A stretch of DNA of 64,000 nt, from NCBI GenBank assembly GCA_949152475.1, contig OX424556.1:868001-932000 (forward strand), given 5' to 3'. This stretch comes from Terebella lapidaria. Its lineage: Eukaryota > Annelida > Polychaeta > Terebellida > Terebellidae. A model generated the notes under the pieces. The model had not been told where the DNA came from. It saw only the letters and a program-made list of their open reading frames with translations, and ran no database searches. The position numbers were made by a program, and so were the translations under genes. This document shows, piece by piece, positions 1 through 64,000 of this stretch (within the stretch, counting starts at the first letter, position 1; every line of letters begins with the position of its first letter).

Positions 1-1613
1 AGACTTCACTACCGACCAATGATAAGACTTCACTACCGACCAATGATAAGGCTTCAATACCGACCAATGATAAGACTTCACTACCGACCAATGATAAGAC
101 TTCACTACCGACCAATGATAAGACTTCACTACGACCAATGATAAGGCTTCAATACCGACCAATGATAAGACTTCACTACCGACCAATGATCAGGCTTCAC
201 TACAGACCAATGATAAGACTTCACTACCGACCAATGATAAGCTTCACTACCGACCAATGATAAGCTTCACTACTGACCAATGATAAGCTTCAATACCGAC
301 CAATGATGAGGCTTCACTACTGACCAATGATAAGGCTTCATTACCGACCAATGATAAGACTTCACTACCGACCAATGATTAGACTTCACTACCGACCAAT
401 GATAAGGCTTCACTACCGACCAATGATAAGGCTTCAGTACCGACCAATGATAAGGCTTCACTACCGACCAATGATAAGGCTTCACTACCGACCAATGATA
501 AGACTTCACTACCGACCAATGATAAGACTTCACTACCGACCAATGATAGGACTTCACTACGACCAATGATAAGGCTTCAATACCGACCAATGATAAGGCT
601 TCACTACCGACCAATGATAAGGCTTCACTACCGACCTATGATAAGGCTTCAGTACCGACCAATGATAAGGCTTCACTACCGACCAATGATAAGGCTTCAC
701 TACCGACCTATGATAAGACTTCAGTACCGACCAATGATAAGGCTTCAATACCGACCTATGATAAGGCTTCAGTACCGACCAATGATAAGGCTTCACTACC
801 GACCAATGATAAGGCTTCAATACCGACCAATGATAAGGCTTCACTACCGACCAATGATAAGGCTTCACTACCGACCAATGATAAGACTTCACTACCGACC
901 AATGATAAGGCTTCAATACCGACCTATGATAAGGCTTCAGTACCGACCAATGATAAGGCTTCACTACCGATCAATGATAAGGCTTCAATACCGACCAATG
1001 ATAAGGCTTCACTACCGACCAATGATAAGGCTTCACTACCGACCAATGATAAGGCTTCACTACCGACCAATGATAAGCTTCACTACGACCAATGATAAGC
1101 TTCACTACCAACCAATGATAAGGCTTCACTACCGACCAATGATAAGACTTCACTACCGACCAATGATAAGACTTCACTACGACCAATGATAAGGCTTCAA
1201 TACCGACCAATGATAAGGCTTCACTACCGACCAATGATAAGGCTTCACTACCGACCAATGATAAGGCTTCAATACCGACCTATGATAAGACTTCACTACC
1301 GACCAATGATAAGACTTCACTACCGACCAATGATAAGGCTTCAATACCGACCAATGATAAGACTTCACTACCGACCAATGATAAGACTTCACTACCGACC
1401 AATGATAAGACTTCACTACGACCAATGATAAGGCTTCAATACCGACCAATGATAAGACTTCACTACCGACCAATGATAAGACTTCACTACGACCAATGAT
1501 AAGGCTTCAATACCGACCTATGATAAGACTTCACTACCGACCAATGATAAGGCTTCAATACCGACCAATGATAAGGCTTCAGTACCGACCAATGATAAGA
1601 CTTCACTACCGAC
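1..1613. repeat. 24-bp minisatellite array, left part
   Basis: About 66 head-to-tail copies of a 24-bp unit, roughly ACCAATGATAAGGCTTCACT plus ACCG, run in from the window edge. Copies differ mainly at a few positions (GGCTTC/GACTTC, CACTAC/CAATAC/CAGTAC, CCAATG/CCTATG). Some copies have lost one base (CTACGACC). Because 24 is a multiple of three, long ORFs with an 8-residue period appear on both strands; they are not genes. The array is broken at 1614 by a LINE and resumes at 3684. Confidence 0.97.
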
Positions 1614-3683
1614 CAGTAGTAGTAGTAGTATTTATTGACATTTACAAAATTGTATACTTTTGCGGGATGAAATATCAATATCAAAATATGTCCAATTAAT
1701 AAACGCGTTCATAATTATAGTTCATATACTCCAAGTTCACGTTGTCCATCAAACACTCCGTTCAAAGAAGGTTAACACCTGAAAGCATAACTCTGCAGCC
1801 ACCTTGGCGTCTAACGAAAACAGTTCGTTTAAATTTGATAATGTTTTTGGCAGCTGGCCTCTGAGATGATCAGTCAATTTACACTCTAACAGAACGTGTT
1901 GTTCAGTCTGAATAGCTTCGCCACATTCACACAATCTCTGTTCCCTAGGGGTGCGTGTCCAACGGCCGGATTCGATTTTCAATCGGTGTGATGCGAGTCG
2001 TAGCCTGCTGCAGTAGGTTCTGTGGTGTTCCGGTATGTGGGTTTCTAGATTCTTGTATATAGGACTGGGGGTCAAGTCATTGTTTATTTCCAGATATGTA
2101 GCTCTTCTAGTTGTACCACAGGCTCTTACTGCGGTTTTCAAATGGTTCAGGTGAGACTCAGTATGGTTAATCGCGTTGTGCTTTAGGTGATTGATTACAT
2201 TGCCCATCTTAGAATGTGTTGTTATGGCCAATTGGATTAAGTCCTTGACGTAAAAGTCTCCTGCTCGTTGTTGAATTTTCTGCAAAAATTTCACCTGGCG
2301 GTCCTTGATTGAAGCTTTGGCGTCACCCACACCCAGTTCTAGAAGGACAACATCAGTACACGTAGTCAGCCTTACACCCAACAGCTGTTTAAGTGTAGAT
2401 AAGTAGGGTTTATCAAGTTGTTTCAGATTCTTCGTAAACCAAGTCTCTGCACCGTAAAAAATAGCTGACATCAGGGCGCTGGTCCAAACGTTGAATTTTA
2501 TTGGGAAAGGGCAGTCGCTGTTCTTTGATAGGAATGACGTAAATTTATGTACATGACCGTTTTTCAATACAAGTTGTTCGGCGATTTGATCATTCATGTC
2601 CCTATTTGAGATTGGTACTCCAAGATATATATAACTGTCCGTGTGCTCAATGGTTAGGTCTTTTACCTTGAAAGGATCATTGTTTTGGGAATTTACTGAA
2701 ACAAATTTGGTTTTTCCAGGATGTATTACCATATCAATCTCTGAGGCGCTCTCCTCAAGGAGTTGAAGTTTCTGTAACATGGTGTCTCGACAGGATGACA
2801 GGAGAACAGTGTCATCCATAAATAATAGGATATGGTTGCCTCCCAACCAACCGTCGTCGCCGACTGTTTTCACTCGTTCCACGGTGTGATCAATATAAAA
2901 GGTGAAGGCATTGCAGCTGGTAGAACTGCCTTGCTTAACCCCTCTGGCTGTGCTGAAGTGGTGTTCTCCTATTGCTCCCTCAGACTGCAACGCTTTTGCA
3001 AAAGCTTTCAAGAAAACTGTCCCACATCCTTTATCGTCCATACGTTTCAGGAGCTTAGTGCGATTCACCCTGTCATAGGCTTTTTCATAGTCAATGAACA
3101 TAATATATAGACTATTCCGAGTCTTTTTTGCAATGTCAATGAGAAGCCGTAACGCCAAAATCTGCTCTTCGCAATTCCGACCCTTTTGTGCTCCAGCTTG
3201 TTCCACGTGTGGTATGTACCAGCTGTTGAAGCGTGTACTTAAAATTTTGTCGTATATTTTGGCTATAGCGGATAATATACTAATTCCACGATAATTTGAC
3301 GGCTTTGATTTATCACTCTTCTTGAAGATGGTGAAGACTTTGGATAGCTTCCACATGTGTGGATAGTCTCTGTGGAAAATAATATTGAAAGTATAGGTGA
3401 GCAATAGTAACCATTCATCTGGCATGTACTTGAAAACACCAGGGGGTATGTTATCGGGTCCTGCTGCTTTTGAACTCTTCAGAGAGGCGATACTATCAAC
3501 TACTTCGCCTACTTGAATTGGGTCGTCCAGTACTGGTATGTACTTGAATTGTACATTGTCGAGTAGGTTGTCATCTTGACCCAACTGTGGCTCCAGTTTT
3601 AACAGTTTCTGGAAATGTTCACAAAACTCCTCGTCTGTCGGTCCCTTGCTCCCTCGATCTGGAATGCTCAGTTCGCCTTTGTT
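1614..3683 (-). mobile_element. 5'-truncated LINE inserted in the satellite
   Basis: A non-LTR retrotransposon lies in minus orientation with the same 24-bp satellite on both sides. Its 3' end is at 1614, marked by five copies of a TAC triplet in place of a poly-A tail, a short-repeat tail as seen in several LINE clades. Its 5' end is the junction with the satellite near 3683, where the reading frame is still open, so the missing part is a normal 5' truncation. No clear target-site duplication is visible, which is hard to judge inside a repeat. The long intact frame suggests a fairly young insertion. Confidence 0.9.
1749..3683 (-). CDS. LINE ORF2 C-terminal part: reverse transcriptase
   Basis: This is the reverse transcriptase of the LINE and copies element RNA into DNA at the target site. 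The frame runs without a stop from the truncation point at 3683 to a stop at 1749; an in-frame TTG at 3584 is not a real start. Numbering from that TTG, RT motif A is FIDYEKAYD (about 163-171), motif B is GVKQGSSTS (about 215-223) and the catalytic motif C is FMDD (about 255-258), where most LINEs have YADD. Near the C-terminus a cluster CxCx7Hx4C resembles the zinc-binding tail of some LINE ORF2 proteins. The endonuclease is absent because of the 5' truncation. I cannot assign the clade by eye. Confidence 0.9.
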   Translation of the reverse strand, partial: NKGELSIPDRGSKGPTDEEFCEHFQKLLKLEPQLGQDDNLLDNVQFKYIPVLDDPIQVGEVVDSIASLKSSKAAGPDNIPPGVFKYMPDEWLLLLTYTFNIIFHRDYPHMWKLSKVFTIFKKSDKSKPSNYRGISILSAIAKIYDKILSTRFNSWYIPHVEQAGAQKGRNCEEQILALRLLIDIAKKTRNSLYIMFIDYEKAYDRVNRTKLLKRMDDKGCGTVFLKAFAKALQSEGAIGEHHFSTARGVKQGSSTSCNAFTFYIDHTVERVKTVGDDGWLGGNHILLFMDDTVLLSSCRDTMLQKLQLLEESASEIDMVIHPGKTKFVSVNSQNNDPFKVKDLTIEHTDSYIYLGVPISNRDMNDQIAEQLVLKNGHVHKFTSFLSKNSDCPFPIKFNVWTSALMSAIFYGAETWFTKNLKQLDKPYLSTLKQLLGVRLTTCTDVVLLELGVGDAKASIKDRQVKFLQKIQQRAGDFYVKDLIQLAITTHSKMGNVINHLKHNAINHTESHLNHLKTAVRACGTTRRATYLEINNDLTPSPIYKNLETHIPEHHRTYCSRLRLASHRLKIESGRWTRTPREQRLCECGEAIQTEQHVLLECKLTDHLRGQLPKTLSNLNELFSLDAKVAAELCFQVLTFFERSV

Positions 3684-3801
3684 GATAAGACTTCACTACG
3701 ACCAATGATAAGGCTTCAATACCGACCAATGATAAGGCTTCAATACCGACCAATGATAAGGCTTCACTACCGACCAATGATAAGGCTTCACTACCGACCA
3801 A
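3684..3801. repeat. 24-bp minisatellite array, right part
   Basis: Five copies of the same 24-bp unit as at 1-1613, directly beyond the LINE 5' junction. This shows the array was continuous before the insertion. The last copy runs into unrelated sequence at about 3802. Confidence 0.93.
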
Positions 3802-3814
3802 TATACCGCTAAGT

Positions 3815-4430
3815 CATGCTTGTCTCAGGCAACGAGTCCGAAAATAACACCTGTTTCACTAAGACACACTGTTATATGCAGGAGCCTGTCTCAGGCGACA
3901 AGTCCAAAAATAACATGTTTCACTCAAAGACACACCGTTATATGCAGAAGCCTGTCTCAGGTGACGAATCCGAAAATAACACCTGTTTCACTCAAAGACA
4001 CACTGTTATATGCAGGAGTCTGTCTCAGGCGACAAGTCCGAAAATAACACCTGTTTCACTCAAAGACACACTGTTATATGCAGGAGCCTGTCTCAGATGA
4101 CGAGTCCGAAAATAACACCTGTTTCACTCAAAGACACACGGTTATATGTAGAAGCCTGTCTCAGGTGACGAATCCGAAAATAACATGTTTCACTCAAAGA
4201 CACACCGTTATATGCAGGAGCCTGTCTCAGACGACGAGTCCGAAAATAACACCTGTTTCACTCAAAGACACACTGTTATATGCAGGAGCCTGTCTCAGGC
4301 GACAAGTCCAAAAATAACATCTATTTCACTCAAAGACACACCGTTATATGCAGGAGCCTGTCTCAGGCGACGAGTCCGAAAATAACATCTGTTTCACTCA
4401 AAGACACACCGTTATATGCAGGATCCTGTC
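3815..4430. repeat. 66-bp tandem array, distant kin of the P1 core
   Basis: About nine copies of a unit of roughly 66 bp, each with GACGAGTCCGAAAATAAC, a TTTCACTCAAAGACACAC stretch and TATATGCAGGAGCCTGTCTC. The GACGAGTCCGAAAATAAC part and the following spacing match the core repeats at 12795-13015 and 23440-24200. The array therefore looks like a shortened, separately amplified derivative of the P1 core. The overlapping ORFs are repeat artefacts. Confidence 0.88.
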
Positions 4431-4773
4431 TTGCAGCATAATTTTCTTCTGAGTCCTGGATAAAAAGTTGAAATTTTTTTTTAAAATTTTCGAAACCATA
4501 AAGGTACTTCTGTCAAAATGCTTTATAATTACAAAACAATAAGAGCAGAACTGTGACCTGTAGCATGGTTATGAGACCACTCTACGTGTACCCGGTAAGT
4601 GCACATATACGAAGATGGTGTAGGATGGCCGGCGTAACATGGCCAATATCATAGTATCTCTGACCTGTCAGCTGGAGATATAATCACACAAGAGATAGCT
4701 GCCCAGTGTTAGCTTCCTCTTTTCTGGGCAGTGTTGTCGTTTTTTGTGACTGTTGTTATTGTGTGTAAACCAG
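4431..4773. other. No feature recognised
   Basis: AT-rich sequence between the 66-bp array and a possible exon. I see no coding potential, repeat or structured RNA. Confidence 0.5.
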
Positions 4774-4893
4774 GCTCCCTCAAGCAAGACTCCGGTGAGG
4801 ACAACATGCCACAACACACACACAACACCAGTACAGCACATGTGCATAGCCAGCAGCAATGTGCAAATGATTGCAGCTGTCTGCCTTTCAATG
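4774..4893 (+). CDS. Possible isolated exon of an unknown gene
   Basis: A 120-bp stretch is bounded by a possible acceptor (GTGTAAACCAG before 4774) and a good donor (AATG|GTGAGTAAA after 4893). One frame is open throughout: 2 nt, 39 codons, 1 nt. The product is rich in Gln, His, Asn and Thr and ends with a CANDCSCLPFN stretch. I recognise no family, and no partner exon is evident nearby. It could equally be chance; the 83-bp array begins 64 bp downstream. Confidence 0.22.
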
Positions 4894-4956
4894 GTGAGTA
4901 AAATATAATGAGGCTTTAAAAGGAATCTCACCAATATGGGCCTTTAGAGGATTAAT

Positions 4957-6077
4957 GAATTATAGTGTTGCCATGGAGACTTTAGGTATGACTATAGAAG
5001 CAGTATGTGTACAGCTCATCAGTGCAAGTAGTTTAATGAGAATTATAGTGTTGCCATGGAGACTTTAGGTATGACTATAGAAGCAGTATGTGTACAGCTC
5101 CTCAGTGCAAGTAGTTTATTGAGAATTATAGTGTTGCCATGGAGACTTTAGGTATGACTATAGAAGCAGTATGTGTACAGCTCATCAGTGCAAGTAGTTT
5201 AATGAGAATTATAGTGTTGCCATGGAGACTTTAGGTATGACTATAGAAGCAGTATGTGTACAGCTCATCAGTGCAAGTAGTTTAATGAGAATTATAGTGT
5301 TGCCATGGAGACTTTAGGTATGACTATAGAAGCAGTATGTGTACAGCTCATCAGTGCAAGTAGTTTAATGAGAATTATAGTGTTGCCATGGAGACTTTAG
5401 GTATGACTATAGAAGCAGTATGTGTACAGCTCATCAGTGCAAGTAGTTTAATGAGAATTATAGTGTTGCCATGGAGACTTTAGGTATGACTATAGAAGCA
5501 GTATGTGTACAGCTCATCAGTGCAAGTAGTTTATTGAGAATTATAGTGTTGCCATGGAGACTTTAGGTATGACTATAGAAGCAGTATGTGTACAGCTCAT
5601 CAGTGCAAGTAGTTTAATGAGAATTATAGTGTTGCCATGGAGACTTTAGGTATGACTATAGAAGCAGTATGTGTACAGCTCATCAGTGCAAGTAGTTTAT
5701 TGAGAATTATAGTGTTGCCATGGAGACTTTAGGTATGACTATAAAAGCAGTATGTGTACAGCTCATCAGTGCAAGTAGTTTATTGATAATTATAGTGTTG
5801 TCATGGAGACTTTAGGTATGACTATAAAAGCAGTATGTGTACAGCTCATTGGTGTAACTAGTTTATTGAGAATTATAGTGTTGCCATGGAGACTTTAGGT
5901 ATGACTATAGAAGCAGTATGTGTACAGCTCATCAGTGCAAGTAGTTTAATGAGAATTATAGTGTTGCCATGGAGACTTTAGGTATGACTATAAAAGCAGT
6001 GTACAGCTCCTCAGTGCAAGTAGTTTATTGAGAATTATAGTTTTGCCATGGAAACTTTAGGTATGACTCATAAATGC
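4957..6077. repeat. 83-bp tandem array
   Basis: About 13.5 copies of an 83-bp unit beginning near AATTATAGTGTTGCCATGGA and ending in CAGTGCAAGTAGTTTAATGAG. Most copies are nearly identical; the last few are more diverged and one is shortened (TATAAAAGCAGTGTACAG). I see no exon or splice signal that would explain where it starts. Confidence 0.95.
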
Positions 6078-6140
6078 TGGTTATCAAGTCTATATACATA
6101 TGAACAACTGCTGATGAAAGTTTATGGCACACAGTATACT

Positions 6141-6572
6141 GGGGCCGGTTGCACCAATGGTGCGTAAATCTCTTCAAATACGTTGGTCGCATTGCTCAAC
6201 ATCTGGCATCCAGATGCGAGTTATTCAGCATTTGTACGCCGATTGCACGAACAAAAAATGGCCCGGTCGTTATTACACGTGAGATACGCTTGGTTTGTTC
6301 AATGCTCACCCTGTCTCATACAACTCTCTCCCATCTTTGTGCTCGTCGGTAATTGTCTTGAAACTCTCTGTGTTCAAGTGTAGCCTTGTTTAATTTCTGT
6401 ACAATCTACTTAATCCTCCTACCTATCAGACGTAGGTTAACACCCGACTTCAGACAAGAGTAAATTCTACGACACTTTGGTGCACTCCACTTATCTAAGG
6501 TGTACAATTTTACATGTTATAGGTGGCGTAACCACTACACTAATATTACGCCCCGTTGGTGCACCCGGCCCC
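6141..6572. mobile_element. MITE-like element with about 20-bp terminal inverted repeats
   Basis: The left end reads GGGGCCGGTTGCACCAATGG. The right end, reverse-complemented, reads GGGGCCGGGTGCACCAACGG, giving inverted repeats of about 20 bp with two mismatches around a 432-bp element. It carries no transposase, so it would depend on a partner. Target-site duplications are not clear and I cannot assign the superfamily. Two overlapping ORFs inside have no recognisable content. Confidence 0.75.
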
Positions 6573-7640
6573 TGGTAAATAACAAGCAGTCACCACAAAT
6601 AAACAGTATGAATTTTCAATATAATTTCTCAAATAATAGAACAAATGATTGACACTTAAAAATTTATTAATACTATAACTTCACAAAAAAATATGTACTC
6701 ACAAAGAAATGAGGATGATTCGAGAGCTATTGGTACTCACATGACTGAAGCAGAGCGATTGAGAACGTCTACACGAATCATGCAGACTCACACTACAACT
6801 GGACAACATCACTTCTCCGTCCAACCGTCTGCCTCCCACCTGGCACAAGGTTGCCCTTTGACAGTGAGTCAAAGGGCCGCGTCAATCAATACTGCTACCA
6901 GCACAGATAATTAAACCTTGTCACAGCACGCAATCCACAGCGTAAAAACTGAAAGCCAAAATCAATTAAAGGACAAAGTAAAGAGTGTGACTTGATGGGG
7001 CTAGTGAAGAAATTTTCTATTGGATTTGTTTACTTGACCACTCAGCTGTACAGCTGTGGTGTTGGGCCAGTATTGGCCTTTCGACTCACAGCTAACTACC
7101 GCTATACAAAGTGTCCTGCTTGATTATTTATACTAGTTGATAATCGTCACTACATCGTCAGTTGATAACTGTAACTGGTTTTGTAAGATTATTGATCATT
7201 ATCATACAACAAACTAGATCTTCTGTCGCTTCAAGCGACACGATTGTATATCATCATCACTTCCCAGATCACAGCTCCATAAATTCAACAGCTGATCTGT
7301 CAAGAAGTAGTCACATGTCCTGAACAAGAGTAACATGCAGTCAATTGAGTACAAGCAAGTATTAACGCCTGAGACCATGTACATATAGGCAGTTAACCCC
7401 AAATCATAACATTATGACATACCACAAACTACAGCTGAATATCTCAGCTTGATTTATTCGTTAGTATTATCATAACCTAAGTCCAAGCCCGTAGGCAACT
7501 TCATAGGGTTTTCATTTTCAGGCTACCATGACGATTGTGGCAAGCACCGTAAGAGCACAGCCTCTGATGACGAGGGGTCTAGGGCCCGGTCAAAAGTCTC
7601 AGAACCTATCGATTTATTTGCATTATTTGGAGTAATTTAA
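6573..7640. other. Unannotated intergenic stretch
   Basis: Mixed-composition sequence with no gene or tandem repeat that I recognise. A 73-codon ORF at 6693-6914 has a composition that does not resemble a known family, and it lacks splice or domain support. Confidence 0.4.
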
Positions 7641-7654
7641 GGTTTCTTCAGGAT

Positions 7655-7771
7655 TTTTTAAGACGTGAAGGCCTATGAAGATGCCTAAAGATGCATTTCG
7701 ACTGAAATTCATATGTAACATTATTCGTTTCGCTCTTCGACATACCATTTCCGAGATATGGCCGAAAATGA
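7655..7771 (-). mobile_element. P1-family 3' tail with a scrap of core
   Basis: Reverse-complemented, this matches the tail of the complete P1 element at 33708-33745: CGAAATGC, then AGGCATCTTCA, then GGCCTTCACGTCTT. It is followed by a piece of the core repeat (TTCGCTCTTCGACATACC, then TTTCCGAGATATGG). A P2 element begins 5 bp later, so the two families are stacked here. Confidence 0.65.
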
Positions 7772-7775
7772 AAAA

Positions 7776-8690
7776 TTAGCCCAAAGGCTAAGATAGGTTA
7801 CCGGACAATTTTGGTTTGGCCATGGCAGCATTGGCAGGTAACAGACCTTGAGATTTACCAATCAAGGTTCACAGTGTGAACATATGACCTTGAGATTTAC
7901 CAATCAAAGTCATCGGTGTGAACTTCGATGTCACCATTACATGTATGTGTGTGGCATTTGATATTCTATATGTTCATAATACAAAGATATATCTGTAAGG
8001 AATCGTTCAGGCTGCTCAGGTCAATTTGCACATTCCGAGTCAAACTCAAGGTCATCATTTTTTACCCCAAAATGGCTGTTTTGACCTTTCAAGGTCATCG
8101 AAGGTGAAATTCAAGGTCACCACACAAATCGCCACATATGACTTCCCATTTGAAAGTGCCATTTTCTAAGGCGTATCTTCAAGTGTTTCATGAGTACAGT
8201 CCTCGCAGCTCCCATTATGAAGGAAAAAAGTGCCAAAAAAAAAGTGTCCAAAATTTTTTTCAAAGGGTAAAAAATTTTTTTTGGCTATGGCCCAAAATGG
8301 ATAGTAATATGATTTGGGGGAGGGTCATCCAAGGTCAAATTCAAGGTCACCACACAAGTCGCCATATATGACTTCCCATTTGAAAATACCAATTTCGAAG
8401 CTCTATCTTCAAGCATTCTATGAGTACAGTCCTGACAGCTCCCATTATGAAGGAAAAAAGTCCAAATTTTTTTCAAAGGGTGGAAAAATTTTTTTTGCCT
8501 AGAAATGGCCCAAAATGGATAGTAATGCGATTTGGGGCGAACAAATTTTTTTTCGCCAACTCATCGAAAATTCAAAATGGCCGCCACACGGAGATCGGCG
8601 ATTCAAGGGCAACAAAACTTATACATGTCACAAAGGTATATGAGAGGAATGTTTTTAAACATTTTGTTTTCTATCTAGGCCTCTTATCCT
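7776..8690 (-). mobile_element. P2-family element, 3' part
   Basis: It starts with the P2 3' hairpin (TTAGCCCAAAGGCTAA, 7776-7791), followed by GATAGGTTACCGGAC. It then continues through the shared internal sequence, including many AAGGTCA motifs, a CACACAAGTCGCCATATATG block and an AAAATGGCCGCCACAC block. The block from about 8100 to 8290 is tandemly repeated at 8300-8500. The 5' palindromic end is missing. ORFs here are chance products of the element. Confidence 0.8.
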
Positions 8691-9533
8691 ATCAAGAACA
8701 AACCATGTTTGTCTGGGTAAATATTACTACCGGTATGTCGGCACTGACTTTGGAACCATGCTCTTTGAGCCGCTGGCCCTCTGGGAATTTGCACCCCAAT
8801 TATACTACTATTATAATACTCCATGATCCACTAACTGTGAATGTCAATCTATCCGTCGAGGCTACTGTCTTACAACTGATGTGCGAGGGGTAAGAAGTGT
8901 CCCATTTTATTCAAATATTACAATATTTACCAGTCCGACGCACCCTTAATTGTCCTTGTTCCTGTATTCGGGGCAGTGACGTCGGAGTGACGGACTGTGA
9001 TTGGAACATCGTCCGCAAACTGTGTTCAGTCCATCGATCCTGTTGTCATAAAATTACCCGGTACATTTGTATCGGGACTAATAACATGCGACTCAGTGGT
9101 TCTACATCTCATGATGTCAGCATGGGTTTCAGCACGGTACTACACCCAGTATATGCAGTTTTAAAGAAAAAAAATGTACTGTAACCTGAAATAGACATAT
9201 TCTCTGTAGTAAATATACGAATATCGTATAAATTACAGTTCAATTCTTGTGTTATATATATTATTCGCAGTGAAGTAGTGAATGCATTACCATAGTCGAC
9301 ACTATGCGTTACCATAGTCAATGTATCCTTGGACTTCGGCGTTACCATAGTCACCCACGATTTTCAGTCGCCGATATCTCGTAGAAAAAGCCTATTTTTC
9401 TGTAACTCGCCTTATTAATTATGTGCAGTACAATCAACTCCATATCACAGACTTCTGAATGCTCCAAAATAGCCTCTCATTCAAGTTGTTAAGCTCGATC
9501 AAATTCGAACCACAAATACATGCCGCCATTTTT
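8691..9533. other. Intergenic stretch with repeated TTACCATAGTC motif
   Basis: I recognise no gene. Between 9283 and 9353 the motif ATTACCATAGTC or GTTACCATAGTC occurs three times. A palindromic relative (GGTAATGTGCATTACC) lies just beyond the next P2 element at about 12446-12461, so the P2 copy seems to have landed in a local motif cluster. Confidence 0.4.
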
Positions 9534-12434
9534 AGGTTACCGGACCTTTGGTCAGATAACCTATTGGCGTGGCGTTGTGTCCGTCCGTCCGTCCGTCCGT
9601 CCGGCCGTCCGTCCGTCCGGCGTTAACATTTTTATCTTTAAAGTTAACGATCGAATCTTTCTGAAATTTTGCACAAAAATGCCTAAAAATATTTTGAGAA
9701 GGAGGTATTTTTTTGTTTTTTGATTTTCGCATTTTTTTCAAAATGGCGGCCGTTTTTGTCGAAAAACGCTCAATTTTGGACTTTGACGGGCATTTTCTCA
9801 AAAACTGTCTGATCAGTTTTGAGTTTTTGGTTTCAAAAGATTCCCCTCATATACCTCTGTGATATGTATAAGTTTGGTTGCCCTAAATCTGCCGGTTTTC
9901 GTGTGGCGGCCATTTTGAATTTTTGGCGGGTCGGCGAAAAAAAATTTTTTCGCCCCAGATCGCATTACTATCCATTTTGGGCCATTTCTAGAGCAAAAAA
10001 AAATTTTCACCCTTTGAAAAAAATTTTGGACTTAGAAATTTTCGGCACTTTTTCCCTTCATAATGGGAGCTGTCCGGACTGTACTCATAGAACGCTTGAA
10101 GATAGAGCTTAGAAATTGGCACTTTCAAATGGGAAGTCATATATGGCGACTTGTGTGGTGACCTTGAATTTGACCTTGGATGACCTTGAAAGGTCAAAAC
10201 AGCCATTTTTGGGTCGAAAAACGCTCAAATTTGCACCTGGTCTGTATTTTCTCAAAAACTCTCTGATCAGTTTTGAGATTTTTGCTTAAAAAGATTTCTC
10301 TTATATACCTCTGCGACGTGTATAAGTTTTGTTGCCCTTGAATCGCCGATCTCAGTGTGGCGGCCATTTTGAATTTTTGATGAGTCGGGGAAAAATTTTT
10401 TTTTCGCCCCAAATAACATTACTATCCATTTTGGGCCATTTCTAGGCAAAAAAAAATTTTCACCCTTTGAAAAAAATTTTCGGCACTTTTTTCCTTCATA
10501 ATGGGAGCTGTCAGGACTGTACTCATAGAACGCTTGAAGATAGAGCTTAGAAATTGGCACTTTCAAATCGGAAGTGATATATGGCGACTTGTGTGGTGAC
10601 CTTGAATTTGACCTTGGATGACCTTGAAAGGTCAAAACAGCCATTTTGGGGTCAAAAAATGCCCAGATTTGCCTTTGTAGATGAAATGCTTGCAGATAGA
10701 GCTCCTGTTTGCATTATGAACATATAGGAAGACATATATGGCACAACTAATGATGACCTTGAACTTGACGTCAGATGACCTTGAGTGCCAAATGTCTGAC
10801 TTGGAATGTGTAAATTGACCTGAGCGGCCTAAACGATTCCACCCAACATATTGTAACGGGTTTGCACCCTTCTGTGACGTCTTGATGAACCGGTTTTCTA
10901 GGGAGGTGGGTGAGTTGTTGTTTAACCGGAGCTGAAACGGTAAAACTCCGGGAAACTGCTACTGCTGTACGGTTGAACTCCGGCTAGAAGTCTCTAAGGT
11001 TGGTAGCGTGGTCTGGAATGGACCTCTTAACCGTTGTCCGACTGCTAATCTGCAACTGCACCTGTAAAGTAAGGATCCGGAGGCGTTTCCGTCTCCGGGT
11101 ACTGCAACTGCTCCGTCGGGAAACCGCTTTACTGCAACAGCTCCGTCGTTTTCCGTCTTACTGCAAACTGCGACTGCGCCTGGAATAAAGAATCCGGGAA
11201 CGTTGCCGTTTCCGAATACTGCAACCGCTCTGCCAGGTTCCGCCGCACTGCAATCTGCTCCGGTTGGCTCCGCCTCACCGCAGCCTGCGACTGCACCTGA
11301 AATGGAGTATCTCGGAAGTGTTCCCACTTCCGGTTACCGCAACCGCTCCGTCAGGTACTGCCTCTGCAACTCCGTCGTCCGGTACCGCCTCTGCAACTGC
11401 TTCGTCGTTCCCGTCTCTGCAACTGCTCCGTCCGATACCGCCTCCGTAGTTGCTCCGTTGAATTCCACCTCCGTCTCCGTCTCCGTCTCCTTCCTCGGTG
11501 ATCTGGGTTCTTAGATCACCCTAAGACGTCGTTACAACTTGGTCTTAACCGACTGTGGTCTTTTCTCCCTTTACTCCGTATAACTGTCTTTTCCGGGAAA
11601 CTAACTTTATTATAACTTCCAGTTCCCTAACGAACACGGAAAAACAACTCGGTTGAAGTTTTCATGTTTATTTTCTAAGTTCACAGTCGGAAGACTTAAC
11701 TGCTATCATCTGGATGACTCTATCCGGAACAAGGGAGTACTCTGCTATGGGAGAAGGGGTCTGCACAGGTCGACGTCAGGACACCAACTCCGCCGTCCGC
11801 TGTGAAGCGGGGGCTTTTATAGACCTGAGACCCACGTCACGTGACCAACCTATTGTGACGTCATAGTCCGCCAAAACACTGATATTTTCCGGATTTCTAA
11901 AAACACTCTAGAACCAATCAGTGGCTGACACGTCACCTTTTAAACCGAAAACGAGGCTGATCACATGACCTTCCGGAAATAACGTCATTACGTTTTTGTA
12001 CTCCATTGTTCCGGCTCCGTCTCCGGTTCCGTCTCCGTCTCCGGATCCGTCTCCGGCTTTACCAACATCATAATTACTAAGTTCCAAGACGGAAAACCTT
12101 TAAAACATTAACAATACGGAACCGTATGAACCTTTAAACACATATACACCCTAATAAACGGTTATTTAACCATAATATCACAAAACACTAACAGAATTAC
12201 CTAGGGGAAACCTTTGGGTACGCCCCAAAACCGTTACACTATAGAATATCAAATGCCGCACACATACATGTAATGGTTACATCGAAGTTCATACGGATGA
12301 CCTTGATTGGTAAATCCCAAGGTCATATGTTTACACTGCGAACCTTGATTGGTAAATCTCAAGGTCTGTTACCTGCCAATGCTGCCATGGCCAAACCAAA
12401 ATTGTCCGGTAACCTATCTTAGCCTTTGGGCTAA
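9534..12434 (+). mobile_element. P2-family element with both ends, carrying a 1.39-kb insertion
   Basis: The 5' end is the palindrome AGGTTACCGGACC with a partly matching inverted copy (9534 onward), preceded by a run of T. It is followed by a CCGTCCGTCC tract and then the family's internal blocks. The 3' end is GTCCGGTAACCTATC followed by the hairpin TTAGCCTTTGGGCTAA (12419-12434) and a run of T. The terminal GGTTACCGGAC is thus repeated in inverted orientation ahead of a 3' hairpin, the layout known for Helentrons and their non-autonomous HINE relatives. Without the insertion at 10852-12238 the element is about 1.5 kb. It has no protein of its own. Confidence 0.82.
10852..12238. mobile_element. 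1.39-kb insertion with TGTAACGG...CCGTTACA ends (solo LTR or TIR element)
   Basis: It interrupts the P2 element at a place where the copy near 61580 reads straight through, so the borders are clear. The ends form an imperfect inverted repeat of about 13 bp and show the TG...CA termini typical of LTRs. The target is duplicated as roughly TAT, or 4 bp with one mismatch. The interior is GC-rich, with a degenerate CTGCAACTGCTCCGTC repeat (about 11060-11470) and a TATA-like CTTTTATAG near 11813. No protein domain is seen. A solo LTR is my first choice; a non-autonomous DNA transposon is the alternative. Confidence 0.65.
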
Positions 12435-14629
12435 TTTTTTATTATGGTAATGTGCATTACCATAGTTGGTTTCGGCACTGTGTATATAACACTAGGTCGG
12501 GTAACTCGGCTAGAATAATGTAGTTTGACTTTTCGTCCGCCTTTAATACCATCCAGCCACGTTTTTTGCGATAAACTGCTAAATATGTCTGTTTCTAATA
12601 CTCTGATTGGATGAATATTATCATACCTCACACAACGTATACAGCACGTTAGGTTGGCTAGGGGTGTGTGCTCCGACAGTATTACATCAGACAGCCCCTC
12701 AGGAGATCGACCGTACTAGCACCTTTCTTCTTCACTCTGTATACATCTGACTTTCGTTCTTCCGAAAGCACATGTCCTGTTGTTAAATTTGCTGATGACA
12801 CAGTCCGAAAATAATGTCCATTTTGCTCTACGACGCACCGTTTCCGAGATATCGACGAAAACGAAAAATGCCAGCTCCGCGGAAAAATTCAAGGTCAAGG
12901 TCAAAGATCATCCCTAACATCCCTAAGACATGTTTGTCAAGACCGACGAGTCCGAAAATAACATCCATTTCACTCTACGACGCACCGTTTCCGAGATATC
13001 ACATTTTTGACGAAATGCCTTAATTAACAACATTGATACACTGTAACATAATAAACAAAAACAAAGCATGTGTGTTTACAAAGAGCACAGACAAAAAACT
13101 CAAAAGTATCATATTTATTGTTTATTGATAGGCATTGAAATTTCCAATGAAAAAATCAAAGAAATGAAAAGGATCTGCGGCTCTCGAGCACTAGTAGTAG
13201 TAGTAGCCATCTGGCTTCGATTCAGAGCAGTATTATTTGCAACGGCATTTGCAACAGTCGGTTTGTTGTAGCTAGTATCATAATGCCACCAATCGGTCGC
13301 AGGGTGCAGGGGTGCAGGGATTTAAGTAATAACCATGAGAAATCCATAGTATTTGTTGAACTTTGTTCAGGGGATACAATTAAAGTCGGTTCCATTGTAG
13401 TTACATCGCAACCCTGGGTCAATGCCCCAGCGTTGCATCGTTGAATGCGAATTGCCGTTAGCAACCTGATTTTGCTCATTATTACTATAAGGTGTGACGT
13501 ATGGATGTAGAATCCATCTAAAACTTAACAAAATATAAGAATAATGATCAAAAGGGATGTAAAACTTTGGTTACGCGTGAATTAGTCAAGAATTCCGCGA
13601 ATAATCGCCATCGAAGCGGCAGTTAGAATCGAGGAAGCCGCCATCATGATTCTTGCCAATTTTCCACAATACGAATTCTCAACCCGGCGTGCTGTGACGC
13701 GGACGAGATCTATCTAAGCAATGCAGCTGCACGTACTGTAATACTAGTACTACTAGTACACGTACGAACAGATAACAAGTATGTTTTTCTTTATGATATG
13801 TGATCAGTTGCAAACAGAAATTGCCAAAAACAACGATGGAAGATGTAAATTAATTTATGGTGAATGTAAATGAAATAACTGAGTTTGCTGCAGAAATTTA
13901 TTGCAAAGATAAAAAGCTTTCATGGCTGCATACACAAACATTGAAGCAGGGATGTGCCAAGTGATTTAGTTGAAAAATGAATCACAACTTCATGTTGTTT
14001 TGGTGTTGATAAAGTCACTGTGACTGTAGCATTACTATAAAACGACTAATTTTGGCGGGCGATTTTTTTTTTGGATTTGGCGGTAGGGGAGACAAACTAA
14101 CTAGATATGAATTATAAGTGATTTTGAAACTGCCAAATAACGTGGGGCTCACAACCACCATACTTAATAGCCGCCAAAATTATTATTTTTACAGTAATTA
14201 TAATGTAAAAAGATTGAATGTGTGTGTAGCTTTGTGCTTTTTATCCTATTTACATACTGGTGTAAAGTTTGATGTAAAGTTTGATGCGCTACCTAGGGTG
14301 CAAGTCTCAAGCGCCCCGCACCTTGGGCACAGTCACGGCGGGTGTCATGCTTACTTACCTATGCTGGCCGGGGATATCCACCCCGGAGATAGAACCCCGG
14401 ATAGCCCGACGGTCTGCCAGAGCTTATACTCACCATCCCAGGGGTGACCTCACAGTCCAAAGAAACAGTGCAGTGGATCGATGAATGACAACGCGTCGCA
14501 AATCGTCACACGAGCTTCGAACGTGTATGGAGAAGGCCAAACTCCTGTGGCAATCCTGGGCAAATTCGCCAAACTAGTATTACAGTGACATCAACGATAT
14601 TTCTATTGAGAACACAAGCAAGATTTAGC
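12435..14629. other. Intergenic stretch with scattered repeat fragments
   Basis: I see no convincing gene. It holds a P1 core fragment (12795-13015) and a CG-rich block at 14283-14460. That block, in reverse, contains a GGGGTTCTATC box and may be a tRNA-like SINE head, but weakly. The rest is unremarkable. Confidence 0.4.
12795..13015 (-). mobile_element. P1 core fragment, about 1.5 units
   Basis: Two occurrences of CTCTACGACGCACCGTTTCC followed by GAGATATC, one unit apart (about 145 bp), with GACGAGTCCGAAAATAAC upstream. This matches the minus-oriented P1 core at 23440-24200. No head or tail of the element is present. Confidence 0.75.
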
Positions 14630-16107
14630 CTTCAAGGTCGTCGATGGTCAAGTTCGAAGTCACCAAAAGATGTGTCAAAATATATATGTATGACTCGTGT
14701 AAAAAAATATGACTTCTTGTAAGCTTACAATCCTCACCTCTAGATGCAAGCGTTTAAGTCTCTGAGGCCAATTTACACATTTCATGTCGGACATTCAGCA
14801 CTTAAGGTCATCCAAGGTCAAATTCAAGGTCAACGTTAATTATGCCATACACGAATTCCTATATGCTCGCAATGCAAACATAAGCCTTATTCACATGCGG
14901 GTTGTCTGTAGAGGCAAATTTGGGCATTTTGTATCCAAAAATGGCTGTATTTACTTTTCAAGGTCATCGAAGGTCAAATTAATGGTCACCACACGAATCG
15001 CCATAAATGACTTCTCATTCAAAAGTGCCAATATCTAAGCTCTCATCTCCAGACGTTCAATGAGTAGAGTTGTTGGAGTTCCCATTCATGAAAGGAAAAA
15101 GTGGTGAAAGTTTTCTACATCCCACATTTTTTTTTGAAAAGGGAAATTTTGTTTGCCTAGAAATGACTCAAAATGGATAGTAATGCGATTTGGGGCATAA
15201 AATGGCCACCATACGAAGACCGGCGATTCAAGGGCAACAATATTCATACACGTCAAAAAGCTACATAAGAGTAATCTTTTGAAACAAAAATTTCAAAACT
15301 GATAATTTTTTTGAAAATGGCTACCAAAGTTCAAAATTGAGCATTTTTCGACGAAAACGGCCGCCTTTTTGAGAAATATTAAGAACTGAAAAAATAAATT
15401 TAACTAGAAAAATACGTCTTCAATTTTTTCTAAATTATACTCAAGTTCAACACAAAACCTCATATGATTTTTGGCGATAACTTCGTATAGGATGGTCGTA
15501 TCAATTTGAAATTTTATTTGTTTCCATTTGGCATAAAACCGTATTTTTTCACCAAATTTCAGATTTCTATCTTGAAAAAGTTGGCAATCTACTCCAATGT
15601 TAAATTGCACATCAAACGTGAAATTTGCAAGTTTGAACAGAATTTGGCATGTTGTTTGATGTTCACACTGCACATTAGTTTGTAAGAATTATATTCTATT
15701 AGAGTACATCTGTATGATTCTTCTAACTCAAAAACTTTCCTCGTAATGCATTTCTTAGCGGAATAAAGATCATGAAATCCCCAAATTTGCTTGAATTCCT
15801 GTGATCCGATTAGTGCCCAACATTTAACATTGGGGTAGATTGCCAACTTTTTCAGTTTTCAAGATAGAAGTCTGAAATTTGGTGAAAAAATATGGTTTTG
15901 TGCCAAATGGACGCATATAAAATTTCAAATTGATCCGACCATCCTAAACGGAGTTATCGCCAAAAATCATATGAGGTTTTGTGTTGAACTTGAGTTTATC
16001 TTCTCTCATATTTTCAGAAAGATTGGATTGTAAACTTTAAAGATAAAGATGTGAACGGGCAACAGACACAACGCCACAACAATAGGTTATCGGACCATAG
16101 GTAACCT
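14630..16107 (-). mobile_element. P2-family element, minus orientation, with foldback inserted
   Basis: It carries the P2 internal blocks in minus orientation: AAGGTCATCGAAGGTCAAA, the GGATAGTAATGCGATTTGGG block and the ACGGCCGCC block. It ends at 16107 with a shortened form of the 5' palindrome, CGGACCATAGGTAACCT. The 3' hairpin is absent. A separate foldback element occupies 15438-15995. Confidence 0.75.
15438..15995. mobile_element. Foldback element with about 170-bp inverted arms
   Basis: The arm at 15438-15606 is repeated in inverted orientation at 15825-15995 with few mismatches, around a spacer of about 220 bp. Both arms include CAAAAATCATATGAGGTTTT and AAATTTCAAATTGAT. The sequence interrupts the P2 element. 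Single-arm relatives lie at about 17840-17960 and 55135-55190, so it is a dispersed family. There is no coding capacity; a MITE with long inverted repeats is likely. Confidence 0.75.
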
Positions 16108-17023
16108 AAAAATTATTATATTCGGTCTCCCAGTATATATACATCGTACATCCAGGTATATTTGATCCAGGCCTAGCACTTTCCAAATCACAAGTTTGAA
16201 ATTACTTTTTGTAATACTCGAATCAAACCATTCCATATTTTTACTTGAATACAATATTTTTTGCTAGTTAATATTTTTTTTCTCTCTGATTTAATTGTTC
16301 AAATTGAAAAGTTCGCATTTCCAATAGTCAAACTACATGTACGATCGTAAGGTATGTGAGCCTCTTGTCAGGGGCTGCCGTCGCTTTACTGGTCGTGAAT
16401 CCGTATTGTGCGAGCTCCACGGCTGCAGTGGTTGTTCATATTGGCGATATCCAATGCAAAATATGTTATTGTTTTTGTTATCAGCATTATTCATGTGTTT
16501 TTTTTTGTCGGATTCTGCTCAGTATATTATTTATCATTCTAATTCCATACTTGTGTAAGTCTTTCTCTGACATCTTATATCAGTAAACGGCTGCTGAAAT
16601 AGGGCACCCCTCGAAATTTCGCTTCCGATGTAAAACCACGTCGGAAGGCTGCTAACGGTAAAACGGCATTCAGCGATGAAACTGGGTACGGTCAGTCACC
16701 CAGTTTCGTTGGAACTAGTTCCATTGATCATAAATAATAGTATCCACTGAGCATAATGACTTGATGTAGGTGGTGGCTGACAGAAAAGATGATTTGCAGT
16801 TATTTATAGTATTACACATATCTACCCAACCATAAACATCGTCTCCCAACTGTTAGCTGGACTCTGTCAGGATAAACTATTTCCAAGATATTTAATCACA
16901 CAAACAAATACGTAGGTGGACTAAAGAGTCTGCTGACAAACAGCCAGGCGGACCCCGAAGCAGACAACACTCTCTTCTCCCAGGATTGTGATTCGTATTG
17001 TCTTCAGTGGTCATGGTACTAGG

Positions 17024-17080
17024 TTACTGTGTACAGCGCTGTATTGATGTATACAGTCAATACAGCGCTGTACACAGTAA
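17024..17080. other. Perfect 24-bp-stem hairpin
   Basis: The left arm begins TTACTGTGTACAGCGCTG. The right arm is its exact reverse complement over 24 bp, with a 9-nt loop (TGTATACAG). It is too perfect for chance. It could be a small-RNA precursor, the remnant of a foldback element, or a product of template switching. Confidence 0.85.
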
Positions 17081-17397
17081 GGTATTAGGCCTACACAGCC
17101 CTAGCATTGTGAGGTGCCCTAAGTTAACATAGCCCTGGAACAGTCAGTGCTAACCACTCAACAGTGAATGATTCAAAGTGCCATACTTATAATTACTGTG
17201 CTCAGCAGTGTTTCACTTTCACCGTCCCGAGCAGGCAAGAATCAACTTCAAGCAAACAGCAGTGCATGCATAATTCCGCAGCGTAACTCTCAGAGATAGG
17301 ACTAGTGCATGCAGGGTGTAAAGGTTTCACTGTCCCCGGTGCAGTGGGGCGGGATCAAACAAGTGTAAAGGTGTATATAGGCGTATACATTCGCTGC

Positions 17398-17474
17398 CAC
17401 AGTCGCTTGTTACAGGGGGGGGGGGGTATCACCATGTTGATACCCCCCCCCCCCCCCTGTAACAAGCGACTGTG
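17398..17474. other. Long hairpin with a G-run opposite a C-run
   Basis: The left arm CACAGTCGCTTGTTACAG, then 12 G, then TATCA is the inverted copy of TGATA, 15 C, CTGTAACAAGCGACTGTG. The loop is 6 nt. The stem is over 30 bp and differs only in the length of the G/C run. An inverted duplication by template switching is the simplest source; an assembly artefact is possible. Confidence 0.85.
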
Positions 17475-18109
17475 TTCGCTGCACACAGTAAACTTAATGT
17501 AACAGCTGTTTCCTAATACCGGTAGGCCTAAACTATCTGCAAAAAACTTGTAAAACGATATTGAAACTTCGCCTTTATACTCATATCATTATTGATAGGC
17601 AGTGAATTATGAATATACCTAATTAACTCACTCAGAGATCGAAACCAAAAGTACACGCGTACGGTTTTCCCGACTGTCGCGTCCTGACACCTGCCGAGAA
17701 GACGTGGAACTGATTTTGGCAACTCCGTTATACAGAAATATGCCATGCTGCTGTCCTCTTCAGTTTCTTCACAGGCAAAGTCGACGTAAGTAAGGTGTGT
17801 GCCAACTTTCACCAGTCACCTACATTATTTCAATTCAAACTCCATAGTTTGATGATGGAAACATATAAAATTTCAAATTGATCCAACCATCCTAAACGAA
17901 GTTATGGCCAAAAATCATATGAGAATTTGTGTTGAACTTGAGTACATGTATAGCAATACTTTCAGCATGTGTTAAAGCTGTAAATATGCTATATAAAGAG
18001 ATGCCGTACAATCCCTTCGAGCTTTTGAGACATCCCCTAAACCTTTCGTGCTGCCTGGTGACGTAAGTAGGTGCCTTTGGCTTGGGCCGACCAAGAGGAT
18101 TTTGGGCCG

Positions 18110-18117
18110 TATAAAAG
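18110..18117 (+). promoter_or_regulatory. Possible TATA box
   Basis: TATAAAAG followed by a G-rich run and then a CG-rich stretch sits in otherwise AT-rich sequence. The form and flanks match a metazoan core promoter. No downstream gene is evident, so it may serve a non-coding transcript or a mobile element, or be chance. Confidence 0.3.
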
Positions 18118-19589
18118 GAGGGGGGCGACTCAGCCTGCGCTCCACGTCGCTCTGGCTGGGGGCGACTAGCCTACAGTGTGGCATAATCAATAGACCAAGG
18201 AGGCATACACATCGTCCTCAATGTCCGTATGTAATGCATTTTATTATGTGTAGGCCTATATCTATCAGCGTTTATAGCATATTGGTTGAATGGTTGAATA
18301 GGGTGTATGATGGGTGATATCTCTGACGGAATATTTTGTAATCATATAACATTGATAGCGTCACACTTGAAAGTCTGTCCAATTGTACATGTACACGCTA
18401 TGTTACATGTATGCACCCATTGGCATGTACTCTAAGTTAGTAATATAGCATACAATGACTGAGCAACTGAGCACTGCTCAACCACATATGAGTACAAAAT
18501 TTGCCAGGTCACACAGCCTGTTTGTATGCTGTGTACAAATATGAATGATAACTTTACTGTGGATGTGGCTACATTACCGGGAGATATCCACGCAAGTGAA
18601 TTACTGGGAACCATACAAATTCGTCACACCAACAGATAATATGGAAATATGTAGCCCTATTATATGAGGAATTGTGTGCACGTATGGATATTATGCAATT
18701 ATACTTTGCAGTTTGTGTGTTCTCTGACAGCTGGGCTGTGGGGAACATGTCAAATGATCATCGACACGTACTGCAGGAATGGCTTTATACCACTTAGCAG
18801 TTACAGCCGACTGCCTCTGGCCTCTGTCGGGGCGGCCTGATATGTCGGGGCGGCCAGTGCATATACCCGCTCACATGCAAAACACAACTCGTGGCTCTGT
18901 GGTTTTACGTTCGGTATATCAGGTATATCCGTCGGGGAAGATCGTGGTTGTTATCATAATATTTTTTTTACATGGTCGTTTATCTATTTATAACATATTT
19001 ACAGCTTTAAGTGGTATCCGTGGTGTCACATCTCATTTTAACATGTATCAGTCACATCATGTACCACAGCTGTACTGTATCTATATATTATATATTTTCA
19101 TGATACCGAAATAAATCAAATCAAATCAAACAAAGATTGAACAGCTAGGGGTGGGGTCGGGTACCCCATCTATGAATTTACGATCGTGGCGCCATTAACC
19201 TGGTGGTAACTTACACTATGACTACACACGTATAAACAAGACGATTCACCATGTTGGGGAAAGCGGCTCGTGGTGAGCATATTAACCCACAAAAATGCAC
19301 CTGACAGTCTACTGACAGTCGTCTCCATCTGCAATCTTGAATGTTCTCATTACCGTATTACATAGTACACAGTACACAATTTTTGCAGGGGAGAAAGAGC
19401 ATAATTTGCCAGGTGGGGGAGGGGGTATATTTTATCCCCACATCCAGAACAAACACCATAATATAATTGATAAAAATAAATGTGTGTGATACCATTTAAA
19501 ATTCTGATGTCTAATTATGCTTAATTGAACCTTGAAACTCTTAGTATCACGGTACCGAAAGTATTTCCATGAAAAGGGAAATACCCAGG

Positions 19590-19697
19590 CTGATCAGAAC
19601 TCAGATCATAAGTTTGTTACAGTTAATCGGTTACGGTTGGGTTAATAGCCCACGGTTAACCGGCTATACTTTTTACTAATCGTGCAGGCCCTAATGA
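19590..19697 (-). mobile_element. Fragment of a hAT-like non-autonomous element
   Basis: Reverse-complemented, it begins TAGGGCCTGCACGATTA and continues with GGTTAACCG-type motifs. The same start is at about 35503 (TAGGGCCTGCACGATTAATG). Repeated GGTTAACCG motifs next to a GGGCCTGCACGATTA terminus suggest a hAT-like MITE. The other end is not seen at either site. Confidence 0.45.
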
Positions 19698-19699
19698 AA

Positions 19700-20712
19700 T
19701 GTTTAGTATGTCGCTTATTATCGACTTTACAGCTTATATGCACATATAGGAAAAGGTATATGCTTAATGTTTTCATGAGCTCCAACTTGACCTTTGAGTC
19801 CTTTGACGTATCTTCAAGATCAGAGCCCAAAATGGCTAATATCTTGCTTATTATTGACTTTACAGCTTAGGAATCAATTGTGAACACAGAAAATGAATGA
19901 TATATGCTGAATATTGCCATGACCTTGAATTTGACCTTTGACCTTATTTTCAAAGTCACGTGGACCAAATGGCTAATATCTCATTTAGTATCGTCATTGC
20001 AGCTTAGGAATAAATATTGCACATACATGTATAGGAAATGATACATGTATATGCTGATTATTCTCATGACCATGAACTTTGACCTTATTTTCAAGGGCAG
20101 AGCACAAAATGGCTAATATCTCACTTATTATTGACTTTACAGCTTAGCAATCAATTGTCAACATATAAAAAATGATATACCGGTATTCTGAATATTGTCA
20201 TGACATTATATTTGTCAAGGTCAGAGCACAAAATGGCTAATATCTCGCTTCTTATCGACTTTAAAGTTTGGGAATCAATTGTGCACATACATGATACTGA
20301 ATATTCTCATGACCTTGAACTTGACCTTTGACCTTCTTTTCAAGGTCAGAGCTCAAAATGGCTTATCGACTTTACAGCTTACAAATCAATTATGAACACA
20401 TAAGAAATAATATATGCTGAATATTGTTATGATCTTGAATTTGTCCTTTGACCTCATTTTCAAGGTCACAGGACAAAATGACTAATATCTCATTTATTCT
20501 CTACTTTACAACTTGAGAATCAATTGTAGATTTATAGGAAATGATATATGCCCAATATTCTGATGATCTTGAAATTGTGCTTTGACTTTATTTTCAACTG
20601 AATATACTGAATATTCTTGTGACTTTGAGTTCGACCAGTGACCTCTTATTCAAGGTTCTAAAATATAAAAGATGATAACGTCCGTTAACCTTTCTTAGCC
20701 CTTGGGCTAATT
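19700..20712 (+). mobile_element. P2-family element: tandem core and 3' end
   Basis: About seven diverged copies of a unit of roughly 130 bp, each with GAATATTCTCATGACCTTGA, a TTGACCTTATTTTCAAGGTC block, AAAATGGCTAATATCTCGCT and ACTTTACAGCTTAGGAATCA. The end is CGTTAACCTTTC followed by the hairpin TTAGCCCTTGGGCTAA (20695-20710). No 5' palindrome is seen. It stops about 200 bp before the MRM1 start codon. Confidence 0.8.
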
Positions 20713-20910
20713 TATTCAGTTTTCGTTACATGTACTGATACCGGTATGTCAGATTTTATTGCGTGGGAGCTGTGATATAGGGCACGAGAGGAGATACAAG
20801 CTGGACTGTCTAAAGTTCAATTATGTTTTACCCAGGCTAAAACTACAAGTCATGCCATGTAATCTGTCTGTCCCAGATTGTGAGACAAACATACCGGACA
20901 AGGAGCAGAC

Positions 20911-23900
20911 ATGATGCGAGAGTCTCGTTTACTGGGTCGTGCAGGATGTCGGTGTTTGCAGACAATGTGGCGTGGGGCACGATCGTCTGCGGCCTCTGTA
21001 GATCTGACTTTATCGACTGGGGCTAGCAGACGGATCACAGAGCCTGTCGCCATGACGAGGGAACAGCTTCAAACTACATACAGGGAGCCAAGTCAACTGA
21101 CCAGGGACAGAACTCATCAAAAGAAAGATACTTTATATCCTTCATCCGCTGAAAAATGGATACCTCACAAGCAAAGCAAGGTCCCAAAGTTCAGAAGGTA
21201 TGGAATCCTTCAAGTTTGATTGTATCAGTCAAGGAAACTCCCAAACATATGTAAGCTGGTGGCGTGAGGTCAATATATCATACAGTGTCAAACAGCATGT
21301 AGAGCAGACTTCCTGAAATATACCAGGCTTAATTAAATCAACTCAATCAGACTGTGTCATACAGAGGACATCATGTCCTACATGTTGAATGTTTATCAGA
21401 TTCACACCTTTTGCTAGTACCATAGATTAGAGAAGTGTGAGTGAGGAATACTCCATATACGTGTGCTAGTTCATGTCCCAACATTTGTCTGCCAATAGGA
21501 AAACAGTGAAGATGCCGAGTGTGGAAGTCCAGGGCGAAGTTCTGTATGGAAAGTTTCCAGTACTGATGGCTCTCAAGGCAGAGAGACGAGAAGTCTACAA
21601 ACTTTACGTCAAGGAGACGATGTTCCACAGCGCAGGCAGCCCTGGCATCATGGCCGAACTCGTGGCATACTGCAAGCAGCGCAAGATCGCAGTCGAGGCC
21701 GTGAGCCAAAACTTCCTGAGTGGCCTGGTTCTGGATCCGGTCCAAGGGCTTCGACAACACCAGGTCAGGAGATAACTTGTGAACACACAGACATCAGGTG
21801 TGCTCCTTACCAGGCCATCGTTACCTCTGTATTGTGTTCCTTGCAGGGCATCTGCGCCGATGTTTCCCCCAAACCATACATGGATTTTGTGGATTTAGAC
21901 GATAGGTGAGCACTTGTGTCTATGATCATGTGTATGTGTGTGTCAAGGAGCAAGAGTTGCGCCGATGTTTCCCCCAAACCATACATGGATTTTGTGGATT
22001 TAGACGATAGGTGAGCACTTGTGTCTAAGATCATGTGTATGTGTGTGTCAAGGAGCAAGAGTTGCGCCGATGTTTCCCCCAAACCATACATGGATTTTGT
22101 GGATTTAGACGATAGGTGAGCACTTGTGTCTAAGATCATGTGTATGTGTGTGTCAAGGAGCAAGAGTTGCGCCGATGTTTCCCCCAAACCATACATGGAT
22201 TTTGTGGATTTAGACGATAGGTGAGCACTTGTGTCTAAGATCATGTGTATGTGTGTGTCAAGGAGCAAGAGTTGCGCCGATGTTTCCCCCAAACCATACA
22301 TGGATTTTGTGGATTTAGACGATAGGTGAGCACTTGTGTCTAAGATCATGTGTATGTGTGTGTCAAGGAGCAAGAGTTGCGCCGATGTTTCCCCCAAACC
22401 ATACATGGATTTTGTGGATTTAGACGATAGGTGAGCACTTGTGTCTAAGATCATGTGTATGTGTGTGTCAAGGAGCAAGAGTTGCGCCGATGTTTCCCCC
22501 AAACCATACATGGATTTTGTGGATTTAGACGATAGGTGAGCACTTGTGTCTAAGATCATGTGTATGTGTGTGTCAAGGAGCAAGAGTTGCGCCGATGTTT
22601 CCCCCAAACCATACATGGATTTTGTGGATTTAGACGATAGGTGAGCACTTGTGTCTAAGATCATGTGTATGTGTGTGTCAAGGAGCAAGAGTTTTCCTTG
22701 TTGAAGTGACAGATGTTGTGGTGTCTGGAGACTTGTGTGTTACCCTCTTGCAGAGAGTCCGACTCTAACAGACCCAAGCTGTGGCTGCTGGTTCAGTCTG
22801 TGCAGGTCAGTCAGTGTCAGTGGTATTCATCTCTTTGTTTTGTCTGCGTTTTTGGATCTTTGGTGAATCCAAGGTCATCTCTGTGTATCGAGTAATCTGA
22901 CGCCTCATTGTCTTTTCAGGATCCAAACAATTTTGGTGCAGTATTGAGGACTGCCCATTACCTTGGGTTGGACAAAATAATTGCACACAATAGGTGAGAC
23001 TGGTATGCGGAATACTCTCGTGACTTTGAATTTGATCAGTGACCTTATTTTCAAGGCCACGGAACAAAATAGCTATTATATATTGTCTGGTAACCTATCT
23101 TAGCCCTTGGGCTAATTTTTTATTTTTGGTGGGACGACATTTCATACATATGCAAATGAAAATAAATTTGATTTATTGATTGATTGAAATCAAGCCTTAA
23201 GAATTGAAATCATGTGTAACACATGATTTTAATGACTTCATTCCTAGAGGCTTGATTTATTTGGGCTTGAAACCTCTTGGCCGGGCACCTTGGCACTACT
23301 GCCTGGTGTGCCATCTTCCTAGCAGTCAGCACAGACAGGATGATTCTGTGTACTAGTAGTACACAGAATCGGAAAATGGAAAATGCCGACTCGGCAAAAA
23401 AAATTCGGGTCAGTGTCAAAATTCATCCATAATACCCCTTAGACATGTTTGTCTAGGTCGACGAGTCCGTTTCTCTCTATGACGCACCATTCCCGAGATA
23501 TCGACGAAAACGAAAAATCCCGACTTGGCGAAAAAATTTCGGGTCGAGGTCAAAGTTGATCCATAGTACCCCCCAGACATGTTTGTCTAGGTCGACGAGT
23601 CCAAAAATAAAGTCTGTTTCGCTCTACGACGCACTGTTTCCGAGATATCGACGAAAACGAAAAAATGCAGACTCGGCAAAAAAATTTCGGGTCAAGGTCA
23701 AAGTTCATCCATAATACCCTCTAGACATGTTTGTCTAGGTCGACGAGTCCAAAAATAACGTCCGTTTCGCTCTACGACACACCGTTTCCGAGATATCGAT
23801 GAGAAGGAAAAATGCCGACTCGGCAAAAAAATTTCGGGTCAAGGTCAAAGTTCATCCATCATACCCCCAGGCATGTTTGTCTAGGTCGACTGGTCCAAAA

Positions 23901-26900
23901 ATTAACGTCCGTTTCGCTCTACGACGCACCGTTTCTGAGATATCGACGAAAACGAAAAATGCCGACTCGGCAAGTTCATTCATAATACCCTCTAGACATG
24001 TTTGTCTAGGTCGACGAGTCCAAAAATAACGTCCGTTTCGCTCTACGACACACTGTTTCCGAGATATCGATGAGAAGGAAAATGTCGGCAAAAAAATTTC
24101 GGGTCCAGGTCAAAGTTCATCCATAATACATTTAAGACATGTTTGTCTAAGGCGACAAGTCCGAAAATGACGTCCATTTTGCTCTACGACGCACAGTTTC
24201 CGAGATATGCAGGAAGCCTCAAGGATGAAAAGGTCATTTGAAGGATCAATCCAAAAATCAATAGGTTCTTCCCTGGTGGTATATAAAACTCCATGCAAAG
24301 TTCTGCAACTATTGCCTGAATATTTTTCGAGTTTATCGTCTGGAAACCAAGTCTCAAAATCGGCCTTGATTTCATCCTCACGGACCTCACGGACCTCGGA
24401 GTCAAATAAAAAAATAAAAAAAACCATAAACATGTTTGTCTAGGGCGACGAGTCCGAAAATAACGTCCGTTTCGCTCTACGATGCACCGTTTCTGAGATA
24501 TGCAGGAAGCCTCGAGGGTGAATCAGCAAAAAATTATTTTGACCTCTAGGTCAGAGGTCGTTTGACGGATTGATCCCAAAATCAATAGGGTTCTTCCCTG
24601 GTGGTATATATGAACCTCCTTGCAGAGTTCTGCATCTATTGCCTGAATATTTTTCGAGTTATCATCCGGAAACCAAAAACCTTGATTTCATCCTCACGGA
24701 CCTCGGAGCCAGCTCAAAAAGAAAAGTGTTCTTCCACATATTTCTGACTAGTGGTGAAAATTTGACAAGGATCCATCGAAGCAATCTAAAGTTATTGTCC
24801 GGAAGCCAAAACGGCGGGAGAAGGAAAAAAAGATCAAAAAAAAATATTCAACAAATATATCACACTTCTAGTATGTCCACAATAGATTCCTAAGCTGTAA
24901 AGTCGAAAATAAGTGAGATATTAACCATTCTGTGATGTGACCTTGAAAATGAGTTCAAAGTTCAAGTTCAAACTCGTGAAAATATTCAGCATATATCATT
25001 TCCTCTATATTCGCAATTGATTCCTAAGCTGTAAAGTCGATAATAAGCCAGATATTAGCCATTTTGTTCTCTGACCTTGAAAATGGGATCAAAGGTCAAA
25101 TTCTCGATCACCGAAATATTCAGTATACATCATTTCCTATATGTTAAACTATGGACTCCTAAGCTGTAAATTCGATAATAAGCGAGATATAAGCCATTTT
25201 GTATTCTGACCTTGAAAACAAGGTGACTGACCTTGAAATTCAGGTCAAAGGTCAAATTCAAGGTCATGAGAATATTCAGAATATATCATTTTCTATCTGT
25301 GCACAATTGACTCTCAAGTTGTAAAGTCGATAATAAGCGAGATATTAGCCATTTTGTTCTTTGACCTTGAAAATGAGGTCAAGGTCAAATTCCAGGTCAT
25401 CAGAATATTCGGCATATGTCATTTCCTATATGTCCACAATTGGTTCCTAACCTGTAAAGTCGATAATAAGCAAGATATTAGCCATTTTGTCCTGTGACCT
25501 TGAAAACGAGGTCAAAGGTCAAGTTCAAGGTCACGAGAATATTCAGCATATATCATTTCCTATATGTTCACAATTGATTCCATAGCTGTAAATTCGATAA
25601 TAAGCGAGATATTAACCATTTCGTGCTCTGACCTTGAAAATGAGGTCAAAGGTCAAATTCAAGGTCATGACAATAATCAGCATATATCATTTCCTATATG
25701 TTCACAATTGATTCCATAGCTGTAAAGTTGATAATAAGTGAGATATTAGCCATTTTGTCCTGTGACCTTGAAAACGAGGTAAAAGGTCAAATTAAAGGTC
25801 ACGAGAACATTCAGCATATATCATTTCCTATATGTTCACAATTGATTCCATAGCTGTAAAGTCGATAATAAGCGAGATATTAACCCTTTCGTGCTCTGAC
25901 CTTGAAAGTGAGGTCAAAGGTCAAATTCAAGGTCATGACAATCAGCATATATCATTTCCTATGTGTCCATAATTGATTCCTAGTTTCTAATCTCAATAAA
26001 AAGTGAGATATTAGGCATAATGTGTCCCATTATAAAGCACAGGAGAATTTAACATGGGAAAGTCCTATTTGGGACCCTTCGAGAACATGAAAATGGCGGC
26101 CACATGCAGACCGGCGATTCAGGGGCAACGAAACTTATACATATCACAGAGGTATGTGAGAGCAATCTTTTGAAATAAAAATCTCAAAACTGTCGGAACA
26201 GTTTTTGAGAAAATGGCCGCCAAAGTCAGAAATTGGCCGTTTTTCGGCGAAAATGGCCGCCATTTAAAAAAAAAAATGTGAAAATCAAAAAACAAATAAA
26301 AAAAACCCTTTTGAAATATTTTTAAGTATTTTTGTGCAAAATTTCAGAAAGATCCGATCGTAAACTTTAAAGATAAAAATGTGGACGGACGACGCCGACG
26401 ACGACGGACGCAACGCCATGCCAATAGGTTATCGGACCATAGGTCCGGTAACCTAAAATCTGAAGGCTGCTTTTGAACACAGGCAGGCGGGGACGATAAA
26501 CAGAAAATTAATTCTATTAGGCCTTATAAATATTATAAATTAGTCTTAACACAGAAATGCCTCCAAGGCATATATAGACCTTGACGTTAATTACAACAAT
26601 GATAACACGTTCATTATCAGTAAATGCAGATATTGAAACCTATTTATGGTAATTTGGGTAAGGTAATTTTGGGAATTGAGCAAGGTTTCATATTCAATCT
26701 TGTGACAAGCTTTTTCTTGAAAACTTTCATCACTGACATCACCCGGCAGTAATGATATTTTGTGGGAATTAACATATTTTGGGCAACAAGGATGATCAGG
26801 GGATACACCCACATGGTCGTCCGCGACCACAAAGCATCTAGTTCTGTTACAGCAGAGAGTAAACTGACATGACAAGCTGAGATTGTTAATGTGGCAGTAA

Positions 26901-29053
26901 CGTCTAGAATCTGAATGATTTTGTAATGTTTATTTGTTCAGTTGTAAGCTGTCACCTGCTGTCAGTAAAGTCAGTGCTGGGGCACTAGAACTAATTGATG
27001 TGTACCAGGTCATCAACTTACCGGACTTCCTTCAGGTCAGAAGATTCTATTATTCCACCAACACAGGTCAGTGAACTTGTGTATATATGGCGGCCCAGTG
27101 TGCAGACTGCGGTTCTTGTTGCAGGCTTGTCGTAGTACGGACTGGCAGATTTTGGGCACGGCTAGTATGAGAGAACCATCAGACTCCACTGTCAATCTGC
27201 AGGAAGTCAGCGTTCACAAAAACACTGTGGTAGTCCTCGGTGAGCTGAGCGGGAGATCATCACCTGTGACGGAATGTTGTCATTTTGTTCATTGAATCAT
27301 GTCTGTGTGTGTTTGGCAGGTAATGAGGGCTCCGGTCTTAGAAAGGAGACCAGCAACTTGTGTGATCAGCTGATCATTGTGGGTCGGGACCAGCGGCGCA
27401 CTGAGCCAGGAAACATGCTGCTTGACTCCCTCAATGTCTCCGTGGCAACAGGTATGATCATTGTAGGTCGGGACTAGCAGCACACTGAGCCAGGAAACAT
27501 GCTGCTTGACTCCCTCAATGTCTCCGTGGCAACAGGTATGATCATTGTAGGTCGGGACCAGCAGCACACTGAGCCAGGAAACATGCTGCTTGACTCCCTC
27601 AATGTCTCCGTGGCAACAGGTATGATCATTGTAGGTTGGGACCAGCAGCACACTGAGCCAGAAAACATGCTGCTTGACTCCCTCAATGTCTCCGTGGCAA
27701 CAGGTATGATCATTGTAGGTCGGGACCAGAAGCACACTGAGCCAGAAAACATGCTGCTTGACTCCCTCAATGTCTCCGTGGCAACAGGTATGATCATTGT
27801 AGGTCGGGACCAGCAGCACACTGAGCCAGAAAACATGCTGCTTGACTCCCTCAATGTCTCCGTGGCAACAGGTATGATCATTGTAGGTCGGGACCAGCAG
27901 CGCACTGAGCCAGAAAACATGCTGCTTGACTCCCTCAATGTCTCCGTGGCAACAGGTATGATCATTGTAGGTTGGGACCAGCAGCACACTGAGCCAGAAA
28001 ACATGCTGCTTGACTCCCTCAATGTCTCCGTGGCAACAGGTATGATCATTGTAGGTCGGGACCAGCAGCACACTGAGCCAGAAAACATGCTGCTTGACTC
28101 CCTCAATGTCTCCGTGGCAACAGGTATGATCATTGTAGGTCGGGACCAGCAGCGCACTGAGCCAGACAACATGCTGCTTGACTCCCTCAATGTCTCCGTG
28201 GCAAAGGTATGATCATTGTAGGTCGGGACCAGCAGCGCACTGAGCCAGAAAACATGCTGCTTGACTCCATCAATGTCTACGTGGCAACAGGTATGATCAT
28301 TGTAGGTCGGGACCAGCAGCGCACTGAGCCAGAAAACATGCTGCTTGACTCCCTCAATGTCTCCGTGGCAACAGGTATGATCATTGTAGGTCGGGACCAG
28401 CAGCGCACTGAGCCAGACAACATGCTGCTTGACTCCCTCAATGTCTCCGTGGCAACAGGTATGATCATTGTAGGTCGGGACTAGCAGCGCACTGAGCCAG
28501 AAAACATGCGGCTTGACTCCCTCAATGTCTCCGTGGCAACAGGTATGATCATTGTAGGTCGGGACTAGCAGCGCACTGAGCCAGAAAACATGCGGCTTGA
28601 CTCCCTCAATGTCTCCGTGGCAACAGGTATGATCATTGTAGGTCGGGACCAGCAGCGCACTGAGCCAGAAAGCATGCTGCTTGACTCCCTCAATGTCTCC
28701 GTGGCAACAGGTATGATCATTGTAGGTCGGGACTAGCAGCGCACTGAGCCAGAAAGCATGCTGCTTGACTCCCTCAATGTCTCCGTGGCAACAGGTATGA
28801 TCATTGTAGGTCGGGACTAGCAGCGCACTGAGCCAGAAAGCATGCTGCTCGACTCCCTCAATGTCTCCGTGGCAACAGGTAACCATGGCTGTCCAGGTCT
28901 TCTCCACAATACTGTCAGATATTGTGTCTTGATTTGAAATTCAGTCCTTTGTTCCTAAACACTATTAAGCATACATTCAAATGAATCATGTTTATATTTT
29001 CAGGAATAATTCTGCATGACCTGAGCAACAAAAGGAACTCTCTGGACTCTTGA
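20911..29053 (+). CDS. MRM1: Mitochondrial rRNA 2'-O-ribose methyltransferase MRM1 (nine exons)
   Basis: SPOUT-class enzyme that methylates a guanosine 2'-OH in the large mitochondrial rRNA, using SAM (family knowledge: Gm1145 in human, RlmB in bacteria). Exons: 20911-21197, 21499-21763, 21847-21905, 22754-22805, 22920-22993, 26942-27035, 27125-27239, 27320-27451, 29004-29053. They total 1128 nt, or 375 aa plus stop (human about 353), and every junction is GT-AG and in phase. The first residues are Arg-rich with no acid stretch, as in a mitochondrial presequence. The RNA-binding subdomain (GEVLYGKFPVLMAL, from about 108) lies in exon 2. SPOUT motif 1 NNFGAVLR is at 224-231, motif 2 GNEGSGLR at 316-323 and motif 3 SLNVSVATG at 352-360, with catalytic-site N354. 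Exons 3 and 8 each begin a tandem array that copies their donor. The 3.9-kb intron 5 is full of mobile elements. Confidence 0.95.
21853..22692 (+). repeat. 105-bp x 8 array spanning the MRM1 exon 3 donor
   Basis: Each 105-bp unit holds the last 53 bp of exon 3 (from TGCGCCGATGTTTCC to GACGATAG) plus the first 52 bp of intron 3, including the donor GTGAGC. Donors lie at 21906, 22011, 22116, 22221, 22326, 22431, 22536 and 22641. Copies are almost identical. The extra copies lack the original acceptor (CTTGCAG before 21847), so they give repeated donors rather than repeated exons. Reading past the first donor meets TGA at once. The long minus-strand ORF over the array is an artefact. Confidence 0.95.
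22994..23115 (+). mobile_element. P2-family 3' end in MRM1 intron 5
   Basis: Part of one core unit (GAATACTCTCGTGACTTTGA onward) followed by CTGGTAACCTATC and the hairpin TTAGCCCTTGGGCTAA (23100-23115). It is followed at 23140-23195 by an AATAAATTTGATTTATTGAT tail typical of a retroposon 3' end. Confidence 0.75.
23390..24890 (-). mobile_element. P1-family element, core and head, minus orientation, in MRM1 intron 5
   Basis: From 23390 to about 24200 there are about five core units of roughly 146-148 bp, with CGACGAGTCCAAAAATAACG, TTTCGCTCTACGACGCACCG and AGACATGTTTGTCTAGGTC. From about 24200 to 24480, and again to about 24890, come two copies of the head sequence, the reverse complement of 30050-30330: AATCAATAGGGTTCTTCCCT, GATTTCATCCTCACGGACCT. 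The palindromic end itself is not seen. The unit sequence differs strongly from the core at 30310-33600 but keeps its length and landmarks. Confidence 0.8.
24890..26454 (-). mobile_element. P2-family element: nine-unit core and 5' end, in MRM1 intron 5
   Basis: About nine tandem units of roughly 130 bp (TTCCTATATGTCCACAATTG, CTGTAAAGTCGATAATAAGC, GAGATATTAGCCATTTTGTC, CTTGAAAATGAGGTCAAAGG). Then come the AAAATGGCGGCCACATG block, a GACGGACGACG tract and the 5' palindrome ending GGTCCGGTAACCT at 26454. Most units carry an AGGTCAAAGGTCA site and flanking TCAAGGTCA sites. Confidence 0.85.
26545..26590 (+). mobile_element. Decayed P1-type 3' tail
   Basis: AGAAATGCCTCCAAGGCATA, then TATAGACCTTGACGTTAATT, matches the P1 tail at 33708-33745 with several changes. 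No core or head is attached. The sequence between it and the P2 end at 26454 is not recognised. Confidence 0.5.
27371..28880 (+). repeat. 84-bp x 18 array spanning the MRM1 exon 8 donor
   Basis: The unit is the last 81 bp of exon 8 (from TGATCATTG to GCAACAG, coding for motif 3) plus GTA, the first 3 bases of the intron. Joining GTA to the next TGATC makes a donor-like GTATGATC at each junction. There is one exonic copy and 17 intronic ones, with donors from 27452 to 28879. Nearly all are 84 bp; one is 83 bp (near 28205). The last copy is followed by GTAACCATGG, probably the ancestral donor. The exon frame continues into the array as 28-codon repeats but meets TAG at 27475-27477 in the first intronic copy, so only the first donor gives full-length protein. 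Confidence 0.95.
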
Positions 29054-29142
29054 TCTTCAGCGAGACTTGCCTTCGTTATAATCTTATATGATGTATTCTC
29101 TAGTTCACTTTTATGAGCTGTATTAATGTTCTTGATATGACA

Positions 29143-29256
29143 ATGAATAAACAGATCAAATGTCATTTCTGTGTTATGTAATGAATAAATAGATCAAATG
29201 TCATTTCTGTGTTATGTAATGAATAAATAGATCAAATGTCATTTCCGTGTTATGTA
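29143..29256 (+). promoter_or_regulatory. Triplicated polyadenylation-signal region of MRM1
   Basis: Three tandem copies of a 38-bp unit (ATGAATAAATAGATCAAATG, then TCATTTCTGTGTTATGTA) begin at 29143, 29181 and 29219, 90 bp after the MRM1 stop. Each contains AATAAA (29146, 29184, 29222) and a following GT/T-rich stretch as expected for 3' processing. It is very likely the MRM1 polyadenylation region. Confidence 0.8.
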
Positions 29257-29454
29257 CTGACCAGTCACCATGGGTACATTTACTGCACTAGGTTCAATGT
29301 CAACTTCCAATCATTTCCCAGGAGAAAAATCAGCTTTTGTTGCAAGGTAGAAAATAGAAACTTCAAACTTCCACATTTCTTGTAAAATGTTGAATATATT
29401 CATTATCAACAAATTAAACCTTTGCAACCTGACATTCTGTTCCAACATGTTTTT

Positions 29455-29676
29455 AGGTTACCGGACCTATGGTCCGATAACCTATTGGCATGGCGTTGCG
29501 TCCGTCGTCTGCGTCGTCCGTCCACATTTTTAGGTTCCGGACCTATGGTCCGATAACCTATTGCCATGGCGTTGCGTCCGTCCGTCCGTCCGTCAGTCCG
29601 GGTAAACATTTAGGGTTAAGGGGCTATGAAATAGCCCCTTAACCTACTTTTTATGAAAAATTAGGCCAAGGGCCAA
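29455..29676. mobile_element. Stack of P-family termini, including a perfect 14-bp-arm palindrome
   Basis: Two P2 5' ends follow each other (AGGTTACCGGACC at 29455 and a slightly shortened copy at 29532), each with its CGTTGCGTCCGTC tract. Then comes a different palindrome, GGTTAAGGGGCTAT / ATAGCCCCTTAACC with a 3-nt centre (29614-29644), which looks like the 5' end of another family. At 29661-29676 a 3' hairpin variant (TTAGGCCAAGGGCCAA) begins the next element in minus orientation. Confidence 0.75.
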
Positions 29677-29905
29677 AGTCACCGGACGATGTTTAATATT
29701 TTAGATGTTAGCCAGGTCACTGGTTGAATTCAAGGTCAAGAGAATATTCAGCATATATAACATTAAGCATATATCATGTCCACAGTTGATTGCTAAGCTG
29801 TAAATTCAATAATCAGCGAGATATTAGCAATTTTGTGCTGTGGCCTTGAAAATGAAGGGGCAAAGGTCAAATTCAAGGTCATCAAAATATTCAGTGTATA
29901 TCATT

Positions 29906-32900
29906 AGGGCATTTCGGCCCGAAATGCCCTTATGGTTTTGTCTGGTTTTTTTTTTTTTTTTTTTTTTTTTCTTCTTTTTTTTTTACTTTCCGTCGTTTTG
30001 GTTTCCGATCAATAACTCGGGAACGCCTGAACGGATCTTGTCCAAATTTACACCACTGCTCAGAAATATTACATGGAAGACCCCTATTGTTTTGGAGGCG
30101 GCTCCGGGGTCCGTGAGGTCCGTGAGGATGAAATCAAGGTTGATTTTGAGACTTGGTTTCCGATCGATAACTCAAAAAGTATTCATGCAATGGCAAGTAT
30201 TCTCTGCATGGGAGTTCATATACCACCAAGGAAGAACCCTATTGATTTTGGGATCACTCCGTCGAACGACCTTTGACCTAGAGCTCGGAAGAATTTTTGC
30301 TGATTCATCCTTCAGGCTTTCTTGCATATCTCGGAAACGGTGTGTCGTAGAGCGAAACGGAGCTCAATTTCGGCCTCCTGGCACTAGACAAACTAGTCTA
30401 GGGGGTATCTTGGGTCGAAACGACCCCTGGTGTCGATTTTTTTTTTCGCCGACTCGGCACTTCCTGTTTGGCCGTATCTCGGAAACGGTATGTCGTAGAG
30501 CGAAACGGAGCTCAATTTCAGCCTCCTGGCACTAGACAAACTAGTCTAGTGTGTATCTTGGGTCGAAACGACCCCTGGTGTCGAATTTTTTTTTCGCCGA
30601 CTCGGCACTTCCTGTTTGGCCGTATCTCGGAAACGGTATGTCGTAGAGCGAAACGGAGCTCAATTTCGGCCTCCTGGCACTAGACAAACTACTCTAGTGT
30701 GTATCTTGTGTCGAAACGACCCCTGGTGTCGATTTTTTTTTTCGCCGACTCGGCACTTCCTGTTTGGCCGTATCTCGGAAACGGTATGTCGTAGAGCGAA
30801 ACGGAGCTCAATTTCGGCCTCCTGGCACTAGACAAACTAGTCTAGTGTGTATCTTCGGTCGAGACGTCCCCTGGTGTCAAATTTTTTTTTCGCCGACTCG
30901 GCACTTCCTGTTTGGCCGTATCTCGGAAACGGTGCGTCGTAGAGCGAAACGGAGCTCAATTTCGGCCTTCTGGCACTAGACAAACTAGTCTAGTGTGTAT
31001 CTTGGGTCGAAACGACCCCTGGTGTCGATTTTTTTTTTCGCCGACTCGGCACTTCCTGTATGGCCGTATCTCGGAAACGGTACGTCGTAGAGCGAAACGG
31101 AGCTCAATTTCGGCCTTCTGGCACTAGACAAACTAGTCTAGGGGGTATCTTGGGTCGAAACGACCCCTGGTGTCGATTTTTTTTTTCGCCGACTCGGCAC
31201 TTCCTGTATGGCCGTATCTCGGAAACGGTACGTCGTAGAGCGAAACGGAGCTCAATTTCGGCCTTCTGGCACTAGACAAACTAGTCTAGGGGGTAACTTG
31301 GGTCGAAACGACCCCTGGTGTCGATTTTTTTTTTCGCCGACTCGGCACTTCCTGTTTGGCCGTATCTCGGAAACGGTGCATCGTAGAGCGAAACGGAGCT
31401 CAATTTCGGCCTCCTGGCACTAGACAAACTAGTCTAGTGTGTATCTTCGGTCGAGACGACCCCTGGTGTCGAATTTTTTTTTCGCCGACTCGGCACTTCC
31501 TGTTTGGCCGTATCTCGGAAACGGTGCGTCGTAGAGTGAAACGGAGCTCAATTTCGGCGTTTTGGCACTAGACAAACTAGTCTAGTGTATATCTGGGGTC
31601 GAGACGACCCCTGGTGTCGAATTTTTTTTTCGCCGACTCGGCACTTCCTGTTTGGCCGTATCTCGGAAACGGTGCGTCGTAGAGAGAAACGGAGCTCAAT
31701 TTCGGCCTCCTGGTACTAGACAAACTAGTCTAGTGTGTATCTTCGGTCGAGACGTCCCCTGGTGTCAAATTTTTTTTTCGCCGACTCGGCACTTCCTGTT
31801 TGGCCGTATCTCGGAAACGGTGCGTCGTAGAGCGAAACGGAGCTCAATTTCGGCCTTTTGGCACTAGACAAACTAGTCTAGTGTGTATCTTGGGTCGAAA
31901 CGACCCCTGGTGTCGTTTTTTTTTTTTCGCCGGCTCGGCACTTCCTGTTTGGCCGTATCTCGGAAACGGTACGTCGTAGAGCGAAACGGAGCTCAATTTC
32001 GGCCTTCTGGCACTAGACAAACTAGTCTAGGGGGTATCTTGGGTCGAAACGACCCCTGGTGTTGATTTTTTTTTTCGCCGACTCGGCACTTCCTTTTTGG
32101 CCGTATCTCGGAAACGGTACGTCGTAGAGCGAAACGGAGCTCAATTTCGGCCTTCTGGCACTAGACAAACTAGTCTAGGGGGTAACTTGGGTCGAAACGA
32201 CCCCTGGTGTCGATTTTTTTTTTCGCCGACTCGGCACTTCCTGTCTGGCCGTATCTCGGAAACGGTGCGTCGTAGAGCGAAACGGAGCTCAATTTCGGCC
32301 TTTTTGCACTAGACAAACTAGTCTAGTGTGTATCTTGGGTCGAGACGACCCCTGGTGTCGAATTTTTTTTTCGCCGACTCAGCACTTCCTGTTTGACCGT
32401 ATCTCCGAAACGGTGCGTCGTAGAGAGAAACGGAGCTCAATTTCGGCCTTCTGGCACTAGACAAACTAGTCTAGTGTGTATCTTGGGTCGAGACGACCCT
32501 GGTGTCGAATTTTTTTTCGCCGACTCGGCACTTCCTGTTTGGCCGTATCTCTGAAACGGTGCGTCGTAGAGCGAAACGGAGCTCAATTCCGGCCTCCTGG
32601 CACTAGACAAACTAGTCTAGTGGGTATTTTGGGTCGAGACGACCCCTAGTGTCAAATTTATTTTCGCCGACTCGGCACTTCCTGTTTGGCAGTATCTCGG
32701 AAATGGTGCGTCGTAGAGCGAAACGGAGCTCAATTCCGACCTCCTGGCACTAGACAAACTAGGCTTATGGGTATTTTGGGTCGAGACAACCCCTGGTGTC
32801 AATTTTTTTTTCGCTGAATCGGCACTTCCTGTTTGGCCGTATCTCGGAAACTGTGCATCATACAGGGATACGGAGCTCAATTCCGGCCTTCTGGCACTAG

Positions 32901-33745
32901 ACAAACTAGTCTAGTGGGTATTTTGGGTCGAGACCACCCCTGGTGTCGAATTTATTTTCTCCGACTCGGCACTTCCTGTTTGGCCGTATCTCGGGAAATG
33001 GTGAGTCGTAGAGCGAAACGGAGCTCAATTTCGGCCTCCTGGCATTAGACAAAACTAGTCTAGGGGTATCTTGGGTCGAAACGACCCCTGGTGTCGATTT
33101 TTTTTTTTCCGACTCGGCACTTCCTGTTTGGCCGTATCTCGGAAACGGTGCATCGTAGAGCGAAACGGAGTTCAATTTCGGCCTGCTGGCACTAGACAAA
33201 CTAGTCTAGTGGGTATCTTGGGTCGAGACGACCCCTGGTGTCAATTTTTTTTTCGCCGACTCGGCACTTCCTGTTTGGCCTTATCTCGAAAACGGTGCGT
33301 CGTAGAGCGAAACGGAGCTCAATTCCGGCCTTGTGGCACTAGACAAACTAGTCTAGTGGGTATTTTCGGTCGAGACGACCCCTAGTGTCGAATTTATTTT
33401 CGCCGACTCCACACTTCCTGTTTGGCCGTATCTCGGAAATGGTGCGTCGTAGAGCGAAACGGAGCTCAATTCCGTCCTCCTGGCACTAGACTAACTAGTC
33501 TAGAGGGTATCTTGCGTCGAGACGACTTCTGGTGTCGAATTTTTTTTTGCCGACTCAGCACTTCCTGTTTGCCATATCTCAGAAACGGTCCGTCGTAGAT
33601 GCCTAAGGACGGGGTATGTCACTTAAACTTTGACCACAGACAGATTCAGAGTCATTATGGTTCTACGCGGTCTCTTAGGTAAATGTTAGGTAGGAATAGA
33701 ACTCACACGAAATGCCCCAAGGCATCTTCAGGCCTTGACGTCTAG
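29906..33745 (+). mobile_element. Complete P1 element (Helentron/HINE-like) with a tandem core
   Basis: The 5' end is a 25-bp odd-centred perfect palindrome made of AGGGCATTTCGG and CCGAAATGCCCT arms (29906-29930). A long T-run and a head of about 330 bp (GTTTCCGATCAATAACTCGG, GTCCGTGAGGATGAAATCAA) follow. Then comes the 148-bp core array (30310-33600). Near the 3' end CGAAATGCCC (33708-33717) repeats the 5' terminus in inverted orientation, followed by a hairpin AAGGC-ATCTTCAG-GCCTT and the terminus GACGTCTAG at 33745, next to T. Asymmetric inverted termini, a 3' hairpin, a CTAG end and an internal tandem array match the non-autonomous Helentron layout. No Rep/helicase is present. Confidence 0.75.
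30310..33600. repeat. 148-bp tandem core array, about 22 units
   Basis: Units of 148 bp contain CGTATCTCGGAAACGGTGCG, GTAGAGCGAAACGGAGCTCA, the short inverted repeat CTAGAC-AAACTA-GTCTAG, GGTCGAAACGACCCCTGGTG (itself partly palindromic: GGTCG/CGACC), a run of about nine T and CGCCGACTCGGCACTTCCTG. Early units are nearly identical and those after about 32600 are more diverged. The 71-residue ORFs repeating every 148 bp are artefacts. Confidence 0.95.
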
Positions 33746-34449
33746 TTTTCTATGTCATGTCCACAATTGATTCCCAAGCCATACAGTCAAACGAGAATTT
33801 AACAAGGGAAAGTCCCATTTGGGCCGAGTTCGGGCCCAAAATGGCCCACTTCGAGCAATTCAAGGGATACAAAATTTTTACATGTCACAGGGGTACATAT
33901 GAGGAGTGTTATGCATCAATAGGAAAAAAAGTTACTGAACAGATTTCAAAGTCCAAAATTGGCCATTTTCGATGAAAACGGCCGCTTTGACCTTGAAACC
34001 GAGGTCAGAGGTCAAATTCAAGGTCACGAGAATATTCAGCATATATCATTTCCTATATGTCCACAATTGATTCCTAGTCTCTTATCTCAATATTAAGTGA
34101 TATATTAGTCATAATGTGTCCCATTATAAAGCATAGGAGAATTTAACATGGGAACGTCCTATTTGGGCCGACTTTGGGCTAAAATGGCCCACTTCGAGCG
34201 ATTCAAGCACAACGAAATTTATAGGAGTACATATGAGGAGTGTTATGTATTAAAAAGAAAAAACGTTACTGAACAGATTTTGAGGAAATGGCCGCCAAAT
34301 CCAAAATCAGGCATTTTTCGTCGAAAACGGCCGCCATTTTGAAAAAAATGCGAAAATAAAAAATCTAAAAAACACCTACTCTTGACTTATTTTTAAGTAT
34401 TTTTGTGCAAAATTTCAGAAAAATTCGCCCGTAAACAAAAAAGATAAAA

Positions 34450-35502
34450 TTAGCCCAAGGGCTAGGATAGGTTACCGGACAATTTTGGCTTTAAGCATTG
34501 CAAGTGACATATGACTTTGAGATTTACTAATCAAGGTCATCTTTGTGAACTGCAATATCACCATTAGGTATGCTGCATATGACTTCATATATGTTCGTAA
34601 TACAAACATATAAGCTCTATCAACAAGTATTTTGTCTGTAGAGGCCAATTTACACATGTCAGGTCAGGCAAGGTTGTGAGATTTGGATTTCAAGGTCATA
34701 TATAAGGTCAAATTCAACGTCTCCAAGAGATGTGCTATAAATACATGACTTCTTGTTAGCTTATACACAATCCTAACCTGTATGTGCAAGTGTTTAAGCC
34801 TTGGCTAATTTACATATTTCACATCAGACATTTAGCACTCAAAATCATCTGAGGTCAAGGTCATCATCAGTTGTTCCATATATGACTTCCTATATGCTCA
34901 TAATGCAAACTTTTAAAGCTCTATCTACAAGCATTTCATCTGTAGAGGCAAATCTGTGCATTTTTTTCTACCCCAAAATGGCTGTTTTGACCTTTCAAGG
35001 TCATCAAAGGTCCAAATTCAAGGTCGCCACACAAGTCGCCATATATGACTTCCCATTTGAAAGTGCCAATTTCTAAGCTCTATCTTCAAGCGTTCTATGA
35101 GTACAATCCGCACAGCTCCCATTATGAAGGAAAAAAGTGCCGAAAATTTTCTAAGTCCAAAATTTTTTTCACAGGGTGAAAAAATTTTTTTGTCTAGAAA
35201 TGGCCCTAAATGGATAGTAATGCGATTTGGGCCGAAAAATGTTTTTTTCGTCGACCCGTCGAAAATTCAAAATGGCAGCCATACGCAGACCGGCAATTCA
35301 AGGGCAACCAAACTTATACACATCACACAGGTACATAACTAGAATCTTTTGAAACAAAAATCTCAAATCTGATCAGACATTTTTCGAGAAAAGACAGAAA
35401 AAAAAAAATGGCTGTTTTGACCTTTCAAGGTCATCCAAGGTCAAATTCAAGGTCACCACACAAGTCGCCATATATGACTTTCCATTTGAAAGTGCCAATT
35501 TC
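34450..35502 (-). mobile_element. P2-family element, 3' part, minus orientation
   Basis: It opens with the 3' hairpin TTAGCCCAAGGGCTAG (34450-34465) and GATAGGTTACCGGACAATTT. It runs through the usual internal blocks to about 35500, with a repeated CACACAAGTCGCCATATATG block. The 5' palindrome is missing; a hAT-like end abuts it at 35503. Confidence 0.78.
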
Positions 35503-36130
35503 TAGGGCCTGCACGATTAATGGGTTAACCGCCGACGGCTAGCATTTTTTTAATAACAGCGAATAACCAGCTGTTAAATCTCCAAACGATTAACCGGTTA
35601 ACCGTCAAACACCGGTTAACTGTCTTTTATAACCTTGATCAGTGATCACCAAACTGTCTGCTCATGCTCCTGAGGCATGCTTTTGAGGGCATTTAAACTC
35701 GTTAACTTTGTCGCCATGGGGCCATAAAGCGATCTGCGGTTTGTCGCGGTCGCGTGGATGCGTGCCACCTACTAAAGGGATTATGTGTGTGCATCTTTCA
35801 CAGATACACAGGCTCGCGGCTTTCTCTCATATTAATATCGAAATTAACGAAGTTAAATAGGGGAAATACCGGTAGAAGTTTTCTTAAATGAAACATAAAG
35901 ACACCTACACACACATAGACATATAGCAATCAAAACCATTCGGGGGACGTATTAAGAAGTGAACCCCAAACACTTCGCCTCAGGCTTAACTACGAATGGT
36001 AAGGATTGTATATGTGAAAGAATGTGCAATGTCAGGTATAACGCAATCAGAACTGGAAAGAGCACATATATTCAGTAATATGTAAAATATGTACAGTTAA
36101 TACAGTTTAGTTCATTGAGTTATACATATA
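35503..36130. other. hAT-like terminus followed by unrecognised sequence
   Basis: TAGGGCCTGCACGATTAATG with repeated GGTTAACCG motifs occupies about 35503-35640 and matches the fragment at 19590-19697. The matching far terminus is not seen before the next P2 core starts near 36131. The remainder shows no gene. Confidence 0.45.
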
Positions 36131-37188
36131 TGTTGAGGTTATATTTCAGAATATTCAGCATATATCATTTCCTATATGTCCACAATTGATTCCTAAGCTG
36201 TAAAATCGATAATAAGTGAGATATTAGCTACTTTATCCTGTGACCTTGAAAATGAGGTCAAAGGTCAAATTCAAGGTCACGACAATAATTTGCATATATC
36301 ATTTCCGATATGTTCAGAACTGATTCGTAAGCCGTAAAGTCGATGACAAGCGAGATATTAGCTATTTTGTCCCATGACCTTGAAAATGGGGTCAAAGGTC
36401 AAATTTAAGGTCATCAGAATAATCAGCATATATCATTTCCTATATGTCCACAATTGATTCCTAAGATGCAGAGTCGATAATAAGCGAGATATAAGCCATT
36501 TTGTCCTATGACCTTGAAAATGGGGTCAAAGGTCAAATTCATGGTCATCAGAATATTCAGCATATATATCATTTCCTATATGTCCACAATTGATTCCTAA
36601 GCTGTAGAGTCAATAATAAGCAAGATATAAGCCATTTGTGCTCTGACCTTGAAACTGAGGTCAGAGGTCAAATTAAAGGTCACGAGAATATTCAGGATAT
36701 ATCATTTCCTATATGTCCACAATTGATTCCTAGTCTCTAATCTCAATATTAAGTGAGATATTAGGCATAATGTGTCCCATTATGAGGCATTGGAGAATTT
36801 AACATGGGAAAGTCCCATTTGGGCCGAGTTCGGGCCAAAATGGCCCACTTTGAGCGATTCAACCGCAACGAAATTTATAGACATTATAGAAGTACATATG
36901 AGGAGTGTTATGTATCAAAAAGAAAAAAAGTTACTGAACAGATTTTGAGAAAATGGCCGCCAAAGTCCAAAATCAGGCATTTTTCGTCGAAAACGGCCGC
37001 CATTTTGAAAAAAAAATGCGAAAATCAAAAAACTCAAAAATACCTCCTTCTTGAATTATTTTTAAGTATTTTTGTACAAAATTTCAGAAAAATTTCCCCA
37101 TAAACAAAAAAGATAAAAATGTGGACGACGACGGACGATGGACGCAACGCCATGCCAATAGGTCAACGGACCATAGGTCCGGTAACCT
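36131..37188 (-). mobile_element. P2-family element: core and 5' end
   Basis: Four to five core units are followed by the TTTGGGCCGAGTTCGGGCC block, the AAAACGGCCGCCATTTTG block, a GACGACGGACG tract and the palindromic 5' end (GGACCATAGGTCC, GGTAACCT at 37188). Perfect AGGTCAAAGGTCA sites recur once per unit. Confidence 0.82.
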
Positions 37189-38143
37189 AAAAATGAGGTC
37201 AAAGGTCAAATTCAAGGTCATGACAATAATCTGCATATATCATTTCCTATATGTTCATAATTGATTCCTAAGCTGTAAAGTCGATAAGAAGCGATATATT
37301 AGCCATTTTGCCGTGACCTTGAAAATGAGGTCAAAGGTCAAGTTCAAGGTCATGACAATAATCTGCATATATCATTTCCTATATGTTCATAATTGATTCC
37401 TAAGCTGTAAAGTCGATAATAAGTGAGATATTAGCCATTTTGCCCTGTGACCTTGAAAATGAGGTCAAAGGTCAAATTCAAGGTCATGACAATAATCTGC
37501 GTATATCATTTCCTATACGTCCACAATTGATTCCTAAGCTGTAAAGTCGATAATAAGCGAGATATTAGCCATTTTGTTCTCTGACCTTGAAACCGAGGTC
37601 AGAGGTCAAATTCAAGGTCACGAGAATATTCAGCATATACCATTTCCTATATGTCCACAATTGATTCCTAGTCTCTAATCTCGATATTAAATGAGATATA
37701 AGGCTTAATGTGTCCCATTATAAAGCATAGGAGAATTTAACATGGGAAAGTCCCATTTGGGCCGCGTTTGGACCAAAATGGCCCACTTCGAGCGATTCAA
37801 GCGCATCGAAATTTATAGACATCATAGGAGTACATATGAGGAGTGTTATGTATCAAAAAGAAAAAAAGTTACTGAACAGATTTTGAGAAAATGGCCGCCA
37901 AAGTCCAAAATTTGCCGATTTTCGACGAAAACGGCCGCCATTTTGAAAGAAATGCGAAAATCAAAAAACAAAAAAATACCTCCCTCTCGAAATATATTTA
38001 GGCATTTTTGTGCAAAATTTCAGAAAGATTCGACTGTAAACAAAAAAGATAAAAATGTGGACAACGGACGACGACGACGACGACGACGGACGACGGACGC
38101 AACGCCATGCCAATAGGTTAGCGGACCAAAGGTCCGGTAACCT
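37189..38143 (-). mobile_element. P2-family element directly abutting the previous one
   Basis: Core units start immediately after the 5' end at 37188, in the same orientation, and run to another 5' end at 38143 (GGACCAAAGGTCCGGTAACCT). The units are very close in sequence to those of the preceding element. Confidence 0.82.
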
Positions 38144-38369
38144 AAAAATGTGGACGACGGACGCAACGCCATGCCAATAGGTTATCGGACCATAGGTCCG
38201 GTAACCTGAAAAACCTTTCCTGGAAATTTTTAGGTATTTTTGTGCAAAATTTCAGCAATATTCCATCGTAAACTTTAAAGATAAAAATGTGAACGGAAGG
38301 ACGGACGACGGACGGACGACGGACGCAACGCCATGCCAATAGGTTATCGGACTATAGGTCCGGTAACCT
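38144..38369 (-). mobile_element. Two further P2 5' ends in tandem
   Basis: Two more copies of the 5' end lie head to tail: one of about 64 bp ending at 38207, and one of about 160 bp ending at 38369 that includes the TTTTTGTGCAAAATTTCAGC block and the GGACGGACG tract. With the ends at 37188 and 38143, four 5' ends lie in the same orientation within 1.2 kb. Confidence 0.8.
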
Positions 38370-38372
38370 AAA

Positions 38373-41300
38373 ATTCCGCTACCGTAGGGAGAGGGGGATG
38401 GCGTGGATAAACTTGCCGTCGATTTCACCATGAAGAGAAGACTTTCCACTTGGCTTGATACAGGCGCTCGGAGGATGACCGAACTGTTCTGGACATCCGT
38501 CTGGCAGCGTTCTTCGAAAAACCAGCCTTTCTGAAAGAACGCCGAATAATGGAGATTGAAGGACGTCGAGATGCTTGTGGAACTGACGTCCCTGACGAAG
38601 AAGACTGGGGATCGGTGGCAACGACCACGGAAGATCCACCAGAAGAACCAGAAGCTCCGGGAACCAGGGCTTGACCGGCCAATTGGGAGCCACTAGGATG
38701 ATCTGAGCCGTGCTTGATCGAATCCTCTGCAGAACCATTGGAATCAGGGAGAACGGTGGAAAAGCGTGCGCCCAAAGGGTGGACCAATCCTGAGCGAGCG
38801 CGTCGGCTGCCCAGGCATGAGGGTCCGGGAACAGCGACACATAGAGCGGCAGACGATTGTTCTGTAACGTGGCGAACAGGTCCAAGTGAGGCTGAACCCA
38901 AAGATGCCACAGGTGACTGCAGATCTGGGGGTTCAGAGACTGGTTCGAGGAGACCTGAGCCCTCCGAGAGAGGGCGTCGGCGATGGTGTTCAGGGAGCCC
39001 AGGATGTGACGGGCCAGAAGACTGACATCCTGCGACTCTGCCCACTTTAAAATCTTCCGAGTCAAGTAGCTTAGCTCCCTTGACGGTGTCCCCCCCCCCC
39101 CCCCCCCTGGTTCTTGATATAGCCGACGACCGTTGTGTTGTTGGTCATGGCCAGGACTGTGGACCTGGCAACCATCTGTTGAAAATGGCGCAGACCCAAC
39201 CAAACCTTTTTGGGTCTGCGCCATTTTCAACAGAAGGTTGCCGGGTCCACAGTCCTGGCCAATTGATGTGATGGCCAATTGATGTGATAGCGAGGATCGG
39301 CGGCCGACCAGAGACCGGAGACTTGACTTTCGCCGAAGTGAGCACCCCAACCGAGGCGAGAAGCATAAAAAAACAGGAGAAAGTCGGGCTCCAGCTCATG
39401 AATAGGATGACCCCGCAGCAGGTTGATGGGGTCGGACTATCAAAGGAGATCTGGCTGAAGCGCTGAGACCACCGGAACCAGAGTCGACAGGTCTTGCTCG
39501 GAATCCCAGTGATCCCGGAGATGAAACTGGATCATCCGCAGACGGGCGCCAGGGAGGATCTTCTCCAGCGACACCATGTGACCCAGGAGCTATAGAAAGA
39601 CTACCACCGTGTTGGGGACCCCGATGGAGAAACACCGTAGAACACTCAAACTCAAACGCTGAATACGATCCGCCGTCGGTCGGGTCAGGAGGGACTGCGT
39701 GTCGATGTCAATCCCGAGGTAGGTAACATGCTGGGCGGGAACCAAGTTGGACTTCTTGAAATTGATCACAAGGCCGACCCGCTGGCAAAGCTGAACAATC
39801 ATCTCTGTGTGAGAAGCCACCGTCTGCTAATCTGCGGCCGTAATCAGCCAATCGTCCAGAGACCTCATTAGGCAAATGCTCCTGCGATGAGCCCAGGCCG
39901 ACACCGGCTGAAAAACCCGGGTGAACAGGTACGGGGCGGTAGAGAGGCCGAAACACAGAGAGCGGAACTGGTACACCACGTTGGATGTGAAAATACGCAT
40001 CCTTCAGATCTATGGAAGTCATCCAGTCCCAGCTGTGGAGAGACAGGAGGACAGTCCGTGGGCACTCCATGGATAAACTCTCCTTGGAGACGAACTTGTT
40101 CAGAGGACTGAGGTCGATGATCGGTCGCCAGCCGCCCGTGAGCTTCGGGACGACGAACAGATGACTATAGAAGCCTGGAGAGCTCTGAGTCACTTGCTCC
40201 GTGGCTTGCTTGAGGAGCATCTCAGACACGAGGGCATCCAAGACAGCAAACTTCTCCGATCCTGGAGCGTAGGATGTGAACGTGATCGGGAGGGGAGAGA
40301 GGGGCGGCGCCTGACTGAAGGGAATCCGGTACCTGTGACGCAGTGTGGCAGTTACTAGGGTGTCCCTGAATTCTGTATCCCAGGCTGACCAAAAGGCCTT
40401 GGAGACAACTCCCACGGGGGATACATCCAAAGCTTGGTTCCCTGGGAGCGTCTGGGACACATCAGGAGCGGGGCTGAGGCTTGGCAGAAGACGAGGATCC
40501 ACTGCCGCCGCAACCTCCACGTGAAGAGTTCGACGACTTCTTATTCTTGTCGAACTTGCCGCCCTTGGAGAACTGTGAAGACTGCTGCTGCTTGATCCAC
40601 AGGCTTGACCTTCGGGATCTTGAAGGAGGAGGAGGAAGACGCCGTTGGCTTCTTCTCCTGATGCTCGACCAGCTTGACTAGGTTGAATTTGCTGAGCAGG
40701 TCCGCTTCCTGGGCAACTGTCTGGCCAGCCTTGGCCAAGATGTCTGGGTCAAAACGATGCGGTCCAAAGACTGAAGACGTGCGCAGCTTCGACTTGAAAG
40801 CATCGGACAACTTGGAAGTAGACCTCTTGAGGTAAGCGTCCCGGCACCTCAGAGCCACATTAGCCCACTCTACATGAGATTCCTTCGTGATCTGGCCCAC
40901 GCACTTGTTCACGGAGGAGAGGGTCCTCTTCATCCGGAGAAGCTCTGCTACCGGTATCTGGACGGTGGCGTCAGAGTCGAGGTCAGCGTCCGCTGGAGTC
41001 GAACCGGGTGCCAGACGGTCGACCTGGTAGCTGAGAAGACCCGAGAGCCAGTCGAGGGAGTTAGCCACCAGCTGAACCCGGCGCGGGTAGGACTCCCAAG
41101 TCTTGAGATCCGAGTCTGACAGGGTAGCGGTAACACTCGAGGACTTGAGCCCAGGGGCGATGACCGAGAGATCCTCGTTCCTCGCCACTGCCTCCAGAGT
41201 GGCAGTCTGATAGACCGGGATCTGAGGTCTGATAGTATTTAAAGCTGCTGCCTTCGAATGTAAGCAATTTTTTTTCAAAACTATTTTTTTGTTAAACACA

Positions 41301-43440
41301 TCTAATGCAATATAAAAAAGGTGTGCTCAATGATTTTGACGATTACAGTTCGTCCGAGTTGTCTTTTCATCCGTTTTAGTGCCCATTTTGTACCGGTTTT
41401 GTAAATAAACAAACGAAGTGTATCCATCAAACCCGAATGTAAACAAATGCTCAAATTGCGCTTAAAAGTCCACATCGAGTACATTTTCCAGTTCGTATCT
41501 GCAAATATTGTGTAGTTGTGAGAAAATAATCAGTGATATTCCATGATTTGCATGGAATTGTCAGTCTATCTCGCACTTCTATGCTTTGTTTACATCTGCG
41601 TGTGATGAATACAGTTCCTGTATTTACACGAGAACCGCCTGTTCAAATGAGCAATATTTCCCTGAGGACTGGTTATTTTCATTACACTTGATGTGTAGTA
41701 TGTTTCATTCACTTGGTTTAGCATGTTTAATATGAAATATAGTTTTCAAAAAATATTGACTGGTTTCGAAGTCAGCTGCTTTAAGCTGTCCTTGAGAACA
41801 CGAGGCAAACTTCCCGGCTCGTAGGGGCTGGCCGTTCACAGGGGCGATCTCATCCTCCACCAGAGAGCGCACGGACGAGATGCCCTTGGACCGAGGAAAA
41901 CGCACATCCAGCTCAGGCTGCTGATGGGAGTGTAGAACTCGATCTCCCACAGAAGTACAGCTGGTTTCCTTCACCGCTGGAATCTGGATCAAGTCGGGGC
42001 AGGCCTCCTGGACCCAGAGACGCACCTGGGAGAAAGTGTCCTTATCTGACTTGGAGGTAGAAGGCTTGGAGGTGGCGGCCGTAGCCGAGGTATCCGCCGA
42101 CCTAGCTGGACTGGAAACCCTCGGTTTCTTGGCTGGAGGCTCGTCCAGGGCCTGATCCGCCAGGGGGGGGGGGGGGGGGGAGGCAGAGAGACTGGAGGCT
42201 CCGGAGCAGAGACGGGGGTAGTCACAGACAAATGTGTCGGTAGTAATAGTCCCTATCCTCACGGGAAGAAAGGCCGGAACAGTAATAACTGTCCAACTCT
42301 TCATGGTAGTAACGGTCAAAGTCATAATCACGACGTTGATCATACACCCAATCACGGAAACGATCAGCACGGCTGGAGGAAGGACGGTCCCAGTCACCCC
42401 CGGAGGAACACTAACAGCAGTGGCTGATGACCCGCAGTGAGAATCAGAGCTGGAGGCAGACGAACTGCGGTCTGAAGACTGACGGTCGGCCGGTGGCTGG
42501 TCGGGGGGTAGAACACTGGGCTGAGAGACCCGCGGGCTGGCCACCACTGGCTGCTGATCACGGTAGCGTGAACACCCACGAGGCACTCCAGCGGCCGGAG
42601 AAGAAGAAGCCTGGGCAGTAGAGGCGTCACGGTGCTGAACACGGTCCGGGCTACCACCGAGAGACTTGTCCACTACTACAACATCGACAGGGCCGTCGGA
42701 GAGCTGCACGGTGGCGTAGTCGGGTGGGCCAGACTTAGCGCGGCCAACGGGGCCCCTGCCTTCACCAAACTGATCACCCGAGACCGACTCGCTGGTCCCG
42801 GCAGCCTGAGAATAGGAATCCGCCGTCGACGCATCAGCTGCCTCAGAGAAGATCGGGTCGAGAGACGGTAAACCCCAGGAACACGAATGCTCGGCAGGGC
42901 TGTTGTGCGGGGCGTTGCCGCCGACGAACGGGTCACAAGAGATTAGCGGGTCCGGCACTTCATCTACCATGGGGGTGGCCGGGGTAGCAACTCCTCTTCC
43001 AACCAGAGGAAACCTGGGATTCCAGGGAATCGAGACTGATTGCTGATCAGCAGAACGAGACCGCTTCTTCTCCCTATCAATCCGACGTTGATCGATCAGG
43101 TCGAATCTATCATCAGCCAAGATTCACAAATCTTGCATCACTGAGACGAACAGCAAACGAACGGCCTGCAAGAAGGACAACGATCGTGTGGGTCGACATC
43201 CAGAGGAACCAAAAAGTGTCCACACTTGGAACATCTCCTAACAGATGACGACTCCATTGTACAAACAGCAAAGGTCCAAACTTCAAACTTCAAAGGCAAT
43301 CGCTAGCGACGCAGTGTTGTCGTTGACAGGAGCTCGCCAAAAACGAAAGTGAACTGGGAGGCAGTGGACTGGCACGATCATGCTACCACACGGAGGGTGA
43401 ACTGCTCAGGTAACTACCATTACTAGCGCAGGGTTTAAAC
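38373..43440 (-). mobile_element. DIRS-like tyrosine-recombinase retroelement fossil
   Basis: The base composition is GC-rich and unlike its surroundings. From high to low coordinates there is a gag-like Ser/Pro-rich region (about 43120-41705 and 41299-40541), reverse transcriptase (about 40350-39590, with GGWRPIIDLSPLNKFV and SIDLKDAYFHIQ), an RNase H/methylase-like region (about 39350-38600, with NTIADALSR and PHLDLFA) and the start of a recombinase-type domain (about 38560-38400). These signatures and their order point to the DIRS order. An AT-rich stretch of about 0.5 kb lies between the two gag-like parts. The copy is broken, with several breaks, and its 3' side meets the P2 end at 38369. 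It is not expected to be active. Confidence 0.85.
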
Positions 43441-44099
43441 GGACCAGCTAACTTCGTTTTAGCTTTTTCATCCATATTTCATGTGTGGTTGGCGAATGAG
43501 GGCTCGCCAATTACACGACCCAATAGTCAGGGGTAAGTATCGCTTAGCATAACAAAGGAACTTATTCTGGGTTCTGGCTAAGTAAAACAACGATAATTTG
43601 GTCACTGCATTTAAAATGCAGCTAGAAAACAAAACAATGCATGTAGTTTCAACCAGATAAACACACTGCTGTTTAAGCTGAATACAATTGACTGGCAACC
43701 AAGGCCCAGGCAGACCTTCAAAGCTGTTATCTTCAGCTTGGCTCATCATTATATAACCACCTATTGTTTTCTTTAGAAAGGGAAGGAGGGCATTGTTCCA
43801 ACATGAACGTGTTAGTATAGTAAACCGGGGTGAGGGGACAGACGAGGGGGGGGGGGGGGGGAGCCGTGCATACAAGTCACTGATACGTTGCTACATTTAT
43901 ACGCAGATTAGACTGGCTGACAGTGGGGTGGGGTGGGGGGGGGGTATTGCCTTATCACTTTCTGAACTGACTGAACAGGTGATATATTTCACTACAGATT
44001 GTGTAGATCAGTGGCAGTCTGATAGGCAAATTTACTGTTTGCTGGACATGTATAGATAATCGGTCAGTGGGATTGTCTGCTGGACATATATTGTCTGGT
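43441..44099. other. Unannotated intergenic stretch
   Basis: It contains a small hairpin (TTGGCGA / TCGCCAA around 43487-43509) and G-runs at about 43845-43861 and 43925-43946. No gene is recognised. Confidence 0.4.
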
Positions 44100-44490
44100 T
44101 ATCACAAGTCATTCAAGCGATGAATCAGCAAAAATTCTTTCAAGCTCTAGGTTGAAGGTCGTTTGACGGATTGATCCCAAAATCAATAGGGTTCTTCCCT
44201 GGTGGTATATGAACCTCTATGCAATGATTTGCAGCCATGGCGTGAATACTTTTTGAGTTATCGTCCGGAAACCAAGTGTCAAAAAATCAACCTTGATTTC
44301 ATCCTCACGGACCTCACGGACATCGGATCCGGCTCAAAAACAATAGGGTTCTTCCAAATATCATTTCAGACCAGTGATGAAAATTTGGCAAGGATACATC
44401 GAAGCAAACTAAAGTTATCGTCCGGAAACCAAACGGCAGAAGAAAAGAAGAAAAAGAAGAAGAAATGACAAAAACATAAGGCCTCCCGAT
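44100..44490 (-). mobile_element. P1-family head fragment
   Basis: The reverse complement matches the P1 head at 30000-30310: AAAATCAATAGGGTTCTTCC, GAGTTATCGTCCGGAAACCA, CTTGATTTCATCCTCACGGA. The tandem core and the palindromic end are missing or decayed. Confidence 0.75.
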
Positions 44491-45175
44491 TTTCAATAAT
44501 AGATGCCGAATATTCTCATGATTTGGAATTTGACATTCGACCTCATTTTTGAGGTCACAGAACAAAATGGTTATTATCTCGCTTATTAGCGACTTTACAG
44601 CTTGGGAAGCAATTGTGAACACATAGGTAATGATATGTGCTGAATGTTGTCATGACTTTGAACTTGACCTTATTTTCAAAGTTAGAGCACGAAATGACTA
44701 ATATCTTGCTGATTATTGACTCTACAGTTTGTGAATCAATTGTGCACATATAGGAATTGATATAAGCTAAATATTCTCATAAGTTTGAATTTACTTTTGA
44801 CATTATTTTCAAGGTCAAAGCACAAAATGGCTAATATCGGCTAATATCTTGTTTGATAGCAACTTTATGGCTTAGGAATCAATTGTGTACATATGAAATG
44901 ATATATGGTGAATATTGTTATGACCTTGAATTTTACCTTTTATATTCTTCCTTCATAATGGGAGCTGTGTGGAGTAAACTCCTAGAACACTTCAAGATAC
45001 AGCCTAAATATTGGTAGTATCAAATGGGAAATCATATATTGCAGTTTCAATGGTGACCGTAAATTTGACCTTCAATGACCTTGAAAGGTCAACATGCCAA
45101 TTTTGATGAGAAAAGTTGTTTTAAAACTAAACGTTTTCCGGCAACCTTTCCTATCCCTTGGGTCAATTTTAGTTT
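44490..45175 (+). mobile_element. P2-family element: decayed core and 3' end
   Basis: Three to four diverged core units lead to an internal block and a degenerate 3' end (TTTTCCGGCAACCTTTCC, then TATCCCTTGGGTCAA, about 45135-45173). It lies about 270 bp beyond the likely polyadenylation signal of the TLDc gene. Confidence 0.7.
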
Positions 45176-45438
45176 GTTACAATGTACATGTCTGTTCTAT
45201 TGAAAATAACCAAGACAAAGTGGTGTATTTTCTCTATGTTGTGTTGATCAGCATGCCGACAAAAATTCAAAGTTCTAGGAAAATTAAAATATGATTTGTG
45301 GCTTTTGAAGCATGTCAATATCTCAATTTCTTCAAAAGTTATGGTGCTTCAAAAGCTGTTGGGAAAACAATGGACAGTTACTCAATATTTTAAATACACT
45401 GTTTATATGATGTAGCAATCTTTCCACATATAGTTATA

Positions 45439-45444
45439 TTTATT
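45439..45444 (-). promoter_or_regulatory. Likely polyadenylation signal of the TLDc gene
   Basis: AATAAA on the minus strand, about 260 bp past the stop codon at 45705. It is the first canonical signal I see downstream of the last exon. Confidence 0.5.
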
Positions 45445-45704
45445 TGTAATCACTTTGTGTATTCACATCCACCCAGGCGGTATTTTGTTGTGGAATAATC
45501 AAAAATACTTTACTACACATTTTGCTCTTCTGGAAGCTTCATGTCACAAAGTTAACTTCCCTGACAGTAAGCAACTGCAACATTTGTCAGGATCCTGCGG
45601 AGGATCCTGTGGGGCTGGTGTTCTCTGTATGGCAACACCTCAGCACAGATCTTGTCTCCATGACAACACACACGCCAAAGTGAGATGCCTGCCGGGATTA
45701 TAGG

Positions 45705-48700
45705 TCACTTCTTGAATAAGTGCAGCTTGGACTGATGGTAGTGTGGATGGCATCTCTGCCCTGTGAATGACGTCTCTGTACTGTGGATGGCGTCTCTGTC
45801 CCGTGGATGGCGTCTCTGCCCTGTGGATGACGTCTCTGTCCCGTGGATGGCGTCTCTGTCCTGTGGATGGCGTCTCTGTCCTGTGGATGGCGTCTCTGTC
45901 CCGTGGATGGCGTCTCTGCCCTGTGGATGGCGTCTCTGTCTTGTGGATGGCGTCTCTGCCCTGTGAATAGGGTCTCTGTCCTGTGGATGGCGTCTCTCTC
46001 CCGTGGATGGCGTCTCTGTCCCGTGGATGGCGTCTCTGTCCTGTGGATAGCGTCTCTGCCCTGTGGATGGCGTCACTGCCCTGTGGATGGCGTCTCTGCT
46101 GTGGATGGCGTCTCTGTCTTGTGGATGGCGTCTCTGTCCTGTGGATGGTGTCTCTCTCCCGTGGATGGCGTCTCTGCCCTGTGGATGGCGTCTCTGTCCT
46201 GTGGATGGCGTCTCTGCTGTGGATGGCGTCTCTGTCCTGTGGATGGCGTCTCTGTCCAGTGGATGGCGTCTCTGTCCTGTGGATGGTGTCTCTCTCCCGT
46301 GGATGGCGTCTCTGCCCTGTGGATGGCGTCTCTGTCCTGTGGATGGTGTCTCTGTTCTGTGGATGGCGTCTCTGTCCTGTGGATGGTGTCTCTGTTCTGT
46401 GGATGGCGTCTCTGTTCTGTGGATGGCGTCTCTGTCCTGTGGATGGTGTCTCTGTTCTGTGGATGGCGTCTCTGTCCTGTGGATGGCGTCTCTGTTCTGT
46501 GGATGGCATCTCTGTCCTGTGGATGGTGTCTCTGTCCTGTGGATGGCGTCTCTGTTCTGTGGATGGCATCTCTGTCCTGTGGATGGCGTCTCTGTTCTGT
46601 GGATGGCGTCTCTGTCCTGTGGATGGTGTCTCTGTTCTGTGGATGGTGTCTCTGTCCTGTGGATGGCGTCTCTGTTCTGTGGATGGCATCTCTGTTCTGT
46701 GGATGGTGTCTCTGTCCTGTGGATGGCGTCTCTGTTCTGTGGATGGCATCTCTGTCCTGTGGATGGTGTCTCTGTTCTGTGGATAATGTCTCTGTTCTGT
46801 GGATAATGTCTCTGTTCACATTTGCCAGCCCAGCAAAGATTGCTTTCCGCACATTCATCTCCCTGAATTCAACTCAATGTTTATCTCTCTGCGTGGGAAG
46901 TTTTCACCCCTCCAAACTCAAGGATTTGTCTGTCAGGACTATCAGCCCAATCTTCCAACTTCAACTGCAACAGGAAGTCAATATATGCTTCAATGATAGT
47001 ATTTGAACACTCCACGAAATGACTTGATGATTGAGTTGCTCCTGTACCCCACCTTCCTGTCTTTGCTTCTCTGCGCCTGCTTCATCTCCCAGTGGACTTG
47101 CTTCTGTTGTGCTTCTAGCTCAGCAGGGCTTCCACATCCCCACACCTACAACACATATTAAAAACTTACAACATCCTCTAACTTACTTGTATTAGATGGT
47201 CTGTCACTTGTGCCAGGAGGTACCACCACTTGTACTAGACTTGTACCAGGAAGTACTGTCACTTGTACCAGGAGGTTCTGTCACTTGTACCAGGAGGTAC
47301 CACCACTTGTACCTGGAGGTACTGTCACTTGCACCAGGAGGTACTGTCACTTGTACCAGGAGGTTCTGTCACTTGTACCAGGAGGTACCACCACTTGTAC
47401 CTGGAGTTACCACCATTTCTACAAGGAAGTACTGTCACTTGTACCAGGAAGTACCACCACTTGTACCAGGAGGTACTGTCACTTGTACCAGGAGGTACCA
47501 CCACTTGTACCAGGAGGTACTGTCACTTGTACCAGGAAGTACTGTCACTTGTCCCAGGAGGTACTGTCACTTGTACCAGGAGGTACTGTCACTTGTACCA
47601 GGAGGTACCACTACTTGTACCAGGAGGTACTGTCACTTGTACCAGGAGGTACTGTCACTTGTACCAGGAGGTACTGTCACTTGTACCAGGAGGTACTGTC
47701 ACTTGTACCAGGAGGTAATGTCACTTGTACCAGGAGGTACTGTCACTTGTACGAGGAGGTACTGTCACTTGTACCAGGAGGTACTGTCACTTGTACCAGG
47801 AGGTACTGTCACTTGTACCAGGAGGTACCACCAATTGTACTAGACTTGTACCAGGAGGTACTGTCACTTGTACCAGGAGGTACTGTCACTTGTACCAGGA
47901 GGTACTGTCACTTGTACCAGGAGGTACTGTCACTTGTACCAGGAGGTACCACCAATTGTACTAGACTTGTACCAGGAGGTACTGTCACTTGTACCAGGAG
48001 GTACTGTCACTTGTACCAGGAGGTACTGTCACTTGTACCAGGCGGTACCACCAATTGTACTAGACTTGTACCAGGAGGCACTCTCATTTGTATCAGGAGG
48101 TACTATCACTTCTACCAGGAGGTACCACCACTTGTACCTGGAGGTACCACCACTTGTACTAGACTTGTACCATGAGGTACTGTCACTTGTACCAGGAGGT
48201 ACCACCACTTGTACCAGGAGGTACTGTCATTTGTACCAGGAGGTACTGTCACTTGTACCAGGAGGTACTGTCACTTGTACTAGGAGGTACTGTCACTTGT
48301 ACCAGGAGGTACTGTCATTTGTATCAGGAGGTACCACCACTTGTACCAGGAGGTACTGTCACTTGTACCAGGAGGTTCTGTCACTTGTACCAGGAGGTAC
48401 CACCACTTGCACCATGAGGTACCGTCACTTGTACCATTAGGTACCGTCACTTGTACCAGGAGGTACCACCACCTGTATCATGAGGTACCACCACTTGTAT
48501 CATGAGGTATCATGAGCAGCAGATATTATTCCCACCTGGATTCTATCCAAGTCCAGCTGGATGCCATAATGTTTGACAGTGGAGAATTCCTCATCGATCT
48601 GCAGGACAGTAGTACGGGGATCCTTTCCGACTTTGAGACCTTTAGGTGCTGTTCTGTCCTCTGTGTTGAAGTAGAGCATGTCTGTTCCAGCTGTAGACGG

Positions 48701-51700
48701 AATATGAATTCACTAGCTATAACATGACATCAAAAATATTTCACACCAAGATAGCGAACTCAAGGTCAGAACATGATGACAAGTCACCAAGCGGGGAAAC
48801 TGTAGTTTTATCATTTGCATGGACATTTAGGAATGAATGTTATTATACATGTATTGTCATTGAATCCTCTAAATGAAAGTTGGCAGATACTATAGATTTC
48901 GATCATCATGCCGCCGCTGTGTTCGCAGAAACTATTGTGACGGCTGATTGTACATTTCTGATCCGATTTTGATAATTGTTTCCCCCAAACTAATTTTGGC
49001 AGATGAATTTGCGTCTGTCCCGCTCCGTCCGCCGCCGCGGAAAGAAACAATAAGCTAATGAATATATTAGATGTTGAGAGTATTTCTGCATGGAATACAA
49101 ATATTTAATAAGACCTGTAACTTTAATTATTGACATCGATGAATGATACTGCCCAGCAGTCATGACTTATATCTCAATTACATGCAATATATTTTGAGCA
49201 ACAGCGATGATAGGGCATCTCGGGGATACACCCAAGCAGTCATCGGTGATCGGAAAGCGTCTACATGTAGTTTTATGAATGGAAACCACCATCACCTTTG
49301 GAAGACGTAAAATAATACAGTCTCAACACTAGGAGAATTGTCTTCACTTTTTGGCCTCACAATTTGTATGGAAATCTTTGACAACATTCTCCACAAGCTA
49401 GAAAGAGTCAGTCACTGGTCAGTGTGTGTCCAGACCTTGGATCAGCTGATGTTTGGGCAGAATCTGCAGCAGGAAGCAGTCAAATCCTCCCCATCGAGTC
49501 GCCCTGTTACTGTTAGATGGAGGGGGGGGGGGGGGGGCAGGAGGGGAGGGGGGGGAAGACAGCGTTATTCCTCACATAAATACATGTACACCATGTGTCA
49601 CAAAGTCATGTGATAGATTCTGTCGGATTTGGTTTGTGTACCAACCTCCACTCTCTGTCACAGCCGAGGCAGTAGAGGTGATCAGAGAAGTACACAAAGC
49701 AAACTGTTGGGGCTGCATATGACATCACATGGTGTTTGAACCTGTTAGAAAAATGTCAGTCTGTCAGCTGTGGCACCTTTGGGGCACCAATGTCAAGTGT
49801 TGTATGGGAACTGACCGATTGACGCTGAGACCTTGGCAGTTACTATCATAGAGCAGGCTCCAGCCTCCTTCACCTCTCAGGACACACTGTGTACACAGAA
49901 TACAATAGTTACTATGATAGAGCAGCCTCCTTCACCTCTCAGGACACACTGTGTACACAGAATACAAGTTACTATGATAAAGCAGGCACCAGCCTCCTTC
50001 ACCTATCAGGACACACTGTGTACACAGAATACAATAGTTACTATCATAGAGCAGAAAGATGATAGTGATTTGACTTGGGACAAAAATGTTTTTTTTTCCG
50101 TCGACACGTCAAAAAATCAAAATGGCCGTCACACGCAGACTGGCGATTCAAGGGCAGCAAAACTTACACACGTCATAGAGGTACACGAGAGGAATGTTTC
50201 AAAACAAAAATTTCAAAACTGAGAAAATGGCCACCAAAGTCCAAAATTGGCAATTTTTCATCGAAAAATGTCACCAAATCGGCAAAAACGATTCAATCAA
50301 ATTTTTTTTAAAAAAACGTTTTTAGATAGTGGCCCAAGATATGTTTTTTACAGACCCGTACGGGCGAAGGACGACGAACAAAAAACCATGACAATAGCTA
50401 CAAAGTGCAAATTTTGGAATTTTTTCACCCAAAAATGGCTGTTTTGACCTTTAAATGTCATCAAAGGTCAATTAAAGGTCACCACACAAATCACCATATA
50501 TGACTTCCCATTTGACAGTGCCAACATAAGCCCTATCTTCAAGCTTTCTAGGAGTACAGTTATGACAAATTCTACCTCCCATTTTGGAGAAAAAAAAATT
50601 CAAAAAAAGGGTGAATTTTTTTTTGGCCGGAAAGGACCCAAAATGGATAGTAATGCTGGGACAAAACGCGACTTGTATTAACAGTTCAACTGTGTCAAAG
50701 TACCGCAGACTCACCAGGCTCGGTCCAGGGACACTGGTATTGGTGTAACACATTGGAATGTATGCTTGGAGGACCCACATCAGGGGGGCGGGGAGTGAGG
50801 TCGAGTCGGTTGTGACAGGGGCAGACGCTCCCTCAGCATCAGCAGCCAGGCCGCCGCCAGTCTGTCGGTCAGCAAGCCAGTGACACTTCTCTTGTGAGCT
50901 ACATTACAAGTATTGTTACATGCCATCAGTGTTACAAACTGTACACAGGCTGTACACACAAACCTTATCATCAGAACTTGGTGGGAGCCTGGACAGTGTG
51001 GCACACACGTAGTCATGGAAACAGTCCAGCAGTCTGGGGCAGGTCCTTGTGAGCCAGCGTAGGAAGTCAGACTGATCCACGGCTGATTGTGTACCTACCT
51101 ACAGACAGACAGACAGACAGACAGACAGACTGACAGACTGACCACCCACACTGTACATCCGGTCCTGAAGACAGGTTATTTGATAATGTAAGGTTTTGTC
51201 AGTTATTACCAAGGACCTTGCCATGGCCTGTATTACAGGCTGAATCATATCATCATCATCATCATCCCTGAGCAGTGACAATCTCAGACTTATCCTGTAG
51301 CAAGTGTTCAGTAGCAGAATTATTTCTGGAAATATAGCAACATACATTGTATTTACTTTTATATGACATGCATACACATACATGTACAAGATAAAGGAAC
51401 ATGTGCTCGGATTTTTTTTTTATCAAGTACAATGTTACTGACCGTCATGTTGTAAACCGTCACTGCGTTTGAAAAACATTCCAAGAATCCATTCAAGTGA
51501 CTCAGATCTATCTCGTATCTGTGTGACTGTTCGTGCATATGAAAGGAAGTCCTCTTGCTGTATATAACAGCTGTCCTCAGCTTCAGATGTCTTTAGAAGA
51601 AACTTTATACAGTCATAGAATACCTTGTCAGCAAGTGTCGGACAGTCTCTGAACAGGTCCTGAAAAAATACAAAGTACTACAGTATAGTCATACTTAGCA

Positions 51701-54700
51701 GCTTCTCATTTCATGTATACCTTGTACAACAAAGGAATAAAAAACAGCTAATTAGCATTGATCACTGAAGCACCTGTATTTCAAAATGGGAAGACCTTAT
51801 CTGCTGCATAACATGTGTATTTGCTGAATTATCTACTGAGTGTGTTCACTATCTACTGATTGTGTTTGCTATCTACTGATTGTGTTTACTATCTACTGAT
51901 TGTGTTCACTATCTACTGATTGTGTTTACTATCTACTGAGTGTGTTTACTATCTACTGAGTGTGTTCACTATCTGCTGAGTGTGTTCACTATCTACTGAG
52001 TGTGTTTGCTATCTACTGAGTGTGTTCACTATCTACTGATTGTGTTTGCTATCTACTGAGTGTGTTTACTATATACTGAGTGTGTTTGCTATCTGCTGAG
52101 TGTGTTCACTATCTACTGATTGTGTTTACTATCTACTGAGTGTGCTTGCTATCTGCTGAGTGTGTTCACTATCTACTGAGTGTGCTTGCTATCTGCTGAG
52201 TGTGTTCACTATCTACTGAGTGTGTTTGCTATCTACTGAGTGTGTTCACTATCTACTGAGTGTGTTTACTATCTACTGAGGGTGTTCACTATCTACTGAG
52301 TGTGTTTACTATATACTGAGTGTGTTTGCTATCTGCTGAGTGTGTTTACTATCTACTGAGTGTGTTTTCTATCTACTGAGAGTGTTTGCTATCTACTGAG
52401 AGTGTTTGCTATCTACTGAGTGTGTTCACTATCTACTGAGTGTGTTTGCTATCTACTGAGTGTGTTTGCTATCTACTGAGTGTGTTTGCTATCTACTGAG
52501 TTTGTTTGCTATCTACTGAGTGTGTTTACTATATACTGAGTGTGTTTTCTAAGTACTGAGTGTGTTCACTATCTACTGAGTGTGTTTTCTACCTACTGAG
52601 AGTGTTTGCTATCTACTGAGAGTGTTTGCTATCTACTGAGTGTGTTCACTATCTACTGAGTGTGTTTGCTATCTACTGAGTGTGTTTGCTATCTACTGAG
52701 TTTGTTTGCTATCTACTGAGTGTGTTTACTATATACTGAGTGTGTTTTCTAAGTACTGAGTGTGTTCACTATCTACTGAGTGTGTTTACTATCTACTGAG
52801 TGTGTTTGCTATCTACTGAGTGTGTTTACTATCTACTGAGTGTGTTTGCTATCTACTGAGTGTGTTTGCTATCTACTGAGTGTGTTTACTATATACTGAG
52901 TGTGTTTGCTATCTACTGAGTGTGTTCACTATCTACTGAGTGTGTTTACTATATACTGAGTGTGTTTGCTATCTACTGAGTGTGTTTACTATATACTGAG
53001 TGTGTTTGCTATCTACTGGGTGTGTTTACTATATACTGAGTGTGTTTGCTATCTACTGAGTGTGTTCACTATCTACTGAGTGTGCTTACTATCTACTGAG
53101 TGTGTTTGCTATCTACTGAGTGTGTTTACTATATACTGAGTGTGTTTTCTAAGTACTGAGTGTGTTCACTATCTACTGAGTGTGTTTACTATCTACTGAG
53201 TGTGTTTGCTATCTACTGAGTGTGTTTACTATCTACTGAGTGTGTTTGCTATCTACTGAGTGTGTTTGCTATCTACTGAGTGTGTTTACTATATACTGAG
53301 TGTGTTTGCTATCTACTGAGTGTGTTCACTATCTACTGAGTGTGTTTACTATATACTGAGTGTGTTTGCTATCTACTGAGTGTGTTTACTATATACTGAG
53401 TGTGTTTGCTATCTACTGAGTGTGTTTGCTATCTACTGGGTGTGTTTACTATATACTGAGTGTGTTTGCTATCTACTGAGTGTGTTCACTATCTACTGAG
53501 TGTGTTTGCTATCTACTGAGTGTGTTTGCTATCTACTGAGTGTGTTTGCTATCTTCTGATTGTGTTCACTATCTACTGATTGTGTTTACTATCTACTGAG
53601 TGTGTTTGCTATCTACTGAGTGTGTTTGCTATCTTCTGATTGTGTTCACTATCTACTGAGTGTGTTTGCTATCTACTGAGTGTGTTTACTATATACTGAG
53701 TGTGTTTGCTATCTACTGAGTGTGTTTGCTATCTACTGAGTGTGTTTGCTATCTACTGAGTGTGTTTACTATATACTGAGTGTGTTTGCTATTTACTGAG
53801 TGTGTTTACTATCTACTGAGTGTGTTTTCTATCTACTGCGTGTGTTTACTATCTACTGAATGTGTTTGCTATCTACTGAGTGTGCTTACAATATACTGAG
53901 TGTGCTTGCTATCTACTGAGTGTGCTAACTCTATACTGAGTGTGTTTGCTATCTACTGCGTGTGTTTGATATCTACTGAGTGTGTATACTATCTTCTGAG
54001 TTTGTTTACTATATACTGAGTGTGTTTTCTATCTACTGAGTGTGCTTACAATGTACTGAGTGTGCTTGCTATCTACTGAGTATGTTTTCTATCTACTGAG
54101 TGTGTTAGCTATCTACTGAGTGTGCTAACTCTATACTGAGTGTGTTTGCTATCTACTGAGTGTGTTTACTATCTACTGAGTGTGTTTACTATCTACTGAG
54201 TGTGTTTGCTATCTACTAAGTATGTTTACTATATGCTGAGTGTGCTATCTGCTGAGTACATGTATAATTACTATCTACTGAGTGTGTTTGCTGCCTGCTG
54301 GGTGTGTTTACTATCTGCTCGGTGTGTTTGCTATCTACTGGGTGTGTTTACTTGTTGATGAACATTGAGGAGACGAACACTGGTGTCTGGTGTAAATTTG
54401 CATCCAAAACTCGCACAATTTGCGTAATACATTGACATCCTAAACTGTTATATACATATAACTAATATATCTTTACCTTGAATTGTTTCTTATCCAACCC
54501 AAGTGAAGTAGAGGCATGGTGCTGCAAAACATCATGATGAGCAAGAGGTTAATGATGTTGTGAACAGATCTAGTGGTAAAACAAATACATCCATTGAAAC
54601 TCTGAATTATTCATAATACAGAGACCTACTGTAAAGATTCCAGGTACCTGACCCCCCCCCGCCCCCTCCCCCTCCCTTCCCCCACAAGTTACTTTACCTG

Positions 54701-54884
54701 ATAGACCTTCTGGAAGGACACCTCCAGTCGTGTGTCGGTACCTGACTCCCCCCCCCCCCCTCCCTTCCCCCACAAGTTACTTTACCTGATAGACCTTCTG
54801 GAAGGACACCTCCAGTCGTGTGTCGGTTGCGTTAGGTTCCTCTTTCTTGGAACCAATGTCCTCCTTCTCTTGAGAGTTACCCAT
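45705..54884 (-). CDS. MEAK7/EAK-7-like TLDc-domain protein (eleven exons)
   Basis: Exons in order: 54884-54786, 54521-54477, 51659-51443, 51094-50964, 50888-50715, 49886-49816, 49741-49646, 49509-49436, 48690-48536, 47145-47053, 45731-45705. They total 1182 nt, or 393 aa plus stop; all junctions are GT-AG and in phase. The start MGNSQEK is an N-myristoylation signal, as in MEAK7, which suggests a membrane-attached cytosolic protein. Residues 34-165 are helical and EF-hand-like in style (GLDKKQFKDLF). The TLDc domain covers about 205-360: WSLLYDSN (231-238), GLSVN, APTVCFVYF, CLGCDREW, RWGGFDCFLLQILP, YFNTEDRTAPKGL and VWGCG (355-359). Vertebrate MEAK7 acts in an alternative mTOR pathway at lysosomes; that role here is inference. 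Least certain are the acceptors of exons 4 and 5 and the short last exon: reading through its upstream donor would give a different tail. Confidence 0.88.
45752..46812. repeat. 20-bp minisatellite in the last intron of the TLDc gene
   Basis: About 53 copies of a 20-bp unit (GTCTCTGTCCTGTGGATGGC) with simple variants. In the gene's sense each unit contains CCATCCACAG followed by G, a weak acceptor-like string, and the array ends about 20 bp from the acceptor of the last exon. Long ORFs on both strands are artefacts. Confidence 0.95.
47195..48515. repeat. 22-bp minisatellite in intron 9 of the TLDc gene
   Basis: About 60 copies of a 22-bp unit (GTCACTTGTACCAGGAGGTA plus CT), mixed with a variant in which ACTGT is replaced by CCACC. 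It fills the intron between exons 9 and 10, starting about 20 bp from the exon 9 donor. The unit does not match the neighbouring exons. Confidence 0.95.
49839..50036 (-). repeat. 69-bp x 3 array spanning the exon 6 acceptor of the TLDc gene
   Basis: Copies at 49839-49907 (the real exon), 49908-49967 (shortened to 60 bp) and 49968-50036, plus a partial copy up to about 50055. In the gene's sense each holds the acceptor TTCTGTGTACACAG and the first part of exon 6 (TGTGTCCTGAGAGGTGAAGG). Only the copy nearest exon 7 goes on to WSLLYDSN and a donor. Confidence 0.92.
50070..50660 (+). mobile_element. P2-type fragments in intron 5 of the TLDc gene
   Basis: Internal P2 blocks (AATGGCCGTCACACGCAGAC, GGCTGTTTTGACCTTTAAAT, CACCATATATGACTTCCCAT) without either terminus. 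The copy is diverged. Confidence 0.7.
51834..54345. repeat. 20-bp minisatellite, about 125 copies, in intron 2 of the TLDc gene
   Basis: The unit TGTGTTTGCTATCTACTGAG, with variants TTTACT, TTCACT, TATATACT and GATTG, occupies 2.5 kb. Variant order shows higher-order structure: the rare unit TGTGTTTTCTAAGTACTGAG recurs at 52541, 52741 and 53141. The block after 52741 is repeated almost unit by unit 400 bp later. Both edges decay into degenerate units. Confidence 0.96.
54650..54830 (-). repeat. Duplicated exon 1 end and donor of the TLDc gene
   Basis: The last 41 bp of exon 1 (from CCGACACACGACTGGAGG to CTATCAG), the donor GTAAAGTAAC and a following G-rich tract are repeated 88 bp downstream in the intron. 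The second donor lies at 54695-54696 on the minus strand. Each copy ends in a poly-G stretch and GTCAGGTACC. Confidence 0.93.
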
Positions 54885-55329
54885 TCCTGTACATAATGGA
54901 CCACAGTGTGATAAATAGAAACAGATCAATTAAGACTGCACGGTAGGTGCAACAGACCGCACAGTTTATGGAATGCACTACACGATATATATGCTTCAAA
55001 TACTTTGATAGAGATTTTCAATTTTACCGGCCGGGCACCAGCCATTGACTCAGCACAGCGATGTATAAAACAATACAGTGCTTGCACAGCAAGACTCGGG
55101 GAAAAAACTGCCCCTGCCATTGCACATGTGCTTCAAATATGGTTTTGTGCCAAATGGAAACATTTAAAATTTCAAATTGATCTGACCATACCGAGCTCTG
55201 CGTCGCTCAGGCTATGTACAGCTTGCCAGGTATGGCTCTGAGAGAGCCAGGCAGAATATAACTAGCAGTCGAGGAAGCGAGTTACATACAAGAAATTTCC
55301 ACAATCTCAGACGAGGTGTAATTTTGGCA
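54885..55329. other. Upstream region of the TLDc gene
   Basis: Presumed 5' UTR and promoter for the minus-strand TLDc gene. No TATA box is obvious. A single arm of the foldback family (AAATGGAAACATTTAAAATT, then TCAAATTGAT) lies at about 55150-55185. Confidence 0.35.
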
Positions 55330-55826
55330 TGACAACACCAATCATGTTGTGTCATATCCGTTACACAGACGAGGTGTAATTTTGGCATGACAACACCAAT
55401 CATGTTGCGTCATATCCGTTACAGTCAGAGAATTCCCTATTTTGAAAACGAGGGATGCCCTTGATCGCCCGCAGAATGGTGGGGGATATTTTGCCACGGC
55501 TGGTTGTTGACCTGAGCTGGTTGCCATTGCACACGAATAGTTTCAAGACCACAGCACGCACAGAACGGCTCGGACGACGAACGATATATATGGGTTGTCA
55601 GGCATAAAAATCAGTCGTTTTAAGGGGGTACCCTCAGAATTCGAGCTGTAGCAAAAAATCCAATTTATCAACATATATTTTCCTTACTATGGTGAGATGA
55701 GGGAATGAATTGGCTAGCTTTGTATATAAGCTGCTAAGGTTCATCTTGTTCTGGGACGGAGTTATGGAGACTTGAATTTGGGCTTTTTATTATTGTTTTG
55801 TTTGGCCGAAGGAATTAGTGAAATCT
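55316..55826. repeat. Duplicated segment, copy 1
   Basis: It matches 58124-58640 closely (ACAACACCAATCATGTTGCG, AACGAGGGATGCCCTTGATC, CTGCTAAGGTTCATCTTGTT). Within copy 1 a 58-bp stretch, GACGAGGTGTAATTTTGGCA onward, is itself doubled (about 55310-55425). It may be a mobile element of unknown type or a segmental duplication. No protein domain is seen. Confidence 0.75.
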
Positions 55827-55845
55827 GTCCTGAAGGTAATACATG

Positions 55846-56238
55846 TGTGACCTCGTTCCTACTAGCTTGGCTAGTAGGATATCCCTTTAGCTCACTTGGT
55901 AGAGCGTTGGTCTCAAAACGCAGAGATCGTGGGTTCGATCCCCGATAAGGGCAACGAATTTTCGGTTGTCACATTTGGCGCTGCGAGCAGGGTAGGTTGG
56001 TAGGGTGTAGTTAGGACATGTCCCCGGTGTGAAATGGATATATTCCAGGGGATTAACAGATAAGGACACCCCGCACATCGAGGACGATGTGTCCCACCGC
56101 TGCCACCATATGTGACCTCGTTCCTACTAGCTTGGCTAGTGGGATATCCCTTTAGCTCACTTGGTAGAGCGTTGGTCTCAAAACGCAGAGATCGTGGGTT
56201 CGATCCCCGATCTGGGCAACGAATTTTCGGTTGTCACA
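55846..56238. mobile_element. Miniature LTR element (TRIM-like) with tRNA-like LTRs
   Basis: Two direct repeats of 128 bp (55846-55973 and 56111-56238) begin TGTGACCTCG and end TTGTCACA. A 4-bp target duplication CATG flanks the whole. The 137-bp interior starts TTTGGCGCTGCGAGCAGGG, which resembles a tRNA primer-binding site, and has no coding capacity. Each LTR contains a tRNA-like stretch with an A box (TAGCTCACTTGG) and a perfect B box (GGTTCGATCCC). The anticodon arm does not pair, so it is not a working tRNA. The element looks structurally whole, and the two LTRs are about 97% alike, so it is young. It would need proteins from another element. Confidence 0.82.
55880..55954 (+). promoter_or_regulatory. 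tRNA-like pol III promoter in the left LTR
   Basis: A and B boxes as in a tRNA gene (TAGCTCACTTGG and GGTTCGATCCC, about 33 bp apart), with the D arm GCTC/GAGC intact and an outer CCCTT/AAGGG pairing. The anticodon stem does not form. The same stretch recurs in the right LTR at about 56146-56219. Confidence 0.7.
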
Positions 56239-56399
56239 CATGTATTCTATATATAATTAGGCATCCCGATTGATTCAGGCAATTTCCAGAGGAAAAAAAA
56301 TTTTGTAGGTGCATTTTTTTTTTTTTTTTGACTTAGAATTTTTCCCTCGCCTGCGCCCATGCAGATGTAATACTGTAACTGAGCCATGCTACTGTATTC

Positions 56400-56640
56400 A
56401 CTGACTGCAGCCTGCATGTCCAGCATGAGGCTAGGCTCTGCCCTCTCAGCCAGTGCAGGAGATCAGTCAGTCTGTCCTGCACAGCAATGGGCTCTGCCCC
56501 TCTCAGCCAGCCCTGCTCAGTCATGCCTGACAAGATCAGCCAGTCTGTCCAGCACAGAAATAGGCTCCGCCCTCTCAGCCAGCCCTGCTCAGTCATGCCT
56601 GACAAGTGATACAGCTAGCATGTCCAACATGACCCTAGGC
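56400..56640. repeat. Short tandem repeat of about 73 bp
   Basis: About 2.5 diverged copies containing CAGCCAGTCTGTCC, GCTCTGCCCTCTCAGCCAG and CCCTGCTCAGTCATGCCTGA. No gene is associated. Confidence 0.75.
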
Positions 56641-58123
56641 TCATATCCATGCATTATCCCTCACTCCCCCCTCCAAAGCCTGGTTTACTAGTGTGTGTAC
56701 ATGGTAAAAGAATGAAGTTCCATCCCACAGAATACAATAGTTGGTTAATAAGCCAACACACATGACACAACATGCTTGGGGAATGATTTGCCCTGTCTGC
56801 ATTTATATTGTACAAACATGTATTGTTTGAATGTTTTGTTATTCAACTCTATTTCACATGCAATGACCAAATCATCATTGTTTTAGTTAGCTGGCAAATG
56901 TTTGGCTTTGGTTATAATATGAATGCGAAAATTCCGCTGTATTGTACAAGTTTTGAAATCACAAAATTGGCCAAGATGACACAGCATTCTTTTAGTCACA
57001 TATCATTTTATATTTGACAGGAGCACCTGAAAAATATCACGAACATTCTGATTAAATATACTAGTACGCTGAATAATATTGGCTGGGTAATTGTCCATTC
57101 ATTTGGGGTGGCAAATGTCTGGTGGGCCAAGTTGTCAAGATGATAGAAAGCAGTTCTGGTAAGAAACTGTCTGATGAGCTCTCACTCTTACCCACATACA
57201 ATGGCCTATGTATCCTTTTTTCTCAGTCCAGTATGACCATTTGAAATGATAAGAACAAAATGGGGGATGCCACAAAGCCTATAGGCTTTTATGTCTAGTT
57301 TCTACTCTAGATTAAAGTTAACGTTAAAGTTGCATTTCCTTATTATGATTTTGGTGCAAAAAGATTAAAATTGGTCTTCCCTCTGTGTTTTTCATGTATT
57401 TTTTACATAAACCATGAATTTGGTGAAAATGCGTGATTTTGCAAAACAAAGAGGGGCCTCCCAAGAAATTGCTTCACATGGCATGCATATATATGACTTA
57501 TTTGTGCCTAAGAGATGCTGTTTCCAATGTGCAAAACAAGAAAAGCTCTCAGAATATATGTGTTATTGATATAAACACCGTTTTCGAGGAAAAAATGCAT
57601 GTTTTAATTTTCGACCGAACTAACAGAATTCCAGTTTAGCAGCTCAACTCCCAATGTTATTATATTATATGTTATTAAATCCCATAAAAGTGAATTATAT
57701 ATCATATTTTGGAAGATTTGATACCAGATTGACGATGATTTGCTTATTTTTGCTTGTGTAGCTGACCCTTTTATGTCATTTCGGTCCAATTTTTGTGATA
57801 TAATTAATATTTATAATTCCATGTGGCGCACATAATTCGTGGTTCTTTACAACAAAACTGCATCCTGGTTCTTAAATACCTCAACCACTGTAGTATGTGA
57901 TAACGTTAGCACCTGACACCAAAATTTGTAGCATCCATAATGAAATAACGTATTGATGGGCCAATTCCCTTTTTACGATTTTACAATGGAATGAAGTCGG
58001 TTATTGGCCCATAAATCCAAAGTGATATAACTTGTACCCCTGAAACTTTGTACACATGTCATCTAGATTAAATCATTCATCACAATTTATCATCATATGG
58101 TCGTGACATCAGGATCCCATACT
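56641..58123. other. AT-rich intergenic stretch
   Basis: No gene is recognised. At 57262-57298 a hairpin AAAGCC-TATA-GGCTTT is followed by TATGTCTAG and T, which closely resembles the P1 3' terminus; preceding element sequence cannot be delimited. Short ORFs have no domain support. Confidence 0.45.
57262..57298 (+). mobile_element. P1/Helentron-type 3' terminus
   Basis: GGGGATGCC, the hairpin AAAGCC-TATA-GGCTTT (57274-57289) and ATGTCTAG (ending 57298) next to T match the order hairpin, about 5 bp, CTAG, T seen at 33718-33746. Confidence 0.5.
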
Positions 58124-58640
58124 ATTCAGGCATGACAACACCAATCATATTGCTTCATATCCGCTACAGTCAGAGAATTCCCTATTTTGAAAACGAGGGA
58201 TGCCCTTGATCGCCCGCAGAATGGTGGGGGATATTTTGCCATGGCTGGTTGTTGACCCGAGCTGGTGGCCATTGCACACGAATAGTTTCAAGACCACAGC
58301 ACGCACAGAACGGCTCGGACGACGAACTAGATTCTATAAAACTGTTCACTAATACGAGTTGTTCACTGATCGGAGGTGTTCACTAATGGAAGTTTGACTG
58401 TATATGGGTTGTCAGGCATAAAAATCAGTCGTTTTAAGGGGCTACCCTCAGAATTAGAGCTGTAGCAAAAAATCCAATTTATCAACATATATTTTCCTTA
58501 CAATAGTGAGATGAGGAAATGAATTAGCTTTGTATATAAGCTGCTAAGGTTCATCTTGTTCTGGGACGGAGCTATGGAGACTTGAATTTGGTTTTTTTAT
58601 TATTGTTTTGTATGGCCGAAGGAATTAGTGAAATCTGTCC
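58124..58640. repeat. Duplicated segment, copy 2
   Basis: The partner of 55316-55826, in the same orientation about 2.8 kb away. It carries an extra stretch of about 70 bp (58328-58400, with the motif TTCACTAAT or TTCACTGAT repeated) that copy 1 lacks. Confidence 0.75.
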
Positions 58641-59629
58641 TTTTGTTTTTCCCACCGGCCATTTCGCTGTCAGCTGTCATTCGCTAGGGGTCTCTGAGGT
58701 TTGCACAAATATACAACTCGGCATCATGCAGTTTCAATCTTCTGAACGATGACAACTATTTCAGAAGTTCAGAGTGAGATAAAATCTTCCAGAGGGGTTG
58801 TGCGACTGTCGAAGTTAAACTATCGGCACTTTTGTAAGGATGGGAGTTATGTAACTAGATTCTATATACCAAAAGTTTTACCAACAGTATACGCACAGCC
58901 ATTTCCTGTTTCAGAATTTCTTGTCAGCAGTGAAGAAAAAAAATCTTTATTCACTCACTTTGTGTATATTATTCATGACACAATAGATTTATGACGGTCT
59001 TGGATAGTCAGGCAGTACCTCGTTTTTTATGCAACTTTACTGCCTGTCTCTGACCCAGTCCCAGGCCAGAGCCATTCCTGGCAAGTGTATAGGAGTCTAG
59101 CACACCTTTGCCTTGGCTTTGCTGTGTCACTCATAATCATACATGCAACCGACTCGGAATTTAGCTGTTTAGTACGTGCGGAGTGTTCTCAAAGGCCCTA
59201 CAACTTGAGAAATCATTATTTGATGTATCAATCGAAATAACTGATAACATGATGTTGATTGTTGTGATTTTTTGACAGCGTCCTTGACCTTGAAAAACAA
59301 CTGTTCAATGACGAAACTTCCGGCTTCATCACATTTATAGTCGGCGTAAGGATATAGATCTAGTACAATAATATACTTTGCAGCAAATATTTACTTTTCG
59401 TTTGCATTAAAATAATATACAGTAAAATTCGTGATATAAAGAATGTAATATTCAATGTTTTGAATCAATTATTAAAAGTTTCAAATGAGAACATTTGGGG
59501 ACTAATTCTTTTTTGTGTATGGATACATCTTCATAATGCTGGCTATTCGGTAACAAAATTTGCGAGGACGGAATCTTTGTTTTCCAGAGCCGAAATTTTA
59601 TCTAGATTTTCAATGAGTTGGTCGCCAAG

Positions 59630-59721
59630 ATGCCGAAGTGTAAACCATCGACAAAGATAATACCCGCAACATGTGCCTGGCTTTTGTTGCTTGGCTGCAC
59701 GACTTTATTTTACTATTTTTC
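59630..59721 (+). CDS. First coding exon of a ZDHHC5/8-type palmitoyltransferase
   Basis: The ATG at 59630 (context GCCAAGATGC) opens 30 codons plus 2 nt, ended by a strong donor, TTTTTC|GTAAGTG. The peptide MPKCKPSTKIIPATCAW continues into a hydrophobic LLLLGCTTLFYYF. Vertebrate ZDHHC5 and ZDHHC8 start with a basic KPSKYIPV-type stretch followed by a hydrophobic segment ending TTLFFAF, so register and composition agree. These enzymes add palmitate to cysteines of membrane-associated proteins. The catalytic DHHC region is not in the window; the next exon must lie beyond 64000 or be unrecognised. A 30-residue match by eye is suggestive, not proof. Confidence 0.55.
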
Positions 59722-60022
59722 GTAAGTGTACAGTAGAGCTTTGATCCCCCTAAGGCCTAAGTGACTAACACTAGCCTAGGCTAGGCCTAACAGAGTTAGC
59801 CCACAGACTAGGCTAATCAGTCAGTCACCTGCTCAATCAGTCTGCTCAAATCAGATGAAATAAATAGGGGCTCTTAATCGTAATATGACGAGTCAAGATA
59901 GTGGATATTTTCATGTTTGAAATCAGATTCAACTGTAAAGTCAGTGGGCAATTTGTATCTGTGTACATGGTACGAACATCATATTTTCTGACGCTTACCA
60001 CAAGTACGGCCGACACGGAGCA

Positions 60023-60290
60023 ATGGCTATCCTAGATCCAGAGTACCCACTCTCTTTGCACTCGAGAGTGGGGTACTCTGGACGTATGGTCGCTCTAGAT
60101 CCAGAGTACCCACTCTCTTTGCACTCGAGAGTGGGGTACTCTGGACGTATGATCGCCCTAGATCCAGAGTACCCAATCTCTTTGCACTCGAGAGTGGGGT
60201 ACTCTGGACGTATGGTCGCTCTAGATCCAGAGTACCCACTCTCTATGCACTCGAGAGTGGGGTACTCTGGATGTATGGTCGACCTATTAA
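60023..60290. repeat. 72-bp palindromic minisatellite, four units
   Basis: Each unit holds CCAGAGTACCCACTCTC, a loop of about 9 nt and GAGAGTGGGGTACTCTGG, so it can fold into a hairpin with an arm of about 17 bp and one mismatch. Units are joined by CGTATGGTCGCTCTAGAT. The hairpin makes the array read almost the same on both strands, hence similar ORFs in both directions. Confidence 0.93.
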
Positions 60291-60439
60291 TCAGCTGGTT
60301 ATATGAATGAAAAAAGCCACAACATTCCTGCCATACCCAGGACATACCCCTTTCTGACTCGCTCACAGCCCTAGACGATAGTTTCACATGTATCAGGGAT
60401 GAACTTTGAGCTTGACCTCAACTTTTTTGTGTGATCTGT

Positions 60440-60655
60440 GATGCTGAGTCGGTTGCTCAGTGGTAGAGCGCTCGCCTCATAAATGAGTGGTCCTGGGTTC
60501 AATCCCAAGTCTCGCTCCCTGGTGAATGTAGCACCTGATATTTTGTCCCTCGGCCCGGAGAGGACATTAAACTTGGTGCTGGGTGAGTATTATGGTTGCT
60601 GCACCGGGATTCTCAGCAGTGGTGATGGGGAAGCTGACAGATGTACCTGATCTGC
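60440..60655 (+). mobile_element. tRNA-derived SINE
   Basis: The head has an A box (GGTTGCTCAGTGGTAGAGC) and a B box (GGGTTCAATCCC) with a tRNA-like D arm and a CTCATAA anticodon-type loop. It is followed by a body of about 140 bp (CACCTGATATTTTGTCCCTC, CGGAGAGGACATTAAACTTG). No clear A-rich tail is seen, and a P3 element starts at 60661. A free-standing tRNA gene is less likely, because the acceptor and T stems do not pair fully. Confidence 0.65.
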
Positions 60656-60660
60656 TTTTT

Positions 60661-61249
60661 AGCTTACCGGCCCATAAGGGCCGATAAGCTATTGTCGTGG
60701 TTTTTCGTCCGTCGTCGTCATCGTCGTCCGCCACATCATCTGTTAACATTTTTTGTCTTTTTTTCGGGCTGATGAATTTGTCCATAAATTTGTGTGAATA
60801 TGTATTGGGTCAATACCCCCAGACGTTTTTTTCCATTTTTTTTATTGAATCAATTATGCAGATTTGGCGGCCATTTATATGCCGAAAATGGCCGTTTTTG
60901 CATGTTTTCAACTTTGAAAATTATTTTCTCAAAAACTGTCAGATCAGTTTAGAGATTTCAGTTTCAAAATGTTCCTGTCATGTATCTTTGTAATGTGTAT
61001 AAGTTTCGATGCTCTTGAATCACGGACTGAGTGTGGTGGCCATTTTGATGTTGTTTATGGGGCCCAAATAGGACTTTCCAATGTTAAATTCTCCTATGCA
61101 ATATAATGGGCCACAATGTTCTTGATATCTCACTTAATATTGAGATTAGAGACTTGGAATCAATTGTGGACATGTAGGAAGTGATATATGCTGAATATTC
61201 TCGTGACCGGACGTTGTCTGCAGTTTATCACAATGAAATTAAATTTTTT
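60661..61249 (+). mobile_element. P3-family element, 5' part
   Basis: The 5' palindrome AGCTTACCGGCCC-ATAA-GGGCCGATAAGCT (60661-60690) follows a run of T. Then come a CGTCCGTCGTCGTC tract, P2-like internal blocks (TTTGGCGGCCATTT, TGTATAAGTTTCGATGCTCT) and part of a core unit. It is interrupted by a P2 5' end at 61250. Confidence 0.72.
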
Positions 61250-61389
61250 AGGTTACCGGACCTATGGTCCGATAACCTATTGCCGTCACGTTGCGTCCGT
61301 CGTCCGTCCGTCGTCCGGCGTCCGTCGTCCGTCCACAGCTGTATCTTTAAAGTTTACAGGCGGATTTTTCTGAAATTTTGCACAAAAAA
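61250..61389 (+). mobile_element. P2 5'-end fragment
   Basis: AGGTTACCGGACC palindrome at 61250, a CGTCCGTCGTCCG tract and the TTTCTGAAATTTTGCACAAA block. It is cut off at 61389 by the 3' hairpin of the next element. Confidence 0.8.
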
Positions 61390-63101
61390 TTAGCCCAAAG
61401 GCTAAGATAGGTTACCGGACAATTTTGGTTTGGCCATGGCAGCATTGGCAGGTAACAGACCTTGAGATTTACCAATCAAGGTTCGCAGTGTAAACATATG
61501 ACCTTGGGATTTACCAATCAAGGTCATCCGTATGAACTTCGATGTAACCATTACATGTATGTGTGCGGCATTTGATATTCTATATGTTGGGTGGAATCGT
61601 TTAGGCCGCCTAGGTCAATTTACACATTCCAAGTCAGACATTTGGCACTCAAGGTCATCTGACGTCAAGTTCAAGGTCATCATTAGTTGTGCCATATATG
61701 TCTTCCTATATGTTCATAATGCAAACATGAGCTCTCTCTGCAAGCATTTCATCTACAAAGGCAAATCTGGGCATTTTTTGACCCCAAAATGGCTGTTTTG
61801 ACCTTTCAAGGTCATCGAAGGTCAAATTCAAAGTCACCACACAAGTCGGCATATATGACTTCTCATTTGAAAGTGCCAATTTCTAAGCTCTATCTTCAAG
61901 CGTTCTATGAGTACAGTCCTGACAGCTCCCATTATGAAGGAAAAAAGTGCCGAAAATTTTCTAAGTCCAAAATTTTTTTCAAAGGGTGAAAAATTTTTTT
62001 TGCCTAGAAATGGCCCAAAATGGATAGTAATGTTATTTGGGGCGAAAAAATTTTTTTTCGCCGACTCGTCAAAAATTCAAAATGGCCGCCACACTGAGAT
62101 CGGCGATTCAAGGGCAACAAAACTTATACACATCACAGAGGTATATGAGAGGAATCTTTTTAAGCAAAAATCTCAAAACTGATCGGACAGTTTTTGAGAA
62201 AATACAGACCAGGTGCAAATTTGAGCATTTTTCGACCCAAAAATGGCTGTTTTGACCTTTCAAGGTCATCGAAGGTCAAATTCAAGGTCACCACACAAGT
62301 CGCCATATATGACTTTCCATTTGAAAGTGCCAATTTCTAAGCTCTATCTTCAAGCGTTCTATGAGTACAGTCCGGACAGCTCCCATTATGAAGGGAAAAA
62401 GTGCCGAAAATTTTCTAAGTCCAAAATTTTTTTCAAAGGGTGAAAATTTTTTTTTGCCCTAGAAATGGCCCAAAATGGATAGTAATGCGATTTGGGGCGA
62501 AAAAAATTTTTTTTGCCGACCCGCCAAAAATTCAAAATGGCCGCCACACGGAAACCGGCAGATTTAGGGCAACCAAACTTATACATATCACAGAGGTATA
62601 TGAGGGGAATCTTTTGAAACCAAAAACTCAAAACTGATCAGACAGTTTTTGAGAAAATGGCCGTCAAAGTCCAAAATTGAACGTTTTTCGACAAAAACGG
62701 TCGCCATTTTGAAAAAAATGCGAAAATCAAAAAACAAAAAAATACCTCCTTCTCAAAATATTTTTAGGCATTTTTGTGCAAAATTTCAGAAAGATTCCAT
62801 CGTTAACTTTAAAGATAAAAATGTTAACGCCGGACGGACGGACGGACGGACGGACAGGTGAACGGATGGGCGTTACGGGCGGACCCAATGTTAAATTTCC
62901 TATCTTAACTTTCCCCATAAGTCCTGAAAAAATCCCCATAAGACTGCACTTTTGGCTTAAACTGTGGTTGTGGGGCGTTTTCAGCTTTATTCCCCCTAAG
63001 AAATCCCCATAACTGCGTTCCGTTTGCCCGGACGGACGGACGGACGGACGACGGACGCAACGCCATGCCAATAGGTTATCGGACCAAAGGTCCGGTAACC
63101 T
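61390..63101 (-). mobile_element. P2-family element with both ends, about 1.7 kb
   Basis: The 3' hairpin TTAGCCCAAAGGCTAA (61390-61405) and GATAGGTTACCGGAC lie at one end. The 5' palindrome (GGACCAAAGGTCCGGTAACCT) ends at 63101. In between are two copies of the AAGTCGCCATATATG-to-GGTATATGAG block (61840-62180 and 62295-62640), the family's internal sequence, and a GGACGG tract broken by about 190 bp of unrelated sequence at 62860-63030. It is the best reference copy of P2 in the window. It encodes no protein of its own. Confidence 0.85.
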
Positions 63102-64000
63102 AAAATGCCTAAAAATATTTCAAGAGGAGGTTTTTTTTTAGTTTTTTGATTTTCGCAAATTTTCTCAAAATGGCGGCCATTTTTGACGAAAAATGGCCAA
63201 TTTTGGACTTTGGCGGCCATTTTCTCAAAAACTGTCTGATCAGTTTTGAGATTTTTGTTTCAAAAGATTCCCCTTATGTACCTTTATGATGTGTATAAGT
63301 TTTGTTGCCCTTGAATCGGCGGTCTCCGTGTGGCGGCCATTTTGAATTTTTGACGGGTCGGCGAAAAAAAATTTTTTTGCCCCAAATCGCGTTACTATCC
63401 ATTTCGGGCCATTTCTAGGCAAAAAAATTTTTTTCACCCTTTGAAAAAAATTTTGGACTTCGAAAATTTTCGGCACCTTTTTCCTTCATAATGGGAGCTG
63501 CCCGGACTGTACTCATAGAACGTTTAAAGATAGAGCTTAGATATTGGCACTTTCAAATGGGAAGTCATATATGGCGACTTGTGTGGTGACCTTGAATTTG
63601 ACCTTGGATGACCTTGAAAGGTCAAAATAGCCATTTTTGGGTCGAAAAATGCCCAAATTTGCAGCTTTTCTGTCTTTTCTCGAAAACTGTCTGATCAGTT
63701 TTGAGATTTTCGTTTCAGAAGATTCCCTCTATGTACCTTTATGATGTGTATAAGTTTTGTTGCCCTTGAATCGCTGGTCTCCGTGTGGCGGCCATTTTGA
63801 ATTTTTGACGGGTCGACGAAAAAAATTTTTTTTGCCCCAAATTGCGTTACTATCCATTTTGGGCCATTTCTAGGCAAAAAAATTTTTTTCACCCTTTGAA
63901 AAAAATTTGGGACTGAAAATTTTCGGCACTTTTTTCCTTCATAATGGGAGCTGCCTATACTGTACTCATAGAATGCTTGAAGATAGAGCTTAGAAATTAG
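63102..64000 (+). mobile_element. P2 internal sequence running out of the window
   Basis: Plus-oriented internal blocks (CTCAAAATGGCGGCCATTTT, GGGAGCTGCCCGGACTGTAC, CTTGTGTGGTGACCTTGAAT) start directly at the 5' end of the preceding element and are cut by the window edge. The block is present twice (63100-63640 and 63660-64000). Confidence 0.8.

Follow-up and report, generated by a model that had tools for sequence, protein, structure and literature searches.

Minisatellite-like tandem repeats that run across exon–intron boundaries are known from amphioxus genes as mirages (PMC3087553), a name taken from work on Adh3 (Canestro and others 2002, cited in PMC3087553). Many units of the amphioxus mirages carry AG/GT signals, the arrays show length and somatic instability, and in the globin mirage turnover takes place within clusters, with the boundary copies excluded (PMC3087553). 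The same paper suggests that the AG/GT signals might act as cryptic sites, proposes a recruitment of repeats as exons, and describes the assembly of the BflGb6 draft as aberrant. In lancelet PGBD5, repeats of 60 bp and 108 bp abut 5′ splice sites, and their number varies between two genome versions (2 versus 7, and 3 versus 6); an annotation in which they formed an exon lacked cDNA support and was dropped by the authors (PMC3902484). Amphioxus Adh and TnC are likewise described there. The amphioxus data suggest that mirages leave regular splicing undisturbed (PMC3087553, PMC3902484).

The window (the whole 64,000-base stretch of Terebella lapidaria DNA analysed here, with a GC content of 42.9%) contains a gene whose model has nine exons, GT-AG at all eight introns and one open frame of 375 aa:

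20911–21197, plus strand: coding exon 1 of the MRM1-like gene, with the ATG at 20911 (gene model, open joined frame)
21499–21763, plus strand: coding exon 2, substrate-binding domain (Pfam SpoU_sub_bind, residues 111–196)
21847–21905, plus strand: coding exon 3, whose last 53 bp begin a 105-bp array
22754–22805, plus strand: coding exon 4
22920–22993, plus strand: coding exon 5
26942–27035, plus strand: coding exon 6
27125–27239, plus strand: coding exon 7
27320–27451, plus strand: coding exon 8, its final 81 bp belonging to copy 1 of an 84-bp array
29004–29053, plus strand: coding exon 9 with the stop; its acceptor TTTTCAG (28997–29003) is outside the array

The joined exons match the Pfam families SpoU_methylase (E = 3.6e-28) and SpoU_sub_bind (E = 8e-9), both of which exceed the Pfam cut-offs. 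With the first donor of exon 8 joined to 29004, the SpoU_methylase match covers positions 3–142 of the 142-position profile (protein residues 214–364) and reaches the last profile position five residues inside the exon 9 sequence. The top match among seven solved relatives is PDB 1gz0 (E = 4.1e-18), deposited as hypothetical tRNA/rRNA methyltransferase YJFH, which we take to be E. coli RlmB; the repeated segment and its exon 9 continuation align to SLNVSVATGI of this structure. These matches support a SPOUT/TrmH-type, MRM1-like methyltransferase as the probable host gene, and the gene assignment of the original prediction, made from the bare sequence, is backed by both domain matches and by the 1gz0 alignment. 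MRM1 is a plausible, though putative, name for it.

The donor of exon 8 lies in a minisatellite with the following features:

27371–28881, plus strand: 84-bp minisatellite of 18 copies (copy 10 has 83 bp), from Tandem Repeats Finder and copy-by-copy reading
27452–27457, plus strand: first donor, GTATGA, predicted to be the sole one among 18 that yields the full-length protein
27536–28800, plus strand: 16 further GTATGA donors (copies 2–17)
28879–28884, plus strand: donor GTAACC behind the last copy, probably the donor that preceded the duplication
27475–27477, plus strand: in-frame TAG in copy 2, reached by the product of every donor from 2 to 18
27363–27376, unstranded: 14-bp perfect palindrome TGATCAGCTGATCA; the array begins one base beyond its centre

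Tandem Repeats Finder gives a period of 84, 18.0 copies and 97% matches, and the 18 copies, 96.5% identical in the pairwise mean, are no chance match. The unit is composed of the terminal 81 bp of coding exon 8 (27371–27451) and GTA of the intron (27452–27454), and its register is fixed because the flanking bases mismatch the unit on both sides. Copies start every 84 bp, the exception being copy 10 (28127), which a 1-bp deletion reduces to 83 bp. All 18 copies end in an AG/GT splice signal, and the joint reads CAG/GTATGA at sixteen of them, AAG/GTATGA at copy 10 (28207) and CAG/GTAACC after copy 18 (28879). The array had been predicted with 18 copies of a unit made of the end of exon 8 plus GTA, and its coordinates, unit and donors are reproduced by repeat finder and copy-by-copy reading, as is the TAG at 27475 in the first intronic copy; the regeneration of GTATGA that had been ascribed to each joint is seen at joints 1–17, with GTAACC at copy 18. 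The description of the units as mostly in frame is accurate for copies 1–10, but not for the later copies, which are shifted by the deletion in copy 10. TAG is present in five of the 17 intronic copies (2, 14, 15, 17 and 18), a pattern that fits drift free of coding constraint.

The array at exon 8 is one of three that span a donor in the window, a second lying at exon 3 of this MRM1-like gene and a third in another gene, on the opposite strand:

21853–22693, plus strand: second donor-spanning array, 105 bp × 8 (53 bp of the exon 3 end and 52 bp of intron, donor GTGAGC)
54662–54827, minus strand: third donor-spanning array, an 88-bp unit present 1.9 times, which holds the final part of the first coding exon and the donor GTAAAG of the minus-strand gene
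54786–54884, minus strand: probable first coding exon (MGNSQEKEDIG...) of this gene, from its open frame and splice signals

Copies 2–8 of the 105-bp array are identical and copy 1 deviates at one base; this near-identity points to a probably younger age or to stronger homogenisation. Past the first donor of exon 3 a TGA follows immediately, and in simulated joins all seven later donors lead to a stop after 204 aa. In the minus-strand gene, of which the first two exons matched no Pfam family, TAA is the third codon past the first donor. The breakpoints of the 88-bp array share a 3-bp ACC. The 105-bp array also contains in-frame open pieces of 63 nt with a possible acceptor (GTGTGTCAAG).

A repeat process that targets splice donors was considered and is not supported. 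For this tally, 24 arrays were picked by hand from 50 repeat-finder rows, with overlaps merged and with 3683–3802 and about a dozen of the shortest arrays left out; they span 18,985 of the 64,000 bases (29.7% of the window). Three of the ten identified donors (eight of the MRM1-like gene and two of the minus-strand gene) lie inside arrays, which matches this coverage (P for at least three, 0.61). None of the nine identified acceptors does (chance 0.04, uncorrected and one of two such looks), and this absence is at most a hint. Donor-like sites were scored with a matrix of human donor frequencies. With this matrix, the density of strong sites outside arrays is 1.20 per kb on one strand and 0.84 on the other, which predicts about four in the 1,888 bp of unit sequence; three of the 24 arrays, namely the donor-spanning ones, have such a site in all their copies, the 84-bp array being counted with 17 of 18 sites, since the last site crosses the array end.

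By sequence criteria, the exon 8 array can be classed as a mirage of the amphioxus type, as judged from a repeat that spans the boundary, AG/GT in the units and internal homogenisation. Since this kind is already described, the array is less singular than the original prediction implied. Its unit of 84 bp is comparable in length to the amphioxus units (Adh3 10–72, globin 150–160, PGBD5 60 and 108 bp), and its 18 copies stand against 3 and 6 in the two BflGb6 haplotypes and 2–7 in PGBD5, a comparison that leaves Adh3 aside. Unlike the amphioxus mirages, the 84-bp unit has just three intron bases and a single gene carries two arrays; moreover, all three arrays of the window are on donors, whereas BflGb6 copies the acceptor side. 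In the literature on minisatellites, mirages, amphioxus and Branchiostoma, no mention of MRM1 was found among the matches listed, and the repeat strings of the window are absent from the literature text searched. A search for related sequences in phages and in viral contigs (the latter by an exact 32-base pattern), a scope that lies outside eukaryotes, gave no match.

Two further systems bear likenesses. Intron gain by the Rogers model, with potato RdRp as a case (PMC4974935), likewise has a duplicated exon segment with AG/GT at the joint, but differs in that intron 8 keeps an acceptor of its own, at 29003, beyond the repeats. In de novo intron gain by tandem duplication both splice sites would lie in duplicate copies, and this origin is rejected here because the acceptor before 29004 sits outside the array; given this unique acceptor, the array enlarged the intron and did not create it. 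Human segmental-duplication genes also show minisatellite expansion at an exon boundary together with cryptic splice sites, although with shorter units (30 bp × 4 on average) and in primate-specific paralogs (PMC2812944).

With regard to origin, a tandem duplication of the 81 bp plus GTA necessarily puts TGA after GTA, and GTAACC would therefore be the older donor, as had been proposed; the geometry of the duplication lends support to this proposal. The present donor was made by the duplication joint, where TGATC... copied behind GTA turns GTAACC into GTATGA. The joint of the 84-bp array shows no microhomology (C versus A, and A versus T, in the flanking bases), and the palindrome at the left breakpoint is a single case that proves nothing on origin. 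The 18 copies represent 14 unit types, and neighbouring copies resemble each other more than distant ones do (Mantel r = 0.55, reached in none of 5000 permutations). Two private bases, at unit positions 11 and 25, set copy 1 apart from the 17 intronic copies. Repeat turnover thus operates inside the array and excludes the boundary copy, as in the amphioxus globin mirage (PMC3087553). If copy 1 is assumed to be the older state, the changes at positions 15, 25 and 28 are CpG losses, and those at 11, 21, 40 and more are not.

The same variation bears on the suggestion that assembly has produced a false copy number, the true length being another or a pair of haplotypes having been collapsed or expanded. 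Precedents exist in the different PGBD5 repeat numbers of the two genome versions (PMC3902484) and in the draft BflGb6 (PMC3087553), and the kind of repeat would be compatible with the reading that we prefer. However, 14 distinct unit types ordered by neighbourhood are as in a real array, and a real seed array would still be required; we regard an artefactual copy number as unlikely.

The consequences of donor choice were derived from simulated joins to 29004. Donor 1 (27452) gives the full-length protein of 375 aa with an exon 8 of 132 nt, and is the sole donor among 18 to do so, in agreement with the earlier claim that the full-length protein needs it. Donors 2–18 extend exon 8 to 216–1559 nt, and the copy 2 TAG cuts all their products short at 367 aa; this stop is then located 58, 142, ... 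1401 nt upstream of the last exon junction. The rule for nonsense-mediated decay (NMD) sets the limit for a premature stop at 50–55 nt before the last junction. All 17 products of donors 2–18 are predicted NMD substrates because their TAG lies 58–1401 nt ahead of that junction, the product of donor 2 qualifying only narrowly. The NMD prediction for 17 donors had been missed by the original prediction, as had the known kind of the array, the arrays at exon 3 and in the second gene, and the loss of frame after copy 10.

Scored with the human donor matrix, GTATGA reaches 8.01, the copy 10 donor 7.85 and GTAACC 7.01, and the eight real donors of the gene span 6.96–9.34. The gene has 513 other GT sites, of which four score at least as high as GTATGA and nine at least as high as GTAACC. 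The U1 pairing energies of −8.0 kcal/mol for GTAACC versus −7.2 kcal/mol for GTATGA slightly favour GTAACC, and the human matrix ranks them in reverse. The extra donors are not weak, and the message would therefore be protected by position, timing or decay.

Donors of such strength could serve as a splicing rheostat, in which the extra donors capture U1, a fixed share of the transcripts goes to NMD and the copy number sets the enzyme level. The later donors, at 7.01–8.01 where shown, fall inside the range of the real donors on the human matrix, all 17 later-donor products would end prematurely, 58 nt or more ahead of the last junction, and amphioxus arrays of such type vary in length (PMC3087553). 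The published mirages, on the other hand, are said to leave splicing undisturbed (PMC3087553, PMC3902484), and we hold a rheostat to be quite unlikely. We consider it very unlikely that the array is a length-variable regulator, where up to 17 donors compete and germline or somatic length changes tune the methyltransferase dose across individuals or cells; if this were true, the dose of an rRNA methyltransferase (the enzyme being probably mitochondrial) would vary with array length.

In our judgement it is probable that the exon 8 array is a mirage in which the spliceosome uses the first donor, a nearly neutral passenger without a function of its own. A tandem duplication across the exon 8–intron boundary would have created the minisatellite, which local repeat turnover would then have enlarged. 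The spliceosome would pick the first donor, which gives the shortest exon (132 nt), is transcribed earliest and alone keeps the protein, and the other 17 donors would be silent or their messages would reach the TAG and undergo NMD. The array would be nearly neutral because the first donor is used and the others are silent or their messages decayed. For a mirage origin, support at the sequence level comes from the later copies, all of which precede the unique acceptor at 29003, and the two further donor-spanning arrays, each with a stop within three codons past the first donor, count for the passenger reading. Several points weigh against it. In the human segmental-duplication genes, 66% of the variable-repeat intron modifications also have transcripts that retain the repeat in an exon (PMC2812944), a result that tells against silent copies in general. 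The remark on cryptic sites (PMC3087553) and the exon annotation of PGBD5 (PMC3902484) point the same way, U1 pairing slightly favours the last donor, and 16 further donors share the hexamer of the first. Undisturbed splicing at exon 8 is itself carried over by analogy from amphioxus.

Sequence alone does not explain the donor choice, because the 16 further GTATGA donors share the hexamer and nearly the same upstream 81 bp. Between equal donors, splicing often favours the intron-nearest one, which here is the wrong one; the protein needs the most intron-distal donor out of 18 whose flanks are almost alike. SRSF1 favours the intron-proximal and hnRNP A1 the intron-distal donor, as summarised in a Dok-7 paper (PMC5585400). 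The leading candidates for the choice would be definition of the exon from its upstream acceptor and an advantage of the donor transcribed first. A function through RNA structure was also considered and set aside; the fold of 27320–27640, which covers the first copies only, is ordinary (z = 0.88, with 84 of 100 shuffles at least as stable).

The locus is of interest in this respect, as 17 donors with an identical hexamer and nearly identical upstream 81 bases differ mainly by position. If the cell uses the first donor, exon definition by distance from the upstream acceptor, or transcription order, must decide, and neither donor strength nor nearby enhancers can well make the choice. How a splice site is chosen, a long-standing question, thereby becomes readable through ordinary RNA-seq of one gene, and the 105-bp × 8 array, part of the same transcript, offers an independent replicate. 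The exon 8 array is ordinary as a kind and valuable as a test of splice-site choice, with a copy number that exceeds the 2–7 named in PMC3087553 and PMC3902484, and it illustrates the growth of an intron by copying of its own exon.

The AG/GT joints and the AG dinucleotides within the units also permit readings in which the copies take part in splicing. Some of the array copies might be spliced in as cassette exons, giving proteins with repeated segments as a step to new exons. An AG that is found in the 17 intronic copies of the 84-bp array, and is absent from copy 1, opens in-frame pieces of 69 nt; 11 of the 17 pieces are 69 nt long and stop-free, five contain TAG and one has 68 nt. In the 105-bp array an AG opens in-frame pieces of 63 nt, and simulated joins of one, three or seven of these are open to the normal stop. 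This has a bearing on the earlier statement that the TAG shuts the route to repeated motif-3 peptides, which is right for simple read-through, whereas the cassette-exon route is formally open in the simulated joins. Such recruitment is modelled in the globin paper (PMC3087553), and the PGBD5 annotation contained a repeat exon, which its authors omitted (PMC3902484). However, the pyrimidine share of the putative acceptors is 0.50 and 0.44, compared with 0.62–0.75 in the eight real acceptors, and the inserts would land in conserved domains, which makes cassette use highly improbable in our view. Recursive splicing, where the AG/GT joints would act as back-to-back acceptor and donor and the intron would be removed stepwise with zero-length exons, is consistent with CAG/GT at 17 of the 18 joints and AAG/GT at one, and would leave the final mRNA unchanged. 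It is unnecessary for an intron of about 1.55 kb, and the pyrimidine share before the joint (0.56) is under that of all eight real acceptors (0.62–0.75); we give it very little credence.

Other repeats and elements are present in the window. Just behind the MRM1-like gene, at 29142–29260, a 38-bp unit containing AATAAA is repeated 3.1 times, possibly a triplicated poly(A) signal. Large arrays with units of 20–22 bp occupy 45742–46815, 47206–48509 and 51830–54352 (about 54, 58 and 126 copies, respectively), the last of them in the intron that separates the two exons identified for the minus-strand gene. A weak Rfam tRNA match on the plus strand (60446–60514, 31 bits, E = 0.017), for which ARAGORN was negative, is possibly a tRNA-derived repeat. 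On the minus strand, a run of long open frames at 38255–43123, one of them with a sub-threshold reverse transcriptase match (E = 0.0039), is probably a retroelement, and a 647-codon open frame at 1752–3692 with an RVT_1 match (E = 2e-29) marks a retroelement between two 24-bp arrays.
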